From NCBI GenBank assembly GCA_024399835.1, contig JAKSNK010000015.1, forward strand, positions 1-40,092: 40,092 nt of DNA, read 5' to 3'. This stretch comes from Paludibacteraceae bacterium. GTDB taxonomy: Bacteria; Bacteroidota; Bacteroidia; Bacteroidales; Paludibacteraceae. A model generated the notes under the pieces. The model saw nothing but the letters and a program-made list of their open reading frames with translations, was not told where the DNA came from and ran no database searches. Position numbers and translations under genes: made by a program. How positions within the stretch are numbered: the stretch's first letter is position 1; each line of letters begins with the position of its first letter. This document shows, in pieces, positions 1 to 40,092 of this stretch.

Positions 1-609
1 GCCGACATGATTATAGACGAAGTGCAGAAAAACGACGGTTGGGGTGCCAACATAACCATCTCGGATGAAAGAGACTGCCTGCTGGACACCGGGGGAGGCG
101 TGAAAAAAGTGGTCAACGGTGTTTCCGAGCACTCCAATAAGGGCACGATGGACGGAGAGCCATTGCTGGTGTGCAATGTAGATATATTGAGCAATATTCA
201 CATTACCGATGTTCTGACCGCCGCATCGTCTCTAAAAGACGAGCAGGGCGGACTATTGGTCGTTAGCGACCGACCGACACAACGGTATTTATGTTTTGAC
301 GATTCCAACCGGCTGTGCGGATGGACCAATACAGCCACCGGCGAAGTGCGCGGGACAGACGGTCGCCACTTGGCATACAGCGGAATGGCTGTTCTCAAGC
401 CAAGTTTATTCCCCTATTTCGAAGAAGTGGCACTTGACAAGGGCGACAAGTTCAGTTTGATAGATGTCTATCTACAAACCGTCAGCCGTTCATCAGGCGC
501 GTTATATGCCTATACTCCAAGCGAATACAAGATGATGGATGTCGGCAAAATAGACCAAATTGAGCAAGCCGAACGGTTTGCCCAATCCATGTGTACTATA
601 TCTCAATAA
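1..609 (+). CDS. Sugar-phosphate nucleotidyltransferase, 5'-truncated
   Basis: The frame is open from the first base (Ala-Asp before the first Met at base 7), and the protein lacks the N-terminal nucleotide-binding loop (usually GxGTRLxPLT), so the true start lies outside the window. What remains looks like the body of a NTP_transferase enzyme of the MurNAc-1-phosphate uridylyltransferase / mannose-1-phosphate guanylyltransferase type. It has an ISDE..LLDTGGGVKK segment, which contacts the substrate in this family. It also has LLVCNVDILSN, with the metal-binding Asp at the end of a hydrophobic strand. The C-terminal part, YTPSEYKMMDVGKIDQI, is also typical. The enzyme would join a sugar-1-phosphate to a nucleotide in cell-wall or sugar metabolism; the substrate cannot be read from sequence. 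It is convergent with gltX, leaving 9 bp between them. Confidence 0.8.
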   Translation, partial: ADMIIDEVQKNDGWGANITISDERDCLLDTGGGVKKVVNGVSEHSNKGTMDGEPLLVCNVDILSNIHITDVLTAASSLKDEQGGLLVVSDRPTQRYLCFDDSNRLCGWTNTATGEVRGTDGRHLAYSGMAVLKPSLFPYFEEVALDKGDKFSLIDVYLQTVSRSSGALYAYTPSEYKMMDVGKIDQIEQAERFAQSMCTISQ

Positions 610-618
610 GAGAATAAA

Positions 619-2196
619 TTAGTGCAATTTCTCAAGTGCCACGCGGACACGGCGAAGCGTTTCCTGCTTGCCTAATATGTCCGTAATAGCCCAGATATGC
701 GGACCACGAGCAGCACCAACAAGGCAGATACGGAACGCATTCATAACTACCCCTACCCCATATTCTTTAGAAGCAATCCAATTCATGACAAGGGTGTTGA
801 GCACACCTTCTTCCGCCGTCTTGCCTTCAGGAGTGAGCCAATCTTTGTCATCTACACTTTCAAGCAAAGCAAGTAATTCGGTCATGTGGCGAGGCGAGTC
901 CTCTTTCCAGCGCTTAGCCAACGATTTCTCGTCGTACTCGGCAGGTGCTACAAAGAAGAAATTCGCTTGTTCCCACAATTCAGAAACGAAATTGACACGG
1001 TCTTTGACCAAGCCAATGACTTGCTCAACGATGGCTTCTACTCCCGTTCTACCCCCGTTAAACTCAGGTATATGTTGCTCAAGAACAGGCATAAACAGTT
1101 GTGCCAACTCCTTGTTGGATTTAAGTTGAAGGTACTGGTGGTTAAACCACTTGCCCTTTTCGTAGTCAAACTTAGCGCCTGACTTGCTGACACGGTCCAA
1201 CGAGAACTGCTGAATGAGTTCGTCCATGGTAAACATTTCCTGGTCGCCGGTATTATGCCAACCGAGCAAAGCGAGGAAGTTAATGACTGCTTCAGGGAAA
1301 TAACCGCTCTCACGGTAGCCGCTGGAGACAGTTCCGTCTTTTTGGTTATGGAACTCCAACGGGAAGACCGGGAAGCCGAGACGGTCGCCGTCACGCTTGG
1401 ACAGTTTGCCGTTGCCGTCCGGCTTAAGCAACAGGGGCAAATGTGCGAACTGAGGCATAGTATCCGCCCACCCAAAAGCACGATACAACAAGACATGCAG
1501 AGGAGCAGAAGGCAACCACTCTTCACCACGAATGACATGAGTAACCTCCATCAGGTGGTCATCCACGATATTGGCAAGGTGGTAAGTAGGCAGGTCGTCT
1601 GCGGACTTGTACAGCACTTTGTCATCCAAAATAGAACTATTGATAGTCACATCACCACGAATGAGGTCATGCACGGTAATATCTTCGTTCGGCTCAATGA
1701 GAAAACGCACCACATACTTCTCGCCGGCAGCGATACGCTTGCGCGCCTCGTCCATGCCAATCACGAGCGAGTTGTCCATCTCCATGCGTGTACGCGCATC
1801 GTATTGGAAATTAGGTATTTGCGCACGCTTTGCCTCCAATTGTTCCGGCGTATCAAAAGCATAGTAGGCATGATTGGAATTGATGAGTTGATCCACATAT
1901 TGGTGATAGATCTCACGCCGTTCGGACTGGCGGTAGGGACCGTGAGGACCTTTGCCGTCAGGAGATTCAAGGCATATTCCTTCGTCAATCTGAATGCCGA
2001 GCCAATGCAATGCCTCAATGATGTATTGCTCTGCCCCCGGTACGAAACGAGTGGAGTCGGTATCCTCGATACGCAACAACATAGTACCCCCGTTCTGGCG
2101 AGCAAAAAGGTAATTATACAAGGCAGTACGCACACCGCCGATATGAAGTGCTCCCGTAGGAGAAGGAGCAAAACGAACGCAGACTTTACGAGCCAT
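619..2196 (-). CDS. gltX: Glutamate--tRNA ligase
   Basis: Cytoplasmic class I aminoacyl-tRNA synthetase that charges tRNA(Glu) with glutamate. The class I signature is near the N terminus ([12 protein letters not shown], residues 10-21), and the KMSKS-type loop is LSKRDG at about residues 265-270. The RIEDTD segment that binds the substrate is also present. The 525-residue length is normal. The frame is open for nine codons upstream, but the Met at 2196 starting [15 protein letters not shown] matches the usual start of the family. It also sits about 25 bp below a good promoter (2221-2252), so it is preferred. The next gene, lpdA, is divergent. The long antisense reading frames over this gene are shadows. 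Confidence 0.97.
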
Positions 2197-2220
2197 AATA
2201 ACGCATTTTAAATAGTGGCG

Positions 2221-2252
2221 CAAAGGTACAAAAAAATCGCGAAATATGCAAA
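2221..2252 (-). promoter_or_regulatory. Promoter of gltX (Bacteroidetes primary sigma type)
   Basis: On the minus strand the -7 element TACCTTTG lies at 2228-2221 and the -33 element TTTG at 2252-2249, with a 20-bp spacer. This matches the TTTG / TAnnTTTG pattern known for the Bacteroidetes housekeeping sigma factor. It stands back to back with the lpdA promoter; the two -33 elements are only 4 bp apart. Confidence 0.8.
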
Positions 2253-2256
2253 TTTA

Positions 2257-2288
2257 TTTGCAAAATTCCCTAAAAAGCAGTATCTTTG
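2257..2288 (+). promoter_or_regulatory. Promoter of lpdA-rlmD
   Basis: TTTG at 2257-2260 and TATCTTTG at 2281-2288, separated by 20 bp. The predicted transcript starts near 2294, leaving a leader of about 60 nt before lpdA. The leader contains an out-of-frame ATG near 2310 with no sign of being a gene. Confidence 0.8.
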
Positions 2289-2354
2289 TAGTCGCAAAAA
2301 GGGCAAACATGAGTTTGTCCATTCAAACCATCAAGAACTCGTTTTATAAAAGCT

Positions 2355-3677
2355 ATGCAATATTTTTTAGCAATCATCGGTGGCGGTCCTGCCGGCTACA
2401 CAGCCGCAGCCAAAGCCAGTCAAGCCGGCAAACAAGTGGTGTTATTTGAGCAAAACGCCTTAGGCGGGACTTGCCTCAATGTAGGTTGTATCCCCACCAA
2501 GACCCTATTATACAGCGCCAAGCAGTATTGGAACGCTACGCATGCAGACAAGTATGGTGTGAAAGCAGAGCAAGTGAGTTTTGACTATGCCAAAATGGTA
2601 CAACGCAAGCAGAAAGTGGTTCGCAAGTTGGTTGCCGGCATACGCATGAAACTGAACAACGACTGCTGCACAGTAGTGAACGGAGCCGCTTCGGTAGTCA
2701 GCAGGACGGATGAAAAAGTGGTGATTGAATGCAACGGCGAACAATACACAGCCGACAATCTGATGATTTGTACCGGTTCCGTCAATTTTATGCCACCCAT
2801 TGCAGGCATACAGGATAATCCTAATGTATGGGACTCAACCGATGCGTTGGCTGCCACAACATTGCCGGAAAGCATAGTGATAGTAGGCGGTGGCGTAATC
2901 GGCATGGAGTTTGCCACACTATATCACGAATTAGGAGTGCCCGTGACCGTAATAGAAGCAATGCCACACATATTGCCGAATTTAGATCAAGAAATAGTCC
3001 AATTATTACGCGATAAATACGAAAAAGAAGGCATACGCATTTTGACCGATACCAAAGTAACGGAGATTGCCGGCAACCGTGTTATTACCGACAACGGCGA
3101 GGTTGAGACCGACAAGATTCTGGTTTGCGTAGGTCGCCGTCCTAACATGCAGGGATTAGAGCAACTGACCGATTTGAAATGTGAACGCGGCATAGTAGTA
3201 GATGATTTTATGCGCACCAATCTGCCCAATGTCTATGCCTGTGGCGATGTGACGGGCAAACTGATGTTGGCACATGTAGCAAGTCGGCAAGCCGAAGTGG
3301 CTGTAGGACGAATGCTCAAGCAAATTCCTCTACAACGGATTGATTACAAAGCCATTCCAAGTGTCGTATATACGAATCCCGAGATTGCGTGTGTAGGCAT
3401 AACGGACGAGCAGGAGGACTACGAGGTGCGTAAACTGCCGATGAGTTTCAGCGGTCGGTTTGTAGCAGAGAACGAAGGCGAAAACGGGCTGTGCAAGATG
3501 GTGATAGACAGAAAGAAACAAATCGTATTGGGCGTGCATCTGATAGGCAATCCGTGTTCGGAGTTTATCGCCGCCGCCTCGTTTGCCGTCAGAATGGGTT
3601 ATACCATGCCCGAGTTCCAACAGGTGGTCTTCCCCCACCCGACCGTAAGCGAGATATTGAAAGAAATGACAGAATAA
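2355..3677 (+). CDS. lpdA: Dihydrolipoyl dehydrogenase
   Basis: FAD flavoprotein that reoxidises dihydrolipoamide with NAD+, the E3 component of 2-oxoacid dehydrogenase or glycine cleavage complexes. An N-terminal FAD-binding GGGPAG motif is at residues 9-14. The redox-active disulfide is CLNVGC (C40, C45). A second dinucleotide fold, VIVGGGVIGMEFA, lies near residues 174-186, and NVYACGDV is the second FAD contact. The C-terminal HPTVSE carries the active-site His-Glu pair (H428, E433). At 440 residues it is slightly short for the family but complete. No E1/E2 genes are nearby, so the complex it serves is not shown. The rRNA methyltransferase gene follows after 22 bp and is probably co-transcribed. 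Confidence 0.93.
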   Translation: MQYFLAIIGGGPAGYTAAAKASQAGKQVVLFEQNALGGTCLNVGCIPTKTLLYSAKQYWNATHADKYGVKAEQVSFDYAKMVQRKQKVVRKLVAGIRMKLNNDCCTVVNGAASVVSRTDEKVVIECNGEQYTADNLMICTGSVNFMPPIAGIQDNPNVWDSTDALAATTLPESIVIVGGGVIGMEFATLYHELGVPVTVIEAMPHILPNLDQEIVQLLRDKYEKEGIRILTDTKVTEIAGNRVITDNGEVETDKILVCVGRRPNMQGLEQLTDLKCERGIVVDDFMRTNLPNVYACGDVTGKLMLAHVASRQAEVAVGRMLKQIPLQRIDYKAIPSVVYTNPEIACVGITDEQEDYEVRKLPMSFSGRFVAENEGENGLCKMVIDRKKQIVLGVHLIGNPCSEFIAAASFAVRMGYTMPEFQQVVFPHPTVSEILKEMTE

Positions 3678-3699
3678 CAACCAATAAGGACCAACTATT

Positions 3700-5157
3700 A
3701 TGGGACGGAGGAATTTACCTATTTTAGAAGATATTGAAATAACCGGTATTGCTGCCGAAGGGAAAGCGCTGGCACGCGTTGACGATATTGTATGTTTTGT
3801 ACCCTATTGCGTGCCGGGAGATATTGTCGATTTGCAAGTTACCAAGAAAAAGCACTCCTTTATGGAGGCACGCGTGCTACGATACAAGAAACTAAGTTCA
3901 ACGCGGTGCGAAGCCGTATGCCAACATTACGGTCTGTGCGGCGGTTGCAAATGGCAAATCCTCCCCTACGAAGAACAACTGCGCTGGAAACAACGACAAG
4001 TAGAAGACAATCTGACACGCATCGGCAAAATAGAATTGCCACCAATCAGTCCTATTCTCGGCAGTAAAAAGATTTATGAATACCGCAACAAACTCGAATT
4101 CGCCTTCGCCGACCACAAATGGCTGACAACCGAACAAATGAAAAGCGGTATTCCATTCGAACCCGGAGTAGGTTTTCATATTCCCAACAATTTTGACAAA
4201 GTGCTGCAAATAGACACTTGTCACCTGATGGAAGGATTACAAAACGATATTCGCAACGGAGTATATGCCTTTGCGAGAGAGCATGGCATGACTTTCTATA
4301 ACGAGCATTCGCATACAGGTATGTTGCGCAATCTCATGATTCGCAACAATAACGAGGGCGAATGGATGGTAGTGGTTGTATTCGGCGAACCGATGGACGA
4401 AAACGCACGAGGACTGATGGAGTATTTGCACCAAAGTTTTGATGCCATTATTTGCCTGATGTACTGTGTCAATCAAAAAATGAACGACACGATAAGCGAC
4501 CAGGACATACTGCTCTATGCAGGGCAAGACCACATTATGGAAAAGATGGAAGATTTGCAGTTCAAAGTAGGTCCGAAGTCCTTCTATCAGACCAATACCG
4601 ACCAGGCATACGAGTTGTATTCGGTAGTTCGTAAGTTTGCCAACTGCGAAATACAAGACGGGCAAACCGTAAACGGCACATGGTCACACGGCAAATGTAT
4701 TTATGACCTCTATACAGGCACAGGCACAATTGCCAATTTCGTAGCCCGTCAAGCACAGAAAGTAGTCGGTATCGAATATGTGCCTGAGGCAATCGAAGAT
4801 GCCAAAGTAAATGCTCAATTGAACCAATTGGACAACACGGAGTTCTTTGCCGGCGACATGAAGGATGTTCTGAATGCCGATTTTATCGCCACACACGGTC
4901 AGCCGGATGTCATCATTACCGACCCTCCTCGCGCGGGCATGCACGAAGATGTAATTAAGGTCATATTGGAAGCCGCGCCCCAACGCATCGTTTATGTCAG
5001 TTGCAATCCTGCCACACAAGCACGCGATTTGGCACTATTGGACAGCAATTATAAAGTAATCGCCGTCCAACCGGTTGACATGTTCCCTCATACGCAACAT
5101 GTGGAGAATGTGGTGTTGATGGAGAATAGGAGAATCGGGGAATCGGGGAGTTGGTGA
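3700..5157 (+). CDS. rlmD: 23S rRNA (uracil-5-)-methyltransferase, RlmD/RumA type
   Basis: SAM-dependent methyltransferase of the TrmA/RlmD family, which makes 5-methyluridine in rRNA. An N-terminal TRAM-like domain (about residues 5-60) is followed by iron-sulfur ligands in CQHYGLCGGC (C74, C80, C83). The SAM-binding loop is DLYTGTGTIANF. The C-terminal catalytic region has DPPRAGM and SCNPATQARDL, where the Cys is the nucleophile. The family includes several uridine positions, so the exact target is inferred. The last ten residues (NRRIGESGSW) are not part of the usual ending: they are encoded by an 8-bp tandem repeat running through the stop codon to 5170. It follows lpdA by 22 bp. Confidence 0.88.
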   Translation: MGRRNLPILEDIEITGIAAEGKALARVDDIVCFVPYCVPGDIVDLQVTKKKHSFMEARVLRYKKLSSTRCEAVCQHYGLCGGCKWQILPYEEQLRWKQRQVEDNLTRIGKIELPPISPILGSKKIYEYRNKLEFAFADHKWLTTEQMKSGIPFEPGVGFHIPNNFDKVLQIDTCHLMEGLQNDIRNGVYAFAREHGMTFYNEHSHTGMLRNLMIRNNNEGEWMVVVVFGEPMDENARGLMEYLHQSFDAIICLMYCVNQKMNDTISDQDILLYAGQDHIMEKMEDLQFKVGPKSFYQTNTDQAYELYSVVRKFANCEIQDGQTVNGTWSHGKCIYDLYTGTGTIANFVARQAQKVVGIEYVPEAIEDAKVNAQLNQLDNTEFFAGDMKDVLNADFIATHGQPDVIITDPPRAGMHEDVIKVILEAAPQRIVYVSCNPATQARDLALLDSNYKVIAVQPVDMFPHTQHVENVVLMENRRIGESGSW

Positions 5158-5170
5158 ATCGGGGAATTGG
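5123..5170 (+). repeat. Octamer tandem repeat covering the rlmD stop codon
   Basis: Six consecutive 8-bp units in perfect phase: AGAATAGG, AGAATCGG, GGAATCGG, GGAGTTGG, TGAATCGG, GGAATTGG. The rlmD stop (TGA, 5155-5157) is inside the fifth unit. The 16-mer GGAGTTGGTGAATCGG at 5147-5162 recurs exactly at 5748-5763 and 34900-34915. Confidence 0.9.
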
Positions 5171-5180
5171 AATAAAAAAA

Positions 5181-5280
5181 GGTGGGCTAACTATATCGCA
5201 CCGCTACAACCTCCTACCCTTGCTTCGGTCAAGACCTGGGGGAATTCAGAGGGAGCTGGTCGTATAGCACCCACCATAGA
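5181..5280 (-). ncRNA. ffs: Signal recognition particle RNA (small bacterial 4.5S type)
   Basis: Read on the minus strand, this is a hairpin RNA of about 95-100 nt. Its ends pair: GGUGGGU near 5275 with GCCCACC at 5187-5181. Near the apex it has CAGGUCUUGACCGAAGCA, which carries the conserved CAGG and AGCA sides of the Ffh-binding symmetric loop. A run of seven T follows the closing helix (5180-5174), so helix plus T-run can act as the terminator. A promoter lies immediately upstream. The RNA pairs with Ffh to target membrane proteins for co-translational insertion. The apical loop differs from the usual GGAA tetraloop. The 5' end is inferred from the promoter and the pairing. Confidence 0.85.
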
Positions 5281-5285
5281 GACTG

Positions 5286-5317
5286 CAAAGGTACAACTTT
5301 TTTTTGAAATACGCAAA
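5286..5317 (-). promoter_or_regulatory. Promoter of the SRP RNA gene
   Basis: On the minus strand, TACCTTTG is at 5293-5286 and TTTG at 5317-5314, with a 20-bp spacer. The start of transcription would be near 5280, a few bases before the first paired base of the RNA. Confidence 0.8.
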
Positions 5318-5366
5318 TATTTTACGAAAAATATCGTTCATTTAATCAAATAATCCCCTTCCGGCA

Positions 5367-6968
5367 ATGCCGGTTTCCCAAAAAACAGGAACACCCGTGA
5401 TTGCAAATTTTGTAAAAAATAGAATTATTTCCCAACTTCCTTTTGTTCCAAACGCCGGACAAGAGGAGGCAATCGAGCAATTGGCATGCTTTCTATCCGA
5501 AAGAACGGAGCGTCCCTGTTTTCTCCTTATGGGTTATGCAGGAACGGGTAAAACGAGTTTGGTAAGTGCTCTCACGAAAGCAATGGTCAACCTGCAAATG
5601 CCGACGGTACTATTAGCGCCTACGGGACGAGCCGCCAAAGTGATGAGCCACTATTCGGGAACGGGCGCATACACTATTCATAAATGTATTTATATGGTGA
5701 ATCGGGTGCCTCCGGGCACACCGATAGAAGGTAAATCGGTAAATCGGGGAGTTGGTGAATCGGCAAATTGGGACTTGCGTTTTAACAAAGACAAGAATGT
5801 CCTTTTCATCGTGGACGAGGCATCCATGATAAGCGAGGATTTGCTGACCGACCTGATTCAATATGTTTATCAGGGCGAGAACTGCCGATTGCTGTTACTT
5901 GGTGACGACGCCCAATTACCCCCCGTAGAATGCGAAAACAGTCCTGCGTTACAAGAGGACAAACTGGCGCGTTACGGTCTGACTATCCACTTGGCATGTT
6001 TGACCGAAGTGGCACGACAAACGGACGGAAGCGGGGTGCTGAAGGATGCAACAAGAGTTCGCTCATGTATAATTCGACCGTCGGTCGACCGTCGGCAAGA
6101 CCACGGAAAACCCATAGAAAACCAACACGACAAAAAACACGAAAATAAATACGATAATCAACAGGGAATCCAGTACGATAATCAGTACGATAATCAACAG
6201 GGGAACCAGCAAGAAAACCAGCAAGGAATTTCACAGGGAAATTCGCAAGGGATATTTGACCTAATCAGTCCATACGAAGATGTGCTATTATTGCCACCCA
6301 ACAAGATGGTGGAAGAGATAGAAAGGAGTTACGACGAGGTGGGAGTGGAAGAGACGCTGATAGTCACCCGTTCGAACAAGCGGACCAACCTCTACAACCA
6401 GGGCGTACGGGCACAACTGCTGTGGAAAGAAGACATTCTGCAAACAGGCGACCGCATCATGGTCAGCAGGAACAACTACTTTTTCTCCCAGCAATACGAG
6501 GGACTGCCATTCCTCGCCAACGGCGACATGATGGAAGTAGTCCGGCTGAGAAACGAGCGCGAACTATACGGCTGCAGATTTGCGGATGCCAGTTTGAAGT
6601 CGCTTGATTACGAATGGGAAATAGATGCGGTAATATGGTTAGACACCCTGCTGGCAGACACCCCCGAAGACAACTACGCCAAACAGCGCGAACTATACAT
6701 GCACATTGCCGAAGACTACCCCGAAATACGCAGCAAAAAAGAACTTAGAGAGAAGATATTCGCCTCTCCCTATTTCAACGCCCTACAAATCCGCTATGCG
6801 TACTCCGTGACCTGTCACAAGGCGCAAGGCGGACAATGGAAGCGCGTCTTTATCGACCCCGGAGCATTAGGCATGGCGGAACAAGTACTGACCACGGAAG
6901 ACTACCGTTGGCTATACACAGCCATCACCCGTGCCACAGAAAAAGTTTATTTACTTAAAAGTAAGTAA
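5367..6968 (+). CDS. RecD-like ATP-dependent DNA helicase/ATPase with repeat-derived insertions
   Basis: Superfamily 1 helicase resembling the AAA/UvrD_C_2 proteins often annotated as exodeoxyribonuclease V alpha-like in Bacteroidetes. Walker A is GYAGTGKT (56-63) and Walker B is VLFIVDEA (145-152). Motif III is LLLLGDDAQLPPV (175-187). The C-terminal UvrD-type motifs are YSVTCHKAQGGQW and LYTAITRATEKVYLL. At 533 residues it is longer than usual for the type. Two segments look added: residues 123-135, encoded by octamer repeats, and residues about 237-296, a Gln/Asn-rich stretch of 4-residue repeats. Both lie in loops and the motifs are intact, so the protein is probably active. The start is uncertain: ATG 5367 sits in a small palindrome (CCGGCAATGCCGG), and GTG 5397 would also fit. 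No clear promoter is visible. Confidence 0.85.
   Translation: MPVSQKTGTPVIANFVKNRIISQLPFVPNAGQEEAIEQLACFLSERTERPCFLLMGYAGTGKTSLVSALTKAMVNLQMPTVLLAPTGRAAKVMSHYSGTGAYTIHKCIYMVNRVPPGTPIEGKSVNRGVGESANWDLRFNKDKNVLFIVDEASMISEDLLTDLIQYVYQGENCRLLLLGDDAQLPPVECENSPALQEDKLARYGLTIHLACLTEVARQTDGSGVLKDATRVRSCIIRPSVDRRQDHGKPIENQHDKKHENKYDNQQGIQYDNQYDNQQGNQQENQQGISQGNSQGIFDLISPYEDVLLLPPNKMVEEIERSYDEVGVEETLIVTRSNKRTNLYNQGVRAQLLWKEDILQTGDRIMVSRNNYFFSQQYEGLPFLANGDMMEVVRLRNERELYGCRFADASLKSLDYEWEIDAVIWLDTLLADTPEDNYAKQRELYMHIAEDYPEIRSKKELREKIFASPYFNALQIRYAYSVTCHKAQGGQWKRVFIDPGALGMAEQVLTTEDYRWLYTAITRATEKVYLLKSK
5732..5771 (+). repeat. Octamer tandem repeat inside the RecD-like gene
   Basis: Five 8-bp units in phase: TAAATCGG twice, GGAGTTGG, TGAATCGG, CAAATTGG. 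They encode the VNRGVGESANW stretch between the first helicase motifs and Walker B. Unit order matches the copy at the end of rlmD, but the reading frame differs. Confidence 0.88.
6075..6096 (+). repeat. Two 11-bp direct repeats in the RecD-like gene
   Basis: CGACCGTCGGT followed directly by CGACCGTCGGC, at the left edge of the Gln/Asn-rich insertion. The inverse complement (ACCGACGGTCG) resembles the 11-bp unit found three times after groEL. Confidence 0.75.
6148..6250 (+). repeat. 12-bp coding minisatellite (YDNQ/QGNQ repeats)
   Basis: TACGATAATCA recurs at 6150, 6174 and 6186, spaced by multiples of 12 bp. Flanking units vary around CAACAGGGAACC. In frame this gives four-residue repeats such as YDNQ, QGIQ, QGNQ, QENQ and QGNS. 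The 12-bp period keeps the reading frame, so the copy number could change without breaking the gene. Confidence 0.85.
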
Positions 6969-6971
6969 ATA

Positions 6972-7003
6972 TTTGCATATATCATTTTTTTTTTGTATCT
7001 TTG
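6972..7003 (+). promoter_or_regulatory. Promoter of the lipoprotein-OmpA-yebC-rsmG run
   Basis: TTTG at 6972-6975 and TATCTTTG at 6996-7003, spacer 20 bp. It starts 4 bp after the stop of the RecD-like gene. The predicted start of transcription near 7009 leaves a short leader and favours ATG 7027 over GTG 7018 for the next gene. Confidence 0.8.
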
Positions 7004-7026
7004 CACGCTAAATTTTTGTGACAGAT

Positions 7027-8847
7027 ATGAAAAAGAATCTCTTTCGTGTTTTTACCGTTGCCGTTTGCATTACCACCATGTACGGTTGCAAAGCCGATTT
7101 AGACTTAAAAAACATTGATTCCCGCATTCAAGCGGAGATGGGGGTAGCCCTTCCCGTAGGAAGTATGACCTTTACCGTCAATGACTTTTTAGGCGGCGGA
7201 CAAGTACCCAAAATCTTTGTAGATGAGACGGGGACTTTTCACTATATCGACACCGCCGACATACCCACCAAACATTACCACATATTGGATCTGACCGAAT
7301 ACATCAGCGAGACCGACAAAGCGTTTATGGTATATGACCAGTTGCAGGCAAACGGTTATCTGAACGCAGACGGCAGCGTAAAAGAGAGTTACAAAGGCAA
7401 GCCCATTACGCTGAACTTTCCCTTGCGCCTGCAGTTAGACCATATCAATTCGGACATCAACCAAGAGCGCATAGACAGCGTACAAGTGTCCAATGCCAAG
7501 TTTACGAGCGTGGTCAATGTGACCGAATTAGGGCTGCAATGGGGCTGGATAGATGCCGTCGAGGTGGAGTTGGGCGACCAGTTTACCCGCCGTGCCGGCA
7601 ATATGCTGACTCTCTACAGCAAAGGCGACGGCTATAATTACGGTGATTCAATTCCTGCAAACATTGACCAGTTTACGGTCAATCTGATGAAAGACAAAGG
7701 ACAACCGGCAAGCGCCGGCAATGTGATTGGTTATTGCGATTTCACATTCCATTTCACTTTTACCATTCCGACAGGTCAACCGGTAACGATACAAAAAGAC
7801 CAATCTGCCTTTGATTACCATTTTGCGGTACAATTCATTGACTTTGATGCCGCTTGGGGGTACTTCCAGGCATCCGCCCAAATGCGCGACAGCAATACCG
7901 TTTGTATCGACAGTTTGTGGGACGGGTGGAAGAACTTCAAGAAAATGACGGTACGGCTGGCTGAGCCGTCGTTGGATATTTATGCGACCCACCATGTGGC
8001 AGCGCCGCTGATGGTGAGATTAGACGAACTGGTATCCCTCAATGCAACAGAAAGTCGCACTGCCAGTTGGCGTGGTCAGACCTATAATGAATATGTGCTG
8101 GACAATGTCATTTCGCCATACGGGGCATTGTCGGATTCGGTTGAGAACCACGAGATGTTTGACGAAGACCCGAGTAACGGGCATTTGGACCAGTTGTTTG
8201 AAATCAAACCCGATTCGCTGAAATACAAATTCCGTCTGATGATAGACCCCTACCCCCATCCCAACTACAAATGGGCGCAACACCGTCTGACCAACCAATA
8301 CGATTTGAACGGTTATGTAGTGATTGATATTCCTTTCAAGGTGAACGAAAAAAGCGAGGCACAGTACTTGACACAGATTAACGATATCCGTTTTGACAAG
8401 ATTGCTTTGGACTCGTTGCTGAGTACCGTCAAAGTAGTGGAAAAAGGGCAAGCCAAACATATCAAGCTGTACTTGTCGCTGGAGAACTCACTTCCGTTTG
8501 ATGTGGATGCCCAAGTATGGTTCCTCAAGGCAGACAGCAGTGTGATGGACTTGCACCTGTTTGAAAATATGACAGGCAACAAAGTGCATCTACCAGCCCC
8601 CGAGATGACACAACACGGAGGCGAGAAATACAGTTATGTATCCAAGCCGTCCGTATCGACCTTTATCGTGGATGTAGATCAGCAGCAATTCGATTCGCTG
8701 ACCCAATGCAAGCACATGCGACTGGATGCCTATGTGGGCAACAACCCCAAGCCATGCGCCATAGACACCACTTCCGCCATCAAGGCACATGTGGGAGTAG
8801 CCGCCGATGTGGAAGCCATTATGAACTTTAACAAGAAGGAGGACTGA
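7027..8847 (+). CDS. Large predicted lipoprotein of unknown function
   Basis: 606 residues starting MKKNLFRVFTVAVC, a signal peptide ending in a lipobox-like TTMYGC whose Cys (residue 21) would be lipidated. The frame opens at GTG 7018, but ATG 7027 gives the normal lysine-rich start. The rest is a non-repetitive, beta-rich, mostly polar sequence with no catalytic motif that I recognise. It is separated by only 4 bp from a DUF5723/OmpA outer-membrane protein, so the pair is surely co-transcribed and may work together at the outer membrane. That link is inference from position only. Confidence 0.8.
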   Translation: MKKNLFRVFTVAVCITTMYGCKADLDLKNIDSRIQAEMGVALPVGSMTFTVNDFLGGGQVPKIFVDETGTFHYIDTADIPTKHYHILDLTEYISETDKAFMVYDQLQANGYLNADGSVKESYKGKPITLNFPLRLQLDHINSDINQERIDSVQVSNAKFTSVVNVTELGLQWGWIDAVEVELGDQFTRRAGNMLTLYSKGDGYNYGDSIPANIDQFTVNLMKDKGQPASAGNVIGYCDFTFHFTFTIPTGQPVTIQKDQSAFDYHFAVQFIDFDAAWGYFQASAQMRDSNTVCIDSLWDGWKNFKKMTVRLAEPSLDIYATHHVAAPLMVRLDELVSLNATESRTASWRGQTYNEYVLDNVISPYGALSDSVENHEMFDEDPSNGHLDQLFEIKPDSLKYKFRLMIDPYPHPNYKWAQHRLTNQYDLNGYVVIDIPFKVNEKSEAQYLTQINDIRFDKIALDSLLSTVKVVEKGQAKHIKLYLSLENSLPFDVDAQVWFLKADSSVMDLHLFENMTGNKVHLPAPEMTQHGGEKYSYVSKPSVSTFIVDVDQQQFDSLTQCKHMRLDAYVGNNPKPCAIDTTSAIKAHVGVAADVEAIMNFNKKED

Positions 8848-8851
8848 AAAC

Positions 8852-11266
8852 ATGAAACACTTATCATCCATAGTTGCAGTTCTTCTGTTAGCAACTGCCA
8901 CCTTATCCGCTCAGCAAGTTTCCACTCTATACTTTTTAGAGAACGCGCCCATGCGTCACACGATTAACCCTGCTTTTCAGCCGGTGAGTGACGGGTATGT
9001 CAATTTCACGCCGTTAGGTTACACCAGTTTATGGGCAGGCAACAACTCGCTGACCATGAGCGATGTCATCTTCAAGCAGGACGGTTCGACCGTGACGGCT
9101 CTTCACCCCGATGCCGATAGGCAACAACTGTTGCGCCAGTTCCGCAAAGTGACCTTGGCAGACGAAGACATTACCCTCAATTTACTCAGTTTCGGTTTTC
9201 GCCACAACGAGAAGGGGTATATTCATATCGGCATATCAGAGCGCGAGGAAATAGGTATAGGACTGCCCAATACCTTCAGCAATTTCATTTTGGACGGCGG
9301 TATGCATGACTTGTCGGGCGTTAATTCGTACAATGTCAAGAACATATCGGCTCAAGCACTGGTTTACACAGAAATAGCCGGCGGGTATTCCTATCAGATA
9401 AACGACCAATGGACAGTGGGCGGAAAAATCAAATTGCTATTGGGTCAAGCCAATTTCACCCTACGCAACCGCAGCATGGACATCGATGCTTCCGCCCAAG
9501 CATGGCATATTTACGGCGAAGGAAGCATACAAGTGGCAGCCCCCGTCAATATGGATGCACTACCCCGCAAACTCAGTTACAACGACATTCAAAACATGGA
9601 TGCCAACAAGTTGACCGAAGATATGAGAATCCTTGATTACATCATGCCGGTAGGTTATGGAGCAGGTGTAGATTTAGGATTTACCTACAAACCCCACCCG
9701 CAAGTGCAGATTACGGCAGCGCTGAACGACCTCGGTTTTATGGTATGGAAAGGCGCCAGCTATGCCACGCATGTCGATTCGACATTTACCGGCATTGAGA
9801 ATTTGCAATACTCGGACTACTCCAACGAAAAGAACGACCATCAGTTTGACGCGCAAAAATTAGGTGACGATGTAGTGGACGCATTGGAACGATTTGCACA
9901 AAGCATCCATACCGAAGACCGCAAAGATTTGTACGCAAGGATGATTTCAGCCAAACTGAATGTGGGCGTAGATGCCAATTTCTGCGACAACAGATTAGGC
10001 GTAGGTATTGTGAGCAAGACCCGCCTGTTCAATGGGCGTTTGTATGAAGAAGTTACCTTGGGCGGCGCTGTTCGTCCGTGCAACTGGTTCAACCTTGCGG
10101 TAAGTTATTCGCTGGTGAACAACGGCAAATACAGCAACATAGGTGCCGGATTCAGCTTTATGCCTTACGACGGTATTAACCTCACTTTGGCGATGGACTA
10201 TATTCCCACTTCGTATGCCCCGTACGAGGGAAAATATATTCTCCCCTACAAGAGCAAGGGAGTGAATATTGCCTTCGGATTTAGCATTGTTTGGGGCACG
10301 AATCACAAAAAGGATGCCGACAAAGACGGTGTGACGGACAAATTGGACATGTGCCCCAACACACCGGCAAATGTGACCGTTGATGCCACCGGTTGTCCAA
10401 TCGATTCAGACGGCGACGGTGTACCTGACTATATGGACGATTGTCCGGGAACACCGACGGAAGCGTACGGACTGATTGATTCGACGGGATGTCCGATAGA
10501 CAGTGACAAAGACGGAGTGCCCGATTACCGCGACAAATGCGTCACTCTGCCCGAAGCGGTGGAACATGTCGATTCACTCGGTTGCGACAAAGACAGCGAC
10601 AAAGACGGAGTGCCTGACTACTTGGACCAATGTCCCGACACCAAGCCCGAGGCCGTTCAGTTTGTCGATTCACTCGGATGTGACAAAGATTCAGACGGCG
10701 ACGGTGTGCCCGACTACATGGACGAATGCCCGACCACGCAAGAAGCAATCGGTCATGTAGATGAAAAGGGTTGCGACAAAGACTCAGACGGCGACGGTGT
10801 GCCCGACTATAAAGACGAATGCCCGACCGTAGCCGGTCCAACTGCCAATAAGGGTTGCCCCGTTATCCAAAAAGAAGTGCGCAACTTGCTCAAAAAAGCC
10901 ATGCAAGGTATTCAATTCGAATCCGGCAAGGCAATCATCAAGAAGAACAGTTACACCATATTGGATCAGATTGCACACATCTTTACCGAGAACCCGAATT
11001 ATGTCGTTGAGGTACAAGGACATACGGACAACACCGGTAATGAAGCCATGAACAAGAAACTCAGTCAGGACCGTGCCGATGCCGTTCGCGACTACCTGGT
11101 TCGTGCAGGAGTGGACGAGCACCGGTTGACCGCCGTGGGTTACGGACAGGAAAAACCGATTGCCGACAATGCTACCAAAGCAGGTCGCGCACTCAACCGC
11201 CGTGTTGAATTTGATATCACTTTTGAGCAGGTTACCTACGAAGAAGTGCTGGATCACGCAGACTAA
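8852..11266 (+). CDS. DUF5723 outer-membrane protein with TSP3 repeats and OmpA domain
   Basis: 804 residues with a signal peptide (MKHLSSIVAVLLLATATLSA, cleaved before QQ). The N-terminal part (about 25-480) resembles the Bacteroidetes DUF5723 barrel-like region, with LYFLENAPMRHTINPAFQPV near its start. Residues about 488-670 hold six thrombospondin type 3 repeats of the form DSDGDGVPDYxDxCP, which bind calcium in known proteins. Residues about 690-795 are an OmpA C-terminal domain (VEVQGHTDNTGN, then LNRRVEF) that anchors to peptidoglycan. Together this suggests an outer-membrane barrel joined by a calcium-stiffened linker to the cell wall. It follows the lipoprotein gene by 4 bp and precedes yebC by 32 bp. 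Confidence 0.9.
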   Translation: MKHLSSIVAVLLLATATLSAQQVSTLYFLENAPMRHTINPAFQPVSDGYVNFTPLGYTSLWAGNNSLTMSDVIFKQDGSTVTALHPDADRQQLLRQFRKVTLADEDITLNLLSFGFRHNEKGYIHIGISEREEIGIGLPNTFSNFILDGGMHDLSGVNSYNVKNISAQALVYTEIAGGYSYQINDQWTVGGKIKLLLGQANFTLRNRSMDIDASAQAWHIYGEGSIQVAAPVNMDALPRKLSYNDIQNMDANKLTEDMRILDYIMPVGYGAGVDLGFTYKPHPQVQITAALNDLGFMVWKGASYATHVDSTFTGIENLQYSDYSNEKNDHQFDAQKLGDDVVDALERFAQSIHTEDRKDLYARMISAKLNVGVDANFCDNRLGVGIVSKTRLFNGRLYEEVTLGGAVRPCNWFNLAVSYSLVNNGKYSNIGAGFSFMPYDGINLTLAMDYIPTSYAPYEGKYILPYKSKGVNIAFGFSIVWGTNHKKDADKDGVTDKLDMCPNTPANVTVDATGCPIDSDGDGVPDYMDDCPGTPTEAYGLIDSTGCPIDSDKDGVPDYRDKCVTLPEAVEHVDSLGCDKDSDKDGVPDYLDQCPDTKPEAVQFVDSLGCDKDSDGDGVPDYMDECPTTQEAIGHVDEKGCDKDSDGDGVPDYKDECPTVAGPTANKGCPVIQKEVRNLLKKAMQGIQFESGKAIIKKNSYTILDQIAHIFTENPNYVVEVQGHTDNTGNEAMNKKLSQDRADAVRDYLVRAGVDEHRLTAVGYGQEKPIADNATKAGRALNRRVEFDITFEQVTYEEVLDHAD

Positions 11267-11298
11267 TTTAATTATCAACTATAAAATACACAACAATT

Positions 11299-12018
11299 AT
11301 GGGAAGAGCTTTTGAATATCGTAAAGCAACAAAACTAAAGCGTTGGGGTCACATGGCCCGTACATTTACCAAATTAGGCAAAGAAATCACTATTGCAGCC
11401 CGTGAAGGCGGTGCAGATCCCGATGGCAACCCCCGTTTGAGAATGCTGATTCAGCAATGCAAACGCGAGAACATGCCGAAGGAAAACATCGACCGCGCTA
11501 TCAAAAAAGCCACAGACAAGTCTGCCGAAGGTTACAAAGAAATCAATTATGAGGGATACGGTCCTCACGGCGTAGCAATCTTTGTGGAAACGGCTACCGA
11601 TAACCACATGCGTACCGTGGCTAACATCCGCTCGTATTTCACCAAACACGGCGGCAACTTAGGCACTTCGGGCTGTCTGCAGTTCCTGTTTGACCGCAAG
11701 GCATGCTTCACCATCACGATGAAAGACGGCATTGATTTGGACGAACTCGAATTGGAGCTGATTGACTTCGGCGTAGAAGAACTTGGCGTAGATGAAGAAG
11801 AGAACACTATCGTCATTTATTCTGATTTTGACCAGTATTCAGGCATGCAGAAATACTTGGAGGACAACGGATTTGAAATTCAGTCTTGCGAATTCGTGCG
11901 CATTCCGAATGACACCAAGCAACTCTCAGACGAGGAGCGTGAGTCCGTACAGAAACTGATTGACAAAATCGAAGAAGACGAAGATGTGCAGAATGTCTTC
12001 ACAAACATCGCTGATTGA
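11299..12018 (+). CDS. yebC: YebC/PmpR family protein
   Basis: 239 residues, the normal length. The N-terminal signature GHMARTFTKLGKEITIAAREGG and the following DPDGNPRLRMLIQQC are typical. The C-terminal domains end in LIDKIEEDEDVQNVFTNI. The family was named as a transcriptional regulator. More recent work on relatives links some members to translation, including stalled proline-rich sequences, so its role here is open. It is soluble and carries no export signal. It lies between the OmpA-type gene and rsmG, all in one direction with short gaps. Confidence 0.93.
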   Translation: MGRAFEYRKATKLKRWGHMARTFTKLGKEITIAAREGGADPDGNPRLRMLIQQCKRENMPKENIDRAIKKATDKSAEGYKEINYEGYGPHGVAIFVETATDNHMRTVANIRSYFTKHGGNLGTSGCLQFLFDRKACFTITMKDGIDLDELELELIDFGVEELGVDEEENTIVIYSDFDQYSGMQKYLEDNGFEIQSCEFVRIPNDTKQLSDEERESVQKLIDKIEEDEDVQNVFTNIAD

Positions 12019-12043
12019 TAGGCAGTTATACTAATCGCCATAT

Positions 12044-12667
12044 ATGCGTATCAGCGATTTCTTTCAATTAACAGACACTCAAGCGCAGCAATTCGCTGCG
12101 CTTGAAGTGCTCTATCCCGAATGGAACAGCAAGATTAATCTTATCTCACGGAAAGATATTGACAATCTGGTTGAACACCATTTGCTCCATTCATTGGCTA
12201 TTGCCCAACTGCTTCATTTCGAGTCAGGTACATCTATACTGGATGTGGGTACGGGAGGCGGTTTTCCGGGTATTCCGTTGGCTATTCTCTTTCCCGAATG
12301 CCATTTTACACTGATTGACGGTGTGGGTAAAAAAGTGATGGTGGCAGCCGATATTGCACAAAAGACAGGTTTGACCAATGTAGAGTGTCTGCACGAGCGT
12401 GTAGAGGAAGAAAAACGGCAATTTGATTTTGTCGTTTCTCGCGCCGTAATGCCCCTACCCGATTTGGTCAAATTGGTGCGCAAGAATATACACCATAAGC
12501 ACAAAAATGCAATGCCTAACGGTCTGATAGTGCTGAAAGGCGGCAATTTGGATGCAGAGATCCACCCCTTCCGCAGAAGTGCCGATGTCACCGAGCTCAG
12601 CACATTGTCTCCTGCCTTTGCCGGAGAATGGTTCGCAGAAAAGAGGATAATCTACTTGCCGTTGTAA
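12044..12667 (+). CDS. rsmG: 16S rRNA (guanine-N7)-methyltransferase RsmG
   Basis: SAM-dependent methyltransferase (GidB) that modifies guanine 527 of 16S rRNA. 207 residues, normal size. The SAM loop is LDVGTGGGFPGIPLAI at residues about 66-81, preceded by HHLLHSLAI. The FVVSRAVMPLPDLV motif follows. Loss of this enzyme gives low-level streptomycin resistance in several bacteria. It starts 25 bp after yebC, and the hydrolase gene follows after 11 bp, so all three are probably co-transcribed. Confidence 0.95.
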   Translation: MRISDFFQLTDTQAQQFAALEVLYPEWNSKINLISRKDIDNLVEHHLLHSLAIAQLLHFESGTSILDVGTGGGFPGIPLAILFPECHFTLIDGVGKKVMVAADIAQKTGLTNVECLHERVEEEKRQFDFVVSRAVMPLPDLVKLVRKNIHHKHKNAMPNGLIVLKGGNLDAEIHPFRRSADVTELSTLSPAFAGEWFAEKRIIYLPL

Positions 12668-12678
12668 AATCACGAATT

Positions 12679-13278
12679 ATGACTATCAAGACTTTTTACT
12701 GCAACCCATACAGAGAATGCACTTATATAGTTGAGGTGAATCGCCAGTTTAGAACTGGAGCAGTTAAAACCGGTGAATCGGGTAATCGAAAAGAATGCAT
12801 TATTATTGACCCAGGGATGTACGGAGAGAAGGAAGAACAACGCGTGTTGGACTATTTGCAAGAGCAGCAACTAACACCTATTGCTGTTCTTATCACTCAT
12901 GCCCACCCTGACCATATCTGCGGAATTGAATGTTTGCAAAAACTCTACCCTAATCTTCCCAAAATAGATTGGAAATATTCTACACAAAGAGAACCACCAA
13001 CAATAGAATTGGGAGGATTGGTATTTCGCATAATTCCTACGCCCGGACATAAGGAAGACAGTGTGTGTTATTATTTTGAAAATGAAAAAACTCTTTTCAC
13101 CGGTGACACACTATTTCAAGAATCAATAGGCAGGACTGACCTGCCGGGCGGAGATATGGGTACTCTAATCCGTTCGTTGGAGACATTAAAAAAACTGCCC
13201 GACGATACACAAGTGTATCCCGGGCACGGCTATCCAACCACGATTGGTCACGAAAAAGAGTTTAATCCCTATCTTTAA
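12679..13278 (+). CDS. Metallo-beta-lactamase-fold hydrolase (glyoxalase II-like)
   Basis: 199 residues from ATG 12679 (MTIKTFYCNPYREC, the usual start; the frame is open upstream but overlaps rsmG). The zinc-binding motif is THAHPDHICG (HxHxDH). Further ligands are TPGHKEDS, FTGDTLF and the late YPGHGYPT. Members hydrolyse thioesters such as S-lactoylglutathione or related compounds; the substrate here is unknown. Between the first beta strand (YIVEV) and CIIIDPG there is an added loop of about 15 residues (including KTGESGNRKE) encoded by octamer repeats. Its end overlaps the convergent DUF1846 gene by 17 bp. Confidence 0.88.
   Translation: MTIKTFYCNPYRECTYIVEVNRQFRTGAVKTGESGNRKECIIIDPGMYGEKEEQRVLDYLQEQQLTPIAVLITHAHPDHICGIECLQKLYPNLPKIDWKYSTQREPPTIELGGLVFRIIPTPGHKEDSVCYYFENEKTLFTGDTLFQESIGRTDLPGGDMGTLIRSLETLKKLPDDTQVYPGHGYPTTIGHEKEFNPYL
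12766..12791 (+). repeat. Octamer repeat remnants inside the MBL-fold gene
   Basis: AAAACCGG, TGAATCGG and GTAATCGA follow one another here, with a further looser match (AGAACTGG) at 12751-12758. They belong to the same 8-bp family as the copies at 5123 and 5732 and encode TGESGNR in a surface loop. Confidence 0.7.
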
Positions 13279-14755
13279 TCAGCGGTTTGCTATCGGGTTT
13301 GAGCATTGGGTCGCAAGTGAGGTTAATGCCTAACTTGCTAAAGATGCGCTTATCAACCTCCCCCAACATGATAGTGCTATGCACCTGACAATCACGGAGT
13401 TTAGGCAACTGCTCCAATGCCCGACGACAATTCTCGTCGTGCTGACTGAGCACACTTAAAGCCACCAGCACTTCGTCGGTATGCAAACGCGGATTATGAG
13501 CCCCTAAACATTCCACCTTGGTTCGTTGAATCGGCTCAATCATGTCTTGGGGTATGAGTTTGAGGTTATGGTCAATGCCTGCCAAATGTTTGGTAACATT
13601 CAGCAACAATGCGGCACTACAGCCCAACAAGTCCCCCGAATTGGCACAAACGATAGTGCCATCGCTCAACTCTATAGCAGAAGCAGTATGTCCTGTTTCT
13701 TCCTTGCGTTGACGGGCAGCATGGATAGTCTGACGAATGTCGGTGGTAATATTAAGGTGCTTCATCAGAAGCATAATTTTATTCACTTCTTCCTCACCAC
13801 ATAATCCATCGGCAAAACGGTTGAGCGAGGTGAAATAGCGGCGTATAATCTCGTTCTTGCCTGCCAATTGGCACACTTCGTCATCGCTGATACAATGACC
13901 CACCATATTGACCCCCATATCGGTGGGAGACTTATAGGGATTATGTCCATAGATACCCTCAAACAGAGCATTAAGAATGGGGAATATTTCCACATCGCGA
14001 TTGTAATTGACTGCCACTTGTCCATACGCCTCAAGATGATACGGGTCAATCATATTGACATCGTTCAAATCAGCCGTTGCTGCCTCATAAGCGACATTGA
14101 CAGGGTGTTGCAAAGACAAATTCCACACAGGGAAAGTTTCAAACTTGGCATACCCTGCCTGAATACCGCGCCGATGCTCGTTGTAGAGTTGGCTAAGACA
14201 CACAGCCATCTTGCCCGACCCGGGTCCAGGGGCAGTAACCACTACTAACGGTTGGGTTGTTTGGATATAATCGTTTCGTCCAAAGCCCTGCTCGGAGTCA
14301 ATCAAAGCAACATTATGAGGATACCCCTCAATCGTATAATGCACATAGGAGCGAATACCCATGCGTTCCAAACGCTCTCGGTATAAATCGGCAGAAGTTT
14401 GTCCATTGTAATGGGTAATAACTACGCCTGAAACTAAGAATCCACGATCGATGAACGCCTGACGAAGACGCAAAACATCCTCATCGTAAGTAATACCCAA
14501 ATCCTGTCGTACCTTGTTGCGCTCAATATCCTGGGCAGAAATGGTCAATATGATTTCCAGTTGATCCTTCAATTGCGCCAACATACGCAGTTTACTATCC
14601 GGCTGAAAACCCGGCAAGACACGGCTCGCATGGTGGTCGTCAAAGAGTTTGCCACCCAACTCCAAATACAGTTTATTGCCAAACTGAGCTATTCTGTCAC
14701 GAATATGCTCGGACTGTATTTGGACATACTGATTATTATCAAATCCCTGTTTCAT
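13262..14755 (-). CDS. DUF1846 family protein
   Basis: 497 residues starting MKQGFDNNQYVQIQ, a start typical of DUF1846 proteins (about 500 residues, conserved, mechanism not established). The family core is visible in KLYLELGGKLFDDHHASRVLPGF-like, VTAPGPGSGKMAVCLSQLY and NPYKSPTDMGVNM segments. The GPGSGK stretch resembles a phosphate-binding loop, as noted for the family. It is soluble, with no signal peptide. The start overlaps the upstream GNAT gene by 17 bp, which suggests coupled translation. It ends inside the last 17 bp of the convergent hydrolase gene. Confidence 0.88.
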   Translation of the reverse strand: MKQGFDNNQYVQIQSEHIRDRIAQFGNKLYLELGGKLFDDHHASRVLPGFQPDSKLRMLAQLKDQLEIILTISAQDIERNKVRQDLGITYDEDVLRLRQAFIDRGFLVSGVVITHYNGQTSADLYRERLERMGIRSYVHYTIEGYPHNVALIDSEQGFGRNDYIQTTQPLVVVTAPGPGSGKMAVCLSQLYNEHRRGIQAGYAKFETFPVWNLSLQHPVNVAYEAATADLNDVNMIDPYHLEAYGQVAVNYNRDVEIFPILNALFEGIYGHNPYKSPTDMGVNMVGHCISDDEVCQLAGKNEIIRRYFTSLNRFADGLCGEEEVNKIMLLMKHLNITTDIRQTIHAARQRKEETGHTASAIELSDGTIVCANSGDLLGCSAALLLNVTKHLAGIDHNLKLIPQDMIEPIQRTKVECLGAHNPRLHTDEVLVALSVLSQHDENCRRALEQLPKLRDCQVHSTIMLGEVDKRIFSKLGINLTCDPMLKPDSKPLIKDRD

Positions 14756-15233
14756 TGTTCTTGGTATAAATCCACGCATCGTCCTCCAAAGTCCAAGCAG
14801 ACAAAGGTCCTACAGAAGCAAAACCTCTCTGTTCGTAAATGGAGCGACACGAGATATTATGTGCTGCTATCACAGCATAGATTGTCCGTAGATGGAGGAA
14901 ACTGAACGCATACTGCTCAAACTCGATTACTGCTGCCTGTCCGTAACCCTGACAGCGGAACTCCGGAGCGATATACATTCCTATTGCAGCCCGGCGATTG
15001 CGAACATCAAAGTCAAACAAGTCAATACATCCCACTATACAATCGTTCGCGATAATCATCAACCGCAATTGTCCATCCTTGTATATATCGCCGGTAGAGG
15101 AAGATATGTAGTCACGCAAATCCTTTTGGCTGAGTGGATTATGATTATTGCCACTGCTCCAACTGCTTGCATCGTTTTCCCACTGGTACAGATATGGCAA
15201 GTCGGCAGGTTCTATTTTGCGGAGTGTAATCAT
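14739..15233 (-). CDS. GNAT family N-acetyltransferase
   Basis: 164 residues from ATG 15233 (MITLRKIEPADLPYLYQWEN). The acetyl-CoA-binding motif is IAPEFRCQGYGQAA (R/QxxGxG/A type), followed by the late YEQRGFASVG. The overall look is of the RimJ/RimL-like branch, whose members acetylate protein N-termini or small amines such as spermidine; the substrate is not known. The start overlaps the stop of the HAD gene as ATGA (15230-15233), and its end overlaps the DUF1846 start, so three genes are tightly coupled. Confidence 0.88.
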   Translation of the reverse strand: MITLRKIEPADLPYLYQWENDASSWSSGNNHNPLSQKDLRDYISSSTGDIYKDGQLRLMIIANDCIVGCIDLFDFDVRNRRAAIGMYIAPEFRCQGYGQAAVIEFEQYAFSFLHLRTIYAVIAAHNISCRSIYEQRGFASVGPLSAWTLEDDAWIYTKNNETGI

Positions 15234-15658
15234 CCCAATAGTTTTTGCCACCAAGTTTTCTTAACTTTCACTTCTTGCTCAACAATGCCATTGGTCGGCA
15301 CGGGAAGCAATGCCCGTCCCCCATGAATCATCTGATAAATAATTCCCCAATCAGGCAGTCCACCCAAGTTGCGGTCGTCAATGAACAAGTCGGCAGTCAG
15401 CTTGCGTGCCGTGTTACCGTCGTGTATTGCCTGCTCATCCTGAAAATTGCTATTGACTGCATAAAAATCCAATCCGCGACCATGACAATAATCTACTGCA
15501 TCCTGCAATAACTGTCCTTCACGCACAGACCAAAGGATAATCTGATGTTGTTCCAACTGAAGTTTTTTTAAGGTCTCTATAGCAAACGGAATGGGCTTAC
15601 CTATTGCGGGGTAAGCATGTTCCACAATCGTGCCATCAAAATCTACTGCGATAGTCAT
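15230..15658 (-). CDS. HAD-superfamily hydrolase, small
   Basis: 142 residues from ATG 15658. The N-terminal MTIAVDFDGTIVEH is HAD motif I (DxDGT). IILWSVREG is motif II with its Ser/Thr position, and LFIDDRNLGG is motif IV with paired Asp. No large cap domain is present, so it belongs with small Bacteroidetes phosphatases that act on unknown substrates. The reading frame is open for 28 more codons upstream, but Met 15658 fits the fold exactly. The tail (VKVKKTWWQKLLG) is basic and amphipathic. Confidence 0.85.
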   Translation of the reverse strand: MTIAVDFDGTIVEHAYPAIGKPIPFAIETLKKLQLEQHQIILWSVREGQLLQDAVDYCHGRGLDFYAVNSNFQDEQAIHDGNTARKLTADLFIDDRNLGGLPDWGIIYQMIHGGRALLPVPTNGIVEQEVKVKKTWWQKLLG

Positions 15659-15678
15659 ATTGAACGGGTTTAACGGGG

Positions 15679-16140
15679 TTAGTATGATTCGGGTTGAAGT
15701 TCCATGAACATTTTCTTTTCGGTCGGCTTGGTAAAGTACCACCCAATGGCACTAATGCCGGCTATCCAGAGCATAGATTGATGTGCAGGGTCACAAGCCC
15801 CAACGAGATAGGAGGCAGCTATACCCAATATCATCGCATTACTAACCAGTAAGATACGATTTCGTGCTGACCGATAGTACGCCTGTTTGATAGCGTCATC
15901 TAAATTCTGCAGTTGCTCGGGAGACACTTGCCATTTCTTGCAGTTTCGTTTGTGCCAATACAAACCAAACGGGATGGTAATAATAGCATCCATGATAACC
16001 ACATACTGAATGATTTGTCCCCATTGACTCATCGGGTCAATCGGACGAATAACATCCTTCATAATCAGCAAATATGCCATTGTAGCCAAAGCGCATGCAA
16101 GAACCAGCATGCCATAATAGTATATATTTAGTTTTTTCAT
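15679..16140 (-). CDS. Small integral membrane protein, unknown
   Basis: 153 residues with about four predicted membrane segments: YGMLVLACALATMAYLLIM, a segment around IIQYVVIMDAIITIPFGLYW, ILLVSNAMILGIAASYLVGA and SMLWIAGISAIGWYF. A cytoplasmic-looking basic stretch (WHKRNCKKW) lies in the middle. I recognise no family. It starts 1 bp after the recR stop and is followed by the HAD gene after 20 bp, so it is part of the recR operon. Confidence 0.75.
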   Translation of the reverse strand: MKKLNIYYYGMLVLACALATMAYLLIMKDVIRPIDPMSQWGQIIQYVVIMDAIITIPFGLYWHKRNCKKWQVSPEQLQNLDDAIKQAYYRSARNRILLVSNAMILGIAASYLVGACDPAHQSMLWIAGISAIGWYFTKPTEKKMFMELQPESY

Positions 16141-16141
16141 A

Positions 16142-16756
16142 TCAACCTTTGTATTCCGTTCGATTAAGAATTGACTTTCCTAAAGTAATTTCGTCGGTAT
16201 ATTCAATGTCATTTCCAACAGCCACGCCTCTGGCTATCTGGCTCACTTTACAGGTATTGGTAAGGGCACTGAGCTTGCGGTAAATAAAGAAATTGGTAGT
16301 ATCTCCTTCCATCGTAGTAGGAAGAGCCAAAATGACCTCCTGAATCTGCTCATCAGGTATGCGTGCCACCAATGACTCTATTTCAATATCCTTGGGACCT
16401 ATATTGTCCATCGGAGAAATGACACCGCCTAAGACATGGTAAAGTCCGTTGTATTGTCCCGTATTCTCAATAGACATCACATCGCGTATGTTTTCAACCA
16501 CACAGATAGTGTGTTGGTCACGATGGATAGCAGAGCAAATAGGGCACAAATCGGAGTCACAGATATTATGGCACCGGCGACAATAATGCACATTCTTCTT
16601 CAGATTCGTTATGGACGAAGCAAACCGCTCGACATCACCATCGCTGCGTCGCAATAATGCCAACACATGCCGCAGGGCTGTTTTTCGCCCCATTCCAGGC
16701 AATGATGCGAACTGATTAACCGCTTCTCCTAACAATATACTTGGATATTCATTCAT
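16142..16756 (-). CDS. recR: Recombination mediator protein RecR
   Basis: 204 residues. The N-terminal helix-hairpin-helix is [17 protein letters not shown]. The four-Cys zinc finger is [16 protein letters not shown]. The Toprim domain has ICVVEN and the [12 protein letters not shown] segment, followed by [11 protein letters not shown]. With RecF and RecO it loads RecA onto SSB-coated gaps. ATG 16756 ([16 protein letters not shown]) is chosen because the in-frame Met four codons earlier lies on the predicted -7 element. This leaves only a few bases of leader. It heads a run of five minus-strand genes. Confidence 0.95.
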
Positions 16757-16765
16757 TTGAGACTG

Positions 16766-16773
16766 CAAAGATA
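16766..16773 (-). promoter_or_regulatory. Probable -7 element of the recR operon
   Basis: TATCTTTG on the minus strand at 16773-16766, followed by CAGTC as at the SRP and RNase P promoters. At the expected place for the -33 element (16797-16794) the strand reads ATTG, so that half is imperfect. Transcription would start only about 4-6 bases before the recR ATG. Confidence 0.55.
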
Positions 16774-16859
16774 CTAAAAAAATTGCATATATCCAATCAT
16801 TTTGTCTGAAAAATTGGTATAAAAGTCATTTTGCCGCTATAATTTGTGTATGCCATTTA

Positions 16860-18110
16860 TCAGTAAATCGGAACAAGAACACGGGGTACAGTTTTGGACT
16901 TGCGGTATGAGCGGAGGGGGCGAATACCCTGTGTCTGAACATCCGTAATATGCTGAATGCCCCATAATTCACAAGGAAGTTGATTATGCTTATTATCCTC
17001 CAACAATGCCGTAACATGCATCGTTTTTTCCATAGGAATCAGCAATCCATCCTGATGCGTATATCGTGTCTCAAAATGGATATTTACATTGGCTTTCTTT
17101 AAGCGGAATTTCTCAATATGCTCTTCATCCATATTGAGTAGATTCAACCATTCCAAATCGCTATCTTTGACCTTTATGCTGAACGGCAAAAAGACCTTTA
17201 CCTGCATATCTTGCGTAAATGTTTGCAACGATGCAGAATGGTCCACCAAGAGATTTTGCGAACTGATAATTTTAACGATACCCAAGTAATTCTTGGTTCG
17301 CGAATAGGTTAGTAATACATGTTGTTCGTCCTGCTTCGTCATATTCCACCGTGCCAGTTCATCACTTAAATCCAAGAATGCGGCTTTATCTATTTGGGAC
17401 ATGCTCCACAATTTACGGTGCACGATAGTGCCCGAATCAATGGATTGTGCAAGGCGTTTTCTGTCTCCGTCTGCTTCACCCACCAAAAGTTTGTCTGCAT
17501 GCTGCCGCACCAAGGGGTCACAATAGCGTTTGCAATATTCCCCGACAAACTGAATACTATCAGCTCGAGTAATGTCTTCGGAAGGAATCTGAATAATTGT
17601 AGCCAACATCTGTTCCATTCCCCAAGAGACCTTCTCCGCCTCCATTTTGACATCACTGACAATACGATAGCGGACAGGTTGTTTAGGACTTTCTTCCTGT
17701 AATCTGGCATACACTTCGTGCAAGATAGACGCCTTGCGTTTGCGATTGCTCTTAGGTGTTTTCTTGGCATCAACAATAGTAGGTGTGAGAATAATAGGTT
17801 GCTCATGCAAACGAACAACCGTTTCTGCCGGTTCAAACTGTCGGAGAGCGATATACTGCGTTTCAAAACCAATACACGAGAGGACAAGAATTGACGAATC
17901 TGCCACCGAGTCACACTCCAATGAGAAGTACCCATCCATATTGGTGGCAGTACCGATGACGGGCTGCTCCTTGAGATAGACGGTAGCATACATCAGCCCC
18001 TCGCCCTTATCGTCCACTATTCTACCGGAATATACTTTTGCAAAGGCAAGTTGCGACAGTATGATGCCCAACAAAAGGGGCAAACATATCTTATGAATAG
18101 ACTTTTGCAC
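16860..18110 (-). CDS. Exported protein with CarboxypepD_reg-like domain
   Basis: 416 residues if started at GTG 18110. The frame is open to 18200, but that stretch contains the promoter and reads as AT-rich noise. From GTG 18110 the protein begins with a clean signal peptide (basic QKSIHK, then LPLLLGIILSQLAFA). Residues about 25-105 form the beta-sandwich seen in TonB-linked and other Bacteroidetes exported proteins (GRIVDDKGEGLMYATVYLK, then GTATNMDGYF). The remaining 300 residues are not recognised. They include a basic linker (KKTPKSNRKRK) and are mostly alpha/beta. No membrane barrel or transmembrane helix is evident, so it is probably periplasmic or surface-attached. A divergent promoter is shared with the next gene. 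Confidence 0.75.
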   Translation of the reverse strand: MQKSIHKICLPLLLGIILSQLAFAKVYSGRIVDDKGEGLMYATVYLKEQPVIGTATNMDGYFSLECDSVADSSILVLSCIGFETQYIALRQFEPAETVVRLHEQPIILTPTIVDAKKTPKSNRKRKASILHEVYARLQEESPKQPVRYRIVSDVKMEAEKVSWGMEQMLATIIQIPSEDITRADSIQFVGEYCKRYCDPLVRQHADKLLVGEADGDRKRLAQSIDSGTIVHRKLWSMSQIDKAAFLDLSDELARWNMTKQDEQHVLLTYSRTKNYLGIVKIISSQNLLVDHSASLQTFTQDMQVKVFLPFSIKVKDSDLEWLNLLNMDEEHIEKFRLKKANVNIHFETRYTHQDGLLIPMEKTMHVTALLEDNKHNQLPCELWGIQHITDVQTQGIRPLRSYRKSKTVPRVLVPIY

Positions 18111-18133
18111 TTGATTATACTGTATTTTGGGTA

Positions 18134-18165
18134 CAAAATTACAAAAAAATTTGCATATATCCAAA
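18134..18165 (-). promoter_or_regulatory. Promoter of the CarboxypepD_reg-like gene
   Basis: On the minus strand, TAATTTTG at 18141-18134 and TTTG at 18165-18162, spacer 20 bp. The transcript would start near 18128, supporting GTG 18110 as the translation start. It overlaps the opposite promoter at 18150-18181. Confidence 0.75.
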
Positions 18166-18181
18166 AAATTGTGTAACTTTG
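18150..18181 (+). promoter_or_regulatory. Promoter of the pilin-like gene and rsmD
   Basis: TTTG at 18150-18153 and TAACTTTG at 18174-18181, spacer 20 bp. Each promoter's -33 element lies within the other promoter's spacer, so one polymerase at a time can probably bind. Confidence 0.75.
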
Positions 18182-18228
18182 CATGACTTTTGAAAAACAT
18201 TTAACACCATTGCTAAATTAATCTTAAT

Positions 18229-18984
18229 ATGAATACAAAAATCATTTATCGTATCTTATTAGGCGTTGCTTGCTTGTTTTTAGTGTATATCTGCATTGAT
18301 AGCGTAGTAACCCCTATCCGTTTTGAAGACAAGCGCGCCCAACGCGAAGTCGTAGTCATTGACCGTCTGGTCAAATTGCGTGCTGCAGAAGCAGAATACA
18401 AGTTGGTTCATGGCCGTTATCAAGCCAACATGGATTCGTTGGTAATGTTCCTGCAGACCACTCCAAAAAAAGAAGTGATGAAAGAAGGAAGTTTGACCGA
18501 CAAACAATTGGAAGCAGGATTGACAGAAATCAAAGCCACCAAAATGCTGGAAAAAGCATTGGCTAAAGCACAATCCAAACTCAATATGGATGACAAAGAT
18601 GCATTATATGCATACATTTGGGACAATGACAAAGAAATCAAGGACAACGGTTTGAGCGGTTTCCGTCGCGACACCATTTATAAAGATATGATTGAATCTT
18701 TGTATAAAGGCGAATACACCACAGACAATATTGCAGAGATTACTTATATTCCCTTTACTGACAATGTACGCTTTGAAGCAGAAGTGAATGACAAATACAC
18801 CACTTCACAGGGCATTCGAGTACCTCTAATGGAAATTCGTGCTCACTACAACACTTACCTTGCAGACTTGGACAATCAGGAGCGTGTCAATTTGATTGAC
18901 AAAGAAACTAAATTAGAGCACTACGCAGGACTAAAGATTGGTGACATCATGGCGCCAAACAATAATGCCGGCAACTGGGAATAA
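18229..18984 (+). CDS. Membrane-anchored protein with pilin-like N-terminal region
   Basis: 251 residues. One N-terminal membrane segment (IIYRILLGVACLFLVYICIDSVV) is followed by RLVKLRAAEAEYKLVHGRYQ, which resembles the helix-and-turn after the membrane helix of type IV pilin-like proteins (AAEAxYxxxxGxY). No leader-peptidase site is visible at the N terminus, so assembly as a pilin is not supported. The rest is charged and helical (including a Lys/Glu/Ala-rich stretch at about 85-125), then a mixed C-terminal part. Function is unknown. Its stop codon overlaps the rsmD start by one base, so the two are translated from one transcript. Confidence 0.75.
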   Translation: MNTKIIYRILLGVACLFLVYICIDSVVTPIRFEDKRAQREVVVIDRLVKLRAAEAEYKLVHGRYQANMDSLVMFLQTTPKKEVMKEGSLTDKQLEAGLTEIKATKMLEKALAKAQSKLNMDDKDALYAYIWDNDKEIKDNGLSGFRRDTIYKDMIESLYKGEYTTDNIAEITYIPFTDNVRFEAEVNDKYTTSQGIRVPLMEIRAHYNTYLADLDNQERVNLIDKETKLEHYAGLKIGDIMAPNNNAGNWE

Positions 18985-19541
18985 TGCGAATTATATCAGG
19001 AAAATACGGGGGGCGTCGTTTGGCGCCCCCTAAAAATATCACCGCACGGCCAACGACCGATTTTGCCAAGGAAGCGCTATTCAATCTGCTCAATAACCGA
19101 TTGGACTTTGAGGACATTGAGATGTTGGATTTGTTTGCCGGAACGGGCGGTATCGGGTTGGAATTCATTTCTCGCGGTGCCAAACATGTTACAGCCGTGG
19201 AAATGGCACATACGCAACAAAACTACATTATTTCCGTATGCCACCAATTGGGTATCAATAACCTGAGCGTAGTACGGGGTGATGTATTTAAGTTCCTCAA
19301 TGCCAATCATGGTCAAGTTGCGACCATTTCTTGTCCCAATAATGTCCAATTTGACTTCATCTATGCCGACCCTCCGTACGCATTGGAGCGATTGGCAGAA
19401 TTACCGGACTTAGTTCTCCCAAGACTAAAAGAAGGAGGGTGGTTCGTATTGGAACATGGCAAAGACCATGACTTTACGACACACCCTCGTTTTGCTGAGA
19501 CACGCCAATACGGCAATGTCCATTTCACATTCTTCCAATAG
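18984..19541 (+). CDS. rsmD: 16S rRNA (guanine-N2)-methyltransferase RsmD
   Basis: 185 residues. The start MRIISGKYGGRRLAPP is the family signature, followed by RPTTDFAKEALFNLL. The SAM loop is LDLFAGTGGIGLEFISRGA, and the catalytic motif is FIYADPPYAL (DPPY), characteristic of N2-guanine/N6-adenine methyltransferases. It modifies guanine 966 of 16S rRNA. It overlaps the pilin-like gene by 1 bp (TAATG) and ends 2 bp before the convergent pspC gene. Confidence 0.93.
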   Translation: MRIISGKYGGRRLAPPKNITARPTTDFAKEALFNLLNNRLDFEDIEMLDLFAGTGGIGLEFISRGAKHVTAVEMAHTQQNYIISVCHQLGINNLSVVRGDVFKFLNANHGQVATISCPNNVQFDFIYADPPYALERLAELPDLVLPRLKEGGWFVLEHGKDHDFTTHPRFAETRQYGNVHFTFFQ

Positions 19542-19543
19542 GT

Positions 19544-19738
19544 CTATTCGTTCTCTGCCTCAGGCATAACGAAGTATAGTACCAAATAGATAATGAGCCC
19601 GGGGAAAGCTCCGCCACATAAGGTCAAAATGGCATAAATGGCACGAGTAATGGACTTTTCCCAACCAAAATACTCTGCAATACCTCCGCAGATACCCCAA
19701 ATCTTTTTGTCAAGGGATTTTTTCAATTTCTTTTCCAT
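19544..19738 (-). CDS. PspC domain protein
   Basis: 64 residues consisting of a single PspC domain: LKKSLDKKIWGICGGIAEYFGW, then a membrane segment (AFPGLIIYLVLYFVMP). Such small proteins sit in the inner membrane. PspC itself takes part in phage-shock envelope stress signalling, but stand-alone short forms are often uncharacterised. It follows the transporter gene by 21 bp and may be the last gene of the V-ATPase operon. Confidence 0.85.
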   Translation of the reverse strand: MEKKLKKSLDKKIWGICGGIAEYFGWEKSITRAIYAILTLCGGAFPGLIIYLVLYFVMPEAENE

Positions 19739-19759
19739 AATTTCAAAATTTTTGTTTGT

Positions 19760-20437
19760 TTATATTTGTTTATCTTTATCCAACGACTGAATATGTCGGG
19801 TTAACGGCAAAGTAATGAGCGGAACGAAAGCTGCTTCTACAATTGTTTCAAACAAGACCGATATACCTATTGCACTCCAAATATCGTGCCATAACATTTC
19901 GTACAGCGACCACCCTATAGGGGCGAAGGCAAGGACTTGGAACAATGTATTGTCCACTATTTGCCCAATGATGGTAGAGACCACAGCCCTTGACCAAAAT
20001 GTAAATCTTCCTCCCTGATTGGAACTCCTTAATTTGGCTATCACACTAATATTGACCACATTGCCCACATAGAAAGCGATAGCGGAAGATATGATAGTAC
20101 GCGGTCCATTGCTGAATATATAAGCAAAATGCTCCGCCTGCTGCGCATATTGCGGCAAAGTAGGGAGATGTACTTCAATCAGTCCTAATATACTGACCAT
20201 TAAGGTTAGTACAGTGGCTATACCCGTAACTTGAACAGCGGTCGGTTTGTCATATGCTTCAACCAGCACATTGCTAATCAGAAACACCATCCAGGAGATG
20301 AGCAGTCCACCATCCATCCAAACACAACTTGTGCCGAAACTCATAGGTTTCATGCACAAGTAGTTCATCATGACAGAGATAACGCAATAAGCGCCTGTCA
20401 AGATTAGCAGCCACGATTGGCGGTTATTCCAATTCAT
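19760..20437 (-). CDS. Queuosine precursor transporter (YhhQ/VUT family)
   Basis: 225 residues with about six membrane segments. Family features are LISNVLVEAYDKP (VxExYG-like), FYVGNVVNISVIAKLR and the later FWSRAVVSTIIGQIVDNTLFQVLAF, which matches the R...S..IGQ..D...F pattern. Characterised members import 7-cyano-7-deazaguanine or related bases for tRNA queuosine. The ion motive force or substrate here is not shown by the sequence. It starts 15 bp after the stop of the V-ATPase K gene, which suggests co-transcription. Confidence 0.87.
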   Translation of the reverse strand: MNWNNRQSWLLILTGAYCVISVMMNYLCMKPMSFGTSCVWMDGGLLISWMVFLISNVLVEAYDKPTAVQVTGIATVLTLMVSILGLIEVHLPTLPQYAQQAEHFAYIFSNGPRTIISSAIAFYVGNVVNISVIAKLRSSNQGGRFTFWSRAVVSTIIGQIVDNTLFQVLAFAPIGWSLYEMLWHDIWSAIGISVLFETIVEAAFVPLITLPLTRHIQSLDKDKQI

Positions 20438-20452
20438 TAGGGACGACCCCTA

Positions 20453-20899
<447 letters not shown>

Positions 20900-20914
20900 T
20901 TAATTAGTTATTAA

Positions 20915-22666
20915 TTATTTCTTAAATGGTTGATATTGTTTGCCGCTACCTTCATAACCGGCATTCTTGAAGTACTCGACGAAGGTCAAACGCAAGGGGT
21001 GTACAAATGCTCCAAGACAAGCCATCAGCAAGTTTAGAACATGACCGAAAGTGACAATGACGATAAAACCTATCCATGTTCCCACATTGGGAGTAGTGCC
21101 CAACACCATTTCTCCCAATTGGTTGAATGCCATTCCCAACATACCGCCAGCCAATCCCAGTGCATACAGACGGATATAACTCAGTACATCACCCAATATG
21201 CCTGTCGCCATGCCATAAGTATCCCACAAACCGGCACCGATATTGATAAGCGGATTGCGTCCGGGAGTATTGAAAATGAAGATTCCCAAGGCAGAGACAG
21301 CACCGATGGTAATTAGTGCCAACTTAGTAACTTCCTGATCCAACACATGCGTCATGGCTAAAACACCGACAATCAGTCCGCCAAGGATAAGCACAAGCCA
21401 TCCCCAAGTGGAAACAGTCTGTTTGAAACCAAAACGCCGTGTGTAGCAAATGGCTTTGACCGTCATGGCTAAGCATATATGGACTATACCGATTATCAAT
21501 GCCAATACCATCATCACATCGTATTCGCCAATCTTACCGTGATTGCCTAAGTTGTTGAACATCACGGCTTTTGCTGATTCAGGGAACCAAGCGGCTTCGT
21601 ATAGATTGATACCAAAGAATCCGCCCATCATATAGCCAATCACCGTAGAACCGACTCCCAATGCCATAATAATAGGTCCCATACCCTCAAACATGGCAAT
21701 TTTCAGTTTGTCCCTGTGGATTAAGTAACCAATCAGAATAAGCAACAAACCATAACCGGCATCACCTATGCACAATGAGAAGAACAACAAGAAGAACGGA
21801 CCCAATATTGGAGTAGGATCAAACTCACCATAGTTGGGCAAGCCATACATACCTGTCAAGCATTCAAACAATTTGGTAAACCAATTATTTTTCAGTTGAA
21901 TAGGTGTTGCATCTTCGGGCTGCGGGTCTTCAGATTCGTAGTAACAGTCCAATGTAGCCAATGTTGCATCCAGCGCAGCCGTATGCTCCACCGGGCAAAA
22001 ACCCTCAACAAGTTTGAGAGCACCTTCTGCCATCGAATCCGACGAGAGGGTTACTTTTTTCCAATCAATACGGCGGTTAACATCTGCCAACTGCGCTTGC
22101 ATTTCCTCAAGATGAGCTAATTGCCATGCTTCGATACGAGCTTGTGCTGCGACTAATAAACCATTGAGAGCATCAATGTCTTGGTATAAATCGCCGGATG
22201 ATTTGGCATTCAACTGTTCCTCCGTAACCGCATCATCTTCAACAGGTTGCATAGAAACGAAATAGGTTTTTCCACGCTCATCTGCCACACGAACACCCCA
22301 CTCCTCATTCCATTTGCTACTTGCACAAGTGTAATAATACAAGGTGTATCCTGCCTGTTGCAATGCCTGCAATTGTTGAGTATCAAAATCACCCCAAACA
22401 GCCATTCGTTCAGCTTCACGGCGAGTAGATTGTATTTTATCCTCTACTTCCGTTTTCTCGTGTATTAATTGGTCAGGAGCTCCCTGTTTGATGATATGCT
22501 CCAATTGCTCTTTTTCCGCAAAAGCCGACTGTAAATCTTCATCATCAGCCAACCCTGATGCTTTCAGTGTAATATGCACCACACCTGCTTCGCGGATTTG
22601 CTCCAAGAAATGCTCATAGCGCGAAGCCATCACGAGGAAAGTGTATTTCTTCATCGGTGTAATCAT
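20915..22666 (-). CDS. ntpI: V-type ATP synthase subunit I (membrane stator)
   Basis: 583 residues. About 290 N-terminal cytosolic residues (MKKYTFLVMASRYEHFLEQI) include helical Glu/Gln-rich stretches. They are followed by seven or eight membrane segments starting near LGPFFLLFFSLCIGDAGYGLLLI. The segment FGHVLNLLMACLGAFVHPLRL near the end carries the key Arg (family: HPxRL) facing the rotor carboxylate. The subunit forms the ion half-channels. The start codon at 22666 overlaps the subunit D stop as ATGA; Met 22654 is a possible alternative. Confidence 0.94.
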   Translation of the reverse strand: MITPMKKYTFLVMASRYEHFLEQIREAGVVHITLKASGLADDEDLQSAFAEKEQLEHIIKQGAPDQLIHEKTEVEDKIQSTRREAERMAVWGDFDTQQLQALQQAGYTLYYYTCASSKWNEEWGVRVADERGKTYFVSMQPVEDDAVTEEQLNAKSSGDLYQDIDALNGLLVAAQARIEAWQLAHLEEMQAQLADVNRRIDWKKVTLSSDSMAEGALKLVEGFCPVEHTAALDATLATLDCYYESEDPQPEDATPIQLKNNWFTKLFECLTGMYGLPNYGEFDPTPILGPFFLLFFSLCIGDAGYGLLLILIGYLIHRDKLKIAMFEGMGPIIMALGVGSTVIGYMMGGFFGINLYEAAWFPESAKAVMFNNLGNHGKIGEYDVMMVLALIIGIVHICLAMTVKAICYTRRFGFKQTVSTWGWLVLILGGLIVGVLAMTHVLDQEVTKLALITIGAVSALGIFIFNTPGRNPLINIGAGLWDTYGMATGILGDVLSYIRLYALGLAGGMLGMAFNQLGEMVLGTTPNVGTWIGFIVIVTFGHVLNLLMACLGAFVHPLRLTFVEYFKNAGYEGSGKQYQPFKK

Positions 22667-23289
22667 GCTTCGCCTCCTTTCTGTGCTGCTTCTTCAGCGG
22701 CAGCGCGTTCACGCTTGCCCTTAACGATTTTTTGACTTGACTTGTTCAAGTTCTCTTCATCCTCCATAAACCGTTTGATTTTGCGGATAGCATCCTGGTA
22801 TCCGGGGATTTGCACTTTCTCAAACAAGTTCACTTTCTGTGTTGTCTTCTTGCGCGCATACTCGAGCAGTTCGACCTTGCGGCGCACAAATTCCTGACGG
22901 ATACCGACATCGGCAATGGCTTTGAGTTGTTCAAAACCATCGACAAACCACTTGGGCGAAGAGAAGATATTGAACGATTTGGTAGTATAAACCACTTCGT
23001 CCAGTATCGGCACGCGCACACCTGCAATTTTTTTGATACTCATGCGCACATCGTCCACATGAATGAGGGATGTGTCAAACTCTCCCCACAAAGCAATCAT
23101 TTGGTCATACGCCTGAATTCGCCGGTTAACTTCCTCGTCCAATTGCCGTATTTCGTCCTTGGCGCGTTTCACCTCAAGGCGCAAAGCAGTCTCTTTGCTC
23201 TGAAGCGTAGGAAGTGTGCGTTGCCGCATCTTCAAGTCTTTCTCCAATCCTTGCAGGGATGTTTTATTATATTGAAAAGAAATTGCCAT
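22663..23289 (-). CDS. ntpD: V-type ATP synthase subunit D (central shaft)
   Basis: 208 residues, helical at both ends as expected for the rotor shaft: FQYNKTSLQGLEKDLKMRQRTLPTLQSKETALRLE near the start, and a Lys/Glu-rich helix at the end. The middle has the DEVVYTTKSFNIFSSPKWF region. The protein couples ATP hydrolysis in the A3B3 ring to rotation of the K ring. It starts 14 bp after the subunit B stop and overlaps the I start by 4 bp. Confidence 0.93.
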   Translation of the reverse strand: MAISFQYNKTSLQGLEKDLKMRQRTLPTLQSKETALRLEVKRAKDEIRQLDEEVNRRIQAYDQMIALWGEFDTSLIHVDDVRMSIKKIAGVRVPILDEVVYTTKSFNIFSSPKWFVDGFEQLKAIADVGIRQEFVRRKVELLEYARKKTTQKVNLFEKVQIPGYQDAIRKIKRFMEDEENLNKSSQKIVKGKRERAAAEEAAQKGGEA

Positions 23290-23303
23290 TAGCTTTCAAC
23301 TTA

Positions 23304-24626
23304 TTACTTCCAATATTTATCCACCAATGCCTGTTTGATATTCACCTCTTCGGGTTTGAAGTACTTGGCAAACAACCCCCAAGCGATGTCCAACATTTCC
23401 ACCGTATTGATATTGACATCAATAGCCAAGATTTTGCTCGAATATGCTTTGGCAAATTCCAAGCAACGGTTATCGTAGTCAGTCAGGTCGAAACCGTTCT
23501 CCAATTTGGTTTTGGCATTAGCGGCATCTGCATATAGACGGACAGCGGCATTCATCACTTGCGGATGATCTTCGCGGGTTTTCTTACCGGCTACCAATTG
23601 TTTCAAGCGAGACAACGAGCGGAACGGATCAACAATAACTTTTCCTATATCGCTGTCGCGACGCAAGTACAACTGACCCTCGGTGATATAACCCGTGTTA
23701 TCCGGAATAGCGTGCGTAATGTCACCGCCTGACAAGGTAGTCACGGCAATAATGGTGATACTACCGCCGCCTGCTTCCTCGGGGAACTGAACGGCTTTTT
23801 CATATATCTTTGCCAAGTCGCTATACAACGAACCAGGCATGGAGTCCTTACTCGGAATTTGGTCCATACGGTTGCTGACAATTGCCAAAGCATCGGCATA
23901 AAGAGTCATATCCGTCAACAGTACCAATACCTTTTGGTGTTTTTGTACAGCAAAGTATTCAGCTGCAGCCAAAGCCATATCGGGGATAAGCAAGCGCTCA
24001 ACGGCGGGGTTTTCGGTCGTATTGACAAACGACACAATACGGTCCAACACACCGGCATTGGCGAACACATTCTTGAAGTACAAATAGTCATCATTGGTCA
24101 GTCCCATGCCACCCAAAATGATTTTATCCACCTCGGCACGCAGTGCCACATTTGCCATAACTTGGTTGTAAGGTTGGTCGGGGTCAGCAAAGAAAGGAAT
24201 TTTTTGCCCGGACACCAAAGTATTGTTCAGGTCAATACCGGCGATACCGGTAGCAATCAGTTCGGACGGTTGTTTACGACGAACAGGGTTCACACTCGGA
24301 CCGCCTATTTCGACTTCTTCACCCTCTACTGCAGGTCCTCCGTCGATAGGATTACCATAAGCGTTGAAGAAACGACCTGCCAATTGGTCACTCACTTTTA
24401 ACGAGGGTGCTTTGCCTAAGAAAACGACTTCGGCATTGGTAGGAATACCTTCCGTGCCTTGGAAAACCTGCAAAGTTACCTCGTCACCCATGATTTTAAC
24501 CACTTGGGCGAGTTTTCCGTTTACGGTAGCGAGTTCGTCGTTACCTACTCCTTCGGCTTTCAGCGAGCAAGTTGCCTTAGTGATAGCCGTTATCTCTGTA
24601 AATATTTTTTGAAATGCTTTTGCCAT
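23304..24626 (-). CDS. ntpB: V-type ATP synthase subunit B (non-catalytic)
   Basis: 440 residues. There is no Walker A loop, as expected for B subunits; the matching place reads LVSGQKIPFFADPDQPYNQV. Other family segments are GRFFNAYGNPIDGGP, MTLYADALAIVSNRMDQIPSKDSMPGSLYSDLAKIYEKA-like and the C-terminal VDKYWK. It alternates with subunit A in the A3B3 head and helps shape the nucleotide sites. It starts 5 bp after the subunit A stop. Confidence 0.96.
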   Translation of the reverse strand: MAKAFQKIFTEITAITKATCSLKAEGVGNDELATVNGKLAQVVKIMGDEVTLQVFQGTEGIPTNAEVVFLGKAPSLKVSDQLAGRFFNAYGNPIDGGPAVEGEEVEIGGPSVNPVRRKQPSELIATGIAGIDLNNTLVSGQKIPFFADPDQPYNQVMANVALRAEVDKIILGGMGLTNDDYLYFKNVFANAGVLDRIVSFVNTTENPAVERLLIPDMALAAAEYFAVQKHQKVLVLLTDMTLYADALAIVSNRMDQIPSKDSMPGSLYSDLAKIYEKAVQFPEEAGGGSITIIAVTTLSGGDITHAIPDNTGYITEGQLYLRRDSDIGKVIVDPFRSLSRLKQLVAGKKTREDHPQVMNAAVRLYADAANAKTKLENGFDLTDYDNRCLEFAKAYSSKILAIDVNINTVEMLDIAWGLFAKYFKPEEVNIKQALVDKYWK

Positions 24627-24631
24627 AGTCG

Positions 24632-26407
24632 TTATGCTTTAATCTGCTTTTCTGCAAGGAGTTCATTCAATTTAGTTTGGTAGTTCTCAAAATCTGCACT
24701 ATGGAACTCACTATAGTTCATCTGTTTGCAGAGGTTGATAATCTTCTTGAAGTAATCAATCACATCCAAGAAGTTGTCAAAATCATAGTCAGCATGACAG
24801 ATATCCATTACCAAATCCAACATATAGCGCTGACGGTCTAACGGGCAGACAGCGTCAATCTTGTCAAAGGCATCCTGCTGGAGGATAACGAAATCAATGA
24901 CCTCGCTTTTCCAAAACTCCTCATGATAATCTACAGGAACGCCGTCATCACCCAAGATATTGATTTGCTCCTGAATTTCCTTACCGCGTTGCAGATAAGT
25001 CTTCATTTCGTTCACTTTGCCTATCCATTGGTCGTCTATCAGTTTGCTGATATACTCGGCAAATTCGGGGTATTCGATGTATTTGGAATAGGAGTCAATC
25101 GGATTGACAGCGGGATAGCGTTTATGGTCGGCACGCGCCTGTTCCAAAGCGTAGAAGCAGCGTGCCACTTTTTTAGTACCCTCAGTCACCGGTTCTTTCA
25201 AGTTACCGCCGGCAGGAGATACCGTGCCGAGGAAAGTAACCGAACCTGTCTTGCCGTTATTCAGATACACATATCCTGCGCGGGCGTAGAAAGCACCGAT
25301 AATAGCACTCAAGTCCATCGGGAAGGCGTCCTGTCCGGGCAATTCCTCCATACGGTTACTCATCTCACGCAGGGCTTGTGCCCAACGGGAAGTAGAGTCA
25401 GCCATCAGCAATACGCGCAGTCCCATTGAGCGGTAATACTCGGCGATAGTCATTGAAGTATAGACAGATGCCTCACGGCTGGCAACAGGCATATTGGATG
25501 TATTGGCAATAATGATGGTACGCTCCATCAGTTTGCGTCCTGTGTGCGGGTCTTCCAATTCGGGGAACTCGGTAAAGGTCTCTACGACCTCGTTGGCACG
25601 CTCACCGCAAGCAGCGATGATTACGATATCCGCTTCTGCCTGTTTGGAAATAGCGTGTTGGAGCACCGTCTTACCTGTTCCGAAAGGACCGGGAATAAAG
25701 CCCGTACCACCTTCGCAGATGGGGTTAGCGGTATCGATGGTACGCACACCTGTTTCAAGCAGTTTGAATGGACGGGGTTTGGACTTATATGCCAAGATGG
25801 CTTTTTTTACAGGCCATTTCTGCACCATAGTCACGATATGGTCCACACCTTCTGCATCAGTCAGAACGGCGATAGTATCTTCTATCTTGTATTCGCCTGC
25901 AGGTACGATAGACTTGACGGTATAAGTTCCTTCGAACACAAACGGCACCATGATTTTGTGCGGTTGGTGGTTCTCGTCCACCTCACCAAGCCAAGCGGCA
26001 GCTTCTACTTGGTCACCCACTTGGGCGATTGGTTCAAATTTCCACAATTTCTCTTTGTCCAATGGAAAATTATACTCACCGCGTTGCAAGAATACGCCGG
26101 TTAACTTGTCCAAGTCGTTTTGCAATCCGTCGTAGTTACGGCTTAACAAGCCCGGACCTAAAGTTACCTCCAGCATGTGTCCTGAGAACTCGACCGAGTC
26201 ACCCACTTTCAATCCACGAGTGGATTCAAAAACCTGTACAAACACATTCTCGCCGGTCACTTTAATCACCTCTGCCATCAGTTTGGTTATCTTGCCGGAG
26301 TCGGCACTGCCCACACTGATATAAGCGATTTCGTTTTGCGATACAGGACCATCTACCACAACCGTTACAAGGTTGGAAATGATTCCTTTTACTTTTCCTG
26401 TTGTCAT
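24632..26407 (-). CDS. ntpA: V-type ATP synthase subunit A (catalytic)
   Basis: 591 residues, the normal size including the bulge domain that separates A from F-type beta subunits. The P-loop is GPFGTGKT at residues 240-247. Further family segments are CGERANEVVE, SREASVYTSMTIAEYYRSMG and MADSTSRWAQALREMS. It hydrolyses or makes ATP in the head of the complex. It is preceded by the DUF2764 gene at 20 bp. Confidence 0.97.
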   Translation of the reverse strand: MTTGKVKGIISNLVTVVVDGPVSQNEIAYISVGSADSGKITKLMAEVIKVTGENVFVQVFESTRGLKVGDSVEFSGHMLEVTLGPGLLSRNYDGLQNDLDKLTGVFLQRGEYNFPLDKEKLWKFEPIAQVGDQVEAAAWLGEVDENHQPHKIMVPFVFEGTYTVKSIVPAGEYKIEDTIAVLTDAEGVDHIVTMVQKWPVKKAILAYKSKPRPFKLLETGVRTIDTANPICEGGTGFIPGPFGTGKTVLQHAISKQAEADIVIIAACGERANEVVETFTEFPELEDPHTGRKLMERTIIIANTSNMPVASREASVYTSMTIAEYYRSMGLRVLLMADSTSRWAQALREMSNRMEELPGQDAFPMDLSAIIGAFYARAGYVYLNNGKTGSVTFLGTVSPAGGNLKEPVTEGTKKVARCFYALEQARADHKRYPAVNPIDSYSKYIEYPEFAEYISKLIDDQWIGKVNEMKTYLQRGKEIQEQINILGDDGVPVDYHEEFWKSEVIDFVILQQDAFDKIDAVCPLDRQRYMLDLVMDICHADYDFDNFLDVIDYFKKIINLCKQMNYSEFHSADFENYQTKLNELLAEKQIKA

Positions 26408-26427
26408 TATATTTACGATTTTATCAT

Positions 26428-26961
26428 TTACAATTTACCATTAATGCCATGTTTCATATCTGCCACTATGTCGCGGAAGATGCGTTCGCCGGTCTCTCTT
26501 GTCAGAACATCCCATCGGCAAAGCATCTGCAATTCCAGATAATATGCCAATACATTTTCCAACGAGAAACTGACCATAGCCGTTCTATCTTCTATCCAGG
26601 CGAAACGCACGGCATCTATTTGCCGTTCGCGCTCGTACAGATTAGGTATTTGGCTTAGAGCTTTGACGGTAGAATCAATATCGGTCGGCATCTCACCTAT
26701 AATATATTTGCGCGCGTCAAAACCGTGTTTGCGGCATATCTCGGCAGTAAGAATATTGTTCAAATCGCGATTAAATGCCTGCCAATCGCGGATAAACGCG
26801 CAAGTGCCGTAGGAAGCGCGGCATTTCATCAGCCGTAACTGCTCACGGTCGCTATCGGTCAGTTGCTCTGCCAACTGTTCCTCCAACTGCTCAACGGTCA
26901 TTGGGGCTTTGTCACCTGCATGCAACTCCGGCAAACCTGCTATTAAATATTCGTAACCCAT
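26428..26961 (-). CDS. DUF2764 protein of the V-ATPase operon
   Basis: 177 residues starting MGYEYLIAGLPELHAGDKAP, typical of the DUF2764 family found in V-ATPase operons of Bacteroidetes and relatives. It is soluble and largely helical, with an acidic start and conserved-looking YGTCAFIRDWQAFNRDLNNILTA-like and FSLENVLAYYLELQ segments. Its place between E and A is where subunit C (with F) lies in other V-type operons, and no C gene is present here. A role as a reduced C-like connector is therefore plausible but inferred. Confidence 0.85.
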   Translation of the reverse strand: MGYEYLIAGLPELHAGDKAPMTVEQLEEQLAEQLTDSDREQLRLMKCRASYGTCAFIRDWQAFNRDLNNILTAEICRKHGFDARKYIIGEMPTDIDSTVKALSQIPNLYERERQIDAVRFAWIEDRTAMVSFSLENVLAYYLELQMLCRWDVLTRETGERIFRDIVADMKHGINGKL

Positions 26962-27008
26962 AGTTTATCTAGTTTTCTAGTTACCTAGTAATCTAGTTTT
27001 TCAGTTTC
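26962..27008 (-). repeat. 8-bp periodic CTAG repeat between ntpE and DUF2764
   Basis: On the plus strand CTAG recurs every 8 bp (units TCTAGTTT, TCTAGTTA, CCTAGTAA, TCTAGTTT, then the decayed TTCAGTTT and CTTAG). The repeat fills the whole 47-bp spacer of an otherwise tight operon. It looks related in period, and partly in sequence, to the GAATCGG octamers elsewhere. Confidence 0.8.
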
Positions 27009-27593
27009 TTAGAACAACAGTTCTATCAATTGCGGTCTAAGGAACTCCCGGAAGTAATCAATAAATTCAGCTTCTCCGAATGCCATTTTATAGCCGCCCT
27101 TTTCAGGTTTGAGTTGGAAATCGGTTTTCATGCCTTTGACCTCTTTGACGGTCACGCCTTTATCCAGCAGGTCTTTGGCGTTGGCTGCGAAATATGCTTT
27201 CAGTGCCTCTGCATCTTTGGCTTCAATCGTCACATGTCCTTTAGCAGCCATGCTCTCAGCCATTTTGGCGATAATGCTTTGCATAAAAGCAGCATCTGCC
27301 GTAGCGGCATGTATATTGGCTTCCACCACTTTGCCGTTGACCAAGTCTGTTACTTCGGTTTTGAGAGCATTTACGCTCTGCTCGGCAAACATTTTAAGTT
27401 CGGAACGAGCATGTGCATCCAAGTCTTTGGCTTTTTGCTCAGCGGCTTGAATGAGTGCCTCTGCCTCTGCTTTGGCTTTGTCAACGATGATTTTGGCTTC
27501 TGCCTCTGCCTTGGCGATGATTGCTTGTGCCTCCTGATTGCCTTTCTCTACGCCCTCGGCATAGATTTTACTCGTAATTTCTTCCAGTTTCAT
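27009..27593 (-). CDS. ntpE: V-type ATP synthase subunit E (peripheral stalk)
   Basis: 194 residues. The first 100 form a long Ala/Glu/Lys-rich helix (QEAQAIIAKAEAEAKIIVDK), as expected for the stalk. A globular C-terminal part ends in DYFREFLRPQLIELLF. It is the first gene of the operon, about 57 bp below the predicted transcription start. No partner G/H stalk gene is seen nearby. Confidence 0.9.
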   Translation of the reverse strand: MKLEEITSKIYAEGVEKGNQEAQAIIAKAEAEAKIIVDKAKAEAEALIQAAEQKAKDLDAHARSELKMFAEQSVNALKTEVTDLVNGKVVEANIHAATADAAFMQSIIAKMAESMAAKGHVTIEAKDAEALKAYFAANAKDLLDKGVTVKEVKGMKTDFQLKPEKGGYKMAFGEAEFIDYFREFLRPQLIELLF

Positions 27594-27656
27594 ATAATTT
27601 GTATGTTTAATTATCTGCGTAATTTTTCACTCAACCCCCTTCACTCAATTCGACTG

Positions 27657-27688
27657 CAAATTTACAAAAAATAAATGTATTCTGCAAA
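27657..27688 (-). promoter_or_regulatory. Promoter of the V-ATPase operon
   Basis: On the minus strand, TAAATTTG at 27664-27657 and TTTG at 27688-27685, spacer 20 bp. It is the only good promoter seen for the genes from ntpE down to ntpK, and possibly on to pspC. Confidence 0.78.
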
Positions 27689-27740
27689 TATTTTTATATA
27701 AAAACACATTTTTCGTCAAAATTTATACACTCCTGCCAAA

Positions 27741-27774
27741 AGAGAACTCCCACCCGAATGGGCAGGAGTTCTCT
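27741..27774 (-). terminator. Terminator after the L28-L33-DUF4295 operon
   Basis: Inverted repeat with 10-bp arms (AGAGAACTCC at 27741-27750 and GGAGTTCTCT at 27765-27774), followed on the minus strand by TTTT. A second pairing (CCTGCC with GGCAGG) is also possible. It separates the ribosomal operon from the V-ATPase promoter. Confidence 0.75.
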
Positions 27775-27798
27775 AAAAATTGTTGTAACGGAATGTTT

Positions 27799-27951
27799 TT
27801 ATTTAAAATATTCGTTTACATGATCGTTTTCAACTACTTCCTCTTGGAAGATATAAGCGCCGGTTTTGGGGCTTTTAACCATTTTGATGCACTTGGTGTG
27901 CGTACGACCGGCATTACCTGTATGCAATGTTGCAACCGCTTTCTTTGCCAT
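27799..27951 (-). CDS. DUF4295 small basic protein
   Basis: 50 residues, MAKKAVATLHTGNAGRTHTK at the start and VVENDHVNEYFK at the end. This short Lys-rich protein is conserved next to ribosomal proteins L28 and L33 in Bacteroidetes and is annotated as DUF4295. A link to the ribosome is likely from context but not established. It lies 28 bp after rpmG. Confidence 0.88.
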   Translation of the reverse strand: MAKKAVATLHTGNAGRTHTKCIKMVKSPKTGAYIFQEEVVENDHVNEYFK

Positions 27952-27979
27952 AGTTTAAACCTTTCAATTAGTTGGTTAA

Positions 27980-28168
27980 TTACTTAATTTCCTTGTGAAG
28001 GGTGTACTTCTTCAGGTAAGGGTTATACTTCATCAACTCCAAACGATCGGGAGTGTTCTTACGGTTTTTGGTGGTAATGTAACGAGACATACCGGGCACA
28101 CCGCTGGCCTTCTGTTCCGTGCATTCAAGAATAACTTGTACACGAGCTTCTTTCGTTTTCTTTGCCAT
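27980..28168 (-). CDS. rpmG: 50S ribosomal protein L33
   Basis: 62 residues, [20 protein letters not shown], then [23 protein letters not shown], which is the L33 signature. Only one Cys is present, so this is the zinc-free form. It is a small protein of the large subunit near the exit site. It lies 17 bp after rpmB in the usual L28-L33-DUF4295 order. Confidence 0.95.
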
Positions 28169-28185
28169 AGTTTACTCCTCCTTGT

Positions 28186-28425
28186 TTATTCGTAAAGATA
28201 CCCTTTTTCGGCGGCCTGCTTCAGAGCAGCGTCCAAACCGATTTTGTTAATTGTACGCAGACCAGCGGCACTCACGTTTAAGCTGATCCAGCAATCCTGT
28301 TCTACCCAGTAGAACTTCTTGTGGAACAAGTTCACATCAAAGCTGCGTTTTGTGTGGCGCTTTGAGTGCGAGACATTGCATCCCATCATGGCTCTCTTGC
28401 CGGTAATTTGACAAATTTTTGACAT
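28186..28425 (-). CDS. rpmB: 50S ribosomal protein L28
   Basis: 79 residues, [27 protein letters not shown], the L28 signature (GKxxxxGNxxSHSxxxTKR type). It ends in the Bacteroidetes-style AAEKGYLYE. It is the first gene of a three-gene minus-strand operon, about 77 bp below the predicted transcription start. Confidence 0.95.
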
Positions 28426-28507
28426 TTTAGTATATATTTTATTAGTTTTTTTCGATTTTATGCGCTCTGTTTACCTCACTTTTATCCACTATGAGCGAAA
28501 ATTCGTG

Positions 28508-28539
28508 CAAAATTACAAAAAAAATTTCACATACACAAA
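28508..28539 (-). promoter_or_regulatory. Promoter of the rpmB-rpmG-DUF4295 operon
   Basis: On the minus strand, TAATTTTG at 28515-28508 and TTTG at 28539-28536, spacer 20 bp. Confidence 0.75.
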
Positions 28540-28584
28540 TCTTTTAGGCATTTTTTTCAAAAAAAACAAAAAACCGTCTTTTTT

Positions 28585-28628
28585 CTGCCAAAATGTCAGC
28601 AATGTCAGCATTTTTATTTGTTTGGCAG
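28585..28628 (+). promoter_or_regulatory. Probable activator or repressor sites upstream of groES
   Basis: Two tandem copies of ATGTCAGCA (28593-28601 and 28602-28610) lie inside an inverted repeat, CTGCCAAA (28585-28592) and TTTGGCAG (28621-28628). TGTCAGCA and its inverse also occur before clpB. The sites end about 15 bp before the -24 element. Confidence 0.6.
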
Positions 28629-28641
28629 AACGGCATTTTGT

Positions 28642-28658
28642 TTGGCACACTATTTGTA
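28642..28658 (+). promoter_or_regulatory. Sigma-54-like (-24/-12) promoter of groES-groEL
   Basis: TTGGCACACTATTTGTA. It has GG at 28644-28645 and the -12 G at 28656, with exactly 10 bases between, as the sigma-54 class requires. The -12 dinucleotide is GT rather than the preferred GC. No TAnnTTTG element with a matching TTTG is present in the groES leader. The predicted transcript starts near 28669, leaving a 50-nt leader. Confidence 0.6.
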
Positions 28659-28718
28659 TTATGGTAAACGGGCAGGCAAACTGCGCAAATTGATATTAAC
28701 AAACAAAACAAAAACAAT

Positions 28719-28991
28719 ATGAAAGTAACTCCATTGGCAGATCGCGTACTGGTTAGACCGGTCGCTGCCGAAACAAAAACGGCTGCGGGCATTATTATTC
28801 CCGACAGCGCCAAAGAAAAACCCCTGAAAGGTGAAGTTATCGCCGTTGGTCAGGGTACCAAAGATGAACAAATGATTCTCAAAGCAGGTGACACCGTGTT
28901 ATATGGCAAGTATGCCGGCACCGAGATTGAAATCGACAACGAGAAACTGCTTATTATGCGTCAGAGCGACGTCCTCGCCATCCTCGCATAA
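28719..28991 (+). CDS. groES: Co-chaperonin GroES
   Basis: 90 residues, the normal length. The start is MKVTPLADRVLVRPV; the mobile loop that touches GroEL is TAAGIIIPDSA; VLYGKYAGTEIEI and the DVLAIL ending follow. It caps the GroEL chamber. The stop overlaps the first base of an octamer repeat that fills the gap to groEL. Confidence 0.97.
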   Translation: MKVTPLADRVLVRPVAAETKTAAGIIIPDSAKEKPLKGEVIAVGQGTKDEQMILKAGDTVLYGKYAGTEIEIDNEKLLIMRQSDVLAILA

Positions 28992-29030
28992 CCGATTCAC
29001 CAATTAACCAACTAACCGATTAACCAACAA
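28991..29030 (+). repeat. Octamer tandem repeat between groES and groEL
   Basis: Five 8-bp units in perfect phase: ACCGATTC, ACCAATTA, ACCAACTA, ACCGATTA, ACCAACAA. Read on the other strand these are GAATCGGT, TAATTGGT and so on, the same family as the copies in rlmD and the RecD-like gene. The repeat starts on the groES stop codon and ends 6 bp before groEL. Confidence 0.85.
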
Positions 29031-29036
29031 AAAATT

Positions 29037-30665
29037 ATGGCAAAAGAACTTATTTATAATATTGAGGCGCGTGATGCCCTCAAACGTGGTGTTGACCAGT
29101 TGGCTGACGCCGTAAAAGTTACCCTTGGTCCGAAGGGTCGTAATGTGATTATTGACAAGAAATATGGTGCTCCTCATATCACCAAGGACGGTGTAACCGT
29201 TGCCAAGGAGATTGAACTGCCCGATGCACGCGAGAATCTGGGTGCTCAACTCGTTAAAGAAGTTGCCAGCAAGACAGGCGACCAAGCCGGTGACGGTACA
29301 ACCACTGCTACCGTTTTGGCACAAGCCATCGTAGGCGTAGGACTGAAGAACGTGACCGCAGGTGCCAACCCGATGGACCTGAAACGCGGTATAGACAAAG
29401 CCGTTGCTGCCGTTGTTACGAACATCAAAGAGCAGAGCGAGGTGGTCGGTAACGACTTCGACAAGATTGAGCAAGTGGCAACTATCTCCGCCAACAACGA
29501 TGCCGAAATCGGTAAACTGATTGCTGACGCCATGCGCAAAGTCAGCAAAGACGGCGTTATCACTATTGGCGAAGCCAAGGGCATGGACACCACCATCGAC
29601 GTGGTACAAGGTATGCAGTTTGACCGCGGGTATATCAGCCCCTATTTTGTCACCAATACCGAGACCATGGAAGCAGAAATGGATAAGCCCTATATCCTTA
29701 TCCACGACAAAAAAATATCCAATCTAAAGGAACTGCTTCCTGTTCTCGAACCGGCAGTACAGAGCGGCCGTCCGTTGCTGATTATTGCAGAGGATGTAGA
29801 TAGCGAAGCATTGACCACCCTGGTTGTAAACCGTCTGCGTGCGCAACTGAAGATTTGCGCCGTCAAGGCACCCGGCTTTGGCGACCGTCGCAAAGAGATG
29901 TTGCAGGACATTGCCATTCTGACAGGCGGTACCGTTATCAGCGAAGAGACCGGCATCAAGTTGGAGCAAGCCACATTGGAGATGTTGGGTACGGCTGAGA
30001 ATGTAACTATCAGCAAGGACAATACGACTATCGTTAACGGTGCAGGCGACAAAGAAGCCATTGCCAACCGTATTGCACAAATCAAGGCACAGATTGCCGC
30101 TACCAAATCGACCTACGACAAGGAGAAACTGCAGGAGCGTCTTGCCAAACTTGCAGGCGGTGTAGCCCAACTCAATGTAGGTGCTGCCTCCGAGGTAGAG
30201 ATGAAGGAGAAGAAAGACCGCGTAGATGATGCCTTGAGTGCTACTCGCGCTGCCATTGAAGAAGGTATCGTACCCGGTGGCGGTGTCGCTTATATCCGTG
30301 CGCAAGAGGCGTTAAAGGGTCTCAAAGGCGAGAACGAAGACGAGCAGACCGGTATTGAGATTATCCGCCGTGCTATCGAAGAGCCGCTCCGTCAGATTGT
30401 GAAGAACGCCGGCAAAGAAGGTGCTGTCGTAGTAGATAAAGTCCGCAACGGCAAAGGCGACTTCGGCTACAATGCCCGCAAGGACGAGTACGAGAACATG
30501 AAAGCAGCCGGTGTGGTAGATCCCGCCAAGGTTACGCGCGTAGCATTGGAGAACGCTGCCAGCATCGCAGGCATGTTCCTGACCACCGAATGCGTTATCA
30601 CGGACATCAAGGAAGAGAACCCCGCTCCTGCTATGCCTAATCCCGGTATGGGAGGAATGATGTAA
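29037..30665 (+). CDS. groEL: Chaperonin GroEL
   Basis: 542 residues. Family segments are [14 protein letters not shown], the ATP-binding [13 protein letters not shown], and the apical [31 protein letters not shown] follows, and the C terminus is Gly/Met-rich (NPGMGGMM). It folds proteins in a double heptamer ring with GroES. It is co-transcribed with groES from the promoter at 28642. Confidence 0.98.
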
Positions 30666-30690
30666 GAGCGTAGTTTTCTCGGGTCTTTGC

Positions 30691-30723
30691 CGACGGCGGA
30701 CCGACGGCGAACCGACGGCGAAG
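30691..30723 (+). repeat. Three 11-bp tandem repeats after groEL
   Basis: CGACGGCGGAC, CGACGGCGAAC and CGACGGCGAAG in direct succession. They occupy the short space between groEL and the convergent YihY gene. No terminator hairpin with a T-run is evident here. Confidence 0.8.
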
Positions 30724-30746
30724 TATAAGATGAGTGGCACCTGATA

Positions 30747-32060
30747 CTACAAATCCCGAACAAAAACCCGGTCAAAAGTAGAGTTTTGCGATTGGACAAC
30801 GGAATAGCGTTGCCAGAAATCCTGCATGGCAGGCGTAGGGCTTTGGAGAAACATCTCCGACCCTTGCCTGCCAATGCGTTCATATACCATTCCCACCGTA
30901 ATCTGATGCGTATCCAATGCCGGTTGATAGGTGCGTTCCTCTTCGCCGGTAATGTGAACTTCCCGCAAAATACCCACTTCGGTCAATCTGCGAACCAGCA
31001 GGTTGACCAATCGTGTAGGAAGATGTTCCTGCTGTGCCAACTGGTGGGTGGTAAGAGGTGCCTCGTCGGCTTCAAAACGGCGAATAATAACCTGCAGCAG
31101 ATATAGCATGACAAAATCTTTGTAGCGACGGGAGATGGTATTCAGTTCAGTTTCGTACTCAAATTCTTCCTGGTTTTGAATAGAGAACGACATTTCCGCT
31201 CCCACCAGTATCATCAGGCACGACCATTGCAGCCAAGTGAGCAGCAGGGGAATACTGGCAAAAGCGCCATAGACGACACTCGTTCTGGACAAGAAGACGA
31301 TAATATAAACCGACAGCGTTTGCAGCAGTTGGAACAGCGTGCCGATTACCACACCCGGTATGAGGGCACTCATAAAGCGCACTTTGGTATTGGGGATAGC
31401 CATATACATCCATGTGAAGACACCCCAAGCGATAACAAAACTGAGGAACTTGACGAGTCCGGTCTGCACATCCTGCAGAAAAGCCAAGTGAGACAAGCCG
31501 GCAGCAGCCGTATTGAGGAAGATACTGAGTCCGGAAGTGACGACCATCAGCACCGGGATAAGAAAGAGAATAAAGATATAGTTGGTCAATTGGCGGGGAA
31601 TGGAGCGCGATTGGCGCACATTCCAAATGCCGTTGAACGACTGCTCGACTGTTCGGAAGAACGAATAGACCGCCCATAGCAGGATGAGCAACCCCACTCC
31701 GATGAAGGCGCCGCCCTGTGCCGTGTCCAGATAACGCTCTACGAAGCCCATGATGGTCGGCACCATGTTCATTTGCCCCAAGAAAGATTTATTCAGCGAA
31801 TTTTCTATTATGCCGTCAAAGCCGAAGCCCTTGGCGACAGCCAATACCATTGCCAAAATAGGAACAATGGCGAACATCAGCGAATAAGTCAGTCCGCTGG
31901 CGCGGATATTGAGGTCCTTGTTGACAAATCCGCGAATGGACAAGATGATAGTTTTGAGTACCGAGTAGATAATCCGTGTCGGTTTGGATAAAATGGTATT
32001 GTCGGTGACATGCCATAAATCGACAAAGAGGAAGTGCCTGAATTGCTGTATTTTTCCCAT
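30747..32060 (-). CDS. YihY/BrkB family membrane protein with C-terminal extension
   Basis: 437 residues from Met 32060 (MGKIQQFRHFLFVDLWHV). The first 300 residues hold six membrane segments of the YihY family. Typical pieces are IRASGLTYSLMFAIVPILAM, WAVYSFFRTVEQSFNGIWNV and VVYGAFASIPLLLTWLQWSCLMILVGAE. The remaining 130 residues are soluble and look like a winged-helix domain (PLTTHQLAQQEHLPTRLVNLLVRRLTEVGIL). Early annotation as ribonuclease BN is considered wrong for this family; the role is unknown. A Met at 32084 would overlap the RNase P RNA end and is less likely. No promoter of its own is seen, so read-through from rnpB is possible. Confidence 0.88.
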   Translation of the reverse strand: MGKIQQFRHFLFVDLWHVTDNTILSKPTRIIYSVLKTIILSIRGFVNKDLNIRASGLTYSLMFAIVPILAMVLAVAKGFGFDGIIENSLNKSFLGQMNMVPTIMGFVERYLDTAQGGAFIGVGLLILLWAVYSFFRTVEQSFNGIWNVRQSRSIPRQLTNYIFILFLIPVLMVVTSGLSIFLNTAAAGLSHLAFLQDVQTGLVKFLSFVIAWGVFTWMYMAIPNTKVRFMSALIPGVVIGTLFQLLQTLSVYIIVFLSRTSVVYGAFASIPLLLTWLQWSCLMILVGAEMSFSIQNQEEFEYETELNTISRRYKDFVMLYLLQVIIRRFEADEAPLTTHQLAQQEHLPTRLVNLLVRRLTEVGILREVHITGEEERTYQPALDTHQITVGMVYERIGRQGSEMFLQSPTPAMQDFWQRYSVVQSQNSTFDRVFVRDL

Positions 32061-32086
32061 ACGGTTGCAGTTAATGTCATACATAA

Positions 32087-32403
32087 AAATACAGTAAATC
32101 TATAAGCCGGGTTCTGTGCGCCGAGGCGTGTCTGTCATTAATCTTGGTGAACGCATTGCTGCGCCACTCTCACGCTTCCTACCCTCCCACTCGGTCGAGC
32201 AGACCTCAAACATGGGTTTACATGGAATTGCACCACACAGTATGCTCGTTTCACCCGTCCTCCGGTTGCCCGGTACGACGACTCGTCTCTGTAGCAGGGA
32301 CCAAACATTGCTGCCTGACGGCCATTAACCGCTGTGTTGCTCTACGGTGCCCGGACTTTCCTCCCCGTCGTAAGACGAAGCGACAGACCGATTTACTGTA
32401 TTT
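32087..32403 (-). ncRNA. rnpB: RNase P RNA (bacterial type A)
   Basis: The minus strand carries the universal RNase P RNA pieces: GGAGGAAAGTCCGGGC near the 5' end (about 32364-32349) and ACAGAACCCGGCTTATAG near the 3' end. The ends pair perfectly over 14 bp (AAATACAGTAAATC at 32403-32390 with its complement at 32100-32087), giving a long P1 helix. A T-run (TTTTT) closes the 3' side, so the helix may also act as terminator. The 5' end sits 6 bases below a strong promoter. The RNA, about 317 nt, is the catalytic part of the enzyme that removes tRNA 5' leaders. Confidence 0.95.
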
Positions 32404-32408
32404 GACTG

Positions 32409-32440
32409 CAAAGGTACTAAAAAAAATTCACATGAGCAAA
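32409..32440 (-). promoter_or_regulatory. Promoter of rnpB
   Basis: On the minus strand, TACCTTTG at 32416-32409 and TTTG at 32440-32437, spacer 20 bp. CAGTC separates the -7 element from the predicted first base, as at the SRP RNA gene. Confidence 0.82.
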
Positions 32441-32454
32441 TTTTTTTGCTTTGC

Positions 32455-34509
32455 TTATTTTGTGCCGAATATCAATTCGCCGTTTTTGAGAGAGACGACG
32501 ACAGGTTGCGAGGGGTCTATCTGTCCGGCGATGATGCGCTTGCTGAGTTCGTTGAGAACCAACCGCTGCAAGGCGCGTTTGACGGGTCGTGCCCCGTACT
32601 CGGGGTCATAGCCCTCGTGGGCGATATAGCGGACAGCATCGTCGGTAACGCGCAGATCGATATTCTGCTCCATGAGCATGGTATGAATACGCGCCACCTG
32701 CAGTTTGACCACTTCGCAAATATGGTCTTCGTTCAGTTCGTCGAAGTGAATGATATCGTCTATCCTGTTGATAAACTCGGGTCGGACGGAAGCACGCAGC
32801 TGTTCCTCCGTCAGGTTGGTGGTAAGTATAATCAGGGTGTTCTTGAAATTGACCACGCGTCCCTTATTGTCGGTCAGCCGTCCGTCGTCCAATAGTTGCA
32901 GCAGGACATTGAACACATCGGGATGTGCTTTCTCCATTTCGTCAAAGAGGATAACCGAATAGGGTTTGCGGCGAATGGCTTCGGTGAGTTGTCCTCCCTC
33001 GTCGTAACCGACATATCCGGGAGGCGCTCCTATGAGGCGAGTGGCAGAGAATTTCTCCTGATACTCGGACATGTCTATTCGCGTAATCATATTCTCGTCG
33101 TCAAACAGATAGTCTGCAAGTGCTTTGGCGAGTTCGGTTTTTCCTACGCCTGTAGTTCCCAAGAAGATAAAACTGCCTATAGGTCGTTTGGGGTCTTGCA
33201 GTCCGGCACGGGCACGGCGTATGGCATCGCTGACGGCGCTGATGGCTTCGTCTTGCCCGATAACGCGCTTGTGCAGTTCTTCCTCAAGGTGAAGAAGTTT
33301 GTCTTTTTCGCTCTGCATCATCCTGTTGACAGGAATGCCTGTCCACCGTGCCACAATCTCGGCGATGTCGTCGGGATCGACTTCCTCCTTGATAAGCGTT
33401 TGTCCGCCTACATTGCGCAAGGCGTCTTGGGCAGCGGATATGTTGGCTTCAGCTTGTTTGAGTTTGGAGTAGCGTATCTCCGCCACTTTGCCGTAGTTGC
33501 CTTCGCGCTCTGCCACTTCGGCTTCGTGCTTGAGCTGCTCTATATGTGCTTTTTCGTTTTGGATAGTAGCGACATAACCTTTCTCTTTCTGCCACTGGGC
33601 ATCCAATTGTGCGCGTTGGGCATTGAGGTCATCGAGTTGCTGCCCGATGGCAGCGAGTTTGGTGGTATTCTTCTCCCGTTTGATAGCTTCGCGTTCTATC
33701 TCAAGTTGTTTAATTTGCCTGTCGAGGTTGTCCAGCTCTTCGGGTTTGCTATCGACCTCCAGCCGCAGTTTGGCAGCCGCCTCATCTATGAGGTCAATGG
33801 CTTTGTCGGGCAGGAAGCGGTCGGTTATGTACCGTGAAGAGAGAGTGACGGCAGCAATGAGCGCATCGTCCTTGATGCGCACCTTGTGGTGTGTCTCGTA
33901 GCGTTCTTTTAGTCCTCGCAGAATAGAGATAGTGGCTGCCTCGTCGGGTTCGTCCACCATGACTTTTTGGAAACGGCGTTCAAGTGCTTTGTCGGTCTCG
34001 AAGTATTTCTGGTACTCGTCGAGGGTGGTAGCACCGATGGCGCGCAGGTCGCCACGGGCAAGAGCCGGTTTGAGTATATTGGCAGCATCCATTGCGCCGG
34101 AGGACTTGCCTGCACCGACGAGGGTATGTATCTCGTCGATAAAGAGAACTATCTCGCCTGTGGCGGCAATCACTTCGTTGATTACGCCTTTTAGCCGTTC
34201 CTCGAACTCGCCCTGGTATTTGGCACCGGCGATAAGAGCACCCATATCGAGGGAATAAATCTCTTTGCGTTTAAGGTTCTCGGGCACATCGCCACTAATG
34301 ATACGCTGTGCCAGTCCTTCGGCGATGGCGGTCTTGCCCACGCCGGGTTCGCCGATAAGTATAGGGTTATTCTTGGTTCGACGAGAGAGTATTTGCAGTA
34401 CACGGCGAATCTCTTCGTCTCGTCCGATAACGGGGTCTAATTTGCCGTCTTTGGCTCTTGCGCAAAGGTTGATGGCAAACTTGGATAAATTTTCATTGTT
34501 CTTTTCCAT
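32455..34509 (-). CDS. clpB: ClpB-type disaggregase without the N-terminal domain
   Basis: 684 residues against about 860 for full-length ClpB. The protein starts at the linker ([20 protein letters not shown]), so the roughly 150-residue Clp_N domain is missing. The first ATPase domain has Walker A GEPGVGKT (53-60) and [10 protein letters not shown]. The coiled-coil middle domain, the ClpB hallmark, spans about 250-375. The second ATPase domain has GTTGVGKT (451-458), the pore loop GAPPGYVGY and the end signature [11 protein letters not shown]. After LTTN, some 25 residues found in other ClpBs before VRPEF are also absent. It extracts proteins from aggregates with the DnaK system. The ATG at 34509 is the first; no Clp_N is encoded upstream. 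Confidence 0.92.
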
Positions 34510-34523
34510 AGTGATATATTGTT

Positions 34524-34568
34524 TAGTTGAATAGAATACTAGGAGACTAGAATAATAGGAACACTAGT
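34524..34568 (-). repeat. 8-bp periodic CTA repeat in the clpB leader
   Basis: On the minus strand CTA recurs with spacings of 9, 8, 8, 8 and 8 bp between 34567 and 34524, inside the predicted untranslated leader of clpB. It resembles the CTAG repeat before the DUF2764 gene. Confidence 0.7.
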
Positions 34569-34580
34569 ACCCTACTAAGA

Positions 34581-34596
34581 ACAAATACCGTACCAA
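34581..34596 (-). promoter_or_regulatory. Sigma-54-like (-24/-12) promoter of clpB
   Basis: Minus strand TTGGTACGGTATTTGT. GG at 34594-34593 and the -12 G at 34582 are separated by exactly 10 bases. The element shares TTGG, the AC at the next positions and TATTTGT with the groES promoter. The predicted start near 34570 leaves a leader of about 60 nt. Confidence 0.58.
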
Positions 34597-34607
34597 TGGC
34601 AAGACGA

Positions 34608-34624
34608 CTGACATTTTGTCAGCA
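34608..34624 (-). promoter_or_regulatory. Palindromic site upstream of clpB
   Basis: CTGACA and TGTCAG form a perfect 6-bp inverted repeat separated by 3 bp (34608-34622). One arm extends to TGTCAGCA (34617-34624), the 8-mer present twice before groES. It lies 12 bp above the -24 element. Confidence 0.6.
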
Positions 34625-34635
34625 AGTGGCAGACA

Positions 34636-35044
34636 ACAACAAAGGTCTAAATAACAAATAATAAAGAATAAAGAATAAGCTCGCACCAACGCGGAGGGAC
34701 GGGAAGAGTTAAGTGGTACGAACAGAGTTTAATCGGTGAACCGGTGAGTTGGTGAATCGGGGAAACGGTGAATCGGGGAAGCGAGGGAAACGGAATAAAT
34801 AATAAATAATAAATAACAAATAATAAATAATAAGCTCGCACCAACGCGGAGGAACGAGAAGAATTAAGTGGTACGAACAGAGTTTAATCGGTGAACCGGG
34901 GAGTTGGTGAATCGGTGAACCGGGGAAACGGGGAAACGGAATAAATAATAAATAACAAATAATAAATAATAAGCTCGCACCAACGCGGAGGAACGGGAAG
35001 AGTTAAGTGGTACGAACAGAGTTTAGGGGATACAACAAAGGTCT
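34636..35044. repeat. Compound repeat array: 54-bp unit x3 with octamers and AT-rich tracts
   Basis: A 54-bp unit beginning AAGCTCGCACCAACGCGGAG occurs at 34677-34730, 34832-34885 and 34971-35024, with 1-3 differences. Copies 1 and 2 are each followed by 50-60 bp of GAATCGG-type octamers and then a tract of AATAAATAATAAATAACA-like units leading into the next copy. The whole array is bracketed by a 13-bp direct repeat, ACAACAAAGGTCT (34636-34648 and 35032-35044). No open frame of interest is found in it. It lies between clpB and a small-protein operon. Confidence 0.9.
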
Positions 35045-35066
35045 GCGTGTGCAGACCTTTGTTGTA
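35032..35066 (-). terminator. Strong hairpin, probable terminator of the small-protein operon
   Basis: Perfect 15-bp stem (ACAACAAAGGTCTGC with its complement) and a 4-base loop, 17 bp after the stop of the 39-residue gene. There is no long T-run on either side. It may act in both directions or protect transcript ends. Its left arm contains the 13-bp repeat that also starts the compound array. Confidence 0.6.
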
Positions 35067-35082
35067 TGATGTTAGATACCCA

Positions 35083-35202
35083 TTAGGATGGAGACCCTGT
35101 TTGCTCGGTACGGCTGATATTCAAACCAGCTTTGAGAAAAGTTTGCATCAACGGGTCTAAATGAACATTTTCAACTTTGGGAGTTTGATAATATTTTTTC
35201 AT
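35083..35202 (-). CDS. Small protein, 39 residues
   Basis: Starts MKKYYQTPKVENVHLDPLMQ, then TFLKAGLNISRTEQTGSPS. Short proteins beginning MKKxYxxPxxEVxxL and having a small hydrophobic/Ala-Gly stretch are common in Bacteroidales, with no known function. This one fits that pattern (Tyr, Pro, Val-Glu, Met-Gln). It has no membrane helix. It is the last gene of a three-gene operon, 31 bp after the 41-residue gene, and is followed by a hairpin. Confidence 0.65.
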   Translation of the reverse strand: MKKYYQTPKVENVHLDPLMQTFLKAGLNISRTEQTGSPS

Positions 35203-35233
35203 AACTGTAATAATTAGTTCTCAATTTATAGGA

Positions 35234-35359
35234 TTATTCATCAGAGGCATCTTCCATCTCGTGCTTTTTGTCATAGCGTGTTACATAGATAGCAACACAA
35301 ATGAACACGACCATCATAGTTACTACAAAACATATATACGGCCAATCAATAGAAGTCAT
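35234..35359 (-). CDS. Small single-span membrane protein, 41 residues
   Basis: MTSIDWPYICFVVTMMVVFI starts a single membrane helix (about residues 7-27), then RYDKKHEMEDASDE, a charged acidic tail. The start is one base after the stop of the upstream gene. It is preceded by AAGGAGGA, an unusually good Shine-Dalgarno sequence for this phylum, supplied by the last Arg codons of that gene. Function unknown. Confidence 0.7.
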   Translation of the reverse strand: MTSIDWPYICFVVTMMVVFICVAIYVTRYDKKHEMEDASDE

Positions 35360-35360
35360 A

Positions 35361-35555
35361 TTATTTCCTCCTTTTTATAATTTTTGTTTCTTCTTTAACC
35401 AATCGCAAACCGATTATCAATAAGACAATTACAACTATTGCAACAATAAGTATGCCATACCATTGTAATCCATTGCTGACAAAAGGTGCTATAACACCTG
35501 CTGTTACCAAGTACTTTGCGATGTCTAACAACCAATGTCCAAAAGTATTTCTCAT
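35361..35555 (-). CDS. Small two-span membrane protein (DUF6722-like)
   Basis: 64 residues from ATG 35555 (MRNTFGHWLLDIAKYLVTAG). Two membrane segments are visible: LVTAGVIAPFVSNGL and WYGILIVAIVVIVLLIIGLRL. A basic tail (KIIKRRK) follows. The layout, a short amphipathic start with LxDxAKY, then two helices, resembles the small DUF6722 proteins of Bacteroides, but I cannot confirm this. It is the first gene of the operon; a TTG two codons earlier is a less likely start. The promoter is 25 bp upstream. Confidence 0.72.
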   Translation of the reverse strand: MRNTFGHWLLDIAKYLVTAGVIAPFVSNGLQWYGILIVAIVVIVLLIIGLRLVKEETKIIKRRK

Positions 35556-35579
35556 TGTCAATCGTTTTCAAATCGAGTG

Positions 35580-35611
35580 CAAAGGTACAAAAAGTTTTTG
35601 ATATTTGCAAA
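35580..35611 (-). promoter_or_regulatory. Promoter of the small-protein operon
   Basis: On the minus strand, TACCTTTG at 35587-35580 and TTTG at 35611-35608, spacer 20 bp. It lies just after the stop of the giant surface protein gene. Confidence 0.8.
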
Positions 35612-35635
35612 TTTGCACTCGATTTTTTTTTAATA

Positions 35636-38600
35636 TTATCTCATTGGAGCACCGATTGCGTTGAATTTCTTGCCGTCGCGGAAGATGAACATGTGGTTGT
35701 TCATAATCACTTTCATTACTCCGTTTTCAGCATTCATGAGCAGTTGCTCGTTGTCGGTCGTTTGGCTGCGAGGAGTGCCGAATGCCAAGCGGCGAGGAGC
35801 AGCCATGCCGGCAGGAACTTTGGTCACGGTGGGCACTTCGCTCAGGTTGATGTAAGCGCGGTTGGCAGGGATAAGCACGCCTTCTGCCATCGGCTGAATC
35901 TTCGTGCCATAAACGCCGTGCCATACTTCGCCCTCTGTGGTGTAAGATACATAAGTGTCTTCCAGTACGCCATAGAAACCGCGTGCATCGATTTCATCAG
36001 CAGGTGATGTCTCAGGTTCGTAAACGAAGTAAGCAGTACGAGCAGTATAGTAGAACAAGTATGCTTGACCGGCATTGAGTGTAGCATTTTCATCAAGTTC
36101 GTTGAAGTACATTTGGTGAACACTTTCGTCCTTGTAGTCTGCCTCGTAGAAAGTAGCGCCTAAGGTGTTAGCCACTTTGACATCGTACGGCAAGCAGAGA
36201 GTAGCATATCCGCTACCGCTGCGAGAGTAGTCGTAATCGGATATTTCAACCGAAATCTCATAGAAGCGGCAAGAAGCATCTGCGCGTACATAGTACGAAC
36301 CACCAAGAACCTTAATACTCTTCTTCTCCAATACATATTGGTCAGAAGTATAAGCAATCAAAGCGTCCTCCACACCGGCTTGGTCTGATTTAGCAATAAA
36401 TACAGAACGCAAGTTACCACTACTACCCGTGCAACCGACCAAATTGATGATGCATACTTTTCCTTCGGGAACATTGATGCGGATTGCCTTTCCGTCTTTT
36501 TCCTTCGCAGGTTGCATCTTCAAATCGTGTGCATAGTCCTTAGCACCACAAGATAGAGCATCATTATTTTTGTTATACGAGAGACTACTTCCAACTTCCC
36601 AACTCATTCCAGAAACAGGGTCAGTGAAAGTCCTCGGACCAAAGTCGGTCATCTTAGAACCATCGAAGATAACAAATTTCGGGTCAGTAGAAACAGAGAA
36701 GGCGATGCTGTATGTTTTAACAGTTGTACCGTCTTCGGCGGTTACCTCAATAGTTGTGGTGCCTGTAACAGACTCTGCATCGGTCTTAACAACCGAAGCG
36801 AACTCATCATTCTTTTCAAACAGGACATTGGGCAGTTCCGTTGTTCCGTAATCAAGAACCACGCTATAATCTGTTGTCTCAGCATCAAATTCAGGAGTCA
36901 AGGCATATCCTGCCACCTTCAACGATTTAAGTGTAGCATCCGTGCCCATCGGCGGAATCTCATACTTAATATTGGTGATATTGCGAGAACCATCGGTAGC
37001 ATAAATGTAATATGTACCCGGCAATACACTTACCTCGTAATCACCTGCTGTTGTCGTGCCGATAACAGCGGCTTCTGTTTCACCCTCTTTAATCATGCGC
37101 ATATCACCCTTTCCTGAGATAGTCAGTTTTCCGCGCGTACCTATAATAAATTGTATTGCACGCGAAGTAGGAATAGCACCACTCATTTGGGCTTGACCTT
37201 TCAGATAAATATACTCATTCTTAAATTCAGGTGTTCCTGCTTCACCATCTTTCTTGCTTGCATCACCTAAGGTATTGAAATAGGCATTGTCCGACAGACC
37301 GGCAGCATATTGACTACTCGTTCCCGAAACACTTGCGGGCGCGATGACTGCTTTTGCATAGGATCCTGCTGCCATTGCGGTGAGGACTTTTTCATATTCG
37401 AAGACAACCGAATAATTTGCCTCGTCACCATTTTCAGCGGTAACTGTAAAGGTGGCTTTCATAGTTTGAGCAGTAGCTTGTGTTACTTCTCCTGCAGTAG
37501 CTTTTTCGCTATTGGCTTCGTAAGTAACGATTGGTAAGTTGCTGTCGTGCGGTAAAGTAACATTATATTCCACTTGGTTGGGAACTAAAGTAATGTCAGT
37601 ATCTCCATATTTGAGCCATGCCAACGAATTGTCAGCATCCTCAGAAACGAAATGAGCATACAAGGTAATATCGGAAGCCGGACTAAACTTGTCACCTGCC
37701 ATACCGATAAGTTTACCCTCAGTTTCGGCATCATACCAACCTTGGAACTCGCCTTCGCCGGTAGCAGCAGGCAATTCAAGAGCAGTACCCTTGAAATACA
37801 TCGGGTCTATTTCGCCACCGTTGGCGAAGGTAACTTTGTAAGGATCAGTAATTGTGATAGCTTGAATAACATTGTAGTCGCCACTATTGGTTGCATACAT
37901 GTATGTTCTTTCATTATCAGAATAATAGTATGTAACAACAGAAGCACCTGTTGACTGAGGATTAGAACCTACAAGATTTGTGTAATTTGCTCCTCCATCA
38001 ACTGAGAACTTAGCAGAGTTATTCTTAATAGAGCCCATCGTTAAGACAACTAATTTCTTAGCTGCTACATCAAATGCAATCGTTGTGCCACTATTTTTTA
38101 TCTTCAAGCCCTTGTCTGCAGGTTTGCCATCAGGTTTGTCCCACGAAACATTGGTCATAGAAGACAATATATAATGATGATTTGACAACTCTGTTTCAAT
38201 ATTAGCGGTATGCTCTGGAGTGGTAGTTTTACTATAATTTTCATCAGCTAATGCCATGAAATCAATGGTAGTAGCATAGTCGTCTTTCTCTTTGAAAGTA
38301 GCAGAAACGGTGACAGCGTATGCAGGCATAACGAATGAGTTGCCAGTAACCGTTACTTTGGTTGCCTCTTCGTCAGTTTTGTAAACACTCCACTTGTCTA
38401 ACATATAGCCACTAGCAGGAATAGCAACCAAAGCGACATTCTCACCCTCAACGGCAGTGACTTTTTCGGTTAAGCCCTTAACTGTGAACGAGCCATTTGT
38501 TGCTGGATTCAAAGTAATATTATGAGGAGTACTACCTGTGATAGAGATAGATTGGATAAGGTTCCATTGATAAACCCCACCAGTACCTGGACAACCGTTG

Positions 38601-40092
38601 TTGATTTTAATAACAAAAAGAGTTTCTTCGGTTGTTGTATAGGTGTATTCTTTGGGTTCGCCAGTACCTTGAGGATCTGCGCCATATATTGTTTCATAGC
38701 TTGCGCCACCATCTACAGAGACACCGGCAGTACCTTTATCTACACCTTCTAGAGTGCCGACTTTGATTTTTACGCATTTATCGGCTGCTACCCAGAAAGA
38801 GAGTGTTGTACCTGACTTTTCAATTTTCAGACCTCGGTCAGCTTGAGCAGAAGGTTGGTCATCCCAAGAGACATTATCCATTGAAGATATTGCGTAGTTA
38901 AGACCAGACAAGAATGTACTAATATTCGGTTTTGTACCTGTAGCGGCAGCTACGAAATTAGCAGTTTGAGCATATGCTTTATCCCATTTGCCATAAGCGG
39001 TAAGGTCGTCATCGATAGTCTTGGTAGCAAAATTGATAGCATTACCTTCAGTAGCGGCATCAAACCATCCTTGGAATGTAGCCAAAGGTTGATTTTGGTA
39101 GGAGGTATATTCGGATGCTTTTTGACCTTTATCCACCGTTTCTGTACCAAGTGTCGTTGTGCCGTTCATATAAGTAACGGTATATACTTTTACCCATTGG
39201 GCAACATATTCTGCATCGTCATTAGGCATTACAGGAGGAACTTCAGGATTCCAACCATCAAAGCGGTAGCCCTCACGCTCTACAACAGGAGCCGTCAGAG
39301 GTGTACCTGCCTCTACTTGTCCTGCAGGAGTACCCGGAGTTTTTATAGTACCTTCACCAATTGCCCATGTTAAAGTATGTTCTTCACCTTGCCATTTAGC
39401 AGTATAGGTGGTAGAAGCAGAAATAGTAGTTGTTTTGGCTACTGGATTTTCGCCGTTGTACCAGCCCCTGAATTTCATGCCATCATGGTCAGCTAATACA
39501 GGCAGTTCGCAATCCAAGAACAAGTTGCCCAATTCCTCGTTAGCTGTAGCAGAAACAGCATACTTGGTTGCCTCACCATCCTTGAAAGTAGCAGTAATAG
39601 GAGCAGTTGAAACAGTTATAACAAGTTTACTAATTTCAAGACTACTCTTAGTAGAACCGCAATAATATTTACCTGCAGGCATATCATTATTTACCGTTGC
39701 ATCTTTCTCCGTTTTTCCACTTCCTGTTAATGAGAAATAGGGATTTGAATAATCAAATGTACGCGTTGCTTCTGTAACTTGTGATTCAGGAATAATCACA
39801 AATATATTAGAGGAATGAATTGTAGCATTTTTTACCTTACCAGTTTTTCCTTCTGGAATAACGAAAGTAATAAAACGAGAATCACTTTCTCCATTCATTC
39901 CTCCCGCAAATTTTACATGGTTATTTGCTGTTTTTGTAGAATATTTCCATTCAGAAGATAAAACGCTCTTAACAGAAGTGCCATCAATCAAAGTAAAGTC
40001 CTCCGATGAGCCACTAATGGTTTTTCTTTGCCAAACAGCAGTCAGTTCGATGTCGCTTGTGACAGGAGAGTCGAAATTGTAATCTGCACCTT
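35636..40092 (-). CDS. Giant repeat-rich surface protein, 5'-truncated
   Basis: At least 1485 codons; the frame is open to the window edge, so the start and any signal peptide are missing. The TTG near 39991 is not a start. Residue numbers below count from it. InlB/Listeria-Bacteroides-type repeats occur at about 130-200, 205-266, 268-336 and 718-780 (FxGWYDAxTxG, TxYAxW), with a divergent one at 489-566. Between them are similar beta-sandwich modules: 343-486 and 577-715 clearly match (GLKIxxSGTTxxFxVAxxK, SVDGGAxY). Weaker relatives are at about 880-1010 and 1105-1250. A cadherin-like beta domain (DATLKSLKVAGYAL) is at 1018-1100. The end, MKVIMNNHMFIFRDGKKFNAIGAPMR-like, is a conserved Bacteroidales C-terminal tail. 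Probably an adhesive or glycan-binding surface protein; no catalytic motif is seen. Confidence 0.85.
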   Translation of the reverse strand, partial: GADYNFDSPVTSDIELTAVWQRKTISGSSEDFTLIDGTSVKSVLSSEWKYSTKTANNHVKFAGGMNGESDSRFITFVIPEGKTGKVKNATIHSSNIFVIIPESQVTEATRTFDYSNPYFSLTGSGKTEKDATVNNDMPAGKYYCGSTKSSLEISKLVITVSTAPITATFKDGEATKYAVSATANEELGNLFLDCELPVLADHDGMKFRGWYNGENPVAKTTTISASTTYTAKWQGEEHTLTWAIGEGTIKTPGTPAGQVEAGTPLTAPVVEREGYRFDGWNPEVPPVMPNDDAEYVAQWVKVYTVTYMNGTTTLGTETVDKGQKASEYTSYQNQPLATFQGWFDAATEGNAINFATKTIDDDLTAYGKWDKAYAQTANFVAAATGTKPNISTFLSGLNYAISSMDNVSWDDQPSAQADRGLKIEKSGTTLSFWVAADKCVKIKVGTLEGVDKGTAGVSVDGGASYETIYGADPQGTGEPKEYTYTTTEETLFVIKINNGCPGTGGVYQWNLIQSISITGSTPHNITLNPATNGSFTVKGLTEKVTAVEGENVALVAIPASGYMLDKWSVYKTDEEATKVTVTGNSFVMPAYAVTVSATFKEKDDYATTIDFMALADENYSKTTTPEHTANIETELSNHHYILSSMTNVSWDKPDGKPADKGLKIKNSGTTIAFDVAAKKLVVLTMGSIKNNSAKFSVDGGANYTNLVGSNPQSTGASVVTYYYSDNERTYMYATNSGDYNVIQAITITDPYKVTFANGGEIDPMYFKGTALELPAATGEGEFQGWYDAETEGKLIGMAGDKFSPASDITLYAHFVSEDADNSLAWLKYGDTDITLVPNQVEYNVTLPHDSNLPIVTYEANSEKATAGEVTQATAQTMKATFTVTAENGDEANYSVVFEYEKVLTAMAAGSYAKAVIAPASVSGTSSQYAAGLSDNAYFNTLGDASKKDGEAGTPEFKNEYIYLKGQAQMSGAIPTSRAIQFIIGTRGKLTISGKGDMRMIKEGETEAAVIGTTTAGDYEVSVLPGTYYIYATDGSRNITNIKYEIPPMGTDATLKSLKVAGYALTPEFDAETTDYSVVLDYGTTELPNVLFEKNDEFASVVKTDAESVTGTTTIEVTAEDGTTVKTYSIAFSVSTDPKFVIFDGSKMTDFGPRTFTDPVSGMSWEVGSSLSYNKNNDALSCGAKDYAHDLKMQPAKEKDGKAIRINVPEGKVCIINLVGCTGSSGNLRSVFIAKSDQAGVEDALIAYTSDQYVLEKKSIKVLGGSYYVRADASCRFYEISVEISDYDYSRSGSGYATLCLPYDVKVANTLGATFYEADYKDESVHQMYFNELDENATLNAGQAYLFYYTARTAYFVYEPETSPADEIDARGFYGVLEDTYVSYTTEGEVWHGVYGTKIQPMAEGVLIPANRAYINLSEVPTVTKVPAGMAAPRRLAFGTPRSQTTDNEQLLMNAENGVMKVIMNNHMFIFRDGKKFNAIGAPMR

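Follow-up and report, generated by a model that had tools for sequence, protein, structure and literature searches.

A palindrome in phase with predicted sigma-54 promoters joins groESL, clpB and dnaK in a Paludibacteraceae bacterium and points to a candidate activator

Background

Members of the Bacteroidota make up a major part of gut and many environmental communities, and the literature excerpts and listings consulted here name no dedicated regulator of their chaperone genes. The window analysed in this study, a stretch of 40,092 nucleotides (contig JAKSNK010000015.1, assembly GCA_024399835.1, a Paludibacteraceae bacterium), carries groES-groEL on one strand and clpB on the other and raises the question as to whether these operons answer to a single regulator and, if so, to which. 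An initial annotation had argued from the rare promoter type and the upstream site common to both operons that they belong to one proteostasis regulon with one regulator, and this core idea is supported both by the conservation of the elements in relatives and by their absence, as a combination, from 809 control leaders. The heat-shock nature of such a regulon in this organism is presumed. The assembly comprises 1,759,035 bases (1.76 Mb) and is 85% complete. Features are listed in Table 1.

Table 1 Positions of genes, predicted promoters and palindromes. Coordinates refer to the window unless a locus or contig is named, and distances between palindrome and promoter are counted from the 13-bp core
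Feature	Position	Strand	Details
groES	28719..28991	+	NCBIfam NF001531 GroES, 126 bits against a cut-off of 96
groEL, downstream of groES	29037..30665	+	NCBIfam TIGR02348 GroEL, 851 bits against a cut-off of 582
clpB, 684 aa, without N-terminal domain	32455..34509	-	TIGR03346, 1125.7 bits, under the cut-off of 1232.1
Predicted groES sigma-54 promoter TTGGCACACTATTTGT (-24 GG, -12 GT)	28642..28657	+	Predicted start ~28669
Predicted clpB sigma-54 promoter TTGGTACGGTATTTGT	34581..34596	-	Predicted start ~34569, 5' leader ~60 nt
groES palindrome CTGCCA-AAA-TGTCAG, core TGCCAAAATGTCA at 28586-28598	28585..28599	+	43 bp before promoter, centre ~-77
clpB palindrome CTGACA-AAA-TGTCAG, perfect dyad	34608..34622	.	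12 bp before promoter, centre ~-46
Extra TGTCA half-site after the groES palindrome, within the second TGTCAGCA copy	28603..28607	+	Putative function
P0003, HTH-bearing sigma-54 activator (bEBP)	L004:868-2043	-	AAA+ 226.5 bits; Fis-type HTH PF02954, residues 350-390, 56.3 bits
Sigma-54-like sites without a dyad	C23:11016 (L023), C42:2376 (L029), C43:23270 (L030), C2:36714 (L016), C24:11264 (L025)		

A common predicted promoter

A 10-bp spacing from GG to G had been claimed for both clpB and groES, and both sites indeed read GG-N10-G, with 10 bp between the -24 and -12 elements and GT at -12; this arrangement with TTTGGCAC is, on its letters, the -24/-12 form of a sigma-54 promoter. The genome holds what such promoters need, namely an rpoN gene (domain PF04552, 177.5 bits) and two strong sigma-54 activators (PF00158), P0003 and P0004. 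The pattern TTGGNACNNNATTTGT has exactly two matches in the whole assembly, those of groES and clpB, and none when read backward. A looser pattern, TTGGNACNNNNTTTG, matches the same two sites in the window against 0.19 expected, a count reached by 3 of 100 shuffles, and has 17 matches assembly-wide against 6 for the backward control, seven of the 17 being intergenic and including those of groES, clpB and dnaK. Both window promoters end in the TATTTGT previously singled out as shared, but this likeness is partly coincidence: dnaK reads GCGTTTGT, so that only TTTGT is conserved across the promoters. The -24 element of dnaK lies within an inverted repeat, GCCGTGCC...GGCACGGC (L013, ~1545-1567).

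In order to follow the promoter in relatives, groES leaders were taken from 80 Bacteroidota loci, of which one lacks groES (L051) and one, with a leader of 68 bp (L057), was dropped; with our own leader added this gave 79. A sigma-54-like site scoring at least 10 of 13 is present in 59 of them.

Chaperone genes are often under another kind of control, HrcA and its CIRCE element governing groE and dnaK in many phyla, and ordinary heat-shock control of this kind or through a heat-shock sigma factor would leave the sigma-54-like sites unused. HrcA gave no match in 61 genomes of relatives, compared with matches in 7 of 14 control genomes, and no CIRCE-like site was found in the window at up to 3 mismatches. 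In excerpts of a Flavobacterium psychrophilum study, moreover, the mapped starts of the same genes have a sigma-54 motif (PMC9723704). HrcA/CIRCE was rejected on its absence from the 61 genomes and from the window, and we regard heat-shock control of the ordinary kind as very unlikely.

The clpB gene has features of its own. Its product matches positions 150-852 of the 853 in TIGR03346 and is taken to lack the N-terminal domain because the match begins only at position 150; its Pfam domains are AAA_2, AAA_lid_9 and ClpB_D2-small, with Clp_N absent from the list. A shortened ORF of ~685-760 aa is found in 36 of 37 genomes of the genus, our own included, the remaining one having a 382-aa fragment, and ClpB in other families of the order is mostly ~860-910 aa long and once 747. 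Judging from these sequences, the loss of the domain seems to be genus-wide. The predicted sigma-54 promoter stands immediately 5' of the shortened gene. Upstream of the clpB palindrome the window has a 139-bp tandem repeat (34731-35025, two copies, 89% matches) accompanied by short AATCGGTG and AATAAAT arrays, and at 35636-39991 on the minus strand a 1451-aa ORF with Listeria-Bacteroides and InlB-type B repeats and no NCBIfam family, whose product is perhaps a cell-surface protein. Chaperone genes are clustered in the nearest named relative, RUG13776 (L032), as well, since dnaK and groES are ~8 kb apart there, on opposite strands.

An inverted repeat upstream of the promoters

The perfect CTGACA-N3-TGTCAG palindrome reported before clpB was found, and the unit common to the groES and clpB leaders is CTGNCA-WWW-TGNCAG, hereafter the dyad. 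The two leaders had also been said to share the 8-mer TGTCAGCA, which is present at both, at 34617-34624 for clpB (plus strand, opposite the gene) and at 28594 and 28603 for groES (gene strand), but is not the conserved unit. It was rejected as a functional word because the dyad explains its presence and four of its 7 matches in the window (1.53 expected) lie outside these leaders; its difference in strand is immaterial, the real site being the dyad. A further perfect inverted repeat, TTCTGCCAAA (28583-28592) with TTTGGCAGAA (28621-28630), spans the groES operator region in addition to the dyad.

A third copy of the dyad lies before dnaK on a different contig. Assembly-wide CTGNCANNNTGNCAG occurs at six places, and the three with an all-A/T centre are the groES, clpB and dnaK leaders; the remaining three overlap long ORFs (L009, L012, L014). 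TGNCANNNTGNCA, expected 0.94 times in the window, occurs there 4 times, at the groES and clpB sites and at 20477 and 29912. The form TGNCAWWWTGNCA is found at 15 places in the genome against 2 for the backward control: four precede groES, clpB, dnaK and the gene of the HTH-bearing activator, nine fall in ORFs and two precede unassigned genes.

Half-sites such as TTTTGGCA resemble a -24 element, TGCCA...TGGCA being similar to TTGGCA, and one might therefore read the dyad as two head-to-head -24-like elements that bind additional RNA polymerase. The middle base of the dyad varies, however (TGACA, TGTCA, TGCCA and TGGCA all occur), while sigma-54 promoters keep GG, and at the activator gene the dyad comes after a TAnnTTTG box. 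The reading was rejected on the variable middle base and we consider it highly improbable.

Leaders of clpB and dnaK were compared using the best 30 loci for each gene among 61 genomes together with 20 and 16 further regions, giving 50 and 46 leaders. TGNCA-N3-TGNCA is found in 51/79 groES, 37/50 clpB and 31/46 dnaK leaders, against dinucleotide-shuffle means of 0.5, 0.14 and 0.22. Within the genus it occurs in all 30 clpB leaders examined, 24 of them at 11-12 bp, and in all 26 of dnaK; in other families of the order the exact dyad is much rarer (7/20 clpB, 5/20 dnaK), many of these leaders still keeping a sigma-54-like site and half-sites. The element is thus kept before groES, clpB and dnaK in close relatives, where its absence would have spoken against the proposed regulon.

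The strict 15-mer performed poorly over longer distances. In six named genomes it was found at 32 places (0, 6, 12, 11, 2 and 1, against 3, 4, 2, 5, 6 and 1 for the backward control), which is not above the control in three of the six, and none of the 15 places with loci precedes a chaperone as read from translations; beyond these 15, one place coincides with the groES dyad of Prevotella denticola. The strict 15-mer was accordingly rejected as a phylum-wide marker, the looser TGNCA-N3-TGNCA being the shared form.

Spacing between dyad and promoter

The distance from dyad to promoter was analysed in 96 of 175 leaders having a promoter score of at least 10 and a dyad 0-125 bp upstream. A first automatic choice of promoter gave odd gaps (-6, 6, 15, 24, 48) in 7 of 60 clpB and dnaK leaders, and the statistics use the rule of a score of at least 10. 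Gaps between the dyad core and TTGG cluster at 10-12, 20-24, 31-33, 42-44, 52-56, 63-64 and 74-77 bp. At a period of 10.5 bp the Rayleigh length is R=0.82 (n=96), with 0.78 for groES (n=39), 0.91 for dnaK (n=28), 0.87 for groES with one leader per taxon label (n=27) and 0.96 for the twelve htpG, grpE and lon sites. With the phase origin (1 bp) taken from the data, 92 of the 96 distances lie within 2.6 bp of a whole helical turn, where about half are expected. Ninety-two of the 96 dyads stand 10-77 bp before the promoter; three lie farther away, at 109, 121 and 123 bp, and one leader has an additional dyad at only 4 bp. Shared ancestry of the leaders makes the p-values for phasing too low; when every distinct distance is counted a single time, p=0.0002 remains for all leaders and p=0.004 for groES.

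Control leaders, taken from the same loci, were the 260 bp that precede other ORFs no shorter than 150 aa, and a promoter score of at least 11 was required. Promoter and phased dyad occur together in 28 of 79 groES leaders and in 0 of 809 control leaders, in which taken singly a dyad is found 25 times and a good sigma-54 site 10 times; the combination is therefore far from equally frequent before unrelated genes. Chance, or common descent of leader DNA devoid of regulatory meaning, might be argued from the looser matches in the window, which are not extreme alone (two promoters against 0.19 expected, 3/100 shuffles). Against this stand the empty control set, the uniqueness of TTGGNACNNNATTTGT in the genome, with only its two copies in the assembly, and the recurrence of the arrangement in many taxa with changing spacers and half-sites. 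The controls led us to reject this explanation, whose probability we put close to nil, and the view that two operons would hardly share promoter and upstream word by chance holds good.

Other genes carrying the dyad

A scan made without preselecting genes showed the elements to recur before dnaK, htpG, grpE and lon, which are among the genes that had been suggested for such a search. Nine of the ten genomes of the genus that are at least 95% complete and at most 5% contaminated were scanned (G008 was omitted), and CTGNCAWWWTGNCAG was found at 56 places against 3 for the backward control. Thirty-seven of these precede clpB (8), dnaK (7), groES (7), htpG (6), grpE (4), lon (2), secA (2) and the activator gene (1), as called from translations. 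Checking one example each placed HtpG above its cut-off, and GrpE, a partial Lon and a partial SecA matched only their own families, below the cut-offs. At both secA dyads the associated sigma-54 site is weak or missing. Among the other 19 places, four lie inside the htpG coding sequence and 15 elsewhere; the dyads within htpG, each in a different genome (L224, L246, L255, L264), are perhaps due only to conservation of the protein. The sharing of a rare promoter and of an upstream site led us to propose one proteostasis regulon with one regulator.

A candidate activator gene

P0003 is the only HTH-bearing sigma-54 activator found in the assembly, at its completeness of 85%. It is devoid of a sensor domain, has the Walker motifs GESGVGKE and GGTLFLDEVGE and carries GAFTDA in place of GAFTGA in the sigma-54 contact loop. 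Among 27 orthologues in the genus, 22 including P0003 have GAFTDA, two have GAFTGA (L176, L200) and three were unmatched by the script; the loop of the Flavobacterium orthologue (L104) is GAFTGA. P0004 consists of a receiver and an AAA+ domain with no HTH listed. In all ten genomes of the genus that are at least 95% complete two activators were found, the second ending after the AAA+ domain in each as judged from the C-terminus, and a third match was seen in two less complete genomes (G024, G025).

In our genome the dyad lies 7 bp before the ATG of the P0003 gene. It is present in 17 of 30 leaders of this gene, our own included, and missing from 13, and in all 17 it comes directly after TAnnTTTG, the housekeeping -7 box; this being where a repressor would be placed, we propose that the gene is autorepressed. 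Outside the genus a dyad was found in 1 of 23 leaders (0/3 and 1/20), and 7 of the 20 have instead TAATTTTGTCA, a half-site on the -7 box.

The P0003 gene is followed by lptE (PF04390) and preceded by the contig end, on a contig different from that of groES. Of the 80 groES loci 18 contain an orthologue, which in 16 cases shares the strand of groES and lies 1.9-4.3 kb upstream of it; in Flavobacterium cerinum (L104) the order is bEBP-lptE-ORF-secG-groES-groEL, with lptE and secG named from translations. At E < 1e-100 the protein has a match in 58 of 61 genomes. P0003 was singled out by elimination and by the dyad at its own gene, its neighbourhood to groES and its presence in relatives, and we infer from these that it activates the chaperone genes.

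The sigma-54-dependent promoters might alternatively be served by P0004 acting from solution, with an unrelated repressor or co-regulator at the dyad. P0004 does combine a receiver with a sigma-54 activator domain, all 10 near-complete genomes that were inspected encode such a protein, and sigma-54-like sites devoid of a dyad in the same genome imply that a dyad-free mode may exist. A repressor site, however, would need no helical phase with the promoter across seven spacing classes, and the dyad is also found on the promoter of the HTH-bearing activator gene, itself a neighbour of groES in 16 of 80 loci. We judge this alternative unlikely, if the strongest of those set out here.

There are five further sigma-54-like sites with no dyad up to 130 bp upstream (Table 1), four intergenic and the last one at an ORF edge, overlapping the end of an ORF. 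They precede genes for a MoxR-type ATPase, an OmpR-type regulator, a lipocalin, a ferritin-like protein and a small exported protein, with the last two assigned by visual inspection, and may be served by the activator that lacks an HTH.

Proposed mechanism

What can be read from the DNA itself are the promoters and dyads, their phasing, the membership of the regulon, the copy of the dyad at the activator gene and the gene neighbourhood. Together these make it probable that groESL, clpB and dnaK form one sigma-54 proteostasis regulon, whose promoters would be opened by the lptE-linked bEBP bound at the dyad, a protein that would also repress its own gene. RNA polymerase with sigma-54 would wait at a TTTGGCAC-N4-TTTGT promoter. 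Upstream, a single PspF-like AAA+ enhancer-binding protein (bEBP) that carries a Fis-type HTH at its C-terminus and lacks a sensor domain would bind CTGNCA-WWW-TGNCAG and, from the same face of the helix as the promoter, would open it. The site would act from one to seven helical turns away, with its centre at ~-46 (12-bp gap) to ~-110 (76-bp gap). At one turn the DNA in between is too short for the usual loop, and contact would be direct; a centre near -46 would lie just outside the expected polymerase footprint, and adherence to whole turns across short, stiff DNA agrees with direct contact along a single face. The same protein would also occupy the dyad copy that covers the start of the housekeeping promoter of its own gene, thereby repressing itself.

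As the bEBP has no sensor domain it is likely to be controlled by a partner protein. Free chaperones act as partners in other chaperone circuits, and by analogy we speculate that they might do so here. On a wider reading, this sensor-less protein encoded next to lptE would be the master regulator of chaperones throughout the Bacteroidota, acting over one to seven rigid turns with no long loop, repressing itself and being held by free chaperones until misfolded protein releases it. This reading is tentative, and we would sooner doubt than accept it in full.

Comparison with known systems

In F. psychrophilum sigma-54 promoters (SM4 motif) have been mapped before groESL, lon, dnaK, grpE-dnaJ, htpG, skp and clpB, and a table in the excerpted study lists a sigma-54-dependent regulator transcribed together with lptE, at a distance of four locus tags from groES (PMC9723704). 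The promoter type and chaperone genes are the same as ours; the excerpts leave the activator open, give no operator and raise the possibility of different clusters being served by three PF00158 proteins. The present work adds, in Bacteroidales, a dyad with its phasing as well as a candidate activator. Chaperone orthologue groups are also enriched among predicted sigma-54 targets in Bacteroidota, in a study whose excerpts name no upstream site or cognate activator and whose main text does not contain the terms 'UAS', 'bEBP' or 'palindrom' (PMC12316311). The initial annotation had held that the regulon was not described for Bacteroidales; as far as the excerpts of these two studies go, sigma-54 chaperone promoters are already published or predicted, and the statement therefore applies to the site and regulator only. 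In the open-licence literature no operator, phasing or activator for these chaperone genes was found. A sigma-54 chaperone regulon is thus known in kind, and the dyad, the phasing and the candidate self-repressing activator are the new part. Now that there are candidates for both gene and site, and a rule for the spacing, the gap concerning the regulator is accessible to simple tests in laboratory strains.

The HrcA/CIRCE system likewise has an inverted repeat common to the groE and dnaK leaders, but its sequence and promoter are unlike those described here and HrcA is found in 0 of 61 genomes. Enhancers of the NtrC/NifA type comprise a dyad upstream of a sigma-54 promoter and depend on the face of the helix, and in both respects resemble the present arrangement. 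They differ in distance: as given in excerpts of one paper, usual enhancers lie ~100-150 bp upstream and act by DNA looping (PMC7057263), whereas most dyads here are within 1-5 turns of the promoter. The spacing here is much shorter than those 100-150 bp, and the rule it follows is a natural experiment on the minimum distance between an activator and a sigma-54 promoter.

In domain structure the bEBP resembles PspF, having an AAA+ domain and a Fis-type HTH with no sensor domain. PspF structures are among the PDB matches of P0003, but the best of these matches are to an NtrC-family regulator, FleQ and ZraR. PspF negatively autoregulates. Linkage to psp genes was not encountered, lptE being downstream in our genome and the order in L104 being lptE-ORF-secG-groES. 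According to the excerpts cited for enhancer distance, partner proteins control sensor-less bEBPs, PspF and HrpRS among them (PMC7057263). The present bEBP differs from PspF in adjoining lptE and secG instead of psp genes, in its predicted targets, which are cytoplasmic chaperones, and in having sites as near as -46.
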